Under the pieces are notes generated by a model that searched no databases, was not told the origin of the DNA, and worked only from the letters and a program-made list of their open reading frames with translations. From Microlunatus panaciterrae (lineage in GTDB: Bacteria > Actinomycetota > Actinomycetes > Propionibacteriales > Propionibacteriaceae): a stretch of DNA of 64,000 nucleotides. Shown here piece by piece: positions 1-64,000 of this stretch. Both the position numbers and the translations under genes were made by a program. The stretch lies in NCBI RefSeq assembly GCF_016907535.1, contig NZ_JAFBCF010000001.1, positions 620,001 to 684,000 on the forward strand. Direction: 5' to 3'. The number at the start of each line of letters is the position of its first letter. The stretch's first letter is position 1.

Positions 1-688
1 ACCGGATCCCGTCGAAGCCGCCGGCGTCGCAGGTGGCGAACACCTCGCCCCCGGTGAGGGTGTCGCCGACCACCTCGAACACGCGAATGTGGGCCCGCGG
101 CGTGTCGACCACGTAGAGCCGCTGCTCGTCGGCGGAGAAGGCCAGCCCGTTGGGCCGGTCGAAGTCGTCCGCGACCCGGTCGAGCCGGCCGTCAGGGCTC
201 AGCCGGTAGACGTGGCAGCCGGACTGCTCCGGCTCGGCCGCATGGCCCTCGTAGTCGGTGTCGATCCCGTACGCGGGGTCGGTGAACCACAATGAGCCGT
301 CCGAGTGCTGCACGACGTCGTTCGGGCTGTTCAGCGGCCTGCCCTCGAAGCTGTCGGCCAGGACGGTGACGGTCCCGTCGTGCTCGAGCCGGGTGAGCCG
401 ACGGTCGCCGTGCTCGCAGGAGACGAACCGGCCCTGCCGATCCACGATCCGCCCGTTGGCGAAGCCGGCCGGGCTGGTGAAGACATCCACCCGACCGGTC
501 ACCTCGTCGAAGCGCAGCACCCGATCGTTGGGGATGTCGCTGAACAGCACGCAGCGGACGGCGGGATGGTAGGCGGGCCCCTCCAGCCACCGGCCCCGGT
601 CGAAAACTTTTTCGAGCTGCCGGTCTCCGCCGGTACCGCGGAAGCGATCGTCAAGGACCTGGAACTGGGCGGACAGGAACTCGGTCAA
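1..688 (-). CDS. SMP-30/gluconolactonase family protein, 3' end outside window
   Basis: Probable sugar lactonase that hydrolyses an aldonolactone, by family. The reading frame is open from a TTG at 688-686, preceded by GAGGAG at a good distance, to the window edge, so about 229 residues are visible and the C-terminus is missing. The visible part has the beta-propeller signature of the family: LEGPAY near the start, then NGRIVDRQGR, NSPNDVV with DGSLWFTDPAYG (metal-site region), and DFDRPNGLAFSADEQRLYVVDT. There is no ATG near the start, so TTG is chosen from the ribosome site and the homology-like onset. Its neighbours downstream (glucarate dehydratase-like, two Gfo/Idh enzymes, a second enolase-superfamily enzyme) support a role in sugar-acid catabolism. 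The exact substrate cannot be read. Confidence 0.85.
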   Translation of the reverse strand, partial: MTEFLSAQFQVLDDRFRGTGGDRQLEKVFDRGRWLEGPAYHPAVRCVLFSDIPNDRVLRFDEVTGRVDVFTSPAGFANGRIVDRQGRFVSCEHGDRRLTRLEHDGTVTVLADSFEGRPLNSPNDVVQHSDGSLWFTDPAYGIDTDYEGHAAEPEQSGCHVYRLSPDGRLDRVADDFDRPNGLAFSADEQRLYVVDTPRAHIRVFEVVGDTLTGGEVFATCDAGGFDGIR

Positions 689-893
689 GGGGCACTCCTC
701 GATGGTTGGTCAGGCGAAGGATCCTAGCGTCGCGACAATTCGTGGGAATCACCACCAATGGTCCGAAGTCGTCTACCATGAAGTGAGTGCGGATTCAGTT
801 TCGTGAACCTGGTGCAGCAGAGGATGCGGCCACCGCATTCGATGATGACCACGTCCGCGTTCTACGTTAGGCACCGAAAGGGGGTTTCATTAC

Positions 894-947
894 ATGATTG
901 ACTGGCTGAACAGTATCCTCAACACGATCCTCCTGAACAGCATCTGA
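894..947 (+). CDS. 17-residue amphipathic peptide
   Basis: A very short ORF encoding MIDWLNSILNTILLNSI. It has a strong GGGGG ribosome site (880-884) nine bases before ATG and a stable hairpin 50 bases after the stop. The peptide has no lysine or arginine, one acidic residue and regularly spaced Ile/Leu, so it could form an amphipathic or membrane-lying helix. It stands alone between two genes on the opposite strand. I do not recognise a family. A leader peptide or a small membrane peptide are both possible. Support is the ribosome site, hairpin and composition only. Confidence 0.45.
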   Translation: MIDWLNSILNTILLNSI

Positions 948-997
948 CGCGTGTAATTTCAAAGGAACCACGGCGCACTGCCGCCTCAGAGATCGTC

Positions 998-1032
998 GAA
1001 GCCCCGCCCGCCCTCACTGGCGGCGGGGCTTC
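998..1032 (+). terminator. GC-rich hairpin after the small peptide
   Basis: Arms GAAGCCCCGC (998-1007) and GCGGGGCTTC (1023-1032) pair perfectly, with one more inner C-G pair. There is no T-run after it. It lies between the 17-residue peptide and the convergent HNH gene, so it can serve either strand. Confidence 0.7.
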
Positions 1033-1104
1033 GTCATGTCCGGTCGTGTAGGCGAGCGCGTGAGGTCTGGTCCGCGCCCGCAATCGCCCGTCGCACACGA
1101 CACG

Positions 1105-2832
1105 TCAGGCTGCCTGCCCCTGCCGGCCACCCAACTCAGCGCCCATCGCTACAGCAGCACGCCAGATCGCCCGAGCGAACGCGTCACAGCCCAGATGGTG
1201 GGTCCCGGTGTGATCCACCAGATAGATGAAGCCATGGCGCGATCGCCAGACGTACGTCCCCGGCCGCGGCTGCCGCAACGCCATCCCACCATGGGTTTTG
1301 AGGCGGTGCGAGAACACACCGAGCGGGCCGCAGTTGCCGAGGCGGGTCTGGCCCGGCGGACCGCCCCGGTCGGGTGATCGGTAGGGAAGGGTGTGGTCGA
1401 TCTGCAGCCCGGTCCCGGTTCCGCTGGCCCACGGGAAGACATCTCCCGGACACCGAAGGCGGAGCGACTCCCGCAACTTCGCCGGAAGCTCGTAGGCGTC
1501 CACCGGCGACAGCGGCGCACTCAGGTCGATGACAGGCTTCAGGATCACCTGAGCGGTCGGACCCAGGTGTCTGCGCAACTGCTCCAGCGTCACCGGGCCG
1601 ACCCCCTCCACCCGGACCACCCCCTTGCCCGTCTGCAGGCCCTCGAGGGCCACATGCGCGTAGAGGATCAGGCGAGGGCCGAGACGGTCAGGATCGATCC
1701 CTGCCGCGGGCAGGGATTCGAGGGCGCGTTGCGCGACCCGAGGGCCAGCCACCGACGGCGCACGCCCCGCATCCGTGCACTCCTCCACCGGCTCGTCGTA
1801 GCTGTCCGGTGCGGGGTCGACAAGGGCGGCCGAGAGGAGCGGCTCGGGCTGGTCGACATTGGCTGGCTCGGGCTGGTCGACATTGGCTGGCTCGAACAGG
1901 TCGAGATCGGCCAGTTCGTCCTCTTGGCTGCCCATGGGTGCCCACCGGCCGGGAGGCACATAGTGCCCGTCCCTCGGCATGGCGAACGCGCTCTCCTCCG
2001 CGTCTCGGTCGTCATCGTCGAGACTGAGACCTTCGGCCTCCGCCAGCAGCGCGAGACACCGGACCGGGTTGCCGAGCAGGCCGAGCGCCTTGGACCGGCG
2101 AATGTCGACGCTGTCAGTGTCGCCCTTGGCCGCCAGGATCTTCGCCAGCCGTGCGATCATCGCGTCCAGCCACAGCACGTCGCCCACGGTCGCTTTCGCA
2201 TAGAGACTCTTCAGGCCGTGCTCGTTCGCTCGCCCGGTGCGGACGAACCGCTCGCGCTCGGCCCGGTCGGCGCGTGCCTGCGCCTCGTGCGGATCGGCCT
2301 CGATGATCTTGGCGACCAGGACATCCTGGAAGCGCGACCAGGTCAACCGAGTGATCACTTCATAGACCGACTCGTCCACCTGGTCGGCGGGGCCGAGCTT
2401 CAGATGGCGCGTCGCCTGGGCCACCTTGCACGCCTTCCAGGCCGGCACCTCGCCGGCGCACACGCGGAGCCACAGCCGACGCAGCCGATGACGCAGGTCG
2501 AGTGCGTCGGCAATCATCCGGGCAGCCTGCCAGGGACTCAGTTCCTGCACGATCCCGAACTCGGCCGCGGCGAACTCCAACAGCGTGGGGGTGCCATCGC
2601 CCCCGAACAACCGAGCCCGTTCGGTTCCCGGCAGGACCTCCCCCGAGTCGTCCCTGTTTTGATGCCGTCCGTCGGCCGCCTCGGCACTGTGCAGGTCCGC
2701 CCATTGCGCGGCTGCCTGCAGGATCAGCGCCTCACGTTCGACCACCCCCCGGTGGGCCTCGGCCACGACGGACAGGAGCGTGGTGGCGTCCATCCCTGTC
2801 AGCATCCCGGTCGTTTGCTCCACATCGAACAT
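1105..2832 (-). CDS. DUF222 / HNH endonuclease domain protein (13E12-like)
   Basis: About 575 residues. The N-terminal two thirds is the DUF222 region common in multicopy actinobacterial 13E12-type proteins (SPWQAARMIADALDLRHRLRRLW, then VGDVLWLDAMIARLAK). The C-terminal part has an HNH nuclease core: DHTLPYRSPDRGG with downstream LGNCGPLGVFSHRLKTHGG. Between them is an acidic, low-complexity linker with a duplicated EPANVDQP coded by a 24-bp tandem repeat. I start at the ATG at 2832-2830. A GTG eight codons upstream (2856) is also open, but a TATATT hexamer lies at 2845-2840, which would put transcription at or near this ATG. The biological role of these proteins is not established. They are often repeated in a genome and can behave like mobile genes. 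Confidence 0.85.
   Translation of the reverse strand: MFDVEQTTGMLTGMDATTLLSVVAEAHRGVVEREALILQAAAQWADLHSAEAADGRHQNRDDSGEVLPGTERARLFGGDGTPTLLEFAAAEFGIVQELSPWQAARMIADALDLRHRLRRLWLRVCAGEVPAWKACKVAQATRHLKLGPADQVDESVYEVITRLTWSRFQDVLVAKIIEADPHEAQARADRAERERFVRTGRANEHGLKSLYAKATVGDVLWLDAMIARLAKILAAKGDTDSVDIRRSKALGLLGNPVRCLALLAEAEGLSLDDDDRDAEESAFAMPRDGHYVPPGRWAPMGSQEDELADLDLFEPANVDQPEPANVDQPEPLLSAALVDPAPDSYDEPVEECTDAGRAPSVAGPRVAQRALESLPAAGIDPDRLGPRLILYAHVALEGLQTGKGVVRVEGVGPVTLEQLRRHLGPTAQVILKPVIDLSAPLSPVDAYELPAKLRESLRLRCPGDVFPWASGTGTGLQIDHTLPYRSPDRGGPPGQTRLGNCGPLGVFSHRLKTHGGMALRQPRPGTYVWRSRHGFIYLVDHTGTHHLGCDAFARAIWRAAVAMGAELGGRQGQAA
1841..1888. repeat. 24-bp tandem repeat inside the HNH gene
   Basis: Two exact copies of a 24-bp unit beginning GGCTCGGGCTGG (1841-1864 and 1865-1888), with a diverged third copy after it. 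The unit is a multiple of three, so copy changes would only lengthen or shorten the EPANVDQP linker. Confidence 0.85.
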
Positions 2833-2949
2833 ACGTACGAATATACCCACGTCCACTGACAGTTCTAACGCCCTGCTGAGCGTGATGCCTGCAAGTGGGT
2901 CAGGTGGGCGGCGACGCGGTGACCGCAGGCCGAGCTGGAACCGCCAGGC

Positions 2950-4215
2950 TCAGAACCTCGGCAGGGTCGGGTCGTACCCCGGCTCCACCCTGCGCATATA
3001 GCTCGTGTCATCGCGGACCGTACGTCCCGACCGGAGCAGCACCTCATGTTGACGGGCCAGCGCATCGCGGTCCAGCTCGACACCCAGGCCCGGGCCGTCG
3101 GGCACGGGCACACTGCCGTCAACGAAACGCAGAGCGCCGGGCCGGACGATCTCCTCGGTGAGGTTCCACGGATAGTGCGTGTCGCAGGCATAGCTGAGAT
3201 TCGGGGTAGCCGCACCGAGATGCGTCATCGCGGCAAGTGAGATGCCCAGATGGGAGTTGGAGTGCATCGACACACCGAGATCGAAGGTCCGGCAGATCGC
3301 CGCCAGCTCCAGACTGTGCCGCAGACCGCCCCAGACGTGGTGGTCGGACAGCACCACCCCGACCGATCCGCGCGCAACGGCGTCCGGAATGTCCTCGAAT
3401 GCGACCACACACATGTTCGTCGCCAGCGGCATTGATACCTCGCGCGCCACCGCCGCCATCTGCTCACGTCCGAGCACCGGGTCCTCGAGATACTCCAACT
3501 CCGTCTCGAGCTCGCGGCCGACGCGGATGGCGGTCGGTACGCTCCAACCGCCATTGGGGTCGATCCTCAGCGGCAGCCCCGGGAACGCGGCTGCCAGAGC
3601 CTTGATCGCCGCGATCTCCTGCTCCGGTGGGAAGACGCCCGCCTTCAGCTTGATCGAGGTGAAGCCATAGCGGTCGATCAGGGCCCGGGTCTGGGCCACC
3701 AGCCCGCCAGGATCGAGCGCGGCACCCCAGGTGTCGCCAATCGGCTCCCGACCGTCCAGGGCCGGATGTTCGGCCCACTTGTAGAACAGGTAGGCACTGT
3801 AGGGAACCGCGTCTCGGACCGGGCCGCCGAGCAGGTCGCAGACCCGCACCCCCAGCAGCTTCCCCTGCGCGTCCAGACAGGCCACCTCGATCGGCGCGAA
3901 CACCCCTCGCACCGCCATCCTCGGCATCCCCACGGCCCCGCCCCCGGCGACCGTCTGGTCACCCAGCACGGCATGGATGCGCTCCTCGATGGCGGAGGTC
4001 GCGAACACGTCCTGACCGATCACCGCCTCGCGGACCGCTCGAAGTTGATCAGTGCGCAGAGACCCGCCTTGACACTCACCCAAACCGACCGTGCCGTCCT
4101 GCAGGACGATCTCAACGACACAGCGCAGCGCGAGCGGCTCATGTACCCCCCAGGAGTTGAGCAGGGGCGGGTCGGAGAAGGCTATCGGGGTGATGATCAT
4201 GTCTCGGATCTTCAT
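2950..4215 (-). CDS. gudD: glucarate dehydratase-like enolase-superfamily enzyme
   Basis: 421 residues, close to the 440-450 of known glucarate dehydratases. Likely dehydrates D-glucarate (or a related hexarate) to the 5-keto-4-deoxy product in the cytoplasm. The mandelate-racemase-type barrel is complete: SIKLKAG gives the Lys-x-Lys base (about residues 189-191), RIDPNGG gives metal ligands near 219-221, EYLEDP a third ligand near 244, DHHVWGG an Asp near 291, and HSNSHLGISLAAMTHLGAA the catalytic His near 318, which is the stretch most typical of this subgroup. The C-terminal VPDGPGLGVELD is also typical. It is divergent from the nucleotidyltransferase gene with 53 bases between starts. A different hexarate is possible. 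Confidence 0.82.
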   Translation of the reverse strand: MKIRDMIITPIAFSDPPLLNSWGVHEPLALRCVVEIVLQDGTVGLGECQGGSLRTDQLRAVREAVIGQDVFATSAIEERIHAVLGDQTVAGGGAVGMPRMAVRGVFAPIEVACLDAQGKLLGVRVCDLLGGPVRDAVPYSAYLFYKWAEHPALDGREPIGDTWGAALDPGGLVAQTRALIDRYGFTSIKLKAGVFPPEQEIAAIKALAAAFPGLPLRIDPNGGWSVPTAIRVGRELETELEYLEDPVLGREQMAAVAREVSMPLATNMCVVAFEDIPDAVARGSVGVVLSDHHVWGGLRHSLELAAICRTFDLGVSMHSNSHLGISLAAMTHLGAATPNLSYACDTHYPWNLTEEIVRPGALRFVDGSVPVPDGPGLGVELDRDALARQHEVLLRSGRTVRDDTSYMRRVEPGYDPTLPRF

Positions 4216-4268
4216 GAGCGGCCCTTCGGTGCGCAGCGTGACGAGGAACCCTGCGGGATACTTCGATC

Positions 4269-4997
4269 ATGTCATGGCAACTCGACCTGCTCGATCGTGC
4301 CCGCAGCTATGCCGAGCACGAGTCTGCCGTCGCCGAGCTGTGGGTGTTGGGCTCCGCAGCACAACCCGAGCTGCTGGATCAGTGGAGCGACCTGGACCTG
4401 GGATTGGTCGTCGTCGGCGAGCTCGACCTCGATCCGCTGCTCTCACAGATCGGCCGACTCTGGGCACTTGACCAGTCCAGCAGCCCGACCCAGTCGACCT
4501 TCCGGATGATCTTCGACGACGGCCGAAGGCTCGACCTGGTGGTGGCCGACCATGCCCAGCTCGCCGGACGCGACGGTCGGCTGCTGGTGAGCTCGGTGCA
4601 GTCATCAACGTCGGTGATGGCACAGGTGCATCTGACCTCGACGTCGGCTTCAGCGGACGTCAACCAGGCAAGGTTCGTCGCGGCCCAGTCGGTGATCAAA
4701 CTTGGTCGAGGCGATCGGCTGATCGGCACCCACCTCGGCCTGGAGCTGCTTCAGCTCTGCCTGGTGCAGGCCATGCTGCTGCGGGACCGCGACGAGGACC
4801 GCACCGCGCACCGGTTCGGCACCGTCCGAGATGATCTTGCCGAGCGGGTCGTCAAACTCTGCCGACGACCACTCGACACCGATTGGCGTCACCTCGTCTC
4901 TGATGCGACGGAGGTCTTCGACCAGCTGCACAGCGAACTCGAGCCGCACTATCGACCCGACTGGTCCGGACTGTCCGCCCTGCTCGGACTGCGCTGA
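4269..4997 (+). CDS. nucleotidyltransferase-domain protein
   Basis: 242 residues. The N-terminal part has the minimal nucleotidyltransferase motif: LWVLGSAAQPELLDQWSDLDLGLVV, that is G-S followed by D-x-D (about residues 26-50). The rest is helical, with QSVIKLGRGDRLIGTHLGLELLQLCLVQ resembling aminoglycoside/lincosamide adenylyltransferase-like proteins. It therefore probably transfers a nucleotide to a small molecule or a protein. No clear ribosome site precedes the ATG; GATACT lies 7 bases upstream, so the message may be leaderless. It is followed by a hairpin and then by a TIR protein in the same direction. An antibiotic-modifying enzyme, an MNT-type antitoxin and a signalling enzyme are all possible. 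Confidence 0.7.
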   Translation: MSWQLDLLDRARSYAEHESAVAELWVLGSAAQPELLDQWSDLDLGLVVVGELDLDPLLSQIGRLWALDQSSSPTQSTFRMIFDDGRRLDLVVADHAQLAGRDGRLLVSSVQSSTSVMAQVHLTSTSASADVNQARFVAAQSVIKLGRGDRLIGTHLGLELLQLCLVQAMLLRDRDEDRTAHRFGTVRDDLAERVVKLCRRPLDTDWRHLVSDATEVFDQLHSELEPHYRPDWSGLSALLGLR

Positions 4998-5001
4998 ATC
5001 C

Positions 5002-5029
5002 CGGCGGACCGTCCCTGTCCCGTCCGCCG
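5002..5029 (+). terminator. hairpin between nucleotidyltransferase and TIR genes
   Basis: CGGCGGAC (5002-5009) pairs with GTCCGCCG (5022-5029) across a 12-base loop. There is no T-run. It starts right after the nucleotidyltransferase stop, so the TIR gene may have its own promoter or be partly attenuated. A TACAGT hexamer follows at 5034-5039. Confidence 0.5.
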
Positions 5030-5072
5030 CGGCTACAGTGGAGAGAGCCCCTCCGGAGAGACGAGAGGTCGG

Positions 5073-7313
<2,241 letters not shown>

Positions 7314-7345
7314 CACGGGGAGGCCAACCACCACGAAGGGCAACT

Positions 7346-8368
7346 ATGCTCCACCCCATGGATACGGGGCGCCCCATGAACAGCGTGCGCTGGGGAATCA
7401 TCGGCGTCGGAAATGTCACCGAGCGAAAGAGCGGCCCAGGCTTCCAGCGCGCCGCGAACTCCTCGCTGGTTGCGGTCATGCGACGCGACGCCGCGAAGGC
7501 CGAGGACTATGCGCGTCGGCACGACGTCCCACGCTGGTACGCCGACGCAGATGAGCTGATCAACGACCCTGAGGTGGATGCGGTGTATGTCGCCACGCCA
7601 CCCGACAGCCACCTGGACTATGCACTGCGCGTCGCAGCGGCCGGCAAACCCGTCTACGTCGAGAAGCCGATGGCCCGCACAGCTGCCGAGTGTGAGCAGA
7701 TGATCACCGCCTGCGAGGCCGCAGGCGTCCCGCTGTTCGTGGCCTACTACCGACGGGCCATGCCCCGCTTCCGCACGGTCCGGGAGCTCCTCGAGACCGG
7801 AAACATCGGCACGCCGCGTTCGGTGCTCATCCGCAACCAGCGTGGCGCCGACCAGCCAGCAGCAGGCCCCCTGCCCTGGCGGGTCCGGCCCGAGATCTCC
7901 GGCGGTGGCTACTTCGTCGATCTCGGCTCGCACACCCTTGACCTGCTGGACAGGCTGTTCGGTCCGATCACCCGGGTCAGCGGCTCGGCGACCAACGTCG
8001 GTGGACGCTACCCCGCCGAGGACCTGGTCACCGCCTCGTTCAGCTTTGCCTCCGGCGTCGAAGCAGCCGGCATCTGGTGCTACGACGCCGCGCAGCATCT
8101 GGACGAGGTGGAGATCATCGGCACCGACGGGAGCCTGCGCTTCTCCTGCTTCGGGCAGGAACCGTTACGGCTCGTCGGCAGAGCCGGCGACCGCGAGATC
8201 GAGGCGCCCTATCCCGACCATGTGCAACAGCCGCTGATCCAGTCCGTCGTCGACGCCCTCACCGGCCGCGGAGAGTCGCCGAGCACCGGCGCCAGCGCAC
8301 TGCGCACCGCGCGCGTGATCGATCGGCTGCTGGCCGAGTACCGTCAGGCCAACAAGATCATCTTGTGA
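7346..8368 (+). CDS. Gfo/Idh/MocA family oxidoreductase
   Basis: 340 residues. NAD(P)-dependent sugar or polyol dehydrogenase by family. The Rossmann start is RWGIIGVGNVTERKSG (near residues 15-30), then DAVYVATPPDSHLDYALRVAAAGKPVYVEKPMARTAAE, where EKP carries the conserved Lys, and GGYFVDLGSHTLDLLDRLFG, which contains the usual active-site His. The most similar remembered group is 1,5-anhydrofructose reductase-like, but the substrate is not certain. The ATG at 7346 follows GAAGGG; in-frame ATGs at 7358 and 7376 are alternatives, the last lying closest to the Rossmann motif. The stop overlaps the 3' end of the enolase-family gene on the other strand by 11 bases. Confidence 0.85.
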   Translation: MLHPMDTGRPMNSVRWGIIGVGNVTERKSGPGFQRAANSSLVAVMRRDAAKAEDYARRHDVPRWYADADELINDPEVDAVYVATPPDSHLDYALRVAAAGKPVYVEKPMARTAAECEQMITACEAAGVPLFVAYYRRAMPRFRTVRELLETGNIGTPRSVLIRNQRGADQPAAGPLPWRVRPEISGGGYFVDLGSHTLDLLDRLFGPITRVSGSATNVGGRYPAEDLVTASFSFASGVEAAGIWCYDAAQHLDEVEIIGTDGSLRFSCFGQEPLRLVGRAGDREIEAPYPDHVQQPLIQSVVDALTGRGESPSTGASALRTARVIDRLLAEYRQANKIIL

Positions 8369-9455
8369 CCTGGTATGCCTCCAGGGCCGCCCGGTCCCAA
8401 TCGACGCCGAGACCGGGTGAGCTTGGCGCGACCGCCATACCGTCGCGCACCTGCATCTGATCGCCGGTGACGGCGGTGAGCTGGGGAATGTGCTCGACGT
8501 AGAGCGAGTTGGGGATGGCGCAGGCGAGCGAGACGTGCAGCTCCATCAGGAAGTGCGGTGCCACCTTGACGTTGTAGGCGTCGGCCAGATGGGCCACCTT
8601 GAGCCACGGAGTAATGCCACCGACCCGAGCCACGTCCACCTGGAGGATGCCGGCCGCCTGCTGGTGCAGGTACTCCTTGAACTGCGCGACCGAGTACATG
8701 CTCTCCCCCACTGCGATGGGGATGCTGCACGCCTCAGACAGCCGTCGGTGACCGGCAATGTCGTCTGCGGGCAACGGCTCCTCGAACCAGGCGAGGTCCA
8801 GGTCGGCGAACAGCGCTGCTCGCCGGATCGCCTCGGCTGCGGTCAAGGACTGGTTCGCATCCACCATGATGTCCATGTCCGGCCCGACCGCGGTCCGTAC
8901 GGCAGCCAGCCGGCTGGCGTCCTCACGTCCACGCGGCTTGCCGATCTTGATCTTGACCCCGGGGAGGCCGCGCGCCGCGGAGTCCTCCGCCTGGGCCACC
9001 AGCTCCGCCTCGGTCAGGTGCAGCCAACCGCCCTCGGTGTCGTACAGCGGGACCTCGGGACGAGCGCCGCCGGCCAGCACCCACAGCGGCAGGCCATGGA
9101 TCTTTCCGCGGGCGTCCCAGACCGCTGTGTCGATGGCCGCCAACGCAAGGGAGGTGATCGCGCCGGTCGTTGTCGCCCGGGAGGCGTTGAAAGCGGCGTA
9201 CCAGATCGCCTCGAAGCGGTGGATGTCCAGGCCGATCACCGCCTCCAACAACGTGCTGCGCAGCAGGTCGAGCACGGCACCACCGCCGGTGCCGATGGTG
9301 TAGCTGTAGCCCAGACCGGTCTGCCCGGATGCGGTCTCGAGCTCGACGAAGAGCGTCTCCTGCTTCAGGAAAGCCTGGATCGCGTCGGTCCTTGGCCGTT
9401 CCACGGGTAGGTCACACAACCACGCACGAGCGTGGACGATCTGGTCGGACGTCAC
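8358..9455 (-). CDS. mandelate racemase/muconate lactonizing enzyme family protein
   Basis: 365 residues, normal for the enolase superfamily. It carries the acid-base motif VKIKIG (Lys-x-Lys, near residue 165), metal ligands in IMVDANQSL, WFEEPL and AVGES, and a barrel-end APHFLMELH where a catalytic His is expected. It probably dehydrates or racemises a sugar acid. Its position opposite a Gfo/Idh gene and near a glucarate dehydratase-like gene suits sugar-acid catabolism. The exact reaction cannot be read; galactonate, fuconate and arabinonate dehydratases share these motifs. Confidence 0.85.
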   Translation of the reverse strand: MTSDQIVHARAWLCDLPVERPRTDAIQAFLKQETLFVELETASGQTGLGYSYTIGTGGGAVLDLLRSTLLEAVIGLDIHRFEAIWYAAFNASRATTTGAITSLALAAIDTAVWDARGKIHGLPLWVLAGGARPEVPLYDTEGGWLHLTEAELVAQAEDSAARGLPGVKIKIGKPRGREDASRLAAVRTAVGPDMDIMVDANQSLTAAEAIRRAALFADLDLAWFEEPLPADDIAGHRRLSEACSIPIAVGESMYSVAQFKEYLHQQAAGILQVDVARVGGITPWLKVAHLADAYNVKVAPHFLMELHVSLACAIPNSLYVEHIPQLTAVTGDQMQVRDGMAVAPSSPGLGVDWDRAALEAYQVTR

Positions 9456-9508
9456 ACCAGCCTCCTGGAGATCTTCATTTGCGGAGACCCTATCGGTACG
9501 CTCCCCTT

Positions 9509-9534
9509 GTTTGGGTCCCCACCCCGAGGGGTAC
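9509..9534 (+). promoter_or_regulatory. SigF/SigB-type promoter for the 26-residue peptide
   Basis: GTTTGG (9509-9514), 14-base spacer, GGGTAC (9529-9534). This fits the GTTT-N14-16-GGGTAY pattern of stress sigma factors (SigB of Bacillus, SigF of mycobacteria). The start codon of the peptide is 43 bases downstream. Confidence 0.7.
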
Positions 9535-9577
9535 CTGGCACCGTCAGCGGATGGCTGACAGAGCGAAAGGGCTGAAC

Positions 9578-9658
9578 ATGAACAGAGGCATCATCGGCAC
9601 CATCATTGGTGTGCTGGTCATCATCATCCTGGTGATTGTGATTCTCCAGCTGACCTGA
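9578..9658 (+). CDS. 26-residue hydrophobic membrane peptide
   Basis: After MNRGIIGTIIG the peptide is almost only Ile, Leu and Val and ends in QLT, enough for one membrane helix. AAAGGG lies just upstream of the ATG at 9578; an in-frame ATG at 9551 is less well placed. It has its own SigF-type promoter and a strong terminator, so it is a single-gene unit in the stress regulon. Small hydrophobic stress peptides and type I toxins look alike at this level. No antisense RNA can be shown from sequence. The family is not recognised with certainty. Confidence 0.7.
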   Translation: MNRGIIGTIIGVLVIIILVIVILQLT

Positions 9659-9666
9659 GTCGAAAA

Positions 9667-9707
9667 CGGACAGAGACTCCGGGCCCGTGGCCCGGAGTCT
9701 GTGTCCG
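9667..9707 (+). terminator. long hairpin terminator
   Basis: A 19-base arm (9667-9685, core GACTCCGGGCC) pairs with 9689-9707 across a three-base loop with one mismatch. It lies 9 bases after the peptide stop and 27 bases before the end of the convergent ATP-grasp-like gene. Confidence 0.9.
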
Positions 9708-9733
9708 TCGTCTCGCGGTGTGCACGGACCAGC

Positions 9734-10738
9734 TCAGGCCGCAGCGACGGATTGGCTCCGAGTGTCCGCCGCCAGCATCAGGTTCAGCGCCTGGGGCAGC
9801 CCCTCATGGTCGGCAACGAATCCAGGCCGTACGTCGACGACCACCGGCCGACCGTCCGCCAGCCGGCGAATCTCAAGGCTGACCGGTCCGGTCAGACTCA
9901 AGGCCTCGACCGCCGCTGTCGCCAACGCGGTGACGTCGGAGTGGTCGCCTGCTCCCGCCTGGTCGATGCTCACCAGGGAGCCCGCGCCAGCGGCTCGGAA
10001 CACCAGTACGGCGTAGCTTCGGCCCTCCACGAACTCCTGCAGGATGTGCGTTGCGGCGAGGCTGTCCCAGTCCACCTGCTGCTGCGGGTCGTCGACCACC
10101 ACACCGCGCAGCCCGCGTTGAAGCCGCGGCTTGAGCACGACCGGCGTGCCCAGTTTCCTCAGAGCATCTTCGACGCCCTCGAAATCGTTGGGCGCGCCGA
10201 AGCGGGGCACGCCGACACCAGCCACATCCAGCATGGCCGCAGCCCACAGACTGTCGTTGGCCAGCAGCACACTGGTGACATCACTGATCATGACGTCCGC
10301 CCGGTGGCCCAGCTCTCCCCTGCCTGACGCGAGGAGCGGCAGCTCGGCCGCCACCGTGGGCAGCACCAGGTCGATCTGATGATCATCGATGAGACGCCGG
10401 AGCTCCACCAACAGGGACCGGTCCGTCGCCGACGGCACCCGGAACGTCTGGACGCCCGCGATCCCCACCGTTTCGGTGTCGACTCCGATCACCTTCACAC
10501 CGCGCTGCGTCAGCTGATCGACCAGCGCCCGACCCACCTGCCCACCGACGCCGGTGACCAGGACGCGCCGTTGCTCGACGACGCTGTTACCTGCCTCCGC
10601 TGCGTTTTCGGACTGCTCCTGCCCGTGATCATCATGGACCGTTCCAGCAGTTGGCTTCCGCCGCAACGGCCGAACCAGGACTGCGGCCGCCAGGCAGCAG
10701 ATCGCGACAATGACAAAGGCATACACCCAGAACTGCAT
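9734..10738 (-). CDS. membrane-anchored ATP-grasp / carbamoyl-phosphate-synthase-like protein
   Basis: 334 residues from the ATG at 10738, which has GGGGGG upstream. One N-terminal membrane helix (FWVYAFVIVAICCLAAAVLV) is followed by a charged linker. Then comes a Rossmann-like segment (RVLVTGVGGQVGRALVDQLTQRG) that resembles an NAD-binding or pre-ATP-grasp fold, and an ATP-grasp-like part: LGTPVVLKPRLQRGLRGVVV, ILQEFVEGRSYAVLVF, VSLEIRRLADGRPVVVDVRPGF. These match the PylC/CarB-like layout (Lys in VLKP, acidic pair near the end, though the last metal residues look weak). The substrate is unknown. A cytosolic ligase tethered to the membrane is unusual. Confidence 0.65.
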   Translation of the reverse strand: MQFWVYAFVIVAICCLAAAVLVRPLRRKPTAGTVHDDHGQEQSENAAEAGNSVVEQRRVLVTGVGGQVGRALVDQLTQRGVKVIGVDTETVGIAGVQTFRVPSATDRSLLVELRRLIDDHQIDLVLPTVAAELPLLASGRGELGHRADVMISDVTSVLLANDSLWAAAMLDVAGVGVPRFGAPNDFEGVEDALRKLGTPVVLKPRLQRGLRGVVVDDPQQQVDWDSLAATHILQEFVEGRSYAVLVFRAAGAGSLVSIDQAGAGDHSDVTALATAAVEALSLTGPVSLEIRRLADGRPVVVDVRPGFVADHEGLPQALNLMLAADTRSQSVAAA

Positions 10739-11236
10739 TGAGATCCCCCCGAATCTGAGGCGGGCCGCGGGCTGAAGCCGACGCGAGACACCCACCAAAT
10801 GCGTCGCAAAGATACCTGATCCCGATCATGCCTCGCATCCGGCGACCCTCGAAGGTCATGGTGATCTGTGTCACACAAATATGCTGCGACCGGATGCTCG
10901 GCAGCACAGCGCTTGTGCTAATGCACCCGCTGGTCCCCCACGGCTGTATAACTACCATTGCGTTTCGCAATACGCAGAGTTCCAGGTAGCGCAAATCACA
11001 ATGCGATGGAAGACTCGCAAGAGTTCGTCCAGACCACCCTCGATCCGCGAAGCCGGTGTTCCAGGTGTATCTGCCCTAAAGATCTGTGGCCCGCTGTGGC
11101 CACATCTCCCGCGGCAACTCTCCCCCTTTCTTCCTCACGGTCATGCCCACACCGTCGTTCGCTGACCCGCTCGCTTCCCTTCGGCCCGCCCTGCGCCGGG
11201 CCGTTCAGCCGAACTCATGTCTTGGAGACTCTCCTC
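10739..11236. other. intergenic region with two small inverted repeats, divergent promoters expected
   Basis: 498 bases with no convincing gene, between the ATP-grasp-like gene and the ABC exporter. ATTGCG-TTT-CGCAAT (10957-10971) is a perfect 6-bp inverted repeat just after an AT-rich TATAACT (10947-10953), so it could be an operator. TGTGGCC (11085-11091) pairs with GGCCACA (11098-11104) in the likely 5' leader of the exporter. The exporter frame is open back to 10958, but that stretch does not look like protein. Confidence 0.35.
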
Positions 11237-14200
11237 ATGCACGGGTCCACCCACGCCCTGCCCCTTCCCCAACGCGTCGCCGAGCGCCTGCACGCCCGCA
11301 TCGCGCCCCAGAGCAGTAACGTCCCCGCGGATGAGACCGCCGAGCCGAGCGGCTGGCACACCAGGCTGTGGCCGCTGGTCAAGCGGCACCGCCGTGTCCT
11401 GCTGGTGGCGATCATGCTGGCCGTCATCTACTCGGGCATCGTCTCGCTGATCCCCCTGGTGCAGCAGATCATCCTCGACCGGGCGATCATCACCCACCAG
11501 ACACCGTTGCTGCCGTGGCTCGGGCTGCTCGCCGGGATGGGCCTCACCATCTCGGTGCTGTCGTCGGTCTGGCGCTATCTCTCGGCCAAGGCCGCTCTGC
11601 GGATCCAGCACGACATGCGCAACGGGATCTACGACACCCTGCAGAAGCTCGACTTCTCGGGACACTCGGAGCTGCAGAGCGGTCAGCTGGTGTCCCGCGC
11701 CAGCTCGGACCTGCGCTGGGTGCAGATGTTCGTCGGCTTCCTGCCGGAGATCGCCTCCACCATCGTCGGCGTCATCGTCTCTTTGGTGGTGATGGCCACC
11801 CTGTCACCGCTGCTGGCAGTCATCGTCGTAGTGATCATCGCCGCGGTCTTCGTCGTCACCCACCGGATGCGCAAGCGCGTGCACGCCGCGGGCTGGGACG
11901 CACAACAGCGCGAGGCGGACATGACCACGGAGGTCGAGGAAGCGGTGATGGGGGTGCGGGTCGTCCGGGCCTTCGGCCAGGAGGACGCCGAGACCGAGCG
12001 CCTGCACCGCGCGGTGCTCGACATGTTCAGGGCGCGAGTCCGGGCCATCCGCTTGCGGGCACCGTTCTTCGCCTCCCTGATGGCAGGCCCGCAGCTCGGC
12101 CAGGTGATCATCTTGGCTCTCGGTGGGCTGTTCGTCCTCAACGGCCACCTCACTGTGGGCATCTTCATGGCCTTCTCCGGTTACCTGACCGGACTGTCCG
12201 GCAAGGCGCGCTCAGCGGGGATGATCTTGAGCAACATGCCCCAGTGCCAGGCGGCCGTCGAGCGGATCGGCGAGATCCTCGACCTCCGACCGACCATGGT
12301 CGAGTCGCCGTCTCCGACCACCCCCGCCGGGCCAGGCCGGATCGAGTTCCGTGGCGTCGAGTTCTTCTACTCCGACGGTGACGGACACCAGGTCCTGGAC
12401 CGCTTCACCCTCGAGGTGGCTGCCGGAGAGTCCGTCGCGCTCGTCGGGCCGTCTGGCTGCGGGAAGTCGACCGTCATGCAGATGGTCCCGAGATTCTTCG
12501 ACGTCACGGCTGGTTCGGTGCTGGTCGATGGGGTCGACGTTCGCGAGCAGTCGCTCGACGGACTCCGCCAACGCGTCGGCATGGTCTTCGAGAACAGCTT
12601 CCTCTTCTCCGACACGATCGCCAACAACATCTCCTACGGCGTGCCCGACGCCACCCAGGAACAGATCGAGCAGGCGGCCCGAGCCGCTCTCGCGCACGAG
12701 TTCATCATGGCCACCCCTGACGGGTACGACACCGTCGTCGGTGAGCAGGGCATGACCCTGTCCGGCGGTCAGCGACAGCGGGTGGCGCTCGCCAGGGCCA
12801 TCCTGGTCAACCCCGACATCCTGCTGCTCGACGACGCCACCAGCTCCGTCGACGTCAGCGTGGAGAAGGAGATCCATGCCAACCTCGGCCCGTTCCTGGA
12901 CAGCCGAACGACGATCATGGTCGCCTACCGCGAGTCCACCGTTCGGATGGCCGACCGGGTGGTGCTGGTCGACGCTGGCCGCGTAGTCGATCACGGCACC
13001 CATGAGGAGCTGTACGCCCGTTCAGAGCTCTACCGTGCCCTGTTCGGCGATGCGATCGCCATCGACGACGGCGCCGCCGCCCTGCTGCCCGCAGCGCGCC
13101 GGGGCGAGTTCGAGGCGACCGCCTCCAGCTGGGCCTCCCGGGCCGATGCCACCGGGCATCTGCCGTCGATGTCGACCACCTCGCCCAAGGTGGCGGCCCG
13201 GATCGCGGCTCTGCCTGCTTTTCAGGATGACCCGGGCGTGGATCTGAAGGCCGAGGGCAAGCGCAACGAGGCCTTCCGCCTGCTCAGCTTCATCAAGCCG
13301 TACCGGTACGGTCTGTTGGCCGGCCTGCTGCTGGTGGCGATGGAGGCTGTACTGGCGCTGATCAACCCGCTGTTGATCAGGGAAGGTGTCAACCTCGGCA
13401 TGCTCGGCAAGTCCGTGCCTGCCCTGCTCGTCATCTGTGCCGTCGCCGGTGTGCTCGCGCTCGGCCTGTTCTTCGTCCAGCGCGGATCGCAGCTGTGGAC
13501 CCAGCGCACGACCGAGCGGCTGCTGGCTGCTCTCCGGGCCCGCGTCTACGGACAGCTGCAGCGGCTCGGCATCGATTTCTACGACCGAACCCAGGCTGGT
13601 CGGATCATGACCCGGATGACGTCGGATATCGATGCCATCGCGCAGCTGCTGCAGGTGGGCCTGATCAACCTGCTGATGGCCATTCTGACCTTCTGCGGCA
13701 TGTCCGTCGTCGTTGTCGCTCTCGATCCGCGGCTCGCGCTGGTGGTGCTCTGCGTCATCCCACCGGCCGCATTGGCCACCTGGTGGTACCGGCGTCGGGC
13801 GTCGGTCGCATACGACGAGGCGCGTGAGCGCACCTCGATGCTGAACTCCAACTTGCAGGAGTCACTGGCCGGCATCCGGGTCACCCACGCCTACCTCCGC
13901 GAGACCAGGAACCTGAGCACCTTCTCCCGGCTGGGGGACGAGTTCATGCACTGGTCCCGGCGGAGCGCCTTCGCCACCGCTGTCTATGTCGGCATCATCG
14001 AGCTCCTCTCGACGTTCGCCATGGTCGCCGTCCTCGGCATCGGGTCCGCCATGATCGCGGCGGGCACCCTGGCCCTCGGCACGCTGCTGGCCTTCCTGCT
14101 CTACCTGGCCCAGGTGTTCGCCCCGGTCCAGCAGATGGCGTCGGTCTTCGACGTCTACCAGCGGGCTCGTGCCGGCCTCGTGCGGATCCGCGAGCTGTTG

Positions 14201-14971
14201 GCTCTGCCGACCTCGACGCCGGTGATCCCCGACCCGATCGACCCGGGCGAGATCTCGGGTGACATCAAGCTGGAGAAGGTTCGGCTGCGTTACGCAGAGA
14301 CCACTGTGGACGCCCTGAAGGAGGTGGATCTGCACATTCCGGCCGGCGAGCGGGTGGCCTTCGTCGGACGGACCGGGGCGGGCAAGTCGACCACGGTCAA
14401 GATGGTGTCGCGGTTCTACGACCCGACCAGCGGCAGCATCATGGTCGACGACCACCCACTCGAGCGTCTCGACCTGACCGCCTATCGACGTCAGCTCGGC
14501 TACGTGCCGCAGGAGCCGTTCCTGTTCTCGCGCACGGTGCGGGAGAACATCGCCTACGCCCGCCCGGACGCGAGCGACGCCGAGATCGAAGCCGCCGCCC
14601 GTGCCGTGGGCGCGCACGAGTTCATCTCGAGGCTGCCGAACGGCTACCACCAACGGATCACCGAGCGGGGCAGGTCGCTCTCGGCCGGTCAGCGCCAGCT
14701 GCTTTGTCTGGCCCGCGCCCTGATCGTCGACCCGGCGATCCTGATCTTGGACGAGGCGACCTCGAACCTTGATCTGGCCAGCGAGCGCAAGGTGAACCGA
14801 GCCATGCGAGTCGCCTCGCAGGGTCGGACGACGCTGGTGGTCACCCACCGGCCACAGTCGCTGCACTGGGTACAGCGGGTGCTGGTGGTAGCCGACGGCA
14901 AGATCGTCGGTGATCATGAGTCCGGCAGCTACATCCGCGAGACCGAGGCTCAGTACGCTGCTGCGCACTGA
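11237..14971 (+). CDS. fused heterodimeric-type ABC exporter (TMD-NBD-TMD-NBD)
   Basis: 1244 residues with two complete type I ABC exporter halves in one chain, the size and order of mycobacterial Rv0194-like multidrug pumps. The first half has its membrane domain at about 50-335, Walker A GPSGCGKST near 404 and LSGGQRQR. Its Walker B is LLLDDATSSVD, with Asp where the catalytic Glu should be; the Q-loop reads VFENS (Gln lost) and the H-loop VAYRES (His replaced by Tyr). The second half is canonical: GRTGAGKST near 1043, VPQEPF, LSAGQRQL, LILDEATSNLD, VVTHRP. Site 1 is therefore probably a non-hydrolysing site, as in asymmetric exporters. ATG 11237 has GGAGA upstream. Substrate likely a lipophilic drug or lipid; not provable here. 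Confidence 0.88.
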   Translation: MHGSTHALPLPQRVAERLHARIAPQSSNVPADETAEPSGWHTRLWPLVKRHRRVLLVAIMLAVIYSGIVSLIPLVQQIILDRAIITHQTPLLPWLGLLAGMGLTISVLSSVWRYLSAKAALRIQHDMRNGIYDTLQKLDFSGHSELQSGQLVSRASSDLRWVQMFVGFLPEIASTIVGVIVSLVVMATLSPLLAVIVVVIIAAVFVVTHRMRKRVHAAGWDAQQREADMTTEVEEAVMGVRVVRAFGQEDAETERLHRAVLDMFRARVRAIRLRAPFFASLMAGPQLGQVIILALGGLFVLNGHLTVGIFMAFSGYLTGLSGKARSAGMILSNMPQCQAAVERIGEILDLRPTMVESPSPTTPAGPGRIEFRGVEFFYSDGDGHQVLDRFTLEVAAGESVALVGPSGCGKSTVMQMVPRFFDVTAGSVLVDGVDVREQSLDGLRQRVGMVFENSFLFSDTIANNISYGVPDATQEQIEQAARAALAHEFIMATPDGYDTVVGEQGMTLSGGQRQRVALARAILVNPDILLLDDATSSVDVSVEKEIHANLGPFLDSRTTIMVAYRESTVRMADRVVLVDAGRVVDHGTHEELYARSELYRALFGDAIAIDDGAAALLPAARRGEFEATASSWASRADATGHLPSMSTTSPKVAARIAALPAFQDDPGVDLKAEGKRNEAFRLLSFIKPYRYGLLAGLLLVAMEAVLALINPLLIREGVNLGMLGKSVPALLVICAVAGVLALGLFFVQRGSQLWTQRTTERLLAALRARVYGQLQRLGIDFYDRTQAGRIMTRMTSDIDAIAQLLQVGLINLLMAILTFCGMSVVVVALDPRLALVVLCVIPPAALATWWYRRRASVAYDEARERTSMLNSNLQESLAGIRVTHAYLRETRNLSTFSRLGDEFMHWSRRSAFATAVYVGIIELLSTFAMVAVLGIGSAMIAAGTLALGTLLAFLLYLAQVFAPVQQMASVFDVYQRARAGLVRIRELLALPTSTPVIPDPIDPGEISGDIKLEKVRLRYAETTVDALKEVDLHIPAGERVAFVGRTGAGKSTTVKMVSRFYDPTSGSIMVDDHPLERLDLTAYRRQLGYVPQEPFLFSRTVRENIAYARPDASDAEIEAAARAVGAHEFISRLPNGYHQRITERGRSLSAGQRQLLCLARALIVDPAILILDEATSNLDLASERKVNRAMRVASQGRTTLVVTHRPQSLHWVQRVLVVADGKIVGDHESGSYIRETEAQYAAAH

Positions 14972-15120
14972 GCCTTGGGGCGTTTGGCGGTCTGTGCAGG
15001 TGTGGCAAGCCAAATAACCTGCACAGGCAGCCAATCGGAGCTCACTCGGTCAACGTCTGAACTGCCGCATCAGGGGCTGAGGCTCTCTCTCCCCGTCGTT
15101 CTCGTGCCTAGCAGTCGATT

Positions 15121-15925
15121 TCACATGCGTCTGAGTCTCGTGGACCCCTGATCTTTGGCCAGATCGGCCGAGTCCGTTTGCTCCCGCATGCGGGGAGGTT
15201 TCGCTGACCAAGCCTTCAGACTCTGCAGAATGTCCGAAGAGAAAGAGTCCACCGAGGCGAGGAAGCTGTCGATGAATGATCCCTGACCGCGGCCACCTTT
15301 GAGGCCCATCGGATGGTTGCTCGCGACAGCGAAAGACCGGATCGTCTTCATGGGATCGAGGATCAGAAGATCTGGGTCTTCCCGAACCCGACCCAGCAAA
15401 TCGGACGCCTTCTTTGAGTTGGCGCGTCAACCATTTCACCTTGGTCGCGGCCCGCCCGTCGCGAGGAGTCTCGATGTTCACGCTGCACGTGATCTGCTTA
15501 GCTCTAAGGTCCACCACCACAGCCAATGGCCCTGCCGTGTCGGGAATGCATATGGCGCCCTGGAGACGACCATGCTGGACCATATTGTCCACGTGGGTCT
15601 GCAGCCTCCATGCAGGATCTGCCAGTTCTTTCCGACTAAACACCACCAAGGCTTCAGTACCTAACCGTGTCCCCAGTTGCAGAGCGGTGAATCGCAAGGG
15701 GGCATCGAAGCGTCCTGCAACCTCGGTGGCCGCCTTATCAGTCGGTCGTAATGTCCCGTCCGCCACGGCATTGCGGACTGCTACCCATGCACTGCCCTTG
15801 TCTTCGAACTCCAGGGCGCCGGAACGGGGGTGCTCAAGATACCGAATCAGTTCACCGAGCGCCCAGGCCTGATCAGGATCCGCTACGCCCCGATGTTCCT
15901 TCGCGAGTACCGCCTCGGCCAACAC
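15121..15925 (-). pseudogene. hypothetical protein gene with a one-base frameshift
   Basis: Two adjacent frames look like halves of one protein. From a GTG at 15925 the first frame reads a globular protein (ALGELIRYLEHPRSGALEF, RFTALQLGTRLGTEALVVFSRKELADP, then VKWLTRQLKE). Near 15406-15412 the sense shifts: the second frame continues ASDLLGRVREDPDLLILDPMKTIRSFAVAS to a stop at 15121. Removing one G from GAAGGCG would join them as RQLKEASDLLG. No ATG precedes the coding-like region and the first helix (SEEFAWQRSEVLAEAV) seems to begin upstream of the GTG, so the 5' end may be damaged as well. Function unknown. A sequencing error is the alternative to a true pseudogene. Confidence 0.6.
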
Positions 15926-15983
15926 CTCACTCCGCTGCCACGCGAATTCCTCTGAGCGGCCGAGCCCAGGATAGGTGATTGCT

Positions 15984-17162
15984 TCAGGTGTCGATCTTCA
16001 CCCAGCGCCCCGAGTCGGCGGACTCGCCCAGCGCCTGGACCACAGCAGCGGCGCGCACCGCATCAGCGATGCTGGGGCCATGCACCTCATCCTCGGCGAT
16101 CGAGCGTAGAAACTGGGCAGCTTCGATGACCTTGAGGTCGTCGAAGCTCATCGCGATCCCGCTGCCCGGTTGGAAGGCCGCGTAGTCGCCGTGACCGGGG
16201 CCGACCAGCACCCGCTCGAAGGACTGGTCCTGATACCGGGTGCCGGTGCTGACGAGCAGTTCTCCGAGCCGGCGAAAGTCCCACGCGACCGCGCCCGAGG
16301 TGCCGTGGACGGAGAAGCCGTAGGTGTTCTGCTCCCCTACGGCTACTCGGCTGACCTCGATGTTGGCCCGAGCACCCGAGGCGAACCGGAGCAGACCCGC
16401 CAGATAGTCCTCGTTCTCCACCGCCCCGGTTTCCCCGCCCGTCGCCCGGACGTGGCCGGTGGTTGCGCCGGTGGGTCGCTGCCGTTTCGGCAGGAAGATG
16501 GCGGTGTCCGCAACGACCTCGGTGATCGGGCCAAGCAGGTGCCAGGCCAGGTCCGCGCCGTGCGACGCCAGGTCGGCGAGCACCCCCCGTCCCGCCCGAG
16601 CAAGCTCATACCGCCAGGTGAGCGCGCCGTCAGGATGGGCCGCGTAGTCGCTCAGCAGCCGGAAGCTGGCATGGGTGATGCTGCCGAGGCGGCCGTCCGC
16701 GATGAGCTCACGGGCCGCCTGGACGGCTGGGGCGTGCCGATAGTTGAACCCCACCGCACTGTGCAGACGCTGTCGTCGCAGAGCCGCCTCGACCGCCTGC
16801 GCGTCGGCCAGGTGGAGTCCGACCGGCTTCTCGATCCACAGGTGCCTGCCAGCCTGGGCCACGGCCTCACCGATCTGCCGATGCAGAAAGTTCGGTGCCG
16901 TGACGCTGACGGCAGCCACGTCCGCACGGGTGATGGCCTCCCGCCAGTCCGTCGTCGCCACCTCAAACCCGTACCGACCGGCAGCCTCGGCCGCCCTGCC
17001 GGGCACCTCGTCGGCGACCACCACGAGCTGCGGTGACACCACCAGCCCGGGATAGTGGTGCAGGACCCGGGCATAGGCACGGGTATGAGCCTCTCCCATC
17101 CAGCCGAAGCCGACGACGGCGACACCGAGCCGACGTCGACCACTAGGGACGGGCGAACTCAC
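15984..17162 (-). CDS. Gfo/Idh/MocA family oxidoreductase
   Basis: 392 residues. The Rossmann motif is VAVVGFGWMGEAHTRAY (residues 13-30), followed by VAAVSVTAPNFLHRQIGEAVAQAGRHLWIEKPVGLHLADA with the conserved Lys in EKP, and GVLADLASHGADLAWHLLG with the probable catalytic His. The C-terminal IEAAQFLRSIAEDEVHGPSIADAVRAAAVVQALGESADSGRWVKI is typical of inositol or sugar dehydrogenase-like members. It starts with GTG, overlapping the stop of the small basic gene by four bases (GTGA), so the two are likely translationally coupled. Substrate unknown. Confidence 0.85.
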   Translation of the reverse strand: MSSPVPSGRRRLGVAVVGFGWMGEAHTRAYARVLHHYPGLVVSPQLVVVADEVPGRAAEAAGRYGFEVATTDWREAITRADVAAVSVTAPNFLHRQIGEAVAQAGRHLWIEKPVGLHLADAQAVEAALRRQRLHSAVGFNYRHAPAVQAARELIADGRLGSITHASFRLLSDYAAHPDGALTWRYELARAGRGVLADLASHGADLAWHLLGPITEVVADTAIFLPKRQRPTGATTGHVRATGGETGAVENEDYLAGLLRFASGARANIEVSRVAVGEQNTYGFSVHGTSGAVAWDFRRLGELLVSTGTRYQDQSFERVLVGPGHGDYAAFQPGSGIAMSFDDLKVIEAAQFLRSIAEDEVHGPSIADAVRAAAVVQALGESADSGRWVKIDT

Positions 17163-17308
17163 GAACCGCGGACCCGCTTGACCTGAGAGCTCTTCTCGAC
17201 GAAGCTGCCGGGCTGCGGGTCAGCCTTGTGCTTCTTGTCGGCGCGCTTCTGCTTGATCGTCTTGCTGGACTTCTTCGACATGGAGTGCCGCGGGGACTTG
17301 TCGGTCAT
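17159..17308 (-). CDS. 49-residue lysine-rich basic protein
   Basis: Encodes MTDKSPRHSMSKKSSKTIKQ followed by KRADKKHKADPQPG, with a high Lys/Arg content and no hydrophobic core, so it is probably disordered and may bind nucleic acid. GGGAG lies upstream of the ATG at 17308. Its TGA overlaps the GTG of the Gfo/Idh gene. Similar tiny basic proteins exist in actinobacteria without known function. A second in-frame ATG (MSKKSSKT) is an alternative start. Confidence 0.7.
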   Translation of the reverse strand: MTDKSPRHSMSKKSSKTIKQKRADKKHKADPQPGSFVEKSSQVKRVRGS

Positions 17309-17391
17309 TTCGCTCCCTCAACAGAGCCGCGATGGTTCTGTGTCATCGAGCGTACTCTTCGGGGCACTCGGATGGCGGCGCCGGACATGAG

Positions 17392-17429
17392 GGAGCGTCC
17401 ATGGCCTCGGGGGTTGCCATGGACGCTCC
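17392..17429 (-). terminator. 14-bp perfect hairpin
   Basis: GGAGCGTCCATGGC (17392-17405) pairs perfectly with 17416-17429 across a 10-base loop. With the next hairpin it fills the 200 bases between the hemerythrin stop and the small basic gene; nothing coding is seen there. Confidence 0.7.
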
Positions 17430-17476
17430 GTGGATAAGACTACGCGAGTCTGGAGCTCGAACTCGCTCACAACCGT

Positions 17477-17506
17477 GTCCTATTCCGGTCTTGGCCGGAA
17501 TAGGAC
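17477..17506 (-). terminator. 12-bp perfect hairpin after hemerythrin gene
   Basis: GTCCTATTCCGG (17477-17488) pairs perfectly with 17495-17506 across a six-base loop. It begins two bases after the hemerythrin stop codon on the minus strand. Confidence 0.8.
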
Positions 17507-17508
17507 AT

Positions 17509-18066
17509 TCAGGCTGACCTCGGCTCGAGCTGGTAGCGGACCCGGTCCACCAGGCCGGACCCGGGGGCCAGGTCATCGTCAGACGGGCGGGGCCCCCGGC
17601 CGAGGACTGAGCCGGTGGCGCGAGCCGCCTTCCTGGCTCGCCGAACCTCCCGCCCCAGTTGCTGCAACGTGTCCCGCCCGGTGTGGGCCCGCAGACTGGG
17701 GAAAAGCTCACCCTCCTCTTCACGGACATGGGCGAGAACTTCCTCACGCAACTCGACCAGCACGCCGATGAAGTCGACCTCGCTGACGTCGAGTCCCTCC
17801 AGCTCCCGCAACAGCGCCTCGACGCGTGCGTGGTCGTTGAGCTCGCGGTCCACCATCTGATCACCGTCCGGCACCATCAGCCGGACCGCAGGATAGAGGT
17901 GATGCTCCTCGGTCGCCACGTGCCGGACGAGCTCGACGATGACCTGCTGCGCGAGATCGCGACGTTCCTCGGGATGCTTGGCGGCGATGATCTGCTGGAA
18001 GAGCTCCTCCACGACACGATGATCGTGGGCCAGAAGGCTGATGAGGTCCTTGGACGACTTGCTCAT
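17509..18066 (-). CDS. hemerythrin HHE-domain protein
   Basis: 185 residues. A four-helix di-iron protein expected to bind O2 or NO or to sense oxidation in the cytoplasm. Metal-ligand motifs are in order: LLAHDHRVVEELF (first His pair), LVRHVATEEHHLYPAV (H-x3-E-E-H-x-L-Y-P), NDHARVEALL and VLAHVREEEGELFPSL (H-x3-E-x4-LFP). A charged tail of about 45 residues follows. The ATG at 18066 has GGGGAG four bases before it. It is divergent from ChaB and both face one two-way SigF-type promoter, so a general-stress role is likely. Confidence 0.9.
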   Translation of the reverse strand: MSKSSKDLISLLAHDHRVVEELFQQIIAAKHPEERRDLAQQVIVELVRHVATEEHHLYPAVRLMVPDGDQMVDRELNDHARVEALLRELEGLDVSEVDFIGVLVELREEVLAHVREEEGELFPSLRAHTGRDTLQQLGREVRRARKAARATGSVLGRGPRPSDDDLAPGSGLVDRVRYQLEPRSA

Positions 18067-18101
18067 GTGACTCCCCGCTTCACCGATGCGCTGTTCATAT
18101 C

Positions 18102-18128
18102 GTTTACCCCGATGTCGGTCCGGGTAAC
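18102..18128. promoter_or_regulatory. overlapping two-way SigF/SigB-type promoter
   Basis: On the plus strand: GTTTAC (18102-18107), 14 bases, GGGTAA (18122-18127), toward ChaB. On the minus strand: GTTACC (18128-18123), 13 bases, GGGTAA (18109-18104), toward hemerythrin. The -10 of each overlaps the -35 of the other because GGGTAA read backward gives TTACCC. Confidence 0.75.
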
Positions 18129-18189
18129 GTGGAGAACAAGGAAACGGGTATACCCAGCACAGAAAGCCACTGAGCCGAGGGAGGTCATC

Positions 18190-18606
18190 GTGCCCAAGAC
18201 AACCAAAACCGGCAAAGCCAGGAACTCCGAGCTGCCCAGCACCCTGCAGAAGTCGGACGACAAAGCGCAACGCACCTTCGCCAAAGCGCACGATTCGGCG
18301 GCTGACGAGTACGGCGACGAGCAGCGGGCGCACCAGGTGGCGTACAGCGCGCTCAAGCACACCCACGAGAAGGTGGGCGACCACTGGGAGCCGAAGGACC
18401 ACAAGGGTCCCTCTGACCGGCAGGCCGAAGGCGGCAAGAACACGTCGCGGCCAACGGCCGGCGGAGTGGACGCCAACGCGTCCAAGGCGCACCTGTACCA
18501 GCTGGCCAAGCGTCTCGGCATTCCGGGCCGTTCCACCATGACCAAGGACGAGCTCGTTGCCGCGCTGCAGCGAGCCAACAACCGCGAGTCTGCCCGGTCG
18601 CGCTGA
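18190..18606 (+). CDS. chaB: ChaB family protein with C-terminal SAP/Rho-N-like helix pair
   Basis: 138 residues from GTG 18190, which has AGGGAGG six bases before it. The N-terminal half is ChaB-like (ELPSTLQKSDDKAQRTFAKAHDSAADEYGDEQRAHQVAYSALKHT). The middle is hydrophilic. The C-terminus (SKAHLYQLAKRLGIPGRSTMTKDELVAALQRAN) matches the small helix-extended-helix module of Rho-N/SAP type that can bind nucleic acid. Its original name refers to cation transport regulation in E. coli, but the actinobacterial role is unclear. It is under the two-way stress promoter. Confidence 0.85.
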   Translation: MPKTTKTGKARNSELPSTLQKSDDKAQRTFAKAHDSAADEYGDEQRAHQVAYSALKHTHEKVGDHWEPKDHKGPSDRQAEGGKNTSRPTAGGVDANASKAHLYQLAKRLGIPGRSTMTKDELVAALQRANNRESARSR

Positions 18607-18613
18607 CGCTGTG

Positions 18614-18638
18614 GTTGGGCTTGACCCTTTCGGGGTAC
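18614..18638 (+). promoter_or_regulatory. SigF/SigB-type promoter for GlsB-like gene
   Basis: GTTGGG (18614-18619), 13 bases, GGGTAC (18633-18638). Transcription would begin near 18645, only a few bases before the ATG at 18648, which predicts a leaderless or nearly leaderless message. Confidence 0.7.
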
Positions 18639-18647
18639 TCGATGATC

Positions 18648-18917
18648 ATGGGAATACTAGGATTTATCATTGTCGGACTCGTTGCGGGCGCAATCGCGAA
18701 GGCGGTTCTGCCAGGTCGCCAAGGCGGTGGCTGGTTGGCCACGCTCATCCTGGGAGTTGTCGGCGCGATCGTCGGAGGCCTGATCGGATCAGCCATCTTC
18801 GGTGGCGGCCTGGCGGACTTCTGGTCCTTGCGCACCTGGGTGCTGGCACTGATCGGCAGCCTCATCGTGCTTGTGGTGTGGGGCCTCATCCGGAGGCGCA
18901 GCACCACCACCGCGTGA
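18648..18917 (+). CDS. GlsB/YeaQ/YmgE family stress-response membrane protein
   Basis: 89 residues, with three hydrophobic segments (GILGFIIVGLVAGAIAKAVL, GGGWLATLILGVVGAIVGGL and WVLALIGSLIVLVVWGLI). The PGRQGGGW turn between the first two is the family signature (transglycosylase-associated protein group). Ends in a basic tail. I prefer the ATG at 18648 over the one at 18642 because the promoter -10 ends at 18638. No ribosome site is seen, in line with a leaderless message. Role in envelope stress is inferred from the family. Confidence 0.85.
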   Translation: MGILGFIIVGLVAGAIAKAVLPGRQGGGWLATLILGVVGAIVGGLIGSAIFGGGLADFWSLRTWVLALIGSLIVLVVWGLIRRRSTTTA

Positions 18918-19008
18918 GCGACCCCTCAGGCAGCGGTCGGCCCAAGCCGGGTCGGCTCGATAAATGTAGACGGGCGACACCTGCCCCAGACAAGAAGGAA
19001 GGTTTGAC

Positions 19009-19206
19009 ATGAGTGGAGCGATGGACAAGGCCAAAGGAAAGGCCGAGGAGATGGGCGGCAAGGTCAAGGAAGGTGTCGGTGACGCCACCGACAACGAGGA
19101 TCTTCAGGCCCGCGGTCAGGCCGACCAGGTGAGCGGTAAGGCCGACCAGGTGAAGGGCGACGTCAAGGACGCCGCCGACGACATCCGGGATGACATCACC
19201 CGGTAG
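19009..19206 (+). CDS. csbD: CsbD family stress protein
   Basis: 65 residues, highly charged and hydrophilic: MDKAKGKAEEMGGKVKEGVG is the usual CsbD opening, then repeated QADQVSGKADQVKGDVKDAADD helices. CsbD is a SigB-dependent stress protein in Bacillus; its molecular role is not known. GAAGGAAGG precedes the ATG. It follows GlsB by 91 bases in the same direction. No clear GGGTA promoter is visible in that gap, so it may be read with GlsB. A strong terminator follows. Confidence 0.9.
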   Translation: MSGAMDKAKGKAEEMGGKVKEGVGDATDNEDLQARGQADQVSGKADQVKGDVKDAADDIRDDITR

Positions 19207-19214
19207 GTGAGTGC

Positions 19215-19260
19215 ACAACACGAGGCGGTCCGCACGAGAACGTGCGGGCCGCCTTGTTGT
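19215..19260 (+). terminator. hairpin terminator after CsbD
   Basis: AGGCGGTCCGCACG (19223-19236) pairs with 19241-19254 across AGAA with one G-T pair. Outer ACAACA (19215-19220) pairs with TGTTGT (19255-19260). It separates convergent CsbD and the phosphatase fusion. Confidence 0.9.
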
Positions 19261-19280
19261 GTGGGCGGACAACTCCCTGA

Positions 19281-20795
19281 TCAGGCACGACCGTCGATGA
19301 TCTCCAGCCGTGGCAGTCCCGAGGGGACCAGGATCTCCGCAGCCGGCCGACCCCTACGGACGACGAAAGTGGACCTGGGGCTGCGCTGAGCGAACCGGTG
19401 CAGCACGCTGACCGCAGTAGCGACCAGCTGGGTGACCTCGGACAGATCCACGGTGATCGACTGCAGCCCCGCAGTGGAATAGCGCTGCAGTGCAGCCTCG
19501 AGCTCTGTGTCACAGTCGTTGTCGATGCGCCCACTGAGTGCGACGGTGGGCGGATTCTCGCTGAACCTGAAGCTGAACTCACCCGCACGAGTCCGGCCAC
19601 CAGCGCCACAGATGCCGACCGGACCAGTGACGACATCTGAGTCGCGACCCAACCGCCTACTCATCAGAACGGTTGTTCCCTTGTCGTGATGCTTGATCGC
19701 CAGCTTGTCGGTCACGTCCTGGATGAGCGCGAGGCCGACCCCGCGACTGTCGCTGAGCGAACCGGGAGCCACCCAGGAGCCTTCATCGGTGACGCTGAGG
19801 TGCACCGAGCCGCAACGGTCCAGATCGGCGCGGATACTGACCATTCCGACCTCCGAGGAGTAGGCGTGATCAACAACATTGGCTGCGGCCTCCCCCACCG
19901 CGCACTCGATGGCGTACTCGTCCCGTACGCCCAGATGGAGAGACCTGGCCCATCGTTGCACTGCGTCCCGCACTCCGCCGAGAAGGTCTCGCCGCGCAGC
20001 CAGAGTCAGCTCCAGTGGCTGGATCGGGTGACGGGGCTGGGCGGCGAGCAGCACGGCTCCATCGCCGTCCGTCAGAGTCAGCCGCTCCAGCAGTCGGTGG
20101 CACAGTCGCTGAGCCACGGAGTGCAAACGGCCCTCGCCAGCAACCTCGGACATCGTGCGTACGGCCGTCTCCACCCACGTGGCGTGCCGGCTCTTCGCAC
20201 CGACCGGTGCGCCGAGCACCCCGTTACTGAACAGCAGCAGCACCTCGTCGGTGGACAGGGCAGCGGTCCCCAGCTCAGGAAGCACCCCGGTGCCCAATGG
20301 ACCGCCGCCGGTGGCCGGCAATGCCTGACCAGCGGGGTCTGACTCAGAGATGATCAACGGCGCCGGGTGCCCGCAGGTGCTGTAGTTGACGACCTGCTTC
20401 TCCAGATCCACGATAGCCAGACAGGCCGATGCCCCGAAGGCCGCAGGTGCCCTGCGTCCATACTCGTCGAGTGCCTTGGCTGCCAACCTCGGATCGCCAT
20501 GGAACAGCAGGCGCTCCATGGCCACCGCTCTGAGCTGACCCATGGCGGCGACTGTCCTGAAGCCGGCACCCGCAACAGCGCCAACCACCATGGCCACCCG
20601 ACCGTCGGGGAACACTGCGGCGTCATACCACGCGTCACCTGCCGCCGCGCTCTCGGTGGCGGGCCTGCAGCTGACCGCGACGTCCAGCCCAGGCACGACA
20701 GGCAACGTCGTCTGCAGCAGCTCCAATCGCAGCTGTGCTGCCGCGTCGCCCGATGTCCCCGTGCCAGCAGGGCTGGGCGCATGGTTGCTGGTCAT
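19281..20795 (-). CDS. SpoIIE-type phosphatase / HATPase kinase / STAS fusion regulator
   Basis: 504 residues holding three partner-switch modules. Residues 25-255 are a SpoIIE/RsbU-like PP2C domain (GDAWYDAAVFPDGRVAMVV, MGQLRAVAMERL, CGHPAPLII, DEVLLLFSNGV). Residues 270-390 are an RsbW-like HATPase (ECAVGEAAANVVDHAY, SVTDEGSW, SRGVGLALIQDV). Residues 405-500 are a STAS domain (SITVDLSEVTQLVATAVSVLHRF). Such modules normally control a stress sigma factor, and the sigma gene lies divergently next to it. Two features are odd: the PP2C metal-site Asp of the usual GDV motif is Ala (about residue 73), and the STAS phospho-serine position reads Ala/Thr. The phosphatase may be weak or inactive. A SigF-type promoter lies upstream. 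Confidence 0.85.
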   Translation of the reverse strand: MTSNHAPSPAGTGTSGDAAAQLRLELLQTTLPVVPGLDVAVSCRPATESAAAGDAWYDAAVFPDGRVAMVVGAVAGAGFRTVAAMGQLRAVAMERLLFHGDPRLAAKALDEYGRRAPAAFGASACLAIVDLEKQVVNYSTCGHPAPLIISESDPAGQALPATGGGPLGTGVLPELGTAALSTDEVLLLFSNGVLGAPVGAKSRHATWVETAVRTMSEVAGEGRLHSVAQRLCHRLLERLTLTDGDGAVLLAAQPRHPIQPLELTLAARRDLLGGVRDAVQRWARSLHLGVRDEYAIECAVGEAAANVVDHAYSSEVGMVSIRADLDRCGSVHLSVTDEGSWVAPGSLSDSRGVGLALIQDVTDKLAIKHHDKGTTVLMSRRLGRDSDVVTGPVGICGAGGRTRAGEFSFRFSENPPTVALSGRIDNDCDTELEAALQRYSTAGLQSITVDLSEVTQLVATAVSVLHRFAQRSPRSTFVVRRGRPAAEILVPSGLPRLEIIDGRA

Positions 20796-20853
20796 CGAGA
20801 AACCTCACCGGAGTTGATCAGTTCTGCTCGGATCGCGCTTCTGATCTTCTTCT

Positions 20854-20877
20854 TTACCCCATTGGGTGCGGCCCAAC
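20854..20877 (-). promoter_or_regulatory. SigF/SigB-type promoter for the phosphatase fusion
   Basis: Minus strand GTTGGG (20877-20872), 12 bases, GGGTAA (20859-20854). Transcription would start about 50 bases before the ATG. This suggests a feedback loop from the adjacent sigma factor. No matching element was found on the plus strand for the sigma gene itself. Confidence 0.6.
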
Positions 20878-20981
20878 CACATCGGGGGCAGGGGTCTTGC
20901 CAATCAAGGACGATCGTGGTTGTCTGGAGGTCGTGGTTGAGAAGTAGCCACGTAGCTTCGCTGATTGAAGGAGGCTGCGGC

Positions 20982-21827
20982 TTGTCCACCATGACCATGA
21001 TGGCAAAGAACCACAGCGCACGAACTCATCACGATGACGCGGCCAGTCGCCGCGAACGCACCAATCAACTTTTCGCCGCAGCCCTCGAGGCTGACGAGGC
21101 CGAACGACAGGCGCTCCACGAGCAGGTGGTACTTCTCCATCTCGACGTCGCCGATTCGTTGGCCCACCGGTACCAGCACCGCGGGCAGGACATCGCCGAC
21201 CTGGCACAGGTCGCCAAGCTCGCTCTGGTGGAGGCTGTCGGACGCTACGACCCGGAGCGCGGCGACTTCCTGGCGTTCGCCACGCCGACGATTCTGGGCT
21301 CGCTGAAACGGCACTTCCGTGATCATGGTTGGATGGTTCGGCCACCGAGGCGGATTCAGGACCTGCAGGCCGAGATCAACGAGGCCTGGTCCACCCTGAC
21401 CCAGCAGCAGCAGGCCACGCCCAGCAATGATGATCTTGCTGACTATCTCGGCGTGGACCACACCAACGTGGTCGAAGCGCAGGGAGCGCATGGATGCTTC
21501 CATGCGGCTTCGCTGGAGGCGCCGTATGGTGACGCGGAAGCCGGCCTCGCCGGCGTGCTGGGAGATGCGGACCCGGGCTTCGAGCTCGTCGAGCGACTAG
21601 CCTGCCTCGAACCCGCCTGCCAGCAGTTGTCGGAGTCCGACCAGAGGTTGCTCTATCTCCGCTTCTTCGAAGAGCGCACCCAGGCGGAGATCGCCAAGGA
21701 GTTCGGCGTCAGCCAGATGCAGATCTCACGGTCACTGAAACGGATTCTGGCTGCCCTGCGTAGCGCTGCCGAGGAGACGGAGCGCACTGTGCGACCCGTC
21801 GCCGCCGACCGGCACGTCGCGGCCTGA
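20982..21827 (+). CDS. sigF: SigF/SigB-type RNA polymerase sigma factor
   Basis: 281 residues. Sigma-70 family group 3: region 2 DIADLAQVAKLALVEAVGRYDPERGDFLAFATPTILGSLKRHFRDHGWMVRPPRR, region 3 LQAEINEAWSTLTQQQQATPSNDDLADYLGV, and region 4 LRFFEERTQAEIAKEFGVSQMQISRSLKRILAAL with the helix-turn-helix. The RDHGWMVRPPRR stretch is typical of SigF/SigB. I start at TTG 20982 because AAGGAGG (20968-20974) is seven bases away; ATG 20991 is in frame but too far from it. The divergent neighbour is its likely regulator. Many GTTT...GGGTA promoters in the window are probably its targets. It converges on LigD with four bases between stops. Confidence 0.88.
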   Translation: MSTMTMMAKNHSARTHHDDAASRRERTNQLFAAALEADEAERQALHEQVVLLHLDVADSLAHRYQHRGQDIADLAQVAKLALVEAVGRYDPERGDFLAFATPTILGSLKRHFRDHGWMVRPPRRIQDLQAEINEAWSTLTQQQQATPSNDDLADYLGVDHTNVVEAQGAHGCFHAASLEAPYGDAEAGLAGVLGDADPGFELVERLACLEPACQQLSESDQRLLYLRFFEERTQAEIAKEFGVSQMQISRSLKRILAALRSAAEETERTVRPVAADRHVAA

Positions 21828-21831
21828 GCCG

Positions 21832-24249
21832 TCACTCCTCTCGGTGGACGTCCGCCGCCTCCTTGTCCGGGCGCCAGCCCCGCCAGGACGGGTGTCGCAG
21901 ACGCCCGGCGGAGGTCCACTCGGAGAACTCAACCTCGGCCACCAGTTTGGGCGTCACCCAGTGGGCCTGCCTGGACTCTGCTGCCGGGATGTCGGTGAAC
22001 GGCGTGGTCTTGCGCTCCAGCGGACGAAGCCGCTTGCCGATCTCGGCCAGTTCGTCGGCACTGAAGCCCGTGCCCACCCCGCCAACGTACTTCAGCGCGC
22101 CAGCGTCGAAGATGCCCAGCAGCAGCGATCCGACTCCTCCCCCACGTCGTCCCTGTCCCTCTCGCCAACCGCCAACCACCACCTCCTGAGCGCGATGGTG
22201 TTTGATCTTGACCCAGCTGTCCGCTCGACGTCCGGGCAGATAACGCGATCCGCGCCGCTTCGCCACCACACCTTCGAGACCGAGCGTCTTGCTGGTCGCC
22301 ATGGCGGCCTCGAGATCACCGTCGAAGGCCGGTGGCGCCTGGATGCGTGCCCTGCCCGCGGCTGGCACGACCTCGGCCAGCAATGACCGGCGCTGCTCAT
22401 ACGGCATGGACAGCAACGTCTGCCCATTGAGCTCAAGGATGTCGAAGATCATCAGGTGGACCGGCGTTGATCTTCGGCCCTGTTCGACCTCCGTCGGCTT
22501 GGAGACGTTCATCCGGCGCTGCAGCCTGCCGAAGTCCGGCCGGCCCTGGGCGTCCAACGCGACGATCTCGCCGTCCAGGACGGCCCGGTCCACGGGCAGC
22601 TCGGCGAGAGAGGGCACCAACTCCGGGTAACTGGGGGTGACATCATGTCCGTTCCTGCTCTGCAGGGTGACGTTGCTCCCGTCAATGCGGCAGAGCACCC
22701 GGATACCGTCCCACTTCATCTCATACGCCCAGGCGTCCGCTTCCCTGATGTCGTCGACCGACCCCAGGGTGGCGAGCATCGGCGCATAGTCGATCTCGGT
22801 CGTGCTCCGCCGACTCGGTTGCGTCGGCACCGGGGCCGGTTCTTGATCTTCCTGCATGAGATGGATCAACCAGTGGTTCTCCGGCCGGCTGCCGCCGCCG
22901 GTGTGGATCAAGGCCACCTTGGTCGGACCTCCGAGGCCGCCGCCGTCCCTGCCGTGCAAGGTGACGATGACCTCGCGCCCTTCCCGCCACTTGTGCAGGT
23001 CGTACCTGCCGGCGTCCCAGATGCTCATCTCCCCTGCGCCGTACTCACCTCGCGGGATGACCCCCTGGAAGGTTGCGTACTCGAGGGGATGATCCTCGGT
23101 CTGGACGGCCAGGTGGTTCTGCGCCGAGTCGGTCGGCACCCCTTTCGGAAGGGCCCAGCTGGCCAGGACTCCGTTGCGCTCGAGACGCAGGTCCCAGTGC
23201 AGCCGGCGGGCGTGATGCTCCTGGATGACGAAGAGCTCACCATGCTCCGAGGTCTGGTGATGATGGGGCACCGGCTCCGGCGTCTTGGCTGCGTCGCGTT
23301 TGCTGCGGTAGGCGGACAGCCGGTCCGCTTCTGGCCGGCCCTCGTGTTCGTCCTCCGACGGGGCCAGCCCGGCCAGCAGGTCCCCTCGGCTCCGATAGCG
23401 TTCCAGCACCTCCGACAGCTCCAGCTGGCCGAACTCCGGTGCGGACAACTCCTCCCAGCTCCGAGGTGCGGCCACTCTGGGGCGTTCGGTGCCGCGCAGC
23501 GAGTAGGGCGCGATCGTCGTCTTGGCGCCGTTGTTCTGGCTCCAGTCCACCAGGACCTTGCCCGCCCGCAGCGTCTTCTTCATGTCACTCACCACCAGGT
23601 CCGGGTGGTCGGCTTCGAGAGCCCGGGCGATTTCGCGTGCCACCGCAGCCGCCTCCGTTGCGCCCCGGTGACCGTCGAGGGCCGCGTAGAGATGCAGACC
23701 CTTGCTCCCGCTGGTGACCGGAAAGGGCTCGAGACCCATGCCGCGGAGCAGCTCGCGCGCCAACTGCGCCACCTGTACACACAGGCTCAGCCCCACCCCC
23801 TCGCCGGGGTCAAGATCAAGAACGAGTCGGTCGGGCGCCTGCGGCTCTCCGTCGGCGCCCATCCGCCACTGCGGGACATGAATCTCCAACGCTGCCAGCT
23901 GCGCGAACCAGGTCAGCGTGGCTACGTCGGCCACCAGCGGATAGACCACCTCCCGGTCGCTGTGCTGCACTGCTTGACGCGGAACCCAGTCCGGGACACC
24001 GGCACCAAGATCTTTCTGGAAGAAGACCTGCCCCGGATGGTCTTCTGTACCGACGCCGTTCGGCCATCGCTTGCGGGTGGCGAGTCGGCCCTGGGTGTAC
24101 TTGAGCATTGCCGGAGCGATCTCCACGTAGTAGGAGATCACCTCGGCCTTCGTCGTGCCGGTCGCCGGATAGAGCACCTTGTCGAGGTTGCTGATCTTGA
24201 GACGACGACCTCCGATGCTCACCGACTGGGTCTCTGCTGGCCTCGCCAT
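21832..24249 (-). CDS. ligD: multifunctional ATP-dependent DNA ligase LigD (Pol-PE-Lig)
   Basis: 805 residues in the mycobacterial domain order. The N-terminal polymerase/primase domain (about 1-285) has LVLDLDPGEGV, giving the metal-binding Asp pair, and SGSKGLHLYAAL. A 3'-phosphoesterase domain (about 325-450) follows, with EHHARRLHWDLRLERNGVLASWALPKG. The ligase domain (about 480 to the end) carries YEMKWDGIRVL with the adenylated Lys, DGEIVALD, EGVVAKRRGSRY and SWVKIK. It repairs double-strand breaks with Ku, but no Ku gene is in the window. ATG 24249 has GGAG upstream; ATG 24267 is in frame. The topoisomerase IB gene lies 46 bases upstream on the same strand, so both may share the stress promoter. 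Confidence 0.93.
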   Translation of the reverse strand: MARPAETQSVSIGGRRLKISNLDKVLYPATGTTKAEVISYYVEIAPAMLKYTQGRLATRKRWPNGVGTEDHPGQVFFQKDLGAGVPDWVPRQAVQHSDREVVYPLVADVATLTWFAQLAALEIHVPQWRMGADGEPQAPDRLVLDLDPGEGVGLSLCVQVAQLARELLRGMGLEPFPVTSGSKGLHLYAALDGHRGATEAAAVAREIARALEADHPDLVVSDMKKTLRAGKVLVDWSQNNGAKTTIAPYSLRGTERPRVAAPRSWEELSAPEFGQLELSEVLERYRSRGDLLAGLAPSEDEHEGRPEADRLSAYRSKRDAAKTPEPVPHHHQTSEHGELFVIQEHHARRLHWDLRLERNGVLASWALPKGVPTDSAQNHLAVQTEDHPLEYATFQGVIPRGEYGAGEMSIWDAGRYDLHKWREGREVIVTLHGRDGGGLGGPTKVALIHTGGGSRPENHWLIHLMQEDQEPAPVPTQPSRRSTTEIDYAPMLATLGSVDDIREADAWAYEMKWDGIRVLCRIDGSNVTLQSRNGHDVTPSYPELVPSLAELPVDRAVLDGEIVALDAQGRPDFGRLQRRMNVSKPTEVEQGRRSTPVHLMIFDILELNGQTLLSMPYEQRRSLLAEVVPAAGRARIQAPPAFDGDLEAAMATSKTLGLEGVVAKRRGSRYLPGRRADSWVKIKHHRAQEVVVGGWREGQGRRGGGVGSLLLGIFDAGALKYVGGVGTGFSADELAEIGKRLRPLERKTTPFTDIPAAESRQAHWVTPKLVAEVEFSEWTSAGRLRHPSWRGWRPDKEAADVHREE

Positions 24250-24295
24250 GTCTCCATCATCCTGCATCGTCGTCTGGGTCGGATTGCTACGGTGG

Positions 24296-25309
24296 TCAGG
24301 AGAGCAGCTTCAGCACCGGCCGTTCCGCGCGCACTCTGGTCTCCAGGTCGACGCTGGCGGCCCCCACCGGCCCGGCGAACTTCGGCGCAATGGTCACGCC
24401 TTGGTGGTACAGGTCGACGACGCGGTGATCGACATACGACGATCGCACCACAGCAGGGGTGTTTCCCAACTGGTCGGCGACCTGCCGCATGATCGAGGGC
24501 ACTGCCCGCCGGCGCGCCGACGCTGACGCTGCGGCGTCGTTCGCGTGCGCCAGCAACACAGCGGCGATGACCGTCGCGTGCCAGGTGCGGAAGTCCTTGG
24601 CCGAGAACTCGTCGCCGACGACATCCTTGATGTAGGTGTTGATGTCGGCCGACGTGACGTCGCGCCAGCGGCCGCCATCCCGGAAGGCCAACAGCTCCGC
24701 ACCCCCGCCGCGACGGCGCCGCAGTGCCCTGATGGCCTCGAGCGCCGCCTCGTCGGTGACCTCGATGAACTGCTGCTGGCCGGACTTGGCTGGGAAGTCG
24801 AAGACCGCCCTGCCGGGCTCCAGGTCAACGTGCTGCTTGCGCAGCGTGGCCAATCCGAAGCTGCCGTTCTGTTCGGCGTAGCTCTCCCCACCAACGCGGA
24901 ACAGGCCGAGGTCGAGGAGACGAAAGGCAGTTGCCAACACCCGTTCGTAGGGCATCCCGTCCTGCCGCAGATGGACCTCCGCCACCCGGCGCGCCCTGGG
25001 CAGCCGACGGGCCACCTGAAGCACCCGATCATGTTTGGCCTCGTCCCTGCGCCGCCGCCACTCCTCGTGGTAGAGGTACTGCCGGCGCCCAGCGGCGTCC
25101 GTCCCCACCGCCTGCAGATGTCCGTTGGGTCGGGGACAGATCCAGACGTCCTCCCACGCCGGTGGGATGACCAGCAGCCGGCAGCGTTCGGCATCCTCGT
25201 CGCTCAACCGGTTGCCGTGCTGGTCGACGAAGCTGAAACCCCGACCGCTCCGCCGCCGACGCCAGCCCGGCTCCGCACTGGAGACCATCCGCAGTCGTGG
25301 CAACCTCAC
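24296..25309 (-). CDS. type IB DNA topoisomerase (poxvirus/bacterial type)
   Basis: 337 residues. Relaxes supercoils by a transient 3'-phosphotyrosine. The start RLPRLRMVSSAEPGWRRRRSGRGFSFVDQHG and IPPAWEDVWICPRPNGHLQAVGTDAAGRRQYLYHEEWR are characteristic. Catalytic residues are in VLATAFRLLDLGLFRVGGESYAE (Arg), KDFRTWHATVIAAVLL (Arg/His) and VVRSSYVDHRVVDLY (Tyr). The frame is open up to GTG 25420, but family proteins begin near the GTG at 25309, and the longer N-terminus does not look like protein. A SigF-type promoter lies about 130 bases upstream. Placed just before LigD; a joint DNA-stress unit is likely. Confidence 0.9.
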   Translation of the reverse strand: MRLPRLRMVSSAEPGWRRRRSGRGFSFVDQHGNRLSDEDAERCRLLVIPPAWEDVWICPRPNGHLQAVGTDAAGRRQYLYHEEWRRRRDEAKHDRVLQVARRLPRARRVAEVHLRQDGMPYERVLATAFRLLDLGLFRVGGESYAEQNGSFGLATLRKQHVDLEPGRAVFDFPAKSGQQQFIEVTDEAALEAIRALRRRRGGGAELLAFRDGGRWRDVTSADINTYIKDVVGDEFSAKDFRTWHATVIAAVLLAHANDAAASASARRRAVPSIMRQVADQLGNTPAVVRSSYVDHRVVDLYHQGVTIAPKFAGPVGAASVDLETRVRAERPVLKLLS

Positions 25310-25438
25310 CCATCCTCGAGCATCGACGCCGACCCAGCCATCCGGGTCAGGGGAGGGACGGCCCCGGTGCTGCCGTGTTGAACACCGAGGCCTAGAACAC
25401 CTGATCGCCCGGGCAACCACGCATCCCTCACCCTCCCC

Positions 25439-25464
25439 TTACCCAGTAGGGGGCGGTTACCAAC
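25439..25464 (-). promoter_or_regulatory. SigF/SigB-type promoter for topoisomerase IB (and LigD)
   Basis: Minus strand GTTGGT (25464-25459), 14 bases, GGGTAA (25444-25439). It lies between the stop of the 82-residue gene and the topoisomerase start, in an otherwise non-coding stretch. Confidence 0.7.
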
Positions 25465-25485
25465 CATCGGCCCGTCAAACGGCCG

Positions 25486-25734
25486 TCAGGCGCGGGCTTG
25501 GTCCACCAGACGGTGCGCCGCCCATTCGCGCAGGGTGGTTCGTCTGCGGGCGAGCTCCGCGGTGATCTCCTGCTCCCGCTCGGCCAAGGCGACCAAGTCG
25601 ACGTTGATGACGACGCGGTCGCTGCCGGGGCTCTCGGCCACCGGGGCGAAGGTGTTGGTCACCCTGATCGTCTGCTCGATCCGGTCCAGCTCGATGATCA
25701 GTTCTCGGACGGTGAGTTCGGTGACATCTGACAT
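25486..25734 (-). CDS. 82-residue hypothetical protein
   Basis: Starts MSDVTELTVRELIIELDRIE; GGAGG lies upstream of the ATG at 25734. Predicted helices are amphipathic and charged (VRELIIELDRIEQTI and LVALAEREQEITAELARRRTTLREWAAHRL), the second looking like a coiled coil. A middle strand region has RVVINVDLV. No known domain is recognised. It is followed by the topoisomerase promoter, so it is probably a separate unit. Confidence 0.7.
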   Translation of the reverse strand: MSDVTELTVRELIIELDRIEQTIRVTNTFAPVAESPGSDRVVINVDLVALAEREQEITAELARRRTTLREWAAHRLVDQARA

Positions 25735-25834
25735 GATGGGAACCTCCGAGGATCCTCAGGCTTAGCCAGCAGGGGCCCCGCTCCTTGAGGCATTCATCAT
25801 TCTGCGCTCGTCCCTCTGCCGCGTCAAGGATGGC

Positions 25835-25859
25835 GTTTGCCGCCCAGACCCACGGGTAC
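25835..25859 (+). promoter_or_regulatory. SigF/SigB-type promoter
   Basis: GTTT (25835-25838), 15 bases, GGGTAC (25854-25859), 42 bases before the ATG of the 123-residue gene. Confidence 0.7.
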
Positions 25860-25901
25860 TGCAGTCTGTGAAGGAGGAGCAGAAGAAGAGAAGGAGGAGA
25901 G

Positions 25902-26273
25902 ATGGCAGTCACACACTTCCAAGACCTGAAACTGGCGGACCGTGATCGAGAGTGGGACGGCAGCGCGGCCGAGAAACGGGTGCGCGCGTGGGCTCACGCA
26001 GAGGACGGGCCAAACGCCCAGTATCGCGATGCCCATATCTGGTATGACGCTGAGGCAAAGGACAACTTCAGCAGCTACAAGCTGCTCATCTGCGACGTGA
26101 TCAACTCGGAACTGGTGGCCGTTCCCCGTGGGGTGATGGCTGCCGGCGCTGTGATGCAGGGGTCCAGGGGTGGCGTCGACCTCCCCACCAAGGACATCCA
26201 GCGAGTGAAGAACCATCTGGCCCGCTACTACAAGAAGATGGGCGACCAGGCTCCCTGGGAGCGCGACGACTGA
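25902..26273 (+). CDS. 123-residue protein resembling a phage-protein-associated domain
   Basis: Very strong ribosome site (AAGGAGGAG) before ATG 25902. The protein reads WDGSAAEKRVRAWAHAEDG, then DNFSSYKLLICDVINSELVAVPRGVMAAGAVMQGSRGGVDLP, ending in IQRVKNHLARYYKKMGD. I associate this pattern (WDG..A..RVR, YKL...DV.NGEL.AVPRGV.AA, VK.HLARYYKKM) with a domain found in phage head-maturation or capsid-related proteins, remembered and not searched. Here it stands alone under a SigF-type promoter. It may be a domesticated piece used in stress; function unknown. Confidence 0.7.
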   Translation: MAVTHFQDLKLADRDREWDGSAAEKRVRAWAHAEDGPNAQYRDAHIWYDAEAKDNFSSYKLLICDVINSELVAVPRGVMAAGAVMQGSRGGVDLPTKDIQRVKNHLARYYKKMGDQAPWERDD

Positions 26274-26355
26274 CTGTTCCTCGCTGGCGTTCAGGTCCAC
26301 GAGGCGTTGAGGCCATCAGTGGTTCAGTCCCCCCGTGTTTCACGCCCTTCAGGTT

Positions 26356-26562
26356 TCAGGCCGGCCCGTCCGCGGGATCGGTCTTCCGACGGGCCGCCTC
26401 GACACCGTCGCCCTTCTCCTGCTCGGTGTCCGGGGCTTGGGGCTCGGACTGCTGCGCCTCGTGAAGGGACTCCTGAGCGGCTTCATGCCGTGGTCCGCTC
26501 CGGGTCTGCCCGCGGGGCTCGTCCTCCACCTGGGGCTCGTTCGGGTGCTGCTGCTCGGTCAT
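26356..26562 (-). CDS. 68-residue acidic, disordered hypothetical protein
   Basis: From the ATG at 26562 with GGGAG upstream. Reads MTEQQHPNEPQVEDEPRGQT and continues rich in Glu, Gln, Pro and Lys, with no hydrophobic core. It is probably unstructured. It is divergent from the Zn-dehydrogenase, whose promoter lies 60-90 bases away. An in-frame ATG at 26592 is an alternative. The bias to charged residues could also be an accident of GC-rich sequence. Confidence 0.5.
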   Translation of the reverse strand: MTEQQHPNEPQVEDEPRGQTRSGPRHEAAQESLHEAQQSEPQAPDTEQEKGDGVEAARRKTDPADGPA

Positions 26563-26623
26563 CTTGATCTCCCTCACCTCGTCTGCGTCCACAACCTACA
26601 CCGACCTGGCCTACCCCGAACGG

Positions 26624-26648
26624 GTTTGCGCTGGCGGGCAGCGGGTAC
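26624..26648 (+). promoter_or_regulatory. SigF/SigB-type promoter for dehydrogenase/SDR operon
   Basis: GTTTGC (26624-26629), 13 bases, GGGTAC (26643-26648), 40 bases before the ATG at 26689. Confidence 0.72.
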
Positions 26649-26688
26649 CTGAACTGCTATCCCCCGTTCTGAGAGGAAGACCGAGCTG

Positions 26689-27864
26689 ATGAAGGCCGTA
26701 ACCTGGCAGGGACGTCGATCAATGGTCACCACCGATGTCGACGACCCGACGATCCAGCAGGACACCGATGCGATCATCCGGATCACCACCACCGCTATCT
26801 GCGGGTCGGACCTGCATCTCTATGAGGTGCTCGGCCCGTTCATGACCAAGGGTGACGTGGTCGGCCATGAGTCCATGGGCGTCGTCGAGGCCGTCGGCTC
26901 GGCGGTCACGCGGCTGCAGGTGGGCGACCGCGTCGTCGTCCCGTTCAACATCTCCTGTGGCGACTGCTACATGTGTCGCCAGGGCCTGCAGTCGCAGTGT
27001 GAGACCACCCAGGTGCACGAGTACGGGTCCGGGGCCGCTCTTTTCGGCTACTCCAAGCTGTACGGGTCGGTGCCCGGCGGCCAGGCGGAACTGCTGCGCG
27101 TGCCGTTCGCGGACTACGGCCCGATCAAGGTCGAGGGCGACTTCCTGGACGAGCAGTACCTGTACCTGTCCGACATCCTGCCGACCGCCTGGCAGGCGGT
27201 GAAGTATGCCGACGTCGAGCAGGGTGGTTCGCTCGCCGTACTGGGCTTGGGACCTGTCGGACAGCTCGCCAGCCGGATCGGCACCGTTCTCGGACTGCAG
27301 GTCATCGGCGTCGAGCCGGTCGCCGAGCGTCGGCAGATGGCCGAACGGCACGGGGTCAGCACCTTGGACCTCGATGACGACGTCGCCGAGCAGCTCCAGG
27401 CCATGACCAGCGGACGCGGTCCGGACGCGGTGATCGACGCTGTGGGCATGGAGGCGCACGGGTCGCCCGTGGCCGCGTTCGCCCACAAGGCGACCGCTCT
27501 GCTGCCGGACAAGGTCGCCGAAAAGGCCATGACCACAGCCGGCCTGGATCGCCTTGCCGCAATCCAGCTCGGTATCCAGGCGGTGCGGCGAGGAGGCACC
27601 CTGTCGATCAGCGGCGTTTACGGCGGACAGGCCGACCCGCTCCCCTTGATGACCATGTTCGACAAGCAGCTCCAGCTGCGCATGGGACAGTGCAACGTCC
27701 GGCGCTGGACCGAGGACCTGCTGCCCTACGTCGAGCGCGAGGACGACCCCTTTGGACTCACCGACCTTGCCACCCACCGTCTGACCCTCGATGATGCACC
27801 GAAGGGCTATGACCTCTTCCAGCGTAAGGCGGACGGCTGCATCAAGGTGCTGCTCAAGCCGTGA
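26689..27864 (+). CDS. zinc-dependent alcohol dehydrogenase (formaldehyde dehydrogenase-like)
   Basis: 391 residues. Medium-chain dehydrogenase: catalytic zinc site AICGSDLHLY and GHESMGVV, structural zinc cluster CGDCYMCRQGLQSQC (four Cys), and NAD-binding VLGLGPVGQLASRIG (GxGxxG) near residues 183-198. The long insertion between substrate half and C-terminus (residues about 260-305) matches the glutathione-independent formaldehyde dehydrogenase branch. Oxidises an alcohol or aldehyde with NAD(P). GAGAGGAAG upstream of ATG. The next gene (SDR) overlaps it by four bases, so the two form an operon from a stress promoter. Confidence 0.9.
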   Translation: MKAVTWQGRRSMVTTDVDDPTIQQDTDAIIRITTTAICGSDLHLYEVLGPFMTKGDVVGHESMGVVEAVGSAVTRLQVGDRVVVPFNISCGDCYMCRQGLQSQCETTQVHEYGSGAALFGYSKLYGSVPGGQAELLRVPFADYGPIKVEGDFLDEQYLYLSDILPTAWQAVKYADVEQGGSLAVLGLGPVGQLASRIGTVLGLQVIGVEPVAERRQMAERHGVSTLDLDDDVAEQLQAMTSGRGPDAVIDAVGMEAHGSPVAAFAHKATALLPDKVAEKAMTTAGLDRLAAIQLGIQAVRRGGTLSISGVYGGQADPLPLMTMFDKQLQLRMGQCNVRRWTEDLLPYVEREDDPFGLTDLATHRLTLDDAPKGYDLFQRKADGCIKVLLKP

Positions 27865-28811
27865 GCGTGCCGGTGGCGCTGGTCGCGGGTGGCTCTCGCG
27901 GACTCGGACTGGAGCTCGCGGCCGAGCTGGGTCGGTCCGGCAGCCAGGTAGTGGTGTGCGCCCGCTCCGCCGACGAGCTGGACCGCGCCCGGGACTGGCT
28001 GGCCGCGGCAGGGATTGCCGCCGAGACCCGAGTCTGCGACGTGTCCGACCGGGAGGCGGTTGCGGACCTTGCCGCGGAGGTGGAGCGCACCGTCGGCCCG
28101 ATCGAGACCGTGCTGTGCGTGGCGGGCGTGATCCAGGTGGCGCCCTATCTCTCCACCTCGGTTGAGGACTTCGAACAGAGCATCAACACCATGCTCTGGG
28201 GACCGATCAATGTGGTCCGGGCCACCCTGCCGGCGATGCGCCGTCGCGGCCGGGGCAACATCGGCATCATCACCTCCATCGGCGGCGTCGTCAGCGTTCC
28301 GCACCTGCTGCCGTACAGCACGGCGAAGTTCGGTGCGGTCGGCTTCTCCCAGGGCCTGCGCGCGGAACTGGCCGGTTCGGGGATCTCGGTCACCACGGTC
28401 ATCCCGGGCCTGATGCGCACCGGCTCGCAGCAGCGTGCACAGTTCGGTGGGCAGGCGGCGCTGGAGTACGCCTGGTTCGCGCCGGCGGCCTCGCTGCCAT
28501 TGCTGTCGATCAGTTCCCAGCGGGCGGCCAGGATCATCGTCCGCAAGGTGCTGGCCGGCAGGCCGACGGTCATCCTGACGCCGGCGGCGAAGGTCGCGGT
28601 CCGGCTCAACGGTCTCTCGCCGGGCTTGGTGACGGGTGTACTCGGGCTGGCGAAGAGACTGCTGCCACGCCCACCAGGTGAGGCGGTCGACACCGGTACG
28701 GTGCCCGGCTGGGCAGCGGAACGCCGGCTGAGCTCCCCCGTCGTGCGCGCCCTGACCGCGCTCGGACGGCGCGCGGCAGCCCGGCTCAACCAGGCTGAGG
28801 CCGCGGAGTAG
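27861..28811 (+). CDS. short-chain dehydrogenase/reductase
   Basis: 316 residues. Starts at GTG 27861 in a GTGA overlap with the dehydrogenase stop. Classical SDR features: ALVAGGSRGLGLELAAELG (cofactor glycines), CVAGV in place of the more usual NNAG, SIGGVVSVPHLLPYSTAKFGAVGFSQGL (Ser, Tyr-x3-Lys), and VIPGLMRTG. The extra 75-residue C-terminal part (VRKVLAGRPTVILTPAAKVAVRLNGLSPGLV) is typical of lipid- or ketone-reducing members that associate with membranes. The substrate is unknown; coupling to the dehydrogenase suggests linked redox steps. Confidence 0.88.
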   Translation: MSVPVALVAGGSRGLGLELAAELGRSGSQVVVCARSADELDRARDWLAAAGIAAETRVCDVSDREAVADLAAEVERTVGPIETVLCVAGVIQVAPYLSTSVEDFEQSINTMLWGPINVVRATLPAMRRRGRGNIGIITSIGGVVSVPHLLPYSTAKFGAVGFSQGLRAELAGSGISVTTVIPGLMRTGSQQRAQFGGQAALEYAWFAPAASLPLLSISSQRAARIIVRKVLAGRPTVILTPAAKVAVRLNGLSPGLVTGVLGLAKRLLPRPPGEAVDTGTVPGWAAERRLSSPVVRALTALGRRAAARLNQAEAAE

Positions 28812-28870
28812 TCGCCCACCGCACCGGGTCGGACCCGTCGGAGGCGTACAGACCTGGATACCCTGCGCAC

Positions 28871-30661
28871 ATGGTGAACCGAATCCGCACCTTGATGCGT
28901 GCGGCCCGGCAGGAACTCTCAGACTTCGCCTTCAAGAACCTGGTGAACGTCGGAGCGGTGGCGGGCGTCTGCCTCCTCCTGGCGGCCACCGGAACTCCGT
29001 TGCGGCTGGTGGGGATGGCCGCCGCATTGGCCAGCCTGGCAACCATCGTGTGGCGTCGACGGCGGGCGGTGATCAGACCCACCGGAGGAAACCTGCTCGG
29101 CTACTTCGTCAGTGTGCGAACCCTGCTGCTGCTTGCTGTGGGCGCGGGCTATGCCTTGCGACGCCCCGGCGAACCGGGTTGGGTCTGGACGGCCACGGCC
29201 ACGGCCATGGTGGTGACCCTCAGCGAACCGATGCTCAAGACAATGCTGGGCACCACCAGGCAGGTGGTCGACGGGCTGCCGGGGGTGCCGGCGGTGCCGC
29301 GCCCCCGCTTCCACCCGGGTTGGCTGACGACGGCATCGTTCGCCACCATCACCCTCGGTGGCGTTCTGGCTGTCGCGGCAGCACCCGCCTGGCTCTACCT
29401 CGCAGCCGTTCTGGTGACGGCCGTGCTGGCGGGGCTGGCGGTCGAGTCTGCGGTCCGGGCCAACGTGGTCGGCAGGAAGGCCGAGCGTGGAGTCCGGCCG
29501 GCGTTGGAGAGGCTGCAGCCCGCGTTCGCTGTCTACTACGCGGCCAAGACCGGTGCGAGATACCAGCTCGGGATGTGGCTGCCCTATCTCGAACGGCTCG
29601 ATCGACCGTTCATCGTCATCACGCGCGAGCCCGAGACCGTGCCCACGATCCGTGAGCTGACCTCGGCTCCCATCCTGATCCCCAAGCCGACTGCCGTCTC
29701 GGTCAGCCTCGACGCCATGGTGGTTCCCTCGATGAAGGCCGCCTTCTATGTCCAGGGCAGCCCGGCGAACCAGACCTTCCAGCGTTACCGGCAGCTGACT
29801 CACGTCTGGCTCAACCACGGCGATTCGGACAAGCAGGCGAACTTCCACCCACGGCATGCCACCTACGACAAGCTGTTCGTCTCCGGGCAGCTCGGCATCG
29901 AGCGCTATGCCAACCACGGCATCGACGTGCCAGCTGACCGGTTCGCCATTGTGGGTCGGCCTCAGGTGGAGAACATCGAGACCCTTGACCACCCGCTGCC
30001 GGCTCGCGCACCGCGCACCGTGCTCTACGCCCCGACCTGGAAGGGTGGCCGGCCCAGCACCAACTACTCGTCGCTGCCGCTCGGCGAGCAGATCGTCCGC
30101 GCCGTGCTGGAGCGCGGCTCGAGCGTCATCTTCAGGCCGCACCCGGTCAGCTACTCCGACGCCGAGGATGCCCGGCGGATCCGGACGATCCAGCAGCTGC
30201 TCGAGGATGACCGCGCGGCCAGCGTGACGGCCGGTAACGTCCGCAACCACGTCTGGGGGCAGCAGGCGGAGAAGGAGTGGGACGTGGCCGCCTGTTTCAA
30301 CGCCTCCGACGCGCTGATCACCGACGTGTCGTCGATCGCCTCGGACTATCTGGCTTCCGGCAAGCCGTTCGCCATGGTCGCCGTCCTGGGCGGGGGCGAG
30401 ACATTCCGCGAGGAGTTCCCGCTGGCACGCGTCGCCTACGTGATCGAGAAGGACCTCAGCACGCTGCCCTCCGTGCTGGACCAGCTGCACGGCGACGACA
30501 CTCTCGCCTCGGCCCGGCTCGCCTATCGTACGTACTGCCTGGGCGAGCAGGTGGGGCCGCACGCAGCGGATCAGTTCCTGCGGATCGCCGGTGCCATCGT
30601 CGACGGGCGTCAGTCGTCCCCGTCGGGACAGTCGGGAATCGGACCCGCTGCGACGATCTGA
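28871..30661 (+). CDS. CDP-glycerol glycerophosphotransferase family membrane protein
   Basis: 596 residues. The N-terminal 200 carry about six hydrophobic segments. The C-terminal half is a TagB/TagF-like polyol-phosphate transferase: FYVQGSPANQTFQRYRQLTHVWLNHGDSDK, YDKLFVSGQLGIERYANHGID, APRTVLYAPTWKGGRPSTNYSSL, SVIFRPHPVSY, and FNASDALITDVSSIASDYLASGKPFAMV. The HGDSDK and RPHP histidines and the TDVSS motif match the active-site pattern of that family. Probably adds glycerol-phosphate or a similar unit to a cell-envelope polymer. The 3' end overlaps the GAF-ANTAR gene on the other strand by 52 bases. Confidence 0.82.
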   Translation: MVNRIRTLMRAARQELSDFAFKNLVNVGAVAGVCLLLAATGTPLRLVGMAAALASLATIVWRRRRAVIRPTGGNLLGYFVSVRTLLLLAVGAGYALRRPGEPGWVWTATATAMVVTLSEPMLKTMLGTTRQVVDGLPGVPAVPRPRFHPGWLTTASFATITLGGVLAVAAAPAWLYLAAVLVTAVLAGLAVESAVRANVVGRKAERGVRPALERLQPAFAVYYAAKTGARYQLGMWLPYLERLDRPFIVITREPETVPTIRELTSAPILIPKPTAVSVSLDAMVVPSMKAAFYVQGSPANQTFQRYRQLTHVWLNHGDSDKQANFHPRHATYDKLFVSGQLGIERYANHGIDVPADRFAIVGRPQVENIETLDHPLPARAPRTVLYAPTWKGGRPSTNYSSLPLGEQIVRAVLERGSSVIFRPHPVSYSDAEDARRIRTIQQLLEDDRAASVTAGNVRNHVWGQQAEKEWDVAACFNASDALITDVSSIASDYLASGKPFAMVAVLGGGETFREEFPLARVAYVIEKDLSTLPSVLDQLHGDDTLASARLAYRTYCLGEQVGPHAADQFLRIAGAIVDGRQSSPSGQSGIGPAATI

Positions 30662-31317
30662 TGAGCCACCTCCCGCAGTTTGATGTTGCGCAGCTGCGAG
30701 TGCCGGCGCAGAAGCGCAAAGGAGTTCGGCAACGACAGTCCGTACCGCTGCAACAGCATCCCCTGGGCGACCCCGATCTCCAGCCTGGTCTCGAGAGCCC
30801 GACGCAGCCCGGTCACCAGCTGGGAAGCCTCTAGGGCCGAAGCGGCGTAGCTCGCGAACAGGTGCGCCATGTCCACGTCGTCGGCGTCGAACGCGTGCGG
30901 GCGAGCAGCGTAGAGGTTCAAGCCGCCCCGGGTGTCGGCGGTGGCGACGACCCGGACACTGAGGATCGAGCCGAATCCCAGCGCGGCCGCCTTGGGTGCC
31001 CAGCGCGGCCACCGTGGGTCCGTGCGAAGATCCTGGACGACGTAGGTGTCCCCCTCCCAGATCGCGTCCAGGCACGGCCCCTCGTTGAACTCGTACTGCA
31101 GGGCGTCGGACTCGTCGACGACGCTCGCAGTCGACGCCGGCGTCTCCACCTTGCCCTGCCCACGCCGTAGCGAGATGCCGCAGAAGTCACAGCCGGGCAC
31201 GGCTTCGACCGCGAGCTTCACGATCCGCTCCAGAGTGAGGTCCTCCTCTGGCTCGGCCAACAGTTCGCGACTGATGGTCGCGAAGCTCGACAGACGTTCC
31301 CACTCGCGACCGTCCAT
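30610..31317 (-). CDS. GAF and ANTAR domain protein (RNA antitermination regulator)
   Basis: 235 residues from ATG 31317 with GAGGAGGG before it. The GAF domain (about 25-165) has CDFCGISLRR, EFNEGPCLDAIWEGDTYVVQDLRTDPRWPRW and GFGSILSVRVV. The ANTAR domain (about 175-230) has LETRLEIGVAQGMLLQRYGLSLPNSFALLRRHSQLRNIKLREVAHQIV, which matches the RNA-binding three-helix consensus. It likely binds dual hairpins in nascent RNA on a signal sensed by GAF. The ORF is open back to 31467 but the GAF proteins begin at this ATG. Target unknown. Confidence 0.9.
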   Translation of the reverse strand: MDGREWERLSSFATISRELLAEPEEDLTLERIVKLAVEAVPGCDFCGISLRRGQGKVETPASTASVVDESDALQYEFNEGPCLDAIWEGDTYVVQDLRTDPRWPRWAPKAAALGFGSILSVRVVATADTRGGLNLYAARPHAFDADDVDMAHLFASYAASALEASQLVTGLRRALETRLEIGVAQGMLLQRYGLSLPNSFALLRRHSQLRNIKLREVAHQIVAAGPIPDCPDGDD

Positions 31318-31404
31318 ATCAACCCTCCTCGGGCCTGTACTTCGAACAGTACGCTCCCGAAACGATTCAGCCTCCCTCCGCTGAGCCGCGTCATCTGCCA
31401 GCAG

Positions 31405-31429
31405 GTTTGCTGCGAAGGCGATCGGGTAA
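31405..31429 (+). promoter_or_regulatory. SigF/SigB-type promoter before an SDR remnant
   Basis: GTTT (31405-31408), 15 bases, GGGTAA (31424-31429). It sits directly before a broken SDR gene, so the promoter appears to have outlived the gene, or to serve a short RNA or peptide. Confidence 0.55.
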
Positions 31430-31431
31430 GA

Positions 31432-31722
31432 ATGCCAAACCACATGACGCTCGACCAATGGCGGCACACCGTCGCGGTCGACCTGGATGGTGCGTTCTTG
31501 TGTATGCAGCAGGCCGAACGAGGATCCCCGTCAGGAGCATCGACCTGGAGTGCACTGGGTCGCCCCGGCGACGCGCGCGAGGTCGCTGCGGTGATCGCGT
31601 TCTTGTCCTCACCGGACGCCGGTTATGTCACCGGCGCCTCATGGGCGGTGGACGGCGGAATGCTGCAGATGGGCCCGCAGGGTGGCTCGCATATCACCAG
31701 TGACGACTGGCGCCAGGCCTGA
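31432..31722 (+). pseudogene. internally deleted SDR remnant
   Basis: A 96-codon open frame. It joins a mid-SDR segment (MTLDQWRHTVAVDLDGAFLC) directly to an SDR C-terminus (GRPGDAREVAAVIAFLSSPDAGYVTGASWAVDGGMLQMG). The cofactor-binding N-terminus and the whole catalytic Ser/Tyr-Lys region are missing. The frame is kept across the junction near 31540-31556. It cannot be an active dehydrogenase. It is probably decaying; expression as a small protein cannot be excluded because a promoter motif remains. Confidence 0.8.
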
Positions 31723-31728
31723 GCAAGC

Positions 31729-32742
31729 TCAGCGTTCGTCCACGGGGGTGGAGTCTGCCTTCACGGCACCCCGCTGACCGAGCGGTTCCGGGGCACCCCG
31801 AGTGGTGTCCGCCACGGTCTGTTCCTCGGACTCTGCGTTGATCTCCGCCCCGAGCAGCACTGCATAGGAGGTGATCCACAACCACAGCAACAAGATGATC
31901 ACTCCGGCGAACGCACCGTAGGTCTTGGCGTAGTTGCCGAAGCTTGACACGTAGACGGAGAAGCCGACCGAGGCGATCAGCCAGAGGACCGCCGCCGCCA
32001 CCGCTCCGGTGGACACCCAGCGCATCTTCGGTGCATCGCGATCTGGCGACACCCGATAAAGAACTGCCAGGGCCACCACAACGCAGACCAGCAGCAGGAG
32101 CCAGCGCGCTGCCTCGAGCAGCCAGCGCAGCGGGCCACCGCCGACCAGGTTCTCCAGGACTGCTGGGACGACCGCCACCAGGATGATCATCACCGTCATG
32201 AAGACGATGGCCGCCACCGTCAGGCCGAGAGCCAGGGCCCGCTTCTTCACAAAGCCTCGGTCCTCGTTCTCGTCGTAGGCCGCGTTGATCGCCGTCACCA
32301 GGTTGCTGACCCCGCCGGAGGCGCTCCAGAACGCCAACAGGATCGAGACCACCAGTCCGATCCCCAACGACTGTTGCCCACTGGACGTCAGCGACTGCAG
32401 CTGCTGGGTGACCAGGTCGCGCGCCGGGCCAGGCATCGCACTCATCAGTGAGCCCACCTTGTCGGCGATGGTGGCCGGATCGGCGACGAGCCCGACCACG
32501 AGCACCAGGGCGATCATGGCCGGGAACAGCGACAAGAAGCCGTAGAACGCGACACCGGCAGCCAGCAACGGCACCTGGTCGCTCTTGGCCTCCCTCCAGC
32601 CGCGCTTCACCACCTGAAGCCACCCTCGGGCGGGTATCTGGCTGGGCTTCTCGGCTTGTCCTCCCGGTACGTCACCGGGACCGGCCTTGCTGTTCGAAGT
32701 CTTCGGGTGGGAACTCTTGGTGAGCGTCTCTTCTGCGGCCAT
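31729..32742 (-). CDS. YihY/BrkB-like inner membrane protein
   Basis: 337 residues from ATG 32742 (AAGGAG upstream; a GTG at 32763 is in frame). A polar N-tail of about 50 residues is followed by six hydrophobic helices. Family marks are DQVPLLAAGVAFYGFLSLFPAMIALVLVVGL, IGLVVSILLAFWSASGGVSNLVTAINAAYDENEDRGFVKKRALALGL and YGAFAGVIILLLWLWITSYAVLLGAEINAE. The family was once called ribonuclease BN in error; its transport role is unclear. It heads an apparent minus-strand stress cluster but has its own spacing (46 bases) from the DUF3618 gene. Confidence 0.9.
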   Translation of the reverse strand: MAAEETLTKSSHPKTSNSKAGPGDVPGGQAEKPSQIPARGWLQVVKRGWREAKSDQVPLLAAGVAFYGFLSLFPAMIALVLVVGLVADPATIADKVGSLMSAMPGPARDLVTQQLQSLTSSGQQSLGIGLVVSILLAFWSASGGVSNLVTAINAAYDENEDRGFVKKRALALGLTVAAIVFMTVMIILVAVVPAVLENLVGGGPLRWLLEAARWLLLLVCVVVALAVLYRVSPDRDAPKMRWVSTGAVAAAVLWLIASVGFSVYVSSFGNYAKTYGAFAGVIILLLWLWITSYAVLLGAEINAESEEQTVADTTRGAPEPLGQRGAVKADSTPVDER

Positions 32743-32788
32743 GGCCGGATACTCCTTCTCCACTGGTGGTACGGAAAGGGTGGGCGGT

Positions 32789-33130
32789 TCAGCGCCGGCG
32801 CTGGATGATCAACAAGACGACGCCGGCCACTGCTGCGGCTGTGATACCCGCATAGAGAGCTGTGCGGCTCCTCGTCTTGGCCGCGATGTCACTGCTCTGG
32901 ATTCGTTGCTGGGTCTCGGTCACCTTGTGCTGGGCCCGGTGGATCTTGTCGACCCCGGCCGTCTTGAGATCGGCTGCTTTCCTGCGGGCTTGTTCCTTCA
33001 CGTCCAACTTCGCCGCGAGAGCCTCGACAGTGTCGCCGAGCTCCTGACGGGATCGGGCCAGATCGGCTTCGATGTCCGCAACCTGGTCATTGTCGCCCGG
33101 GTGGGCCGGGCGACTGGGGTGTTCGCTCAT
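32789..33130 (-). CDS. DUF3618 family protein
   Basis: 113 residues. Coiled-coil-rich N-terminal part with the family opening DIEADLARSRQELGDTVEALAAKLDVKEQARRKAADL. One membrane helix close to the C-terminus (ALYAGITAAAVAGVVLLII) ends in QRRR. Actinobacteria-specific small envelope protein without known function. Its ATG overlaps the stop of the holin-X gene by one base, so they are co-translated. Confidence 0.88.
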   Translation of the reverse strand: MSEHPSRPAHPGDNDQVADIEADLARSRQELGDTVEALAAKLDVKEQARRKAADLKTAGVDKIHRAQHKVTETQQRIQSSDIAAKTRSRTALYAGITAAAVAGVVLLIIQRRR

Positions 33131-33528
33131 CAGTTGCTCCTCTTGCCCGACGACTTGATCTCCTGCACATCGCGTCTGACGTTGTCCACTGTGTGTTCCG
33201 GGATGGGCTGCGCCTCCTGTACCTCCTTCTTACCGGCGAGGGCCGCGGCCCCCGCGACCAGGAAGAGGACGGCGGTGACGATCAGGGCAGCCGCCCAACC
33301 CGGGAGAACGAGGCTCAGCGCGAGGACTGCCGCCGTCACCAGCGTCGCGACGCCGAAGAAGGCGAACAGGCCAGCACCGCTGAACAACCCGAGGCCCTTG
33401 CCGGCGTGCTTTCCGGTCTCCCTCAGCTCGGCTCTGGCCAGTCTCATCTCGTCGCGAACCAGACGAGACGTGTGCTCGGAGAGCTGGGTGACGAGCTCCG
33501 AGACGGATGCCGTGGTGTTGTCAGCCAT
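33130..33528 (-). CDS. phage holin family / Holin-X (DUF1469) membrane protein
   Basis: 132 residues. The N-terminal amphipathic helices SVSELVTQLSEHTSRLVRDEMRLARAELRETGKHAGKG match the Holin-X opening. Two membrane helices follow (GAGLFAFFGVATLVTAAVLALSLV and WAAALIVTAVLFLVAGAAALAG) and a charged tail. Despite the family name there is no phage context; these proteins are normal actinobacterial envelope proteins usually paired with DUF3618, as here. GGAAGGAG precedes the ATG. Confidence 0.88.
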   Translation of the reverse strand: MADNTTASVSELVTQLSEHTSRLVRDEMRLARAELRETGKHAGKGLGLFSGAGLFAFFGVATLVTAAVLALSLVLPGWAAALIVTAVLFLVAGAAALAGKKEVQEAQPIPEHTVDNVRRDVQEIKSSGKRSN

Positions 33529-33570
33529 CGATCTCCTTCCCTTAAGGCTTGCCGCGGTGGCGCTCGTCCT

Positions 33571-33596
33571 GTACCCCGGAGAAGGCGGCTGTATCC
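33571..33596 (-). promoter_or_regulatory. possible SigF-type promoter for holin-X/DUF3618
   Basis: Minus strand GGAT (33596-33593), 16 bases, GGGTAC (33576-33571). The -10 is good; the -35 is weak compared with GTTT, so confidence is low. Confidence 0.35.
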
Positions 33597-33668
33597 GACA
33601 GTAGGGTGACTTCTGGCGAGAGAATGCCTCTCGCGAACACTGACCGAACCGCGAGCCAGGGAGAACCG

Positions 33669-34350
33669 ATGCCCCAAAGCCCGACCTCAGGACGACCGGG
33701 CGTCCTCTTCGACGTCGACGGTACCCTGCTGGACACCAACTATCTGCATGTCCTGGCGTGGTGGCAGGGCCTGCGTGACGCCGGTCACCACGGCGTCACC
33801 ATGGCCGAGGTGCACCAGGCGATCGGCATCGCCAGTGAGCAGCTGGTGGAGAAGCTGGTCGGGCAGCCGAGTGAGGCCGCCATCGCTGCGCATTCGGAGC
33901 GCTATGAGAAGCTGCGAGACCAGGTGGTCGCCTTCGACCGCGCGGCCGACCTGGTGTCAGCCTGCGCCGACCGGGGATACTCCGTCGTCCTGGCGACCAG
34001 TGGAAAGGAGTCCGACCTGGACTGGATGCTGCCGGCCATCGGTGCCGAGGACGGCCTCGCCGGCTCGGCCACGTCCAGCGACGTCGAGCAGGCCAAGCCA
34101 GCGCCGGACCTGCTGGTCACCGCTATGCAGAAGAACAACCTCGACCCGGCCCGGACGGTCGCGGTCGGCGACACCGTGTGGGACATCCAGTCTGCGCACG
34201 ACGCCGGCGTGGCGATCATCGCCCTCACCTGTGGCGGCATCTCGCGCCAACAGCTGCGCGAGGCCGGCGCCGACCAGATCTTCGATGATCCCGCTGATCT
34301 GCTGGACCCACTGGGACGACTCCCTGCTGGCCAACCTCGACCAGGGCTGA
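33669..34350 (+). CDS. HAD family phosphatase with a frameshift near the 3' end
   Basis: A beta-phosphoglucomutase-like HAD hydrolase: GVLFDVDGTLLDTNYLHVLAWW (nucleophile Asp), VVLATSGKESDLDWML (Ser/Thr), EQAKPAPDLLV (Lys) and TVAVGDTVWDIQSAHDAG (Asp pair). AGGGAG precedes the ATG. The open frame runs to 34508, but after DLLD (about codon 213) it stops looking like the family. In the next frame the sequence reads HWDDSLLANLDQG and then a stop at 34350. One extra C in GACCCACTGG (34306-34309) explains this. It may be a sequencing error or a real recent mutation that adds about 66 foreign residues. Confidence 0.75.
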
Positions 34351-34366
34351 GACGCTCCTCGGCCAC

Positions 34367-35296
34367 TCAACCCTTCGTTCCGGTGGTGGCAATGCCCTCG
34401 ACGAACTGTCGCTGCCCGACGAAGAACAAGATGATCATCGGTATGGTGGTGATCACACTGGCCGTCACCACGATCTCCCAGTGCCACTCGCCGCCAAAAC
34501 CGTACTGATCCAGCAGTGCCTTCAACCCTCGAGGCACGGTGAACTTGTCTGAGCTCTGCAGATAGATCAATGGCCGCATGAGATCTGTCCAGGCTGCCTG
34601 AAACTCGAACAGGGTGGTGACGACCACAGCCGGCCTGCACAGCGGCAGGGCGATCCGCCAGAAGATCGCCCAGTTGTTGGCACCATCGATCTTGGCCGCC
34701 TCGAACAGCTCTCGTGGCAGGCCGAGGAAGAACTGCCGCAGCAGGAAGATGTAGAACGCCGAGCCGAACAGGTTTCCGGCCCAGAGCGGGACCAGCGTAT
34801 CCACCGTCCCCAGTGCCTTCCAGATCAGATAGGTCGGCACCATCGTGACCGCACCTGGCAGCATCATGGTGGCCAGTACCAGCGTGAACAGGAAGCCGCG
34901 CAGCGGGAATCGGAAGTAGGCGAAGCCCCACGCCACCATGGCACTGGAGATGGTCACTGTCAGCGCCGCCAACACCGTCACCAGCAGGGTGTTCAACAGC
35001 CAGAGCGCCAGCGGCGCCTCCTGCCAGACGTTCAGGTAGTTGTCGAAGGTGAAGGTGTGCGGGATCAACCTGTTGTCGAAGACCTCACCGCGCGGCTTGA
35101 ACGATGCGCTGATGAGCCAGATGAAGGGGTAGACGAACACTACGGTGCTGAGCATCAGGGCCATCATCACCAGGATCCGGCCGATGCCTTTCTTGCGCGG
35201 CCGCCGCCTGGGCCGCAAGACGTCCGAGGTGAGCACATCCGCCTGGGGTGGCGTCACCACGCCGCTGGTCGCCCGGTCGACCGTCTCAGAGCTCAT
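34367..35296 (-). CDS. sugar ABC transporter permease, MalG type
   Basis: 309 residues with six membrane helices. The conserved EAA loop is ELFEAAKIDGANNWAIFWRIALPLCRPA (about residues 205-232). FVYPFIWLISASFKP and DNYLNVW near the N-terminus are typical of the carbohydrate CUT1 group. Its ATG overlaps the stop of the other permease by four bases (ATGA), so it is the third gene of a binding protein, MalF-type, MalG-type operon. No ATPase gene is present; CUT1 systems often borrow a shared MsiK-like ATPase. Confidence 0.92.
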   Translation of the reverse strand: MSSETVDRATSGVVTPPQADVLTSDVLRPRRRPRKKGIGRILVMMALMLSTVVFVYPFIWLISASFKPRGEVFDNRLIPHTFTFDNYLNVWQEAPLALWLLNTLLVTVLAALTVTISSAMVAWGFAYFRFPLRGFLFTLVLATMMLPGAVTMVPTYLIWKALGTVDTLVPLWAGNLFGSAFYIFLLRQFFLGLPRELFEAAKIDGANNWAIFWRIALPLCRPAVVVTTLFEFQAAWTDLMRPLIYLQSSDKFTVPRGLKALLDQYGFGGEWHWEIVVTASVITTIPMIILFFVGQRQFVEGIATTGTKG

Positions 35297-36207
35297 CGCT
35301 GCTCCCCCTCCAGGTAGACGAAGCGCTTCGACACCCTCATCTGGATCACGGTGATGATCAAGATGATGACGAACAGCACCCAGGCCATCGCTGAGGCATA
35401 GCCCATGTGCAGGAACTGGAACGCCTGCTGGAACAGGTAGATGGCATAGAACAGGGCGGCGTCGTTGCTGTAGGTGGTGTTGCCTGAACCGAAGAAAGCC
35501 GTGTAGGCCTCGGAAAAGGTCTGGAACGCGGCTATGGAGTTGACAATGAAGATGAAGAACAGAGTGCCTGAGATCATCGGAACCGTGATCCGGGTCGTCT
35601 GCTGCCACCAGTTCGCCCCGTCAACCCGGGCTGAGTCGTAGAGCTCGGTCGGCACGTTGCGCAGCGCCGCGAGAAAGATGATGCAAGAGGCGCCCACTGA
35701 CCACAGGCTCATCAGGATCAGGCCCGGCTTGACCCAGTGCGGATCAGTCGTCCACGCCGGTCCGTTGATGCCGAACCAGCCGAGCACGGTGTTGATCAAC
35801 CCGCTCTGTCCGTTGAACAGCAGCAGCAACAGGATGCCGACCGCCACCGGAGGGGTCATCTTGGGCAGGAAGAAGGCGGTGCGAAAGAACCCGACAGCCC
35901 GCCCGGCCTGGTTGAGCAACAGCGCGAAGGCCAAGGAGACAATCACATGCAGCGGCACCTGGATGACCGTGTAGAAGAACGTGTTCCACAGCGAGAGCCG
36001 GATCTTCGGGTCTCCCAGCAACTGCCGGTAGTTGTCCAGCCCCACAAACGTGGGTGCGTTGATCACGTCGTAGTCGGTCAACGACAGATAGGCGCTGTAG
36101 ATCACCGGCCAGAGAGTGAACACCAGGAAGCCGATGATCCACGGGCTGATGAAGAGCAGGGCCGCGCGCGTGTCGCGTCGCTCCGCCGCTGACCACTTCA
36201 GTCTCAT
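35293..36207 (-). CDS. sugar ABC transporter permease, MalF type
   Basis: 304 residues, six membrane helices. LLFISPWIIGFLVFTLWPVIYSAYLSLTDYDV and FVGLDNYRQLL at the N-terminus and the EAA-like loop ELYDSARVDGANWWQQTTRITVPMI (about residues 196-220) define the MalF/UgpA type. It follows the binding protein by 15 bases and overlaps the second permease. Together they import an oligosaccharide or sugar derivative. Confidence 0.92.
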   Translation of the reverse strand: MRLKWSAAERRDTRAALLFISPWIIGFLVFTLWPVIYSAYLSLTDYDVINAPTFVGLDNYRQLLGDPKIRLSLWNTFFYTVIQVPLHVIVSLAFALLLNQAGRAVGFFRTAFFLPKMTPPVAVGILLLLLFNGQSGLINTVLGWFGINGPAWTTDPHWVKPGLILMSLWSVGASCIIFLAALRNVPTELYDSARVDGANWWQQTTRITVPMISGTLFFIFIVNSIAAFQTFSEAYTAFFGSGNTTYSNDAALFYAIYLFQQAFQFLHMGYASAMAWVLFVIILIITVIQMRVSKRFVYLEGEQR

Positions 36208-36222
36208 CTGATCCTCACGACA

Positions 36223-37653
36223 CTACTTGTCCTTCCACTCCGACCAGGCCTTGTCCAGCGCGGCCTGTGCCTCTTTCTGCGCCTGGTCGAGGGCAGCTTG
36301 GGGCTGTTGCTGTCCGTTGAGCACCCGGTTGACCGCGTCCTGCCAGGCGGTCTTGAACTCGGCATCGGCCGGGTTGGCCGGGAGCGCGAAGGTGTGGTCC
36401 TTCGCCTCGTAGACGGCGGCCACACCGGCATCCCACTTCGCGTCACCGGACGGCGTCACCATGGCTTTGATCTCCGCATCGGCCTTGGTGTTGCCGGTGA
36501 GGACGCCGGTGAACGGCTTCTTGTCCGCCTTCCGCAACTTGACGCGAGCCTCGGCGGCCGCCTTCCAGGTGTCCACCTCGGTCATGGTCTTGGCGAATCG
36601 GCAGGCAGCGGCGGCGCTGGTGCTGCCCTTCGGGATCGCCCACGCCGACCCGCTGCTGAACGCCAAGGTCTCACCGGTTCTGGACTTGAAGGTGTCGAAG
36701 GCCATCGGTGCATTGGGTGACACGTCATTCAGGACGTTGACATACCACTGCTCCATCGGCATCGCCCCGAGGACGTTGGTCGCGAACTGGTTGCCCTTGC
36801 CGAAGAAGTCAGCCGAGTCACGGTAGGCCTTCACCTTGCCGAAGCCACCCTGGTCGTTGTAGATGCCCACTGCGAAGGTCAGCGCCTCGACCACCTTCGG
36901 GTCGTTGAGTTGGGCCTTCTTGCCGTCGGCGGAGATCAGGTCGGCACCGTTGGCCTTGGCCCACAGGGGAAGGAACTCCGGCAGCTTGCTGTCGTAGCCG
37001 ATCACCTTGAGCTTGCCCTTCTCGGTCTTGGTCAGCTTCTTGTTCGCTGCCGTCACCTTCTCCCAGCTCGAGCCGTTGACGTCGGCTAGGGTCAACCCGG
37101 CCGACTTCAGCAGCTTGCCGTTGGCCTGGGTGATCTGCACCGAGTTGAACTCGGGAATCCCGTAGATCTTGCCGTTGAGGCTGACCTGGGCGAGGGCAGA
37201 CTTGTCGAAGTCACCGGTGGCGATACCTTCACCCTTGATGCACTGGTCCAGTGGAAGGATGGCCCCCCTGGAGGCGAAGGTGCCGATCTGGTCACGGTTG
37301 GCGTAGATCAGCGCAGGGGGCTTTCCTGAGGCGACTGCGGACAGGAACTGCTGTACGTCGAGATCACCCTGGACGAGCTTCACGGTCGCCGGCTCGATGG
37401 CCTTCTTCGCCAGGTCGTAACGGGCGGTGGCGATCTCGTCGCCGGTGCCAAAGCCGAGGATCTGCAGCTGCCCCTTCATCTCGGCTCCAGGGCCGTAGTC
37501 GCTGTTCTTCGGCTGCGGTGCATCTGAGGCCCCGGTGGCGCACGACGTCAGCGCCAGGGCGGCGACCGCCACCCCGGTGAGCCATCGGACGGCTCGGGTG
37601 CTGGCACGCCGCCGCTGAGCTGTCAGGTTTATCCCGCGCGAAGACTGACTCAT
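36223..37653 (-). CDS. extracellular solute-binding lipoprotein of the sugar ABC importer
   Basis: 476 residues. A basic N-terminus, a hydrophobic stretch and the lipobox LTSC (Cys near residue 38) show an exported lipoprotein. The mature part has GQLQILGFGTGDEI, GKIYGIPEFNSVQITQANGKLL, FFGKGNQFATNVLGAMPMEQW and GSAWAIPKGS, a family 1 sugar-binding layout. The C-terminus is rich in Ala, Gln and Lys. ATG 37653 has AAGGAG at the right distance; an extra TTG just before it is unlikely. First gene of the importer operon. The ligand is unknown; no regulator gene is adjacent. Confidence 0.9.
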   Translation of the reverse strand: MSQSSRGINLTAQRRRASTRAVRWLTGVAVAALALTSCATGASDAPQPKNSDYGPGAEMKGQLQILGFGTGDEIATARYDLAKKAIEPATVKLVQGDLDVQQFLSAVASGKPPALIYANRDQIGTFASRGAILPLDQCIKGEGIATGDFDKSALAQVSLNGKIYGIPEFNSVQITQANGKLLKSAGLTLADVNGSSWEKVTAANKKLTKTEKGKLKVIGYDSKLPEFLPLWAKANGADLISADGKKAQLNDPKVVEALTFAVGIYNDQGGFGKVKAYRDSADFFGKGNQFATNVLGAMPMEQWYVNVLNDVSPNAPMAFDTFKSRTGETLAFSSGSAWAIPKGSTSAAAACRFAKTMTEVDTWKAAAEARVKLRKADKKPFTGVLTGNTKADAEIKAMVTPSGDAKWDAGVAAVYEAKDHTFALPANPADAEFKTAWQDAVNRVLNGQQQPQAALDQAQKEAQAALDKAWSEWKDK

Positions 37654-37736
37654 CAAGGCTCCTTCGAGTTCTCTGTGGCAGTGAAGCCTCCTAGCAGATA
37701 CCCCGATCCGGCACTCCTATGCAGGTCTTGGCCGCA

Positions 37737-39038
37737 CTAGACCGGAGTGATCGGCGCGGCGTCCTCGTCACCGTGACGTTCCCGGGCAGCCCGCGCCCGT
37801 AGCCGGTCCAGCACCGACATGACCGGCGTCGCCATAACCCCGTGGATGAGGATCGAACCCCCGACCACCAAGGTGACCAGCCGCCAAAGCTGTTCCTGAT
37901 GCCCAGCGAAGGATCCTTGCTGGAGTGCGAAGGCGAGATAGAACAGCGATCCGACCCCGCGTACGCCGAAGAAGGCGATGACCGCTCGCTCCCGGGGGCC
38001 GGTCCGTCCGCGGAGCAGCGCGACCCAGCCGGTCAGCGGCCGGATGACGAGGATGAACGCGGCGGCGACCGCAACCTCGGGCCAGGTGGTGCCGGCCAAC
38101 AGCCCTCGTGCGACAGCTCCCCCCAGCAGGGTCACCACCAGCACCGTGAGCAGCCGCTCGATCTGCTCGACGAAACCATGCAGTACACGGTGGTAGCCGT
38201 GGGATCGCTCGGCGGCCCTGATGGTGCAGGCGCAGACGAAGACCGCCAGGAACCCGTAGCCATGGACCAGCTGGGTGAACCCGTAGGCCAGGAAGGTCGC
38301 CGCCAGCGCCACGAAGCCCTCGGCATGCTCGGCCAGCCGGAAGCGCTGGGACGGCACTGAGAAGAACAGCTTGCGCAGCAACCATCCGGCCAGCAGACCC
38401 GCGACAACGGCGATGCCCACCCGCCACAGGACATCCCGCACGATCCACTCCGGCAGCCATCCTGCCGGGGCGACACCCGTCAGGCTGATCGCTATCGCTG
38501 CGAAGACGACCGGAAACGCCAGACCGTCGTTGAGCCCGGCCTCGGAGGTGAGGGCGAACCTCGCCTCGTCCTCGTCGGACTGATCCGGGTCCTCGGCCGG
38601 CTCTGCCACCTGCACCTCGCTGGCCAGCACCGGGTCGGTGGGGGCCAGCGCGGCAGCCAACAACAACGCAACGGCCACCGGTAGGCCCAGCGCGGCCCAG
38701 CCCAGCACAGCCATCGCCAGCACCGACAGGATCATGGTCACCGACAGCAGCCGCCAGGTGGTTCGCCAGCCCCGCCAGCTGAACGGCCGGTCGAGGGCGA
38801 GCCCGGCACCCATCAGCGAGACCAGGACGCAGGCCTCGGTGAGGTGCTCTGTGCCGCCGGCATGGGTGAGCGGGTCGGGGCTCGGCAGCGAAGGAAAGGC
38901 AGCGAACACCGCCAGGCCGGCGCCGAAGAAGACGATCGGCATCGAGATCGGCACCCGCCCCAGCACTCGCGGCAGCAGAGCGGCGGCCAACGCGGCCAGC
39001 CCGAACACGGCGTAGAACGCCCCTGCAAGGTCCACCAT
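37737..39038 (-). CDS. NhaP-type cation/proton antiporter
   Basis: About 433 residues with 11-12 hydrophobic helices. The ion-site motif is LAPTDPVLASEV (TDP) followed by EAGLNDGLAFPVVF (ND), both standard for the CPA1 group; FFGVRGVGSLFYLAFAL is the conserved late helix. Exchanges Na+ or K+ for protons across the membrane. The frame is open to 39080; I prefer ATG 39038 (MVDLAGAFYAVFG) because the preceding stretch is rich in Arg and Gln, though the ribosome site GGAGAGG is distant. A hydrophilic loop (EDPDQSDEDEARF) may be regulatory. Confidence 0.88.
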   Translation of the reverse strand: MVDLAGAFYAVFGLAALAAALLPRVLGRVPISMPIVFFGAGLAVFAAFPSLPSPDPLTHAGGTEHLTEACVLVSLMGAGLALDRPFSWRGWRTTWRLLSVTMILSVLAMAVLGWAALGLPVAVALLLAAALAPTDPVLASEVQVAEPAEDPDQSDEDEARFALTSEAGLNDGLAFPVVFAAIAISLTGVAPAGWLPEWIVRDVLWRVGIAVVAGLLAGWLLRKLFFSVPSQRFRLAEHAEGFVALAATFLAYGFTQLVHGYGFLAVFVCACTIRAAERSHGYHRVLHGFVEQIERLLTVLVVTLLGGAVARGLLAGTTWPEVAVAAAFILVIRPLTGWVALLRGRTGPRERAVIAFFGVRGVGSLFYLAFALQQGSFAGHQEQLWRLVTLVVGGSILIHGVMATPVMSVLDRLRARAARERHGDEDAAPITPV

Positions 39039-39172
39039 CTGCTGCTGTCGCTGCCTCTCCGGAGGGTGCTTGGCGCGCACCCGGATGGGTAAGAGTTAAC
39101 TGGGTGACTGTCAGCACGGTTCGCCCGGGCCCGACTGGGTGGCGTTGTGAAGAGATCCGACAGTGAGGAATG

Positions 39173-39445
39173 ATGAGCAAACTAGCAAAAGTGGCCTACC
39201 GGCCGTTCGGCCTGGTGGCCGGACTGGTGGCGGGCGCCATCTCCGGCATCGTGTTCAAGCAGGTGTGGCGACGCGTCGCGCACCAGGACGACGCCCCGGC
39301 CGCCCTCGAGTCCGAGTACGGTCTGGGCGAGATCATCGCCGCCGCCGCGATCCAGGGCGCCGTCTTCGCCACCGTGAAGGCCCTGGTCGACCGCCTCGGC
39401 GCGAAGGGCTTCGAGCGCCTGACCGGTGAATGGCCGGGCAGCTGA
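39173..39445 (+). CDS. DUF4235 small membrane protein
   Basis: 90 residues: KVAYRPFGLVAGLVAGAISGIVFKQVWRRVAHQDDAPAALESEYGLGEIIAAAAIQGAVFATVKALVDRLGAKGFERLTGEWPG. This is the DUF4235 pattern, with two membrane segments and a polar middle. ATG 39173 is better placed after GAGG than ATG 39170. It is 47 bases before the YtxH-like gene and probably shares a transcript with it. GGGTAA at 39086-39091 and GGGTGG near 39156 are weak stress-promoter candidates upstream. Confidence 0.85.
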   Translation: MSKLAKVAYRPFGLVAGLVAGAISGIVFKQVWRRVAHQDDAPAALESEYGLGEIIAAAAIQGAVFATVKALVDRLGAKGFERLTGEWPGS

Positions 39446-39492
39446 GACCGTCGGAAGCACGCAGAAGACCCCCTACGACGAAGGACGTTGAC

Positions 39493-39771
39493 ATGAAGCT
39501 GAGGACCATCATCGCCACCGGCGCCGGCCTTGCGATCGGTTATGTGCTGGGCACCCGGGCCGGCCGCGCCCGTTTCGAAGAGCTGAAGAGCCGGGCCTCC
39601 GCGGTCGCCCATGACCCCAAGGTGCAGGCCAAGGTGCAGGACAACATCGCCAACCTGGCTGACCAGGTGCGCAGGAACGCCGACAAGATGCCGGCGCCGG
39701 TGAGTGACGTGATCAAGAAGGCCGCCGACCAGCTGCACGGCACGACGCAGTCCGACCAGCCCACGTCCTGA
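39493..39771 (+). CDS. YtxH-like small membrane-anchored protein
   Basis: 92 residues. A short N-terminal membrane helix (IIATGAGLAIGYVLGTRAG) is followed by R-x-R-F-E-E-L and a long charged helix (SRASAVAHDPKVQAKVQDNIANLADQVRRNADK). This matches the general-stress YtxH layout. AAGGA lies seven bases before the ATG. It lies between DUF4235 and an SDR in the same direction (54 bases apart), probably one stress transcript. Confidence 0.8.
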   Translation: MKLRTIIATGAGLAIGYVLGTRAGRARFEELKSRASAVAHDPKVQAKVQDNIANLADQVRRNADKMPAPVSDVIKKAADQLHGTTQSDQPTS

Positions 39772-39824
39772 CCCAGCCATCACCCTCATCGAGCAGTCCG
39801 CCGACGAGATCAAGGAGATCAGCA

Positions 39825-40721
39825 GTGGCGCCCGACCAGTACACGATGCAAGACCCCACCCAGCAGTACAGCGACATCGACACCACCGCCCAGTCGCAGG
39901 CAGGGCCCGGCCTCGACTCCCGGCTGAAGGAACACGCAGACCACGGAGAGGACAGTTATCGCGGTTCCGGACGTCTGACCGGCCGGAAGGCGCTGATCAC
40001 CGGCGCGGACTCGGGGATCGGTGCGGCCGTGGCCATCGCTTTCGCCCGCGAAGGCGCCGACGTCGTCCTGTCCTACCTTCCGGAAGAGGAGGAGGACGCC
40101 CGATGGATCGTCGAGATGATCAAGGACGCCGGACGCAAGGCGCTGACGGTGCCCGGTGACGTGACCGACCCGGAGTACTGCCGCCGGCTGGTGGACACCG
40201 CAGTGGAAGGGCTCGGCGGCCTGGACATCGTGGTCAACAACGCCGCCAAGCAACAGTTCGTGGACAAGCTCGAGGATCTGTCCGAGGAGCAGTTCGACGA
40301 GACCTTCAAGACCAATGTCTATGCGATGTTCTGGATCTGCAAGGCCGCGGTCCCGCACCTGACGCCCGGCTCGACGATCATCAACACCTCGTCGATCCAG
40401 GCCTACCAGCCCTCACCGGGACTGCTCGACTACGCCACCACCAAGGCGTCGATCAACGCCTTCTCCAAGGGACTCGCTCAGCAACTGGCCCCGCGTGGCA
40501 TCCGGGTCAATGTGGTGGCGCCGGGACCGATCTGGACCCCGTTGCAGACAGCCGGCGGCCAACCACCGGAGGAACTTCCGGAGTTCGGCGAGAGCACGCC
40601 GCTGGGCCGGCCCGGCCAACCGGCCGAACTGGCCCCGGCGTTCGTCTTTCTCGCCTCACCGGAGTCAAGCTATGTCTCCGGTGAGACGCTCAACGTCAAC
40701 GGTGGCTCGCCCACCCCCTAG
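39825..40721 (+). CDS. SDR family oxidoreductase (YghA-like)
   Basis: 298 residues. Starts at GTG 39825 with AAGGAG upstream. It has the N-terminal extension typical of YghA/YhdG-type SDRs (DSRLKEHADHGEDSYRGSGRLTGRKALITGADSGIGAAVAIAFAREGADV). Catalytic parts follow: DIVVNNAAKQ, STIINTSSIQAYQPSPGLLDYATTKASINAFSKGL (Ser, Tyr-x3-Lys) and VNVVAPGPIWTPL. The C-terminus ASPESSYVSGETLNVNGGSP is complete. NADP-dependent reductase of unknown substrate; this subgroup is often a general-stress protein (GsiB/YdaD type). Confidence 0.9.
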   Translation: MAPDQYTMQDPTQQYSDIDTTAQSQAGPGLDSRLKEHADHGEDSYRGSGRLTGRKALITGADSGIGAAVAIAFAREGADVVLSYLPEEEEDARWIVEMIKDAGRKALTVPGDVTDPEYCRRLVDTAVEGLGGLDIVVNNAAKQQFVDKLEDLSEEQFDETFKTNVYAMFWICKAAVPHLTPGSTIINTSSIQAYQPSPGLLDYATTKASINAFSKGLAQQLAPRGIRVNVVAPGPIWTPLQTAGGQPPEELPEFGESTPLGRPGQPAELAPAFVFLASPESSYVSGETLNVNGGSPTP

Positions 40722-40747
40722 CTGCCAGCAGACCTGAACCGGAGATG

Positions 40748-40779
40748 GCGGGGCCGACGGAACTGTCGTCGGCCCCCGC
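40748..40779. terminator. two-way terminator between SDR and Hsp20
   Basis: GCGGGGCCGACG (40748-40759) pairs with CGTCGGCCCC plus CGC (40767-40779) with one bulged base. It lies between convergent genes. Confidence 0.8.
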
Positions 40780-40814
40780 TCTCTCCAGTGGCCCAGCGCC
40801 CGCCAAGGCTGTCC

Positions 40815-41237
40815 TCAGACGACGATCGCCTTCTGTTCGGCGTCGGGGGTCTCGATGGAGATCTTCCGCGGCTTCGCCTTCTCGGCGACCGGGATGCGAA
40901 GACGCAGCACGCCGTCGGCGTAGCTGGCGCTGATCTTGTCCAGATCCAGGTTGTCACCGAGGATCAGCTGACGGCTGAAGACCCCGCGCGGCCGCTCGGC
41001 GGCCACCATCTCGTTCATGCCCTCCCGGGGAGCGCGGTCGGCGCGCACGGTGAGCACGTTGCGTTCGACGTCGAGGTCGATGGAGTCGACGCTGACGCCG
41101 GGCAGGTCGAACTCGACCACAAACGAGTCACCCTCGCGCCAGGCATCCATCGGCATGGTGGCGGGACGGGCAGAAGTCCCGAACACCTGTTGGCTCAGTC
41201 GATCCAGTTCCCGGAACGGATCGGTACGCATCAACAT
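40815..41237 (-). CDS. Hsp20 / alpha-crystallin small heat-shock protein
   Basis: 140 residues. ATP-independent holdase chaperone. The alpha-crystallin domain is complete: [41 protein letters not shown], then [45 protein letters not shown], with the usual A-x-x-x-G-V-L dimer motif ([10 protein letters not shown]). N-terminus [20 protein letters not shown] is typical. GGAGGTG lies upstream of the ATG. It is divergent from a MerR-type gene that probably represses it. Confidence 0.93.
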
Positions 41238-41278
41238 CGGGTTTCACCTCCGAAAGTAGACAAAAAGTCGATGCGGAC

Positions 41279-41302
41279 GGTCATCACTTTTCTATGGTGA
41301 CC
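41279..41302. promoter_or_regulatory. inverted repeat in the hsp20/merR intergenic region
   Basis: GGTCA (41279-41283) and TGACC (41298-41302) face each other over 14 bases. It lies just downstream of the predicted hsp20 transcription start, a good place for a MerR/HspR-type operator. The classical HAIR sequence is not seen. Confidence 0.4.
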
Positions 41303-41313
41303 GCTACACTTCT

Positions 41314-41342
41314 TATATACCAAAGCCGACAGGACAGGGCAA
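41314..41342 (-). promoter_or_regulatory. housekeeping-type promoter for hsp20
   Basis: Minus strand TTGCCC (41342-41337), 17 bases, TATATA (41319-41314). The spacing and both hexamers fit a SigA-type promoter. The TATATA is symmetric and could also act on the plus strand for the MerR gene, whose -35 is weak. Confidence 0.6.
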
Positions 41343-41370
41343 GACCCTGCAGACAGATCAGGGAGGACCG

Positions 41371-41688
41371 ATGACAGCCGACTTCTCGGATCGGTCCGCC
41401 GGCATCTTCGGGATCTCCGTGGCCGCCAACATGGTCGGCACCGGGGTGCAGAACCTGCGGGCCTACGAGAAGGCCGGCCTGCTCGATCCCAGTCGCACAC
41501 CAGGCGGCACTCGCCTCTACAGCCGAGACGACATCTCGCGGCTGGAGCGGATCATCAGCCTGCTGGACGACGGCCTCAATCTCGCCGGGATCGCCATGGT
41601 CCTCGATCTCGAGGACGATAACCGACGCCTCCGCGCCCTCTCCGAGCCGAAGGCCAGCGGCCGCCCTGAGCCTCCCGCAACGCCCTGA
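41371..41688 (+). CDS. MerR family regulator, HspR-like
   Basis: 105 residues. The helix-turn-helix and wing are IFGISVAANMVGTGVQNLRAYEKAGLLDPSRTPGGTRLYSRDDISRLERI (residues 11-62), followed by a short helix SLLDDGLNLAGIAMVLDLE. No Cys metal site and no effector domain, as in HspR. GGGAGG precedes the ATG. Placed divergently from hsp20, so it likely represses hsp20 and itself at normal temperature. Confidence 0.88.
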   Translation: MTADFSDRSAGIFGISVAANMVGTGVQNLRAYEKAGLLDPSRTPGGTRLYSRDDISRLERIISLLDDGLNLAGIAMVLDLEDDNRRLRALSEPKASGRPEPPATP

Positions 41689-41701
41689 CCATCGGGTCGC
41701 A

Positions 41702-41727
41702 GTTTGTCCCCCTCCGACGGTGGGTAC
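41702..41727 (+). promoter_or_regulatory. SigF/SigB-type promoter for the second sigma gene
   Basis: GTTTGT (41702-41707), 14 bases, GGGTAC (41722-41727). The longest open frame of the sigma gene would begin inside this element at TTG 41704, which argues for the later GTG start at 41776. Confidence 0.75.
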
Positions 41728-41775
41728 CTGGATCAGAGTCTCTGCCTCCCGATCACCGTAAGTAAGGGGCCCATC

Positions 41776-42732
41776 GTGGTCAACAGCAGCGCAAGGCGTC
41801 CCACCCACGACTCGGCCGACGGAGTCGGGGACTCTGTCGGGTTCTACCTCGACGCCATCGGTGAGACCTCCCTGCTCAGCGCAGCCGACGAGGTGGAGCT
41901 CGCGAAGACGATCGAACTCGGGATCTACGCCCAGCGACTGCTCGACAGCCCGGCGACGGCACCGGCGCGTCGCCGAGGCGCTGCCCGCCCCACCAAGGCC
42001 GAGCTGACCCTGCTGGTCGAGGAGGGTCAGCTTGCACAGCAGCGTTTCGTCACCGCCAACCTCCGTCTGGTGGTCTCGGTTGCACGGAAGTTCCTCCGGA
42101 GCCAGCTGCCGTTGCTCGACCTGGTGCAGGAAGGCAATACCGGCCTCATCCGGGCCGTGGAGAAGTTCGACTACACGAAGGGTTTCAAGTTCTCCACCTA
42201 CGGCACCTGGTGGATCAGACAGGCCATCAGCCGCGGCATCGCGCAGCAGGGTCGGATCGTCCGCCTGCCCATCCACGTCGCCGAACAGGTCAACCAGGTG
42301 CAGGCCACCCGCCGCGCGCTGGAGCGCCGGCTCGGCCGGGAGCCCGACAGAGCTGAGATCGCCGACGAGCTCGGCCTGGAGCTCGACCGGGTGCTGGAGC
42401 TGATCCGCTTCGGGCGCGAACACCTCTCCCTGGACTCCCCGATCGAGGACCACGGAGACACGTCACTCGGTGACCTGGTGGCCCGCGAGACGGCTCCCGG
42501 ACCCGATGAGATGGTCGTCGAGGCCGAGGAGAGCGCCCAGCTGGAGGCGTTGCTCGCCCGGCTCGATGCGCGGGCCGCCGACATCGTGCGGCGCCGCTTC
42601 GGTCTGCTCGATGGTCGGCAGGCACGGTTGAACGAGATCGCCGCGCGCTGGAACATCTCGGCCGAACGGGTACGTCAGATCGAGCGTCAGGCACTGGCGC
42701 TGCTGCGCGACCAGCGGACCCTGGCCGCCTGA
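41776..42732 (+). CDS. group 2 sigma-70 factor (SigA/SigB/HrdB-like)
   Basis: 318 residues from GTG 41776 (AAGGGG upstream). Region 1.2 DSVGFYLDAIGETSLLSAADEVELAKTIELG; region 2 RFVTANLRLVVSVARKFLRSQLPLLDLVQEGNTGLIRAVEKFDYTKGFKFSTYGTWWIRQAISRGI; region 3 RLPIHVAEQVNQVQATRRALERRLGREP; region 4 IVRRRFGLLDGRQARLNEIAARWNISAERVRQIERQALALLR. The regions 2.4 and 4.2 are nearly principal-sigma-like, so it should recognise SigA-type promoters. It lacks the long region 1.1 of the primary factor. The SigF-type promoter suggests a sigma cascade. Confidence 0.92.
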   Translation: MVNSSARRPTHDSADGVGDSVGFYLDAIGETSLLSAADEVELAKTIELGIYAQRLLDSPATAPARRRGAARPTKAELTLLVEEGQLAQQRFVTANLRLVVSVARKFLRSQLPLLDLVQEGNTGLIRAVEKFDYTKGFKFSTYGTWWIRQAISRGIAQQGRIVRLPIHVAEQVNQVQATRRALERRLGREPDRAEIADELGLELDRVLELIRFGREHLSLDSPIEDHGDTSLGDLVARETAPGPDEMVVEAEESAQLEALLARLDARAADIVRRRFGLLDGRQARLNEIAARWNISAERVRQIERQALALLRDQRTLAA

Positions 42733-42737
42733 GCCCG

Positions 42738-43229
42738 TCAGGGCAACGGCACCAGTCGCGCCGTAACCAGCCCTCCCTCTCGGATGTCGAGCAGTCCGAG
42801 GGTGCCGTGGGGTTGTCGACGGCGATCCGTCGGCGATCCTGGGTTGAAGATCCGCAGGCCGTGCTCCGTCTGATCCAGTGGGATGTGCGAGTGGCCGAAC
42901 ACCACCAGATCAGCGGTCGGGAAGCGGCGACGCATCCTGGCGACACGACCGGTGGCCGGTCCGCTGTCATGGATCATGCCCACCCGGAGCCCGCCCAGGT
43001 CCAGTTCCAGGGTCTCTGGCGCTCCCCACTCGGCAACCTCGGACAGGTCGTTGTTCCCCAACACGGCGTGCACCGGCGCCCAGTTGGAAAGATGTTCCAG
43101 AACGTCGACCGTACAGACGTCACCGGCGTGCAGGATCAGGTCGGCGGCCTCCAGGTGTTCCACGACGGCTGCCGGGCAACGCTGCCATCGTCGCGGGCTG
43201 TGGGTGTCGGAGAGGACCACGACTCTCAA
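42738..43229 (-). CDS. YfcE/MJ0936-type metallophosphoesterase
   Basis: 163 residues. Two-metal phosphodiesterase fold: VVVLSDTHSPRR (D-x-H), LILHAGDVCTVDVLEHL (GD), VHAVLGNNDLSEV (GNND), MIHDSGPATG and LVVFGHSHIPLDQ (GHSH), and IFNPGSPTDRR. All metal ligands are present, with GNND and HSH intact; the usual HGH is HDS. Its ATG overlaps the stop of the alpha/beta hydrolase gene by four bases. Physiological substrate unknown. Confidence 0.88.
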   Translation of the reverse strand: MRVVVLSDTHSPRRWQRCPAAVVEHLEAADLILHAGDVCTVDVLEHLSNWAPVHAVLGNNDLSEVAEWGAPETLELDLGGLRVGMIHDSGPATGRVARMRRRFPTADLVVFGHSHIPLDQTEHGLRIFNPGSPTDRRRQPHGTLGLLDIREGGLVTARLVPLP

Positions 43230-44014
43230 GACTCCGACGCTCCTCCAGGTGCAGCCGGCTGTTCGAGCCCGGCGACGAACTCACGCAGGGCCTGGTCGGC
43301 CCGCCGAGGAAACGGAAAGCAGGCGTTATGCGCTCCCGGCAGGATCGTCAGTGGCGCGGAGACCAGCCGTGCCAGCTCGGCCGCCCAGCCGGGCGGGGCC
43401 AGCCCGTCGTGCTCACCGGTCATGATCATCACCGGGGACGCGAGCTGCGGGACCAGCTCCTCCGGCCGATCGGGCATCGCCGATCGGATGAACCGGGCCA
43501 GCGGGAACATCCCGCTGGCCAGCACTGACGGTGCGATCGCCGGGAACTCCGCGGCGACCTCGCGGGAGAAGGTGCTGACGGAGGTCCGCAGCAGAGCCGG
43601 CATGGTCCGTACGCCGGGTGCGAAGGTGGGTCCGGCGAGCACCACTGCGGCGATCCGCTGCGGCACCAGCAGCGCAGCACGCAGCACCGCCTGCGCACCG
43701 GTCGAGTGTCCGAGCAGGATCACGTCGCTCCGGTCGGTCACTTCCAGCCAGCGGGCGCAGGCGATCGCGATGTGCTGCAGGGTCGGGCTGCACGAAGGGC
43801 GTCGCCCGAATCGCCAGCCCGGCAGGTCGAGCACCGTCGCCCTGGTCCACTCCGAGATGACGCGCGCCCAGGGTGCGAGGTAGCCGGGCAGTCCGAGGCC
43901 CGGCAGCAGCACCACCTCGGGCCGGGCGCCCGCCGAGCCGGCGGTCAGCGACCGCACCTGCCGGTCCTCGACGGGGTCGAACCTGACGGTCAGCCGGTAC
44001 GGGTCTCTTTCCAC
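43226..44014 (-). CDS. alpha/beta hydrolase
   Basis: 262 residues from GTG 44014. LLPGLGLPGYLAPW is the oxyanion strand, VILLGHSTGAQAVLRAAL the nucleophile elbow (G-x-S-x-G, Ser near residue 98), ASPVMIMTGEHDGLAPPGW the acid strand and LPGAHNACFPFP the His. The frame is open to 44146 without a good start; the GTG is chosen because the fold begins soon after. It is coupled to the phosphoesterase by an ATGA overlap. Esterase or lipase activity is likely; substrate not known. Confidence 0.87.
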   Translation of the reverse strand: MERDPYRLTVRFDPVEDRQVRSLTAGSAGARPEVVLLPGLGLPGYLAPWARVISEWTRATVLDLPGWRFGRRPSCSPTLQHIAIACARWLEVTDRSDVILLGHSTGAQAVLRAALLVPQRIAAVVLAGPTFAPGVRTMPALLRTSVSTFSREVAAEFPAIAPSVLASGMFPLARFIRSAMPDRPEELVPQLASPVMIMTGEHDGLAPPGWAAELARLVSAPLTILPGAHNACFPFPRRADQALREFVAGLEQPAAPGGASES

Positions 44015-44132
44015 TGCCCCACCGTACCGTCCACGATGAGAACAACACGTCTCCTGCCGAGGCTGCGGCTGCTGCCATGCTCGATACTGAGGAGGTCCGA
44101 GAATCCGCTTTCCCGCATTGACCAGGAGCGCC

Positions 44133-45863
44133 GTGAGCCAGGCCACTCAACTGCCCGTGACCGATCCCAAGCTGCTCGACTACAACGGGTGGCTGTTCTG
44201 GCACGACGCCACCGAGGAGGAGCAGGCGCGACAGCTGGCGCACCAGCGCTCGATCATCGCCGCCACCGGAGGCTCGATCGGCGAGCGGACCTTCCTGTCA
44301 GAGCTGGCCATGGTCCATCCCCGGTCGCTGACCATGGGCGACAACTGCTACATCGCCGCCCACGCCTATGTGACCGATGACCTCCGCTGCGGCGACCACT
44401 GCACCGTCAATGCGTTCACAGTGGTTCGGGGCTCGGTGACGATGGGCAGCGGCGTGCGGATCGGCGCACACACCTCCATCCTCGGCTTCAACCACGGCTT
44501 CGAGGCCGACCGCGAGGTGTTCCGCCAGCCGATCACCACGCGCGGCATCACCATCGGCGACGACGTCTGGATCGGCTCACATGTGGTGATCGTCGACGGG
44601 GTGACCATCGGTTCGCATGCGGTCGTCGGAGCAGGTGCTGTGGTGACCAAGGACGTGCCGGCCTGGGCGATCGTCGGCGGCAACCCGGCCCGCTTCATCC
44701 GGGATCGGCGCGAGCCGAAACGTCCGCGTGACCTGACCCGGGAGCTGTCCTCCCGGCTGGCAGACTTCGCAGCCCGCGCCACAGAGCAGTGCGCGAGCGT
44801 GGTCGAGCGCTACTGGCAGCCGGGCGCCGTCGCGGCCGACGGCTCCACGACCGGCCGGTACGTCGACGCGCCGGGTGCCGCAGCCACCCTGCGTGCGCAC
44901 GCCGACGCCATCGAGGTGTCGATCCTGTTGACCGGGCAGGCCCCGGGCCAGCTCACCACGCAGCAGCATGTCGACCGGCTTCGGCAGAACCAGGACCCGG
45001 TGACCGGCCTGACGCCGCTGCTGACCAGTGAGGGCCTGCACGGCGAGGCTCCCGCAGGCTTCGAGCAGGGTGACGCGCACTATCACGTGCTGAGCCTCGG
45101 CTACGCCCTGGACCTGCTCGGGTCGAGGTTCGTGCACCCGATCAGGGCCGTGCAGCAGATGTCCGCCGAAGAGCTGTGCCGGATCCTGCGTGACCTGCCG
45201 TGGAGCAGCCGGGGCTGGGGCGCCGGAGCCGCTGTGGACACCATCGGCACCGCGTTCAGGTGGAATCTCAGCTATCAGCCCGACTGGTCCGAGCAGAATC
45301 TGACCACCTTCGACGCGTTCATCGGCTGGCTGGTCACGCACACGCGGCGCGACAACGGGATGTGGTCCGCGCCCCGGCTCTCCGACGGCCTCCTCCAGCC
45401 GGTCAACGGCTTCTACCGCGGCTCCCGCGGATCGTTCGCCCAGTTCGGCATCCCGCTGCCGTTCCCGGATCGGGTGATCAACACCACTCTCGAGCAGGCG
45501 GCCGACGAGCGACACTTCGGTCCCGGTCGCACCACCGCCTGCAATGTGCTGGATGTGGCGCACCCGCTGTGGCTCGCCAGTCGGCAGTCAGGCCACCGCC
45601 GGCCGGAGATCGTCGCCTGGGCGCAGGCCCAGATACCCGAGGTGCTGGCCCAGTGGCAGGACGAGGCGGGTTTCTCGTTCGCGCATGCGCCCCTCAGCGG
45701 ACCTGCCGCGGTTCAGCACCGGCCGGGCCTGCAGGGAACCGAGATGTGGCTGGCCACCCTGTGGTACATCGCCGACCTGTGCGGGATCTCCGAGTCCCTG
45801 GGCTACCGTCCTCGGGGTGTGCACCGTCCGGAACCGGCTGTGGACGTGTCTCCGCGAGGTTAG
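44133..45863 (+). CDS. left-handed beta-helix acyltransferase fused to an alpha/alpha-toroid-like domain
   Basis: 576 residues from GTG 44133 (AGGAG four bases before). Residues about 45-195 are hexapeptide repeats of an O-acetyltransferase: MVHPRSLTMGDNCYIAAHAYV, GSGVRIGAHTSILGFNHGFEADREVF, GITIGDDVWIGSHVVIVDGVTIGSHAVVGAGAVVTKDVPAWAIVGGNPARFI. The remaining 370 residues are helical with repeated WGAGAAVDTIGTAFRWNL, YRGSRGSFAQFGIPLPFPDRVINTTLEQA and LDVAHPLWLASRQ, which look like a terpenoid-cyclase/glycosidase-like toroid. The pairing suggests a glycan-modifying protein. The stop codon overlaps the stop of the histidine kinase gene on the other strand. Confidence 0.75.
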   Translation: MSQATQLPVTDPKLLDYNGWLFWHDATEEEQARQLAHQRSIIAATGGSIGERTFLSELAMVHPRSLTMGDNCYIAAHAYVTDDLRCGDHCTVNAFTVVRGSVTMGSGVRIGAHTSILGFNHGFEADREVFRQPITTRGITIGDDVWIGSHVVIVDGVTIGSHAVVGAGAVVTKDVPAWAIVGGNPARFIRDRREPKRPRDLTRELSSRLADFAARATEQCASVVERYWQPGAVAADGSTTGRYVDAPGAAATLRAHADAIEVSILLTGQAPGQLTTQQHVDRLRQNQDPVTGLTPLLTSEGLHGEAPAGFEQGDAHYHVLSLGYALDLLGSRFVHPIRAVQQMSAEELCRILRDLPWSSRGWGAGAAVDTIGTAFRWNLSYQPDWSEQNLTTFDAFIGWLVTHTRRDNGMWSAPRLSDGLLQPVNGFYRGSRGSFAQFGIPLPFPDRVINTTLEQAADERHFGPGRTTACNVLDVAHPLWLASRQSGHRRPEIVAWAQAQIPEVLAQWQDEAGFSFAHAPLSGPAAVQHRPGLQGTEMWLATLWYIADLCGISESLGYRPRGVHRPEPAVDVSPRG

Positions 45864-47107
45864 CGACGGGACGGCAGGATGAGCCGGACATCGGCCCCCG
45901 TCTGCGGGCCCGGGACGTTCTCGGCCAGCACGCGGCCGCCGTGGCGGGCAGCCACCTCGGAGACGAGCGCCAGCCCCAACCCGTAGTGGCGCCGACCCGA
46001 GGCCGCGGCAGGCTCGCGCCGGTCGCTGGCGAAGCGGGCGAACATCTGCGGGACGGAGTCCTCATCGAGACCTGGACCGTCGTCACGGACGCTGATGACC
46101 ACCTCGGTGGCAAGCCGGGTCACGGTGACCCGCACCTGCCCCTTGGCGTGGGTCAGCGCGTTGTCGATCAACGCGGTCACCGCTCTCTTCAGGGCGGTCG
46201 GGGCACCAGCGCTGAGCCTCACCGGTTCATCGCTGCGCAGGGTGAGCTGGACCCCGCGCCGGTCAGCCTCGGCAGCGGCGGCTGCCACCACCGCGGCAAC
46301 CAGGGCGGCGACGTCGACGGTCACCCGGGGGACCTCGGCCCTGGTATCGGCCGCCAACAGGAGCTCCTCCAGGATGTCAGTAAGCGCTTTCGTGTCCGCG
46401 ACGATGCCGTCGACGTCACGCAACAGGGCGTCGTCGGTGCGGCCGGCGGACCTGATCCGGCGACGGAGCAGCTGGGCCCGGGTGCTGAGCAGGGTGAGCG
46501 GGGTCCGCAGCTCGTGGCTCGCGTCCGCGACGAACCGACGTTGCAGGGCCAGTGCCTCGGCCATCGGTCGTACTGCCCGACCGGCCAGCCAGAAACCCGC
46601 GGCCGTGGCCAGCAGCAGCCCGGCAACGCTTGCCAGCCCGAACGACTCCAGGATCCGCAACTGCTCCTCACGCTGCTCATGCAGGCTCAGCATCGCCTGC
46701 ACGACGGTTGTCCCCCGTCGCTTGGTCAGCAACGCATACCGGCCGCTGGCCAGCTGGACGTCGCGCCGGTCCGTGTGGCCAGTGGCGAGCACAGCGCGCA
46801 TCACGGTCAGATCCGGCAGGCCGTCGGGCACCCCGGCCGAGCTGCGGACCCCCGCAGTGGTCAAGACCGCCAGCTGCACTCCCGGAGAGGACGACACGTC
46901 TCCGTCCCGGTCCTGGTCGGAGCCCTCATGCAGGGCAGCGATGGCGTTGTCCAGCGTTCGGCCCACCTGCTCATGCTGGCTCCGGACGACGGTGAAGAAG
47001 ACCAGCACGGCGACCACAGCCAGAGTGAGGATCACCAGCAGCGCCGTCTGGCTGCCCACCCGCCACGCCGCCCGGCGGAGCTCGGGCTCCCTCCTGCGGT
47101 CGCTCAC
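45860..47107 (-). CDS. sensor histidine kinase
   Basis: 415 residues. Two membrane helices (about 18-40 and 150-175) flank a 110-residue outer sensor part (SQHEQVGRTLDNAIAALHEGSDQDRDGD). Then HisKA FVADASHELRTPLTLLSTRAQLLRRRI with the phospho-His, N box RAVTALIDNALTHAKG, G1 ISVRDDGPGLDED, F box MFARFA and G2 YGLGLALVSEVAARHGG. Starts at GTG 47107 in a GTGA overlap with the response-regulator stop, so they are coupled. Signal unknown. The acidic DQDRDGD patch could bind a cation. Confidence 0.92.
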   Translation of the reverse strand: MSDRRREPELRRAAWRVGSQTALLVILTLAVVAVLVFFTVVRSQHEQVGRTLDNAIAALHEGSDQDRDGDVSSSPGVQLAVLTTAGVRSSAGVPDGLPDLTVMRAVLATGHTDRRDVQLASGRYALLTKRRGTTVVQAMLSLHEQREEQLRILESFGLASVAGLLLATAAGFWLAGRAVRPMAEALALQRRFVADASHELRTPLTLLSTRAQLLRRRIRSAGRTDDALLRDVDGIVADTKALTDILEELLLAADTRAEVPRVTVDVAALVAAVVAAAAAEADRRGVQLTLRSDEPVRLSAGAPTALKRAVTALIDNALTHAKGQVRVTVTRLATEVVISVRDDGPGLDEDSVPQMFARFASDRREPAAASGRRHYGLGLALVSEVAARHGGRVLAENVPGPQTGADVRLILPSRR

Positions 47108-47832
47108 GACCGGCCCAGCTGGTAACCGAGTCCTCGGATCGTGCGCACACTGGCCTTGCCGAGCTTGCGTCGCAGATAGTGAACGTAGGTGTCGACCACC
47201 CCTTCCTCCTCGGCGTCGGGGAAGACCCGCGACATCAGCTCCTGCCGGCTGAAGACCTGCTGGGGCCGGCGTGCGAAGACCTCGAGCAAGGAGCTTTCCC
47301 GGTCCGACAACACCTGGGTGCGACCGTCGGTGAGCAGGACCGTGCGCGAGTCGATGACGAACCGCCCGCACGGCAGGGTCAGAGACTCCGCCTCCTCCCG
47401 GTGCCGCCGCAGCAGCGCCCGCAGCCGGGCCAGCAGCTCGTCGAGGTCGAACGGCTTCGACAGGTAGTCCTCCGCCCCGGCGTTCAGGCCGTCCACCCGA
47501 TCCCGGGGCAGTCCCAAGGCCGACAGGACGAGCACGGGGGTGACCACTCCACGCGATCTCAGCCTCGTCAGCAGGTCGAGCCCCTCGATCGCGGGCAGCC
47601 CGCGGTCCAGCACCATCAGCTCGTACGGGCGGGAGAGGGCCAGGTGCAACCCTTGTTGCCCGTCGGAGGCCGCCTCTACCAGGTATCCCTCGCTGCGCAG
47701 GATCTCAGTCAACATCTCGGCCAGGTCGCGGTCGTCCTCCACCAGCAACAGCCGGGGCGCAGGCTCCGTCGGTTCGGTCAACGGAAGGCGGCCGATCGGG
47801 GTCGCCAGCTCGCGTTGTAGGGCATGAGCCAA
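47104..47832 (-). CDS. OmpR-family response regulator
   Basis: 242 residues. Receiver domain APRLLLVEDDRDLAEMLTEILRSEGYLVEAASDGQQ, phospho-Asp in LMVLDRGLPAIEG, VLVLSALG, and Lys in DYLSKPFDLDELLARLRALLRR. The C-terminal winged helix is LSDRESSLLEVFARRPQQVFSRQELMSRVFPDAEEEGVVDTYVHYLRRKLGKASVRTIRGLGYQL. It starts at TTG 47832 with AGGG upstream; no ATG is available. It follows the DUF2231-like gene by seven bases and precedes the kinase, forming a three-gene operon. Confidence 0.92.
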   Translation of the reverse strand: MAHALQRELATPIGRLPLTEPTEPAPRLLLVEDDRDLAEMLTEILRSEGYLVEAASDGQQGLHLALSRPYELMVLDRGLPAIEGLDLLTRLRSRGVVTPVLVLSALGLPRDRVDGLNAGAEDYLSKPFDLDELLARLRALLRRHREEAESLTLPCGRFVIDSRTVLLTDGRTQVLSDRESSLLEVFARRPQQVFSRQELMSRVFPDAEEEGVVDTYVHYLRRKLGKASVRTIRGLGYQLGRS

Positions 47833-47839
47833 GAATGCC

Positions 47840-48304
47840 CTACCCGGTCGATGACCAGGCTGCCTCGGCGCCGCTGTGGCCGATCAGCACGACCTGGACG
47901 GTGGTGCCGATCGCTCCGACCAGTGCGATAACGAGTGTCAGCGCCACCAGCCACCGCGGCAGCGTCGACGTCCCCGAGCGGCCACGGCGATGGCCCCAGA
48001 ACAGTCCGGCAGCTCCGACGGCCAGCACGATCACCCAGGGCAGCAGCCCATCGGCCAGCTCGGCGTGCCGCTGGATCAACCCGGAGCGGGGCAACCGATG
48101 CTCCAACGACTCACCGGACTGCGTGGTCAGGGGCACCAGGACGATCGAGACGAGGCTCAGGGCCAGCGGGCCCCAGCCCGCCCAGCGGCGAAATCTCGGC
48201 CAGACCGCCGCAAGCAGCACAGCCAGCGCGGCGGTCGGCACCACGACGGTAGTCGCGTGCACGATGAGGGGGTGCAGGGGCAGGCCGAAGATGGTGTCCA
48301 GCAC
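47840..48304 (-). CDS. DUF2231-like four-helix membrane protein
   Basis: 154 residues. Opening TIFGLPLHPLIVHATTVVVPTAALAVLLAAVWPRFRRWAGW is the DUF2231 signature (HPLIVH). Four hydrophobic segments are seen. The polar loop TTQSGESLEHRLPRSGLIQRHAELADGLLPW has His and Glu residues that in the family may bind haem or metal. First gene of the operon with the two-component pair, so it could be part of the sensing unit. Confidence 0.82.
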   Translation of the reverse strand: MLDTIFGLPLHPLIVHATTVVVPTAALAVLLAAVWPRFRRWAGWGPLALSLVSIVLVPLTTQSGESLEHRLPRSGLIQRHAELADGLLPWVIVLAVGAAGLFWGHRRGRSGTSTLPRWLVALTLVIALVGAIGTTVQVVLIGHSGAEAAWSSTG

Positions 48305-48370
48305 GAGGGTCTCCTTTGGTCAACGGAGTCCTCAGCATCGCGAACGAACTTTGGAGAATTCTTAGCCCGC

Positions 48371-49324
48371 CTAGTACCCCGGCCCGACGGCCACCTCGGT
48401 CCCGCTGAGCAGGTGCTGCTGCGCTGGTGGCTCGCCAGGAGTGACCAGCACCGGGCAGGGCGACTGGCGGATCATGTGCCGGGCCACCGTGCCCAACCCC
48501 AGCGAGGCCAGCTGGGAGTGCCCGTGCCTGCCGACGACCAGCAGCTGGGCGTTCCTGCTCAGCTCGAGCAGCGTCCTGACCACCGGACCTTCCACCAGCT
48601 CCCGGTGCACCTGCACGTCGGGATAGATCTCGCTCATCCCGGCACAGGCCTCGGCGAGGGCCCGCGCCTCGTCCTGGTGGGCCACTTCGATCTCCGAGGC
48701 GTCCGGCGGGACGTATCCGTAGTAGGGCGCGGCGCTCACGTGTGGCTCCCAGGCGTGGATGACGGTCAGGTCCACACCACGCCAGGACGCCTCCTGGAAG
48801 GCCATCGCCAGCGCCTGACGGGCATGACCGAGACTGTCCACCCCGACCACGACACCGCCTGTCAGAGGCTCGCTGTCGACCTGCTCAGACCTGACGACGG
48901 CAACCGGGCAGGTGGCCTGGGCGGCCACCGTGCTTGTGGTGGACCCCGCATAGACCCGCCTGGCCTGGGCCAGGTCTCGTCGCTGCAGCACGATCATGGC
49001 GGCCGATTTCGACTCCTCGAGCAGCACTTCGGCCGCCGGCAGCGGTGAGGCCAGCACCTGGATCCTGGTATCCAGCTCCGTCATCCTGCCCAGCCGACGG
49101 GCGGCCCCGCCCAGCAGCCGGCGCCCCCGGCGGACCCGTTCATCGATGGCAGCACGGCTCTCGTGGCCGATGCTGTGCCGGGGGCCGCAGCCATGCACCA
49201 GCTTGATCACACCGCCGCGCTGTCGGGCCGCGTCCGCCGCGAACCGCAGGGCGGCGAAGTCGCCGTAGGGTTCGTACTCGTCGACGCCGACCACGATGCG
49301 CTGCACGCCCCTGCTGGTCATCAC
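48371..49324 (-). CDS. tandem-domain universal stress protein
   Basis: 317 residues with two Usp folds: VVGVDEYEPYGDFAALRFAADAARQRGGVIKLVHG and VVGVDSLGHARQALAMAFQEASWRGVDLTVIHAW. The second has an ATP-type loop VVGRHGHSQLASLGLGTVARHMIRQSPCPVLVT; the first loop (VLQRRDLAQARRVYAGSTTSTVA) is less standard. Starts with GTG 49324 overlapping the stop of the upstream Usp gene (GTGA), or ATG 49321. It belongs to a group that in mycobacteria is DosR-controlled. A box of that type lies before the operon. Confidence 0.9.
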   Translation of the reverse strand: MMTSRGVQRIVVGVDEYEPYGDFAALRFAADAARQRGGVIKLVHGCGPRHSIGHESRAAIDERVRRGRRLLGGAARRLGRMTELDTRIQVLASPLPAAEVLLEESKSAAMIVLQRRDLAQARRVYAGSTTSTVAAQATCPVAVVRSEQVDSEPLTGGVVVGVDSLGHARQALAMAFQEASWRGVDLTVIHAWEPHVSAAPYYGYVPPDASEIEVAHQDEARALAEACAGMSEIYPDVQVHRELVEGPVVRTLLELSRNAQLLVVGRHGHSQLASLGLGTVARHMIRQSPCPVLVTPGEPPAQQHLLSGTEVAVGPGY

Positions 49325-49818
49325 AGCCCCGACGGTGTCATGTCGTGCGCGGTCACGTCGTGCTGTGCTCCGGCCTCGTCAAAGGTCGGCGGCACGGCGA
49401 CCACCGGGCACTGGGCGTGGCTGAGACAGTAGTGGCTGACGGAACCCTGCAGGATCCTGCCCAGGCCGACGTGCTCATGGGTACCGATGACCAGCAGGCT
49501 CGCGTGTTCGGATTTGCCGACAAGTCTCAGCCCGGCTGGACCCTGGACGAACTCGAGCTGCCACGCCGGCTTGGGGCCGGCCTGGTTGAACATCGTCCGG
49601 ATCTTGGCCCGTTCGACCTCGGCTGTCGCCGGGTCGTGCTGGGCCGCCATCCCGGCGAAGCCAGGTGACCAGACCACCGGCGCATCCATCATCGGTGTGA
49701 TGACGTGCAGCACATGCAACGGGCGGTCGGTCGCCCGGGCGTACTCGACGGCCCAACGCAGTGCTGCTCGTCCCGACGGTGAGTCGTCGATGCCCACGAC
49801 CACTTCTCTGCTGGCCAT
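49321..49818 (-). CDS. single-domain universal stress protein
   Basis: 165 residues from ATG 49818 (GAAGGAG upstream). REVVVGIDDSPSGRAALRWAVEYARATDRPLHVLHV is the standard start. The nucleotide loop is LLVIGTHEHVGLGRILQGSVSHYCLSHAQCPVVAV, with the G-x2-G-like and GS parts conserved, so ATP binding is likely. First gene of a two-Usp operon facing the Zn-dehydrogenase gene; a DevR-type box lies between. Confidence 0.9.
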   Translation of the reverse strand: MASREVVVGIDDSPSGRAALRWAVEYARATDRPLHVLHVITPMMDAPVVWSPGFAGMAAQHDPATAEVERAKIRTMFNQAGPKPAWQLEFVQGPAGLRLVGKSEHASLLVIGTHEHVGLGRILQGSVSHYCLSHAQCPVVAVPPTFDEAGAQHDVTAHDMTPSGL

Positions 49819-49903
49819 GTCGGCTCCTTCTCGGTAGTCCTCGTCCCCCTCCACTGTGCCCACTTCGGCACTGCACCGCTATGACCGGAAGTCACCGTTC
49901 GCA

Positions 49904-49917
49904 GGGCCATTGGTCCT
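49904..49917. promoter_or_regulatory. DosR/DevR-type box between Usp operon and Zn-dehydrogenase
   Basis: GGGCC-ATTG-GTCCT compared with GGGAC-N4-GTCCC: two mismatches. It is inside the larger inverted repeat GCAGG/CCTGC (49901-49919). It lies 86 bases before the Usp start and 129 before the dehydrogenase. Confidence 0.5.
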
Positions 49918-50045
49918 GCGCGGCGTGCCCGGACCGGGCCACCGGGAAGATCAGGAGAGGCCGGGAAGCGGGACCTTCGACTCTGCACAAGCTTCCTCGG
50001 AGCGAGTTGACTGTGATCACCGCGACTTTCAGGAGGTAAGGCATC

Positions 50046-51089
50046 GTGATGAAGGCGCTCGTCGATGGCGGCCCAGGCAACAAGAGCTGGGAGACCGTGG
50101 CTCTGCCCGACCTGGTCGATGATCGGGACGCTATCGTCCGCGTCGACGCCGTCACCATCTGCGGAACGGATCTGCACATCCTCAAGGGCGACGTGCCCGA
50201 GGTCCAACCTGGACAGATTCTCGGCCATGAGGCCGTCGGCACCGTGGTGGAGGTCGGAACCGCGGTGTCCGGCATCACTGTCGGGTCGCGCGTGCTGGTC
50301 TCGTGCATCTCCGGATGCGGACGCTGCCGGTACTGCCGCAAGGGCAGCTATGGCCAGTGCGTCAACGGCGGTGGCTGGATTCTCGGCCATCTGATCAACG
50401 GCACCCAGGCCGAGTTCGTCCGGGTTCCGTTCGCTGACACCTCGCTCTACCCCCTCCCCGACGCCGTCAGCGATGAGTCGGCCCTGATGCTGGCCGATAT
50501 CGTGCCCACCGCCTACGAGGTCGGCGTGCTCAACGGCACGGTGTCCCCCGCTGACACGGTGGCCATTGTCGGTGCGGGTCCGATCGGGTTGGCCTCGATC
50601 ATGACCGCCCACCTGTTCTCACCTGCCAGGGTGATCGCCATCGATCTGGCACCCTCACGACTCGAGGCGGCCAAACACTTCGGCGCTGATGTCGCGCTGC
50701 TCGCCGACGAGGACCCGGAGAGGGCGGTCATGGAGCTGACCGAAGGCCTCGGCGCAGATGTCGTCATCGAGGCCGTCGGGACGCCTGACACCTTCGAGCT
50801 GTGCACCCGACTGGTCCGCCCGGGCGGTCACGTGGCCAATGTCGGTGTGCACGGCAAGCCGGCCACCCTGCATCTGGAGACCCTCTGGATCAAGAACGTC
50901 ACGATCACCACCGGGCTGGTCGATACCTACTCGACCTCGACGCTGCTGCAGATGCTGGCGAGCGGACAGCTCGACACGGCGAAGTTCATCACCCACAGGT
51001 TCCATCTGCACGAGATGATGGAGGCCTACTCCGTGTTCGCCGACGCGTCCTCCACTGGAGCCCTCAAGGTCGCGCTCACGCGTGACTGA
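50046..51089 (+). CDS. zinc-dependent alcohol dehydrogenase
   Basis: 347 residues. Catalytic zinc motifs ICGTDLHIL and GHEAVGTV, four-Cys structural zinc CGRCRYCRKGSYGQC, NAD motif VAIVGAGPIGLASIMTA near residue 175, and GADVVIEAVGTPDTFELC. AGGAGG (50031-50036) is nine bases before GTG 50046; ATG 50049 is next in frame. Oxidises alcohols with NAD. Similar dehydrogenases occur in hypoxia regulons, in line with the nearby DevR-type box and Usp genes. Confidence 0.92.
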   Translation: MMKALVDGGPGNKSWETVALPDLVDDRDAIVRVDAVTICGTDLHILKGDVPEVQPGQILGHEAVGTVVEVGTAVSGITVGSRVLVSCISGCGRCRYCRKGSYGQCVNGGGWILGHLINGTQAEFVRVPFADTSLYPLPDAVSDESALMLADIVPTAYEVGVLNGTVSPADTVAIVGAGPIGLASIMTAHLFSPARVIAIDLAPSRLEAAKHFGADVALLADEDPERAVMELTEGLGADVVIEAVGTPDTFELCTRLVRPGGHVANVGVHGKPATLHLETLWIKNVTITTGLVDTYSTSTLLQMLASGQLDTAKFITHRFHLHEMMEAYSVFADASSTGALKVALTRD

Positions 51090-51162
51090 GCCGCTCCGCA
51101 GCCTCGCCAACTCCGCTGTTGATCAAGCCCGGTGACGACCCTGCCCACACCGTTCCGGTGCT

Positions 51163-51198
51163 GGGACCAAGGTCATGCGCCCTTGGGACCATCGCCCA
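51163..51198 (+). promoter_or_regulatory. two tandem DosR/DevR-type boxes
   Basis: GGGAC-CAAG-GTCAT (51163-51176) and GGGAC-CATC-GCCCA (51185-51198), 22 bases apart from start to start, that is two helical turns. Each has a perfect left half and a weaker right half. They lie about 90-125 bases before the flavodoxin start. Confidence 0.55.
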
Positions 51199-51217
51199 TG
51201 GTTCGGCCGAACCATGG
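51196..51217. repeat. 22-bp perfect palindrome before the flavodoxin operon
   Basis: CCATGGTTCGG (51196-51206) followed directly by its exact complement (51207-51217), with no loop. It touches the second DevR-type box. It fits a dimeric repressor operator better than an RNA hairpin. Confidence 0.8.
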
Positions 51218-51287
51218 CGAGCAACGGTGGTCACACGGGCAACGCTTAGCCAGGTCCAGGGAAGTACAACAGGAAAGTCGGTCGTTC

Positions 51288-51863
51288 ATGAAGAACGTTC
51301 TTGTCGCCTACGCGACGCGGATGGGTGCAACCGCAGAGATCGCCGAGGCGATCGCCGACGAACTGCGGAGCGCCGATCTCGCCGTCGACGTCCGCGCTTG
51401 CTCGCCGGATCTCGACGCCGCCGGCTACGACGCTGTGGTGATCGGTAGCCCGGTCTATCTCAACCGCTGGCTCAAGGACGCCGTCGACTACCTGAAGAGG
51501 CACGCAACCGAGCTTTCCCGACGCCCGGTGTGGCTCTTCCAGAGCGGGCCCTGCGGCGAAGGTGCGGCAGACGAACAGATCGGTGCTCCGGTCGCGGTCC
51601 GCAAAGCCGCGATCCTGATCGGCACCGACCCCCCGAGGACCTTCGGTGGCCGGCTCGACCGGACAAAGGCCACCGGTCCGGTCAGCCGATGGATGGCCAC
51701 TGGGACGTATGAAGGCGATTTTCGCGACTTCGACAAGATCCGCGCCTGGGCTTCATCAATCGCGGGTGAACTCACCCAGCCGTCGAGCAACGGTGAGACT
51801 CGGCATCGTCCGGCGGTGCCCCAGTCGCGACGGCGGCACTCCCGCATCAAGGTCGACCGATGA
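51288..51863 (+). CDS. flavodoxin-domain protein
   Basis: 191 residues from ATG 51288. The FMN phosphate loop is LVAYATRMGATAEIAEAIADEL (YATRMGAT), then YDAVVIGSPVYLNRWLKDAVDYLKRHATEL and RPVWLFQSGPCG, matching the protoporphyrinogen-oxidase (HemG)-like flavodoxin group. The C-terminal 25 residues are basic. It may pass electrons under low oxygen. Its last bases overlap the PPOX gene (ATGA). Confidence 0.88.
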   Translation: MKNVLVAYATRMGATAEIAEAIADELRSADLAVDVRACSPDLDAAGYDAVVIGSPVYLNRWLKDAVDYLKRHATELSRRPVWLFQSGPCGEGAADEQIGAPVAVRKAAILIGTDPPRTFGGRLDRTKATGPVSRWMATGTYEGDFRDFDKIRAWASSIAGELTQPSSNGETRHRPAVPQSRRRHSRIKVDR

Positions 51864-52321
51864 CCACCATGAGCGACCACGCCGGTGAGGAATCACGGCA
51901 GAGCGAGTTCACCGAGTTGAGCACCGAACGGTGCCTCGAGCTGCTACAGACCCATACGGTTGGCCGAGTCGCCTGGCAGGCTGGCGACGGGCCGCAGATC
52001 CTGCCGGTGACGTACGCCTACTACGGGGGATGCATCGTCTTCCGTACATCTCCCTACGGCCTGCTTTCGGAGCTTAGCCGGCCAAGCGACGTCGCCTTCG
52101 AGGTCGACGAGCTGGATCAGGACGCCAGGACTGGCTGGAGCATCATGGCACGCGGTCGGGCTCAGTCTGTGGCCGAGCCGGTCGAGCTGGTCCGGTTGTG
52201 GTCGGTGGATGGTCTGGTCCCCTGGGCCTCAGGTTTGAGAAACCTGTTCATCCAGATCATCCCGCGCCGAATCAGCGGACGCATCGTCGGCCGGAACCTC
52301 CACCCTGTCTCCGATCGGTGA
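51860..52321 (+). CDS. pyridoxamine 5'-phosphate oxidase family protein
   Basis: 153 residues. FTELSTERCLELLQTHTVGRVAWQAGDGPQILPVTYAYYGGCIVFRTSPYG and VAFEVDELDQDARTGWSIMARGRAQSV are the split-barrel flavin/F420-binding pattern common in actinobacteria. Starts in an ATGA overlap with the flavodoxin gene. Likely binds FMN or F420. Several proteins of this type are in mycobacterial DosR regulons, which suits the boxes upstream. A hairpin follows the stop. Confidence 0.85.
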   Translation: MTTMSDHAGEESRQSEFTELSTERCLELLQTHTVGRVAWQAGDGPQILPVTYAYYGGCIVFRTSPYGLLSELSRPSDVAFEVDELDQDARTGWSIMARGRAQSVAEPVELVRLWSVDGLVPWASGLRNLFIQIIPRRISGRIVGRNLHPVSDR

Positions 52322-52341
52322 TGAGTGCCCATGCGTGAGGT

Positions 52342-52358
52342 GTCGCGGCTTCCGCGAC
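52342..52358 (+). terminator. short GC hairpin after PPOX gene
   Basis: GTCGCGG (52342-52348) pairs with CCGCGAC (52352-52358) over CTT. No T-run. Confidence 0.6.
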
Positions 52359-52427
52359 CGCCATCGCCCCAGAGCTGTGTGGAGAATCGTTCCCCGACCG
52401 GGCGGGACACGACTAGCCTGAAGGGCG

Positions 52428-54176
52428 ATGGACGATCAGCGCAGTCCGCTCAGCCCTTCCGCGGCAGGGTCCGCCGGAGGCGGCTGTGCTGAGCGTGAAT
52501 CCGAGGACCTGATGACGATGCTGATCGAACGGGCCCATGAGATGTCGGTCAGCCGCGAGCGGTTGCGCCGCCTGCTGATCGCCAACCGGTCCATCGTCGG
52601 CGAGTTGTCGTTGCCGGCCGTCCTCAACCGGGTCGTCGAAGTCGCCCGTGACATCGCCGAGGCGACCTATGCGGCCCTCGGCGTCCTCGGGAACGACGGG
52701 GAGGTCGAACAGTTCGTGCATCTTGGGATGGACCCGGCCACGGTGGCGGCGATCGGTGAGCCGCCCAAGGGCCGAGGGGTGCTGGGTGCCGTCATCCAGG
52801 AACGGGCGCCGATCCGGATCGACCGCATCGTCGACGATCCCCGCTACTCCGGTTTCCCCGCCGGCCACCCCACCATGCGGAGCTTCCTCGGCGTACCGAT
52901 CCGGTCCAAGGACGCGGTGTTCGGCAACCTCTACCTGGCCGACCGGGTCGACGGGGGCGCTTTCACCGCTGAGGACGAGGAGCTGGTGCTTGCTCTCGCA
53001 GCGACTGCAGGCATCGCTATCGAGAACGCACGGCTGTACGAGGAATCGCGCCGCCGGCAAGAGTGGCTGAGGGCCTCTGCTGAGATCACCCGGGCGTTGT
53101 TCGAGCCGAACGAGGATGACCGCGACCTGCTCAACCGGATCGCCGACAGCGTCAAGCGGTTGGCCGATGCCGACATCGTCACCCTCGTGCTGCCGAGTCC
53201 CGACCCCGCTGTCCTCCAGGTCGCGGTCGCCCGAGGGATCGCTGAGGCCGAGCTGCTGGGTCTCAAGTACCCGGCCGAACGCTCACTGGTTTCCGCCGCG
53301 ATGGAGAGTGGTGAGGGCATCCTGGTGGACTCCGTCGACGCGTTGCGGGGCTGGCACGTGCACCTGCAGCAGCATGTCCCGGTCGGACCACTGATGACCT
53401 TCCCACTGATCGGCTCAGTTGGGGCGCGCGGCGCGATCATGGTCGGCCGTCTGAGACGGCGCCAGCCCTTCGATCGGGCCGACCTGGCCATGGCCGAGAC
53501 CTTCGCGAGCCACGCAGCGGTGGCGCTGGAGTTCGCCGACGCCCGCATGGACCAGCAGCGCATCATGGTTCTGCAGGACCGTGATCGCATCGCGCGTGAC
53601 CTTCACGACCACGTCATCCAGCGGATCTTCGCCACCGGGCTCAGCGTGCAGAGCGCTGCGGCACGGATTCAGGATCCGTCGATCCGGCAACGGGTTGAGC
53701 ACAGCGTGCAGGACCTGGACGACACGATCCACCAGATCCGTACGTCGATCTTCGAGCTCCGGGACTCCGACGCGCACCAGGGTCTGCGCAGTGCGGTGCT
53801 GCACGCCACCGACGAGGTCAGCTCGGCCCTCGGTTTCCGTCCGATGATCCGCTTCTCCGGGCCGGTCGACGCCTCGGTCGACAGGTCCCTCATCAAGGAC
53901 GTCGAAGCAGTGGTGCGCGAAGGCCTGACCAATGTCGCCAAGCACGCCGAAGCCTCCTGGGCCAGCGTCTCCGTCGAGTCGGTCCGCCGCCAGTTGATCA
54001 TCACCATCGCCGACAACGGCCTCGGTATCCGTGACAACCGACGTAGGAGCGGACTGGCCAACCTCAGAGCCCGGGCCGAGCGGCGCGGAGGGCACCTGGA
54101 CATGCTGGTAAACAAGGGGCAGGACGACACCGATGGGGGTACCCGGTTGAGATGGACGACTCCGCTTCCGAAGTAA
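52428..54176 (+). CDS. devS: GAF-GAF histidine kinase, DevS/DosS-like
   Basis: 582 residues. Two GAF domains (about 60-205 and 225-370). The first contains DDPRYSGFPAGHPTMRSFLGVPIRSKDAVFGNLYLADR, where His147 in GHPTM matches the place of the haem-binding His in DosS, so it may sense O2, NO or CO. HisKA_3: RIARDLHDHVIQRIFATGLSVQ with phospho-His393. HATPase: EAVVREGLTNVAKHAEASW and DNGLGIRDNRRRSGLANLRARAERRGG. The response-regulator gene overlaps its end by 25 bases. The pair stands among Usp, dehydrogenase and PPOX genes with DevR-type boxes. Confidence 0.88.
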   Translation: MDDQRSPLSPSAAGSAGGGCAERESEDLMTMLIERAHEMSVSRERLRRLLIANRSIVGELSLPAVLNRVVEVARDIAEATYAALGVLGNDGEVEQFVHLGMDPATVAAIGEPPKGRGVLGAVIQERAPIRIDRIVDDPRYSGFPAGHPTMRSFLGVPIRSKDAVFGNLYLADRVDGGAFTAEDEELVLALAATAGIAIENARLYEESRRRQEWLRASAEITRALFEPNEDDRDLLNRIADSVKRLADADIVTLVLPSPDPAVLQVAVARGIAEAELLGLKYPAERSLVSAAMESGEGILVDSVDALRGWHVHLQQHVPVGPLMTFPLIGSVGARGAIMVGRLRRRQPFDRADLAMAETFASHAAVALEFADARMDQQRIMVLQDRDRIARDLHDHVIQRIFATGLSVQSAAARIQDPSIRQRVEHSVQDLDDTIHQIRTSIFELRDSDAHQGLRSAVLHATDEVSSALGFRPMIRFSGPVDASVDRSLIKDVEAVVREGLTNVAKHAEASWASVSVESVRRQLIITIADNGLGIRDNRRRSGLANLRARAERRGGHLDMLVNKGQDDTDGGTRLRWTTPLPK

Positions 54177-54847
54177 ACGCCGCCGGTGAGGCGAGCGGCA
54201 AGATCAGGGTGTTCATCCTCGATGACCACGAGTTGGTGCGCCGGGGGCTAACCGACCTGCTCAGCGCACCCGGCGACATCGAGATCGTCGGCGAGGCCGC
54301 GACCGCGGGCGAGGCACTGCGTCGGATCCCGACAGTCTCCCCCGACATCGCGTTGCTCGATGCCCGGCTCCCGGACGGCAACGGCATCGAGGTCTGCCGG
54401 GAGATCCGGTCGAGCTTCCCTCACATCCAGTGCCTGATCCTCACCTCCTATGACGATGACGAAGCCCTGTTCGCCGCAGTGCTGGCCGGCGCCTCGGGCT
54501 ACCTGCTGAAGCAGATCCGCGGTTCCTCGTTGATCGACGGAATTCGCGAGGTGGCCAAGGGCAACTCCTTGCTCGATCCGGCGATCACAGGAAGGCTGCT
54601 GGAGCGGTTCCGCCATCCGGTCCGGACCGAGGATCCCCGGCTGGCCTCGCTCACCGCACGGGAGCGCGAGATCCTCGATCTGATCACCGCCGGTTATACC
54701 AACAAACAGATTGGTCAGCGGCTGTTCCTGGCCGAGAAGACCGTCAAGAACTACGTATCGGCCTTGTTGAGCAAGCTCGGCATGGAACGTCGTACACAGG
54801 CAGCGGTTTTCGGATCCCAGCTGCAGGCCGACCAAGACCAGGACTGA
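54152..54847 (+). CDS. devR: NarL-family response regulator, DevR/DosR-like
   Basis: 231 residues. Receiver IRVFILDDHELVRRGLTDLLSAPGDIEIVGEAATAGEALRR with phospho-Asp70 in IALLDARLPDGNG, and Lys in SGYLLKQIRGSSL. LuxR-type helix-turn-helix: LTAREREILDLITAGYTNKQIGQRLFLAEKTVKNYVSALLSKLGMERRTQAAVF; the KTVKNYVS recognition helix is the same as remembered for mycobacterial DevR. The start overlaps the kinase gene. It is the obvious candidate to bind the GGGAC-N4-GTCCC boxes in this part of the window. Confidence 0.9.
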   Translation: MDDSASEVNAAGEASGKIRVFILDDHELVRRGLTDLLSAPGDIEIVGEAATAGEALRRIPTVSPDIALLDARLPDGNGIEVCREIRSSFPHIQCLILTSYDDDEALFAAVLAGASGYLLKQIRGSSLIDGIREVAKGNSLLDPAITGRLLERFRHPVRTEDPRLASLTAREREILDLITAGYTNKQIGQRLFLAEKTVKNYVSALLSKLGMERRTQAAVFGSQLQADQDQD

Positions 54848-54856
54848 AGGGCCGCG

Positions 54857-57571
54857 ATGCCGGCGAGCATCACCGGGGCGATCATCGGCTCCTCGCTCAC
54901 CACGGCACCGACACCGACGATCCAGACCGCCTCATCCCGGGTCTCGGAAGACGTGCTCCGGGACCTTCGAGTCTCGGCCGCCCACGGTCTGTCCACGACC
55001 GAGGTCCGGCTCAGGCGGCAGCAGTACGGCGTCAACGCCGTCGCCTCGCACCAGGCACGGCTCTGGCCGGTGCTGTGGCACCAGCTGCGCTCTCCACTGC
55101 TGGGGCTTCTCATCGTCGCCGCCGTCGCGTCGTCTTTCGTCGGCCAGCACAGCGATGCGGTCATCATCGGGGTGATCGTGGCACTGTCCGTCGGTCTCGG
55201 GGTCGTCAACGAATACCGGGCGGAGCGGGCAGCTCAGGCGTTGCACTCACAGATTCGACACCGCGTGGTCGTCGTGCGAGACGGTCACCGCAACAGCATC
55301 GATGTCACCGAGCTGGTGCCCGGCGACATCGTCGAGCTCAGCCTCGGCGACATCGTGCCCGCCGACGTCCGGCTGCTGACAGCCACCGATCTGGAATGCG
55401 AGGAGTCCGCACTCACCGGCGAGTCGATGCCCGTGGAGAAGAGTGCGTCGCCGGTGCGGCCGGGCGTACCGCTGGCCGAGCTCGCGAACTCTGCCCTGAT
55501 GGGCACCGTGGTGCATGCCGGTACCGGCCGCGGGGTGGTCGTGACGACCGGAGCGCGGACCGAGTTCGGTCGAATCGCGGAGGGGCTGACTACGCGGCAG
55601 CTGGACACCGAGTTTCAGGTCGGGCTGCGCCGCTTCTCGATGCTGCTGGTCTATGTCGCAGCGTTCCTCACCAGCACCATCCTGGTGATCAACCTGGCCT
55701 TTCATCGCCCTCTCCTGGAAGCGCTGTTGTTCTCACTGGCCATCGCCGTCGGGATCACCCCCCAGTTGCTTCCAGCCGTCGTGTCGACCAGCCTGGCAGC
55801 AGGCTCGCAGCGGCTCAGCCGGCGAAAGGTGCTGGTCAAGCGGCTGGTCTGCATCGAGGACCTCGGAGACATCAGCCTGCTGTTCACCGACAAGACGGGG
55901 ACTCTGACCCGGGGACATCTGAGTTTCATGCGGGCCATTCCCGCCTCGGTCGCGCAGGATGTGGGGGCCGTGGTTCGCGTTGGCCTGTTGTGCAGCGAAA
56001 ACTGGGACATCGACGGTGCGCCGGTCGGCGGCAACGCCCTCGATCAGGCGCTGTGGGACTCGCCGGCGGCGGCCAGGCAGCGACGACAAGTGGGCCATTT
56101 CACCCGTCTGGCGGTGCTCCCGTTCGACCATCACCGACGAATGATCTCCGTACTCGTGAGAGATGTGGAGGGCGCTTCGACGTTGATCACCAAGGGCGCC
56201 CCGGAAGCCGTTCTGGAGCGCTGCACCGATGTCCCTGCAGCTATCCAGGAGAGGCTGGCGGACGAGTTCGCCGCCGGCAACCGGGTGGTGGCTGTGGCTA
56301 CCCGTGCGGCGGGCGGGACCATCGCCTCGTCTGGCCTGACTCCGGATGACGAGCGTGACCTGCGACTGGTCGGCCTGCTGGTCTTCATCGACCCACCCAA
56401 GCACGACGCGGCCGACGCGCTCGCACGGTTGGCCGCCCTCGGCATCGCGGTCAAGGTCGTGACCGGCGACAATGCTGAGGTTGCAGCCAAGATCTGTCAC
56501 GACCTCGGCCTTCCCGGCGGCGCGGCCCTGACCGGATCGGACGTCGACCTGCTCGATGACGCCGCCCTCCTCGCGGCGATCGCCGAGACGACCGTCTTCG
56601 CCAGGGTCAGTCCGGAACAGAAGGCCCGGATCGTCCGCCTCCAGCGGCTCGTCGGAACCGGAGTCGCCTTCCTGGGTGACGGAGTCAATGATGCTCTCGC
56701 TCTGCATGCCGCCGATGTCGGGATCTCGGTCGACTCGGCCACGGACGTGGCCAAGGATGCCGCAGACGTGATCTTGTTGGACAAGGATCTCCAGGTGCTG
56801 GCTGACGGCGTCGCCGAGGGCCGGCGCATCTTCGCCAACACCATGAAGTACGTGCTGATGGGAACGTCCAGCAATTTCGGCAACATGTTCTCGGCCGCCG
56901 GTGCTTCTCTTTTCCTGCCGTTCCTGCCGATGTTGCCGTCGCAGATCCTGCTGAACAACCTGCTCTACGACACCAGCCAGCTGGCGATCCCCACCGACAA
57001 CGTCGACGAGCCACAACTGCGACGGCCGTCTCATTGGGACATCAGCTTCATCAGGCGATTCATGATCGTTTTCGGGCCGCTCAGCTCCGTCTTCGACTTC
57101 GCCACCTTCGGCGTCATGCTGTTCGTCTTCCACTCCGGGCCAGAGCAGTTCCGGACCGGCTGGTTCGTCGAGTCACTCGCCACTCAGACGCTGGTGATCT
57201 TCGCCATCCGGACGCGCCGCATTCCCTTCTTCCGCAGCCATCCGAGCCTTGCGCTGACCCTCGCAGCATTGGGGGTGGTCACCACAGGCGCTCTGCTGCC
57301 CGCCACCCCGATCGCGCAGGCCCTCGGGTTCAGGCCACTACCGGCGGGATTCTTCGCAGCCCTGGCCGGAATGGTGCTGTGCTATCTCGCGTTGATCGAG
57401 ACCGGGAAAGCGATCTTCTACCGCGTCCCGGCCGCCCGGGCCGCCGTACCGGCGCCGTATGACGGGCACCGCCACCTCCGTCGGCGGGCGGCCTACTTCA
57501 GCACGGCCTCCGCCGGGCCACGTCGCCGAGCGCCGCGGCGTCGGGGTGGACGACGCCGCGGAAGGGCCTAA
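54857..57571 (+). CDS. P-type ATPase, magnesium-translocating (MgtA-like)
   Basis: 904 residues. Cation N-terminal domain DVLRDLRVSAAHGLSTTEVRLRRQQYGVNAV; actuator TGES in ECEESALTGESMPVEKS; phosphorylation site LLFTDKTGTLTRG; nucleotide domain FDHHRRMISVLV and ITKGAPEAVLERC; hinge VKVVTGDN and GDGVNDALALHAADVGISVDSATDVAKDAADVILLD. GNALDQALW and the NFGNMFSAAGASLFLPFLPMLPSQILLNNLLYDTSQLAIPTDNVD stretch mark the MgtA/MgtB group. About ten membrane helices. The last 30 residues are Arg-rich and coded across a hairpin (57533-57561), so the true end may differ. Ten bases after DevR, likely co-transcribed. Confidence 0.9.
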   Translation: MPASITGAIIGSSLTTAPTPTIQTASSRVSEDVLRDLRVSAAHGLSTTEVRLRRQQYGVNAVASHQARLWPVLWHQLRSPLLGLLIVAAVASSFVGQHSDAVIIGVIVALSVGLGVVNEYRAERAAQALHSQIRHRVVVVRDGHRNSIDVTELVPGDIVELSLGDIVPADVRLLTATDLECEESALTGESMPVEKSASPVRPGVPLAELANSALMGTVVHAGTGRGVVVTTGARTEFGRIAEGLTTRQLDTEFQVGLRRFSMLLVYVAAFLTSTILVINLAFHRPLLEALLFSLAIAVGITPQLLPAVVSTSLAAGSQRLSRRKVLVKRLVCIEDLGDISLLFTDKTGTLTRGHLSFMRAIPASVAQDVGAVVRVGLLCSENWDIDGAPVGGNALDQALWDSPAAARQRRQVGHFTRLAVLPFDHHRRMISVLVRDVEGASTLITKGAPEAVLERCTDVPAAIQERLADEFAAGNRVVAVATRAAGGTIASSGLTPDDERDLRLVGLLVFIDPPKHDAADALARLAALGIAVKVVTGDNAEVAAKICHDLGLPGGAALTGSDVDLLDDAALLAAIAETTVFARVSPEQKARIVRLQRLVGTGVAFLGDGVNDALALHAADVGISVDSATDVAKDAADVILLDKDLQVLADGVAEGRRIFANTMKYVLMGTSSNFGNMFSAAGASLFLPFLPMLPSQILLNNLLYDTSQLAIPTDNVDEPQLRRPSHWDISFIRRFMIVFGPLSSVFDFATFGVMLFVFHSGPEQFRTGWFVESLATQTLVIFAIRTRRIPFFRSHPSLALTLAALGVVTTGALLPATPIAQALGFRPLPAGFFAALAGMVLCYLALIETGKAIFYRVPAARAAVPAPYDGHRHLRRRAAYFSTASAGPRRRAPRRRGGRRRGRA
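57533..57561 (+). terminator. hairpin inside the last codons of the P-type ATPase
   Basis: CCGCGGCGTCG (57533-57543) pairs perfectly with 57551-57561 across a seven-base loop. It is the likely operon end although it overlaps coding sequence. Confidence 0.6.
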
Positions 57572-57577
57572 GGTCCC
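57564..57577 (+). promoter_or_regulatory. DosR/DevR-type box before DUF4389 gene
   Basis: GGGCC-TAAG-GTCCC: one mismatch to GGGAC-N4-GTCCC. It overlaps the stop codon of the ATPase gene and lies 85 bases before the ATG of the next gene. Confidence 0.6.
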
Positions 57578-57661
57578 GCTGGGCGGGTGACCTCTGGTCA
57601 TGGCGCAGCCTGGTTTGCCGGATCACAGTGGGTGCAAGGCTGCAACGAGAGGTCGTCCACC

Positions 57662-59212
57662 ATGGTCATCACCCACCCCCCTGGCCGCATCGAAGAACCC
57701 CCGCCGCCACCGACATCCCAACATCGCCTCAGGCATGTCGTGCTACTGGTGCTCGGAATCCTGCTGGCGATGGCCGGTCTCTCGCTGGGCGGTGTCGGGG
57801 TGGTACTGGGATCGGCCGCTTTGTACCAGGGAGATCATCGTTTCTCCACCACAGCAAGCCATCGCTACCAGGTGGACTCCTACGCACTGACCTCCACCAG
57901 GCTCGACGTGGTGATCAACGACGGGCTGGACTGGCAGAGTCGCTGGGGCGACGTGGGGACCTTCATGATCCGCGGGACGGCCGCCCAGCCGGACCAGAAT
58001 CTGTTCATCGGCATCGCCCCCGAGGCGGATGTGGCCCGTTACCTCGCCGACGTCAAGCATTCCGAGCTGACTCAGGTCCTCTTCCGGCCCTTCCGGGCCA
58101 GCTATCGCGAGGTGGCCGGCTCGGCCGTCCCGAAGGCACCGGGCAGCCAGGATTTCTGGACGGTCTCCGCCGAAGGCCCGGGCACCCAGCAGGTCGAGTT
58201 CCCGCTCCGGTCCGGCACCTGGACGGTCGTGGTGATGAACGCCGATGCCAGCCCGGCGGTGGCCGCCGACCTGCAGGCAGGGGTGCGGTCCGACCTTCTC
58301 GGGCCCGCCGCGATCGGGACCCTGATCACCGGGCTGGTGCTTGTGCTGGTCGGGATCCCGCTGCTGGTGGCTGGCTCGGCGGGCCTGGGCCGCACCACCG
58401 GGCCGTCGGCACCCCGACCGCCGCTCTCCGGCCCGCCGTCCGGTCCGGGACCGGAGCCGGCTCCTCCCGCTGAGCCAGCTGGGGGCGCCGTCGCAGTCCC
58501 GCCGCCACCGCCACCGCCCTACCCGGCGCGGCTGTCCGGCGAGCTGGACCCCTCCCTCTCCAGATGGTTCTGGCTGGTGAAGTGGTTCTTGGCCATTCCA
58601 CACTTGGTCATTCTGGCGTTCCTGTGGTTTGCCTTCGTGATCAACACGATCATCGCCGGCTTCGCCATTCTCTTCACCGGCCGCTATCCCCGATCGCTGT
58701 TCGACTTCAATGTCGGGGTGATGCGGTGGAACTGGCGTGTGGGGTTCTATGCCTACTCGGTGCTCGGCACCGATCGCTACCCGCCGTTCAGCCTGGCGCG
58801 CACCGACTATCCGGCGGACTTCGACGTCGACTACCCCGAGCGGCTCAGCCGGGGCCTCGTTCTGGTCAAGTCCTGGCTGCTGGCCATTCCGCATCTCCTC
58901 ATCATCGCCGTCTTCACGGCCAGCCCCAGTTGGCGAAACAACAACGACGACTGGCCGGTGAGCTACGGCAACAACATCGGTACCTCACTGCTCGGCCTGC
59001 TGGTCTTCGTCGCCGCCCTCGTCTTGTTGATCACCGGCAGCTATAACCGGGCGCTGTTCGACCTGATCGTCGGTCTCAACCGATGGATCTACCGCGTGTT
59101 CACCTACGTGGCACTGATGCGTGACGAGTATCCGCCGTTTCGCCTCGACCAGGGCGGATCCGATCCTAGCCAGACAGCGACGATGCCACCGTCCCTTCCG
59201 TCACTTCGCTGA
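57662..59212 (+). CDS. DUF4389 membrane protein
   Basis: 516 residues from ATG 57662 (GAGAGG upstream). A first membrane helix (HVVLLVLGILLAMAGLSLGGVGVVLG) is followed by an outer domain of about 140 residues and a second helix (IGTLITGLVLVLVGIPLLVAG). A Pro-rich linker with a PPPPPPP run follows, then two DUF4389 repeats: YPARLSGELDPSLSRWFWLVKWFLAIPHLVILAFLW and YPERLSRGLVLVKSWLLAIPHLLIIAVF, each with IPH and paired helices. Family function unknown. A DevR-type box upstream suggests hypoxic or dormancy induction. Its end overlaps the Usp gene on the other strand by 47 bases. Confidence 0.82.
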   Translation: MVITHPPGRIEEPPPPPTSQHRLRHVVLLVLGILLAMAGLSLGGVGVVLGSAALYQGDHRFSTTASHRYQVDSYALTSTRLDVVINDGLDWQSRWGDVGTFMIRGTAAQPDQNLFIGIAPEADVARYLADVKHSELTQVLFRPFRASYREVAGSAVPKAPGSQDFWTVSAEGPGTQQVEFPLRSGTWTVVVMNADASPAVAADLQAGVRSDLLGPAAIGTLITGLVLVLVGIPLLVAGSAGLGRTTGPSAPRPPLSGPPSGPGPEPAPPAEPAGGAVAVPPPPPPPYPARLSGELDPSLSRWFWLVKWFLAIPHLVILAFLWFAFVINTIIAGFAILFTGRYPRSLFDFNVGVMRWNWRVGFYAYSVLGTDRYPPFSLARTDYPADFDVDYPERLSRGLVLVKSWLLAIPHLLIIAVFTASPSWRNNNDDWPVSYGNNIGTSLLGLLVFVAALVLLITGSYNRALFDLIVGLNRWIYRVFTYVALMRDEYPPFRLDQGGSDPSQTATMPPSLPSLR

Positions 59213-60053
59213 CGGGCGTCGCTGGCACCACGACCAACGGGCAATGGGTCTCCTTGAGCACGGACCGGGCAACGGATCTGGTCCAAGCACCGAAGGTGTC
59301 ACGGTGCGGACGTCCGACGATCAACACCGCCGCCTGCCGCGAGGCCTCGATGATGCTCAGGTCCGGGTCCCCAGTGGTCAGGAAGGTCTTCACCCGGATA
59401 TCGGGGTGGTCCTGCTTCCAGCCGGCCAGCACCTCCTCGATGTTGAGCCGCTGCAGGGAAAGCTCACCGGGCATCGTCCCGAGGGGCACCGCATGCAACG
59501 CGACCAGCTGCGAACCCCGCGCCTCCGCTTCGTCGAAGGCGTAGCTCAGCGCGGTCTCGGCTGGCGTGTCGCCATCGAGGGCCACCACGACGGGGCCGTA
59601 CTTCTCCGGCTCCGGGTCCCAGACCCGCGGCACGATCACCACCGGGCAGTTCGCCCTGGCCGCCACCGGGGAGGCCACGCTTCCCTCCAGCAGTCGTTCG
59701 CCCAGCGTGATGTGATGCTGGCCGAGCACGATCAGCTGAGCCCGATCGGACGCCTCCACCAGCATGATCACCGGTTCCGTCATGTGCAGCGAGCTCTGCA
59801 CGGTCACACCGGGTGGGATCACCAACTGTTCCATCACCTGCCGCATCACCTCCACCGCAGGACCACGCATGACTCTGGTCCGGTAGTCCTCACTGATCGG
59901 TTCGACGACTTCCGGTACCTGGTACGCATGCATCAGCTCCAGATCGGTCTTCCTCAGCTCTGCCTCGTGGACGGCGTACCTAGCCGCTGTCAACGCCTCC
60001 GTCGAGTCGTCAACTCCGACCACGATTTTTCCCGACGCGCTCCCGATACTCAT
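59166..60053 (-). CDS. tandem-domain universal stress protein
   Basis: 295 residues from ATG 60053 (AAGGAG upstream). First domain KIVVGVDDSTEALTAARYAVHEAELRKTDLELMHAY to LIVLGQHHITLGERLLEGSVASPVAARANCPVVIV; second domain GPVVVALDGDTPAETALSYAFDEAEARGSQLVALHAV to VLIVGRPHRDTFGAWTRSVARSVLKETHCPLVVVP. The first loop keeps the ATP-type G-x10-GS pattern. Like mycobacterial Rv2005c/Rv2623-type proteins it has a DevR-type box, about 80 bases upstream of the start. Confidence 0.92.
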   Translation of the reverse strand: MSIGSASGKIVVGVDDSTEALTAARYAVHEAELRKTDLELMHAYQVPEVVEPISEDYRTRVMRGPAVEVMRQVMEQLVIPPGVTVQSSLHMTEPVIMLVEASDRAQLIVLGQHHITLGERLLEGSVASPVAARANCPVVIVPRVWDPEPEKYGPVVVALDGDTPAETALSYAFDEAEARGSQLVALHAVPLGTMPGELSLQRLNIEEVLAGWKQDHPDIRVKTFLTTGDPDLSIIEASRQAAVLIVGRPHRDTFGAWTRSVARSVLKETHCPLVVVPATPVSEVTEGTVASSLSG

Positions 60054-60132
60054 GGTGATCTCCTTCGATCGTCTCCTTTCCACGCTGTCACAGCCGCCAC
60101 CTCGCCGATACGGCCGAAGATCACCTGGCTAT

Positions 60133-60146
60133 GGGACGAAAGTCCC
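60133..60146. promoter_or_regulatory. perfect DosR/DevR-type box
   Basis: GGGAC-GAAA-GTCCC, an exact palindromic core of the DosR consensus. It lies between the divergent Usp gene (start 60053) and the 123-residue gene (start 60241) and could serve both. Confidence 0.75.
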
Positions 60147-60240
60147 CGGTCGGCGACTGGCGGGGCACGCTCTATGCTCGGTGGGCGAGCGGCTGGCGGC
60201 TCTGGACCGCCGTCCACCGGACACGGGAGGGGTGCACGAC

Positions 60241-60612
60241 GTGAGCCAGGAGACTGTCGAGCTGGACACCGCGCTGTCGGTGGCCGCGATCGCGACCTGC
60301 TTCCGGTCGGCGCTCGAGCAGTCCGGATCCCACGTGCGCTTCGCCCGGATCCGTACCGACCCTGACGGTCAGCCCACCACCGCCGACTTCGCCGGCTCCG
60401 CCTCCGGCCGCACCCTCACCGGGCGATGGTGTGTCCAGCTCTACATCCGCGACGACGGGGCGTCCCGACATGTCGAGCTGGTAATACTGGGGTCGTCGAT
60501 GCTCGCCAAGGCCTGGCAGGGCACCAAGGGAACACACTCGTTGTCGGCCGGAAGGCTTAAGGCGGTCAGCGTGATCGACGCCCTCAAGGTTGTGCAGGGC
60601 CGTCAGAGCTGA
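60241..60612 (+). CDS. 123-residue hypothetical protein
   Basis: From GTG 60241 with GGGAGG ten bases before. Reads SQETVELDTALSVAAIATCFRSALEQSGSHVRFARIRTD, then CVQLYIRDDGASRHVELVILGSSMLAKAWQGTKGTHSLSAGRLKAVSVIDALKVV. It seems a small alpha/beta protein. I do not recognise a domain. It faces the Usp gene across a perfect DevR-type box, so it is probably a dormancy-induced protein. The frame extends upstream to 60052 but over the regulatory region. Confidence 0.7.
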   Translation: MSQETVELDTALSVAAIATCFRSALEQSGSHVRFARIRTDPDGQPTTADFAGSASGRTLTGRWCVQLYIRDDGASRHVELVILGSSMLAKAWQGTKGTHSLSAGRLKAVSVIDALKVVQGRQS

Positions 60613-60616
60613 CGTC

Positions 60617-61780
60617 TCATCGTTCTCTGATCTCGAGGTGTCCGGTGCGCCGCAACGCCCCGAACCGGAGGGACAGGTAGGCGGCGGCCGCGGCGGGGAT
60701 GGGCAGCCAGAACTCCAGCACCCGCCAGCCCACGACTCCGAGCACGGCAGCAGGCTGCGGAATGCCGAAACCCACCAGACCGGAGACCATGACCGCCTCC
60801 ACGACCCCGATACCTCCCGGGGTCAACGGCATCACAGCGAGGATGTTGCCGACACCGTAAACGGTGAGCAGCGGCCCGATCGGCACCAGCTGACCGAATG
60901 CCGCCAGCATGATCCACAGCGCCGAGGCGTCGAGGAGCCAGTTCGCCGCCGCCAACAGCAGGGCGACTGTCAGCCGTCGCGGGTCGGTGAGCATGTCGCG
61001 TACCCGGCGGGCTGCCCCGCGGGTGAAGGACTGGGCACCCTTGGCCGTCAGGAAAGGGAGACGGCGGCCGATGACGGCGGACAGCTCGACGGCACGACCC
61101 GTGTGCCGGGTCAGCACCCAGATCCCCAGCGCCGCCAGCACCAGCAGGACGAGCACCCCGATGGCCGCACTGCGGTAGTAGGGGTTGTCACCGACCGAGG
61201 TCAATGACACCGCTACACCGATCCCGAAGATGACACCCAGCATCAGGTTCACCCCGGTGGCCTCCATGGCCGCGGCCGTCAGGGCATCGCCGGCGCGAGT
61301 GCCCGTCAGCGTCAGCAGGCGGACCCGCATGGCGGCGGCGGTGGCGCCACCGGCCGGCAGCACATGGCTGAGGCCCAGGGCGGTCAGGTCGACGCCCAGC
61401 AGAATGGGATAGCGCGGCCGTCCCCGCCCCAGCAGGCACGCGGTGAGTGCACTGTAGGCGACCAGCGACGCGGCTTCGAGGGCGGTTGCGACCAGGATCA
61501 ACGGCAGCGAGACCATCCGCAGCGACGCCAGGGCCCGCTCGCCACCAGGCAGCTGCGGCACCAGCACGAACCAGATGCTCAGAGCGAGTACGACCAGGGA
61601 CAGCACTCCCTTGACCCACCAGGGCACCCGAGGCCGTCGACGGACCGGGGTCTCGTCGACTGCTTCCGCCTGGTGCTCGTCTGCCGCTGCGATGGTGTCA
61701 GCCCCTTCCGCCCAGCCGATCCCCTCATCATGCCGGTCACCTCGTCTTTCGTCAGCGCCGAATCGGCGGCTTCGACGCAA
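60617..61780 (-). CDS. lysylphosphatidylglycerol synthase/flippase-like membrane protein (UPF0104 type)
   Basis: About 390 residues with eight hydrophobic helices and no synthase domain. Family marks: LPLILVATALEAASLVAYSALTACLLGRG, LGLSHVLPAGGATAAAMRVRLL, ATGVNLMLGVIFGIGVAVS and MPLTPGGIGVVEAVMVSGLVGFGIP (the GG.G.VE motif). The start is unclear: the frame is open to 62113, where it overlaps the SDR gene; TTG 61780 gives a cytosolic tail, GTG 61627 begins just before the first helix. Possibly flips or exports a lipid-linked glycan or lipid. Confidence 0.82.
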   Translation of the reverse strand: MRRSRRFGADERRGDRHDEGIGWAEGADTIAAADEHQAEAVDETPVRRRPRVPWWVKGVLSLVVLALSIWFVLVPQLPGGERALASLRMVSLPLILVATALEAASLVAYSALTACLLGRGRPRYPILLGVDLTALGLSHVLPAGGATAAAMRVRLLTLTGTRAGDALTAAAMEATGVNLMLGVIFGIGVAVSLTSVGDNPYYRSAAIGVLVLLVLAALGIWVLTRHTGRAVELSAVIGRRLPFLTAKGAQSFTRGAARRVRDMLTDPRRLTVALLLAAANWLLDASALWIMLAAFGQLVPIGPLLTVYGVGNILAVMPLTPGGIGVVEAVMVSGLVGFGIPQPAAVLGVVGWRVLEFWLPIPAAAAAYLSLRFGALRRTGHLEIRER

Positions 61781-61884
61781 CCAGCGTGGCAGCCCATCCG
61801 GTCTGAACGGGTCAGTAGCATGTCGGCCATGTGTCGGATGAGTCCCAGCAGCCCTGACAGCCCCAACAGACGGAGATCCCTCAC

Positions 61885-62670
61885 GTGTCGCGGCTGAGCG
61901 GTGAACCCGCCTCCGCGGTGGTGACCGGTGCGGCCAACGGCATCGGCCGGGCGATTGCCGAGGAGCTGCTCGGCCGAGGCCATCTCGTGGTCGGGTTGGA
62001 CCGCGACCAGGCGGCGCTGACGACGACCCGTGACGATCTCGGTGACCGCTTCGTACCGGTGCTGGGCGACGTGTCCGAGCGGGCGGCGCATGAGGATGCC
62101 TGTGCCACGGCACAGCAGCGCGCCCGGCTCCAGGTCTGGGTCAACAATGCCGGCATCGAGAAGCCGACCAGCGCAGCGACGCTGGACGATGCCGTGATGC
62201 GGGCCATCATCGACGTCAACCTGATCGGCACCCTGCTGGGATGTTCGGTCGCCGTGGCAGCCATGCGCGAGCAGGGAGGCAGCATCGTCAACATGTCCAG
62301 CATCCACAGCCTGGTCGGCTTTCCGGAGTCCTTTGTGTATGCCTCGACCAAGGGGGGCATCGATGCGCTGACCAGGCAGCTCGCCATCGAGGAGGCGCAC
62401 CGCGGGATCCGCTGCAACGCCGTCCGTCCGGGGGCGGTCAACACTCCCCTCACCCAGTCATTCCTGGACGCGGCAGAGGACCCGGACGCGCTGCTGCGGG
62501 AGTACGCGGAGTTGCACCCGATCCAGCGGCTGATCGAACCCGTCGAGATCGCGCGGGTGGTCGCCTTCCTCGCCTCCCCGGACGCCTCCTTCATCAACGG
62601 GGAGTCCGTCACGGTCGACGGTGGAGCGACCGCCCGCTGCTTCGCCTACCCGCCTGTCGAAGGGCCCTGA
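61885..62670 (+). CDS. short-chain dehydrogenase/reductase
   Basis: 261 residues from GTG 61885. AVVTGAANGIGRAIAEELLGRGHLVVGLDR (cofactor loop), VWVNNAGIEKPTSAATL (NNAG), GSIVNMSSIHSLVGFPESFVYASTKGGIDALTRQL (Ser, Tyr-x3-Lys) and RCNAVRPGAVNTPL, ending in ASPDASFINGESVTVDGGATARC. The last residues PPVEGP are coded by the first copy of the GCCTGTCGAAG repeat, which seems to have replaced the original 3' end. Sugar or polyol dehydrogenase is likely; the following glycoside hydrolase on the other strand hints at sugar use. Confidence 0.9.
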   Translation: MSRLSGEPASAVVTGAANGIGRAIAEELLGRGHLVVGLDRDQAALTTTRDDLGDRFVPVLGDVSERAAHEDACATAQQRARLQVWVNNAGIEKPTSAATLDDAVMRAIIDVNLIGTLLGCSVAVAAMREQGGSIVNMSSIHSLVGFPESFVYASTKGGIDALTRQLAIEEAHRGIRCNAVRPGAVNTPLTQSFLDAAEDPDALLREYAELHPIQRLIEPVEIARVVAFLASPDASFINGESVTVDGGATARCFAYPPVEGP

Positions 62671-62744
62671 GCCTGTCGAAGGGACCTGCGCCTGTCGAAG
62701 GCCCCCCACACGGAGCCTGCCGAAGCGCCCTGAGCCTGTCGAAG
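62652..62744 (+). repeat. five copies of GCCTGTCGAAG-type repeat
   Basis: GCCTGTCGAAG starts at 62652, 62671, 62690 and 62734, with a variant GCCTGCCGAAG at 62715. Spacing is 19, 19, 25 and 19 bases. The first copy lies in the SDR coding end. The reverse form CTTCGACAGGC appears at 63313 and later. Such short units are often scattered through actinobacterial genomes. Confidence 0.85.
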
Positions 62745-62849
62745 GGCCCTCCCGCCCTAATCCAGATGGTTCTCTTGCCGTCCAGGGGTGGCGCGTTGGG
62801 AGAGTCGCTCAAGCACTGCGACTTCTCGCCGACCGCGGCGCCCCAAAAG

Positions 62850-63133
62850 TCGCGTTCTGTTGAGATTTTCAGCCGGGATCGGCGACATTGCCCGTCAGAA
62901 CTCGCGTTCTGTCGAGTTCTTGATCGGATCGCCGCAAATGTCGCGTTCTGTCGAGATTTCGACGCGATCCGCGACGTGGGCCCGCCAGAACTCGCGTTCT
63001 GTCGAGTTTCTGGTCGGGTCAACGCAAAAGTCGCGTTCTGTCGAGATTTCGGCCCCGGTACGCGACTTTGCCCGTCAGAACTCGCGTTCTGTCGAGTTCT
63101 TGATCGGGTAACGCAAAAGTCGCGTTCTGTCGA
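62850..63133. repeat. 90-bp-period composite repeat array (7 cores of TCGCGTTCTGTCGA)
   Basis: Cores start at 62850 (one mismatch), 62902, 62941, 62992, 63031, 63082 and 63120, so intervals alternate 52/39/51/39/51/38 and the true period is about 90 bases. Type A cores read GTCGCGTTCTGTCGAGATTT and close with CGCGAC about 30 bases later (GTCGCG/CGCGAC inverted repeat). Type B cores read CAGAACTCGCGTTCTG with arms CAGAAC/GTTCTG and GAACTC/GAGTTC. Spacers are similar between copies of the same type. No convincing gene covers it; open frames here are by-products of the 90-base (30-codon) period. Confidence 0.88.
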
Positions 63134-63285
63134 CATTTCACCCCGGGAGCCGCGACCTTGCACTGGGTGGTGGAGCGCACGAATCGGCGCGTCATCGAGC
63201 GACCCGGTCGTACTTCACGCTCCCGGTGCACGTGAGTTCAGCCATGACGCGCTGATTTTGGTTGCCGACGGGTAGCTGGTGTCGA

Positions 63286-63391
63286 GCCTGTCGAGGGGCG
63301 TTGCGAGGTGCTCTTCGACAGGCTCAGAGCACGTACAGAGGATGCTCTTCGACAGGCTCAGAGCGCGTACGAGGTGCTCTTCGACAGGCTC
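63286..63391 (-). repeat. CTTCGACAGGC-type repeat cluster, opposite orientation
   Basis: One GCCTGTCGAGG at 63286, then three copies of CTCTTCGACAGGCTC at 63311, 63345 and 63377. Copies one and three have outer arms GTGCTC/GAGCAC, so each can fold as a small hairpin. Together with 62652-62744 it brackets the 90-bp array. The interval 62671-63401 (731 bases) holds only these repeats. Confidence 0.85.
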
Positions 63392-63401
63392 CGAGCACGT
63401 C

Positions 63402-64000
63402 TCAGAGTGCAGTGAGGTGGACGAGGGTGGAGGTGCGGTCGGCGGGAAGGGGGATGCCGTCGGCGAGGAGGGTGGCACCATCGCAGTCTGAGGCGGTGGA
63501 GGCTCCCAGGTCCAACACCGTGACCCGATAGGTGCCGCTGGGGTCGAGGCCGAGGGGGCGCACCGGTTCCCAGCCACCGGCGGGGGGAAGTCGGAATGCG
63601 GCCACCACGTGCTCGTCACCGGAGGTCAGCTGGAAGGCCGGCAACCGGTGGCCCTTCTCCTCCCGCAGCGGCTGTGCGCCCAGCGGCACCAGCACTCCCC
63701 GTTCGAGGATGGGCCGGATGACGTCCTGGTAGGCGCGGACATGCTGCGCCAGCCGGTCCAGCAGGTCGGGCCGCATCTCGGTCAGACGGGCCGCGATGCC
63801 GAACCGGTGCAGCATCGCCGCCTGGACCTTGGCGTCGAACTGCTCGGCGCTGATCAGGCTGCCGGAGTAGTCGACCTTCTGGAACCGGTGCTCACCACGC
63901 CATTCACTCTGCACCCAGTGCAGGATCTGGCGCGGTGGCAGCAGCCGGGCCGCGCCCCACAAACAGGCCAGGTGGTGCTCGGTCCAGTCCGGGTCGGACA
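63402..64000 (-). CDS. probable glycoside hydrolase (alpha-galactosidase-like) C-terminal part, 5' end outside window
   Basis: About 199 codons are visible, continuing past the window edge. SDPDWTEHHLACLWGAARLLPPRQILHWVQSEWRGEHRFQ, then FDAKVQAAMLHRFGIAARLTEMRPDLLDRLAQHVRAYQDVIRPILERGVLVPLGAQPLREEKGHRLPAFQLTSGDEHVVAAFRLPPAGG, ending in a beta-sandwich-like tail. The pattern of helix bundle end plus C-terminal beta domain fits a GH36-like retaining glycosidase, but catalytic residues are outside the window. The identification is tentative. The gene's stop follows the repeat cluster. Confidence 0.5.
   Translation of the reverse strand, partial: SDPDWTEHHLACLWGAARLLPPRQILHWVQSEWRGEHRFQKVDYSGSLISAEQFDAKVQAAMLHRFGIAARLTEMRPDLLDRLAQHVRAYQDVIRPILERGVLVPLGAQPLREEKGHRLPAFQLTSGDEHVVAAFRLPPAGGWEPVRPLGLDPSGTYRVTVLDLGASTASDCDGATLLADGIPLPADRTSTLVHLTAL

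Follow-up and report, generated by a model that had tools for sequence, protein, structure and literature searches.

Tandem Repeats in Microlunatus panaciterrae as Probable Gene-Less Copies of Modules That Bracket a Vsr-Type Nuclease Gene

Introduction

Near the right edge of the window (the whole stretch of 64,000 nucleotides of Microlunatus panaciterrae DNA analyzed here), seven short palindromic cores follow one another at two alternating distances. What kind of element is this array, and how did it acquire its A-B order? An earlier note, made from the letters of this DNA, had offered three guesses: a protein-binding array, a source of structured RNA, and a non-autonomous element that grows by unequal crossing over. 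The last of these is now the best supported, a protein-binding array is less likely, and structured RNA is rejected. As judged from sequence comparisons, the array probably arose as a copy, expanded in tandem but lacking the gene, of the modules on either side of a nuclease gene, within a REPtron-like system in which a Vsr-type nuclease replaces the RAYT protein.

Results

Seven units of one repeat in two forms

The array is intergenic and sits between two convergent ORFs (Table 1). As the earlier note had held, it is noncoding: a codon-usage gene finder placed no gene across it. Seven copies of TCGCGTTCTGTCGA, the first with one mismatch, start on the forward strand at the left-hand core coordinates of Table 1. 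Their spacing of 52, 39, 51, 39, 51, and 38 bp bears out the alternation described for them, and Tandem Repeats Finder recovered the 90-bp period (3.5 copies, score 412, at 62844-63161). The flanks were likewise as claimed, odd copies standing between GTCGCG and CGCGAC (with CGGCGAC at the end of the first copy) and all three even copies carrying CAGAACTCGCGTTCTG. With up to two mismatches allowed, TCGCGTTCTGTCGA has eight matches in the window against 0.72 expected, a number reached in 0 of 100 shuffles; the eighth match, at 32036, is unrelated to the array. The two palindromes that had been described are both present, but they are really two diverged forms of one unit, one of them ~12 bp shorter. 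Read on the minus strand, A and B share the form GARAA-S-TC-R-N-CAGAACGCGA-S-TT-Y-T, followed by a linker.

Two other repeats lie close by. To the left and right of the window array, at 62652-62750 and 63304-63400, are copies of a second REP-like family (CTTCGACAGGCTCAG), which occurs at up to two mismatches in 17 of the 37 extracted repeat stretches. A third repeat, at 63182-63257, has inverted arms AATCGGCGCGTCAT and ATGACGCGCTGATT with 48 nt between them, and its motif is present in 7 of the 37 stretches.

Table 1. Features of the window array and of the nuclease locus (window coordinates unless a contig is given)
Feature	Coordinates	Strand	Remark
Seven-unit array	62838..63146	(-) reading	A units ~39 bp, B units ~51 bp
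A unit 1 core	62850..62864	(-)	one mismatch in 14-mer
B unit 1 core	62902..62916	(-)	
A unit 2 core	62941..62955	(-)	
B unit 2 core	62992..63006	(-)	
A unit 3 core	63031..63045	(-)	
B unit 3 core	63082..63096	(-)	
A unit 4 core	63120..63134	(-)	
Left neighbor ORF, 261 aa	61885..62670	(+)	putative SDR-type dehydrogenase, judged by eye
Right neighbor ORF, past window edge	63402..63998	(-)	convergent with left ORF
Nuclease gene, 313 aa from ATG	G000:C1:3573330-3574271	(+)	

A dispersed family of tandem arrays

The exact core has 46 matches in the 4.07-Mb genome (23 on each strand) against none for the reversed control, and a 17-mer with up to three mismatches finds 135 genomic places against 10 for its control. 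From these matches 37 stretches were extracted, three of which (L175 to L177) are lone matches within genes that were taken as chance and excluded. The 34 loci studied hold 168 units, counted after weak matches near a better one had been dropped, in at least 34 arrays of 1 to 8 units each; the number of arrays is a lower bound, drawn from among the matches listed. One stretch, L167, is cut at its end, and its full locus has 12 units, which enclose a gene. Rather than being a scattered singleton, the core comes in groups of at least two units at 33 of the 34 loci. All 34 arrays were placed between genes by a simple codon-usage gene finder, with 17 between tandem, 12 between convergent, and 5 between divergent genes. 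The 15-mer of this family has 73 matches in the window's genome and 0 to 2 in each of 76 relatives, and a longer form of it had no match in a contig collection that may omit near relatives.

An insertion sequence with HTH_38 and integrase-core domains, presumably of the IS30 type, interrupts one array (L179:3177-4568; G000:C1 about 1598676-1600067). Carriage by phages or plasmids was considered and rejected, phage matches being absent and seven plasmid records having weak matches.

About 24 positions of the unit are mostly fixed across the 168 units, and a linker of ~27 bp is variable. Neighbors in the same orientation lie 50 to 52 bp apart in 98 of 118 cases. The same distance is found at 10 of 12 switches from plus to minus units, the other two measuring 59 and 92 bp; a thirteenth switch spans 1059 bp and encloses a gene. 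In mixed arrays the plus units come first and the minus units follow, with the exceptions of L165, where a plus/minus pair is repeated three times, and of one weak match at L155.

Structured RNA finds no support in this family. A single 90-bp unit folds only modestly (z-scores of -1.7 and -1.9), Rfam had no match in the window at 60000-64000, and compensatory changes are absent from the core: the C/G positions 0 and 15, which would close the hairpin, pair in 61 of 168 units and are not associated (p = 0.30). This lack of association suggests that the block is recognized as double-stranded sequence rather than as a conserved RNA stem. The earlier note was right to set aside a CRISPR, since unique spacers are lacking and linkers within arrays average 0.71 identity; it was right on an ordinary REP pair as well. 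The family spans at least 34 arrays of a ~51-bp unit.

Higher-order repeats and probable local growth

Unit identity in the window array is 0.61 at lag 1, 0.85 at lag 2, and 0.57 at lag 3. The same higher-order pattern is seen at L147 (0.69, 0.93, and 0.69) and L170 (0.85, 0.95, and 0.86), and slightly at L156 and L158, while identity at lag 1 is highest or tied in the remaining 8 of the 13 arrays analyzed in detail. At L165 a two-unit alternation takes the form of plus/minus pairs. Two-unit alternation recurs at L147 and L170, but the exact 39/51 alternation was seen in the window array only. Units are more alike within arrays than between them (0.79 versus 0.70), as are linkers (0.71 versus 0.57). 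The A-B order amounts to a higher-order repeat of two units, so the array likely grew in place by unequal exchange; exchange of blocks one or two units long would leave such an identity pattern. The lag identities agree with the unequal crossing over that had been proposed.

A nuclease gene between inverted arrays

Only one pair of arrays was found to enclose a gene (G000:C1 ~3572955-3574557; L167/L178/L186). At L186, six plus units are followed by a plus-strand gene for a 313-aa protein and then by six minus units. The protein matches Pfam MTES_1575 with an E value of 1.6e-8, below that model's cut-off, and DUF559 with an E value of 5.6e-7, above that model's cut-off; its residues 41-179 match PADLOC AbiEi (E 1.6e-8). 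Among 30 homologues, MTES_1575 was matched by 29, DUF559 by 22, and AbiEi_1 by 4 at E<=0.01. The homologue profile matches the solved structures 3hrl, an endonuclease-like protein (E 1.6e-4), and 3r3p, a mobile intron protein (E 0.0027) that we take to be I-Bth0305I.

Of 90 homologues, 89 are intact, and S197, E200, R204, P213, P215, E244, G247, H250, D260, and R263 are invariant in all 89, with D233 kept in 88 (residue numbers follow the matched query, which starts six residues upstream of the ATG). E200, E244, H250, D260, and D233 are the putative catalytic residues of an EDxHD/Vsr fold.

Bracketing does not extend to every DUF559 gene. Among the five others of the window's genome, bracketing palindromes were found only at L185, so that two of the six genes, the 313-aa nuclease gene included, have them. 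The L185 gene has palindromes of its own on both sides (43 nt, E 1.1e-12).

Homologous loci carry modules of their own

A protein search found a homologue at E<=1e-10 in 201 of the 293 genomes of the order, the window's own included. We examined 90 loci (30, own included, and a further 60), taken mostly best-scoring first and not at random. The 450 bp on each side of the gene were compared with each other, swapped flanks and flanks moved out by 900 bp serving as controls. At E<=1e-4, 77 of the 90 loci had the same module to the left and right of the gene, versus 3 of 90 with swapped and 2 of 90 with shifted flanks, and the other 13 had no two-sided module; at E<=1e-6, 67 of 90 had one, versus none in either control. 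A single 15-mer with up to two mismatches occurred at least twice per side in 58 of 90 loci (1 and 0 in the controls).

The most frequent spacings between neighbors are 51, 52, and 53 bp, with 78 of 187 falling at 48-54 bp and the others varying widely. Other spacing bands also score on both sides (31-41 bp in 23 of 90 loci and 46-56 bp in 39 of 90) because whole modules are repeated; hence, it is the two-sided module with its swapped-flank controls, and not the spacing test alone, that proves the bracketing.

The 67 strongest modules have a median aligned length of 76 bp (range, 32-188), and 47 of them are self-inverted, versus 3 of 67 after shuffling. The two sides are inverted relative to each other in 37 cases and direct in 30. 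Module sequence varies by locus, and some related genomes have it in common.

In a search across the phylum, 24 of 396 genomes, the window's own among them, had a match to the nuclease at E<=1e-20, and 21 of the 28 new loci had a two-sided module, with zero in both controls. Once L314 (contig edge, overlapping flanks) had been dropped and L333 (same order) set apart, 26 usable loci outside the order were left, of which 19 have a two-sided module and 7 do not; at least one of the 19, L315, is terminator-like in look.

In genus g43, outside the order, single genomes carry many homologues of the nuclease, and their modules differ (L313, L316, L319, L321, L322, L324, L327, L336, and L337). Near the nuclease homologue at L206, there are arrays of a 29-bp repeat, a period unlike that of ~51 bp.

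Sites beside the gene and their dispersed copies

Should the arrays derive from the modules by copying, a gene-side site is expected to be dispersed in its own genome and not in relatives. Four other genomes of the genus (G019, G014, G007, and G011) were compared, and the expectation held in the first three. The G019 genome, of the same genus and with a nuclease 43% identical, contains 189 copies of its site at up to two mismatches (82 plus and 107 minus; control, 0), often 52 bp apart, and 0 to 1 copies are present in five other genomes. The site of G014 has 32 copies at up to two mismatches (control, 2); 16 are exact, and 6 of these adjoin its gene. Other members of the 20-genome set have no exact match to it and 0 to 8 matches with one or two mismatches. 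For G007, 26 copies were found at up to one mismatch, 4 of them, among those listed, adjoining its gene. The G011 genome has the same site in only 7 copies, 3 adjoining its gene; elsewhere, the site occurs once each in G012 and G015 and in none of the other 16 genomes.

In genus g27, where gene-side copies were removed by position, 40 copies were counted in 9 gene-positive genomes (E<1e-50) versus 18 in 29 others (p=1.6e-4). Two of those 29, G101 (5 copies) and G116 (4 copies), have the g27 site but no close nuclease homologue, which goes against a strict rule; the gene may have been lost there.

Discussion

A possible route from bracketing modules to gene-less arrays

From the bracketing and the dispersed sites, we infer that the nuclease mobilizes its modules. 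The AbiEi-like N-terminal part would bind the ~24-bp block, two blocks ~51 bp apart would make up one target, and the Vsr/EDxHD-type domain would nick or cut within or beside the modules. Repair or re-insertion could then spread modules without the gene, and gene-less arrays would be deletion derivatives or modules that moved separately. The 90-bp A-B pattern may have arisen when a unit lost ~12 bp and the two-unit block was subsequently amplified by unequal exchange.

The EDxHD enzyme I-Bth0305I is reported to dimerize on a target of nearly 60 bp (PMC3943268). A dimer of this kind would suit blocks ~51 bp apart and would explain why the spacing survives switches of orientation; the profile match to 3r3p is weak. 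Unlike in an EDxHD homing endonuclease, the gene here appears to lie between two whole modules rather than to split its target, phage matches are absent, and gene-less copies are plentiful.

The closest anatomical parallel is the REPtron, in which RAYT genes are flanked by REPs and REP doublets are dispersed (PMC3116915, PMC3733652). Here, too, repeats flank an enzyme gene on both sides (L186 and 77 of 90 loci of the order) and are dispersed in the same genome, weakly so in G011. Intergenic dispersal, pairs and clusters, and a lineage-specific site are further points in common with published REPtrons (PMC3116915, PMC3733652). In contrast, the enzyme is a Vsr-type nuclease and not a Y1 HUH transposase, the consensus of 168 units has no GTAG or CGTC tag, and the blocks lie ~51 bp apart in direct tandem arrays of up to 8 units in this genome. 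A search for the Y1/RAYT transposase (PF01797) had no match at E<=0.001 in the window's genome, with the control positive in 5 of 14 genomes. Since PF01797 and the tags are both absent, the system is not a member of the REPtrons, though similar in anatomy.

Taken across genomes, these findings suggest a widespread, apparently unrecognized repeat-spreading system in actinobacteria. We hold more tentatively, at slightly short of an even chance, that it is a class of selfish elements unrecognized across the phylum. In such a class, Vsr-type nucleases with an AbiEi-like part would mobilize their own long, spaced, often palindromic modules without a known transposase or recombinase, each lineage having its private site, with gene-less copies seeded and satellite-like arrays formed in some genomes.

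Alternative readings

The strong conservation of the block, and a ~51-bp spacing that is kept through switches of orientation, would also suit binding arrays that do not move. The blocks would then be operators or chromosome-organizing sites for the nuclease-like or another protein, kept by selection, and modules upstream of the gene could allow autoregulation. We regard this as unlikely: sites are private to single genomes within one genus, the genes next to an array may be tandem, convergent, or divergent, and a module is found downstream of the gene too.

A poorer prospect is that an unrelated transposase moved the arrays as MITE-like copies and that the nuclease gene is a passenger lying between two of them. 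Arrays of plus and then minus units do have inverted repeats at their ends, and an IS with an integrase-core transposase does lie inside one array. IS-moved MITEs, too, reproduce the ends of an element without the gene that its full form carries. Against this prospect stand the two-sided modules, unrelated in sequence, that accompany a single protein family (77 of 90 loci in the order, 19 of 26 outside it); moreover, the enzyme is no known transposase. At the one empty place compared, in diverged intergenic DNA, no target duplication was seen (see below).

It is quite improbable that these are passive tandem repeats of the MIRU or BOX kind, whose spread would need only recombination and gene conversion and no enzyme of its own. 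That reading would account for the higher-order repeats and the homogenization within arrays, and it leaves unexplained both the bracketing of the nuclease gene and the successful predictions in other genomes. The pneumococcal BOX is an intergenic composite whose tandem inner units vary in number (PMC3049150), and the present arrays resemble it in both respects. They differ in the association with a nuclease gene, and only a minority of them show fixed end modules. A BOX-like structure was accordingly rejected for the family as a whole: of the 37 stretches, 7 have the left hairpin motif and 8 the right one. Mycobacterial interspersed repetitive units likewise occur between genes as tandem units, comparable in length and present at dozens of sites in an actinobacterium; they are not known to have an enzyme partner.

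Least probable of all is a defense or addiction system, in which the nuclease would be a toxin or would attack foreign DNA, with the dispersed sites serving as decoys or self-marks: the AbiEi-like and Vsr/REase-like similarities would fit, but the gene is apparently single, and 26 to 189 lineage-private sites would be unusual for such a role.

Relation to the literature and significance

The DUF559/MTES_1575 literature, in the parts available, deals with Vsr-like repair, domain fusions, and a domain table, and dispersed repeats were not found there. No similar system was present among the literature matches listed; most subscription papers fall outside this coverage, so this is no proof of novelty. 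On the reading preferred here, that of modules mobilized by their nuclease, orphan interspersed repeats of actinobacteria would be linked to an enzyme, and a common uncharacterized family (201 of 293 genomes) would gain a testable job with a predictable target, the gene-side site. If true, this would add a second enzyme class to the REPtron way of life and provide a natural set of long-site nucleases with the cognate sequence beside each gene. In addition, satellite-like higher-order repeats in a bacterium allow unequal exchange to be measured.

One locus with and without the element

One homologous locus, L210, could be compared with places that lack the element. The locus was found in G226, G288 (99%), and G279 (89%), and in G203 the gene is kept and the right module is missing. 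The same two neighbors are separated by 54 bp in G373 and by 147 bp in G310. The extra segment spans from just past one neighbor to just before the other, with modules near both of its ends. Its junctions lie in diverged intergenic sequence and are not base-exact; no target duplication was seen, and because of this divergence none can be claimed, and gain and loss both fit the locus. At the junctions compared in L298 and L302, the 54-bp gap of the empty place contains a terminator-like hairpin with the stem GACGCCCCTCC, which resembles the outer stem GACGTCCCTCT of the module in the filled place, perhaps by chance.
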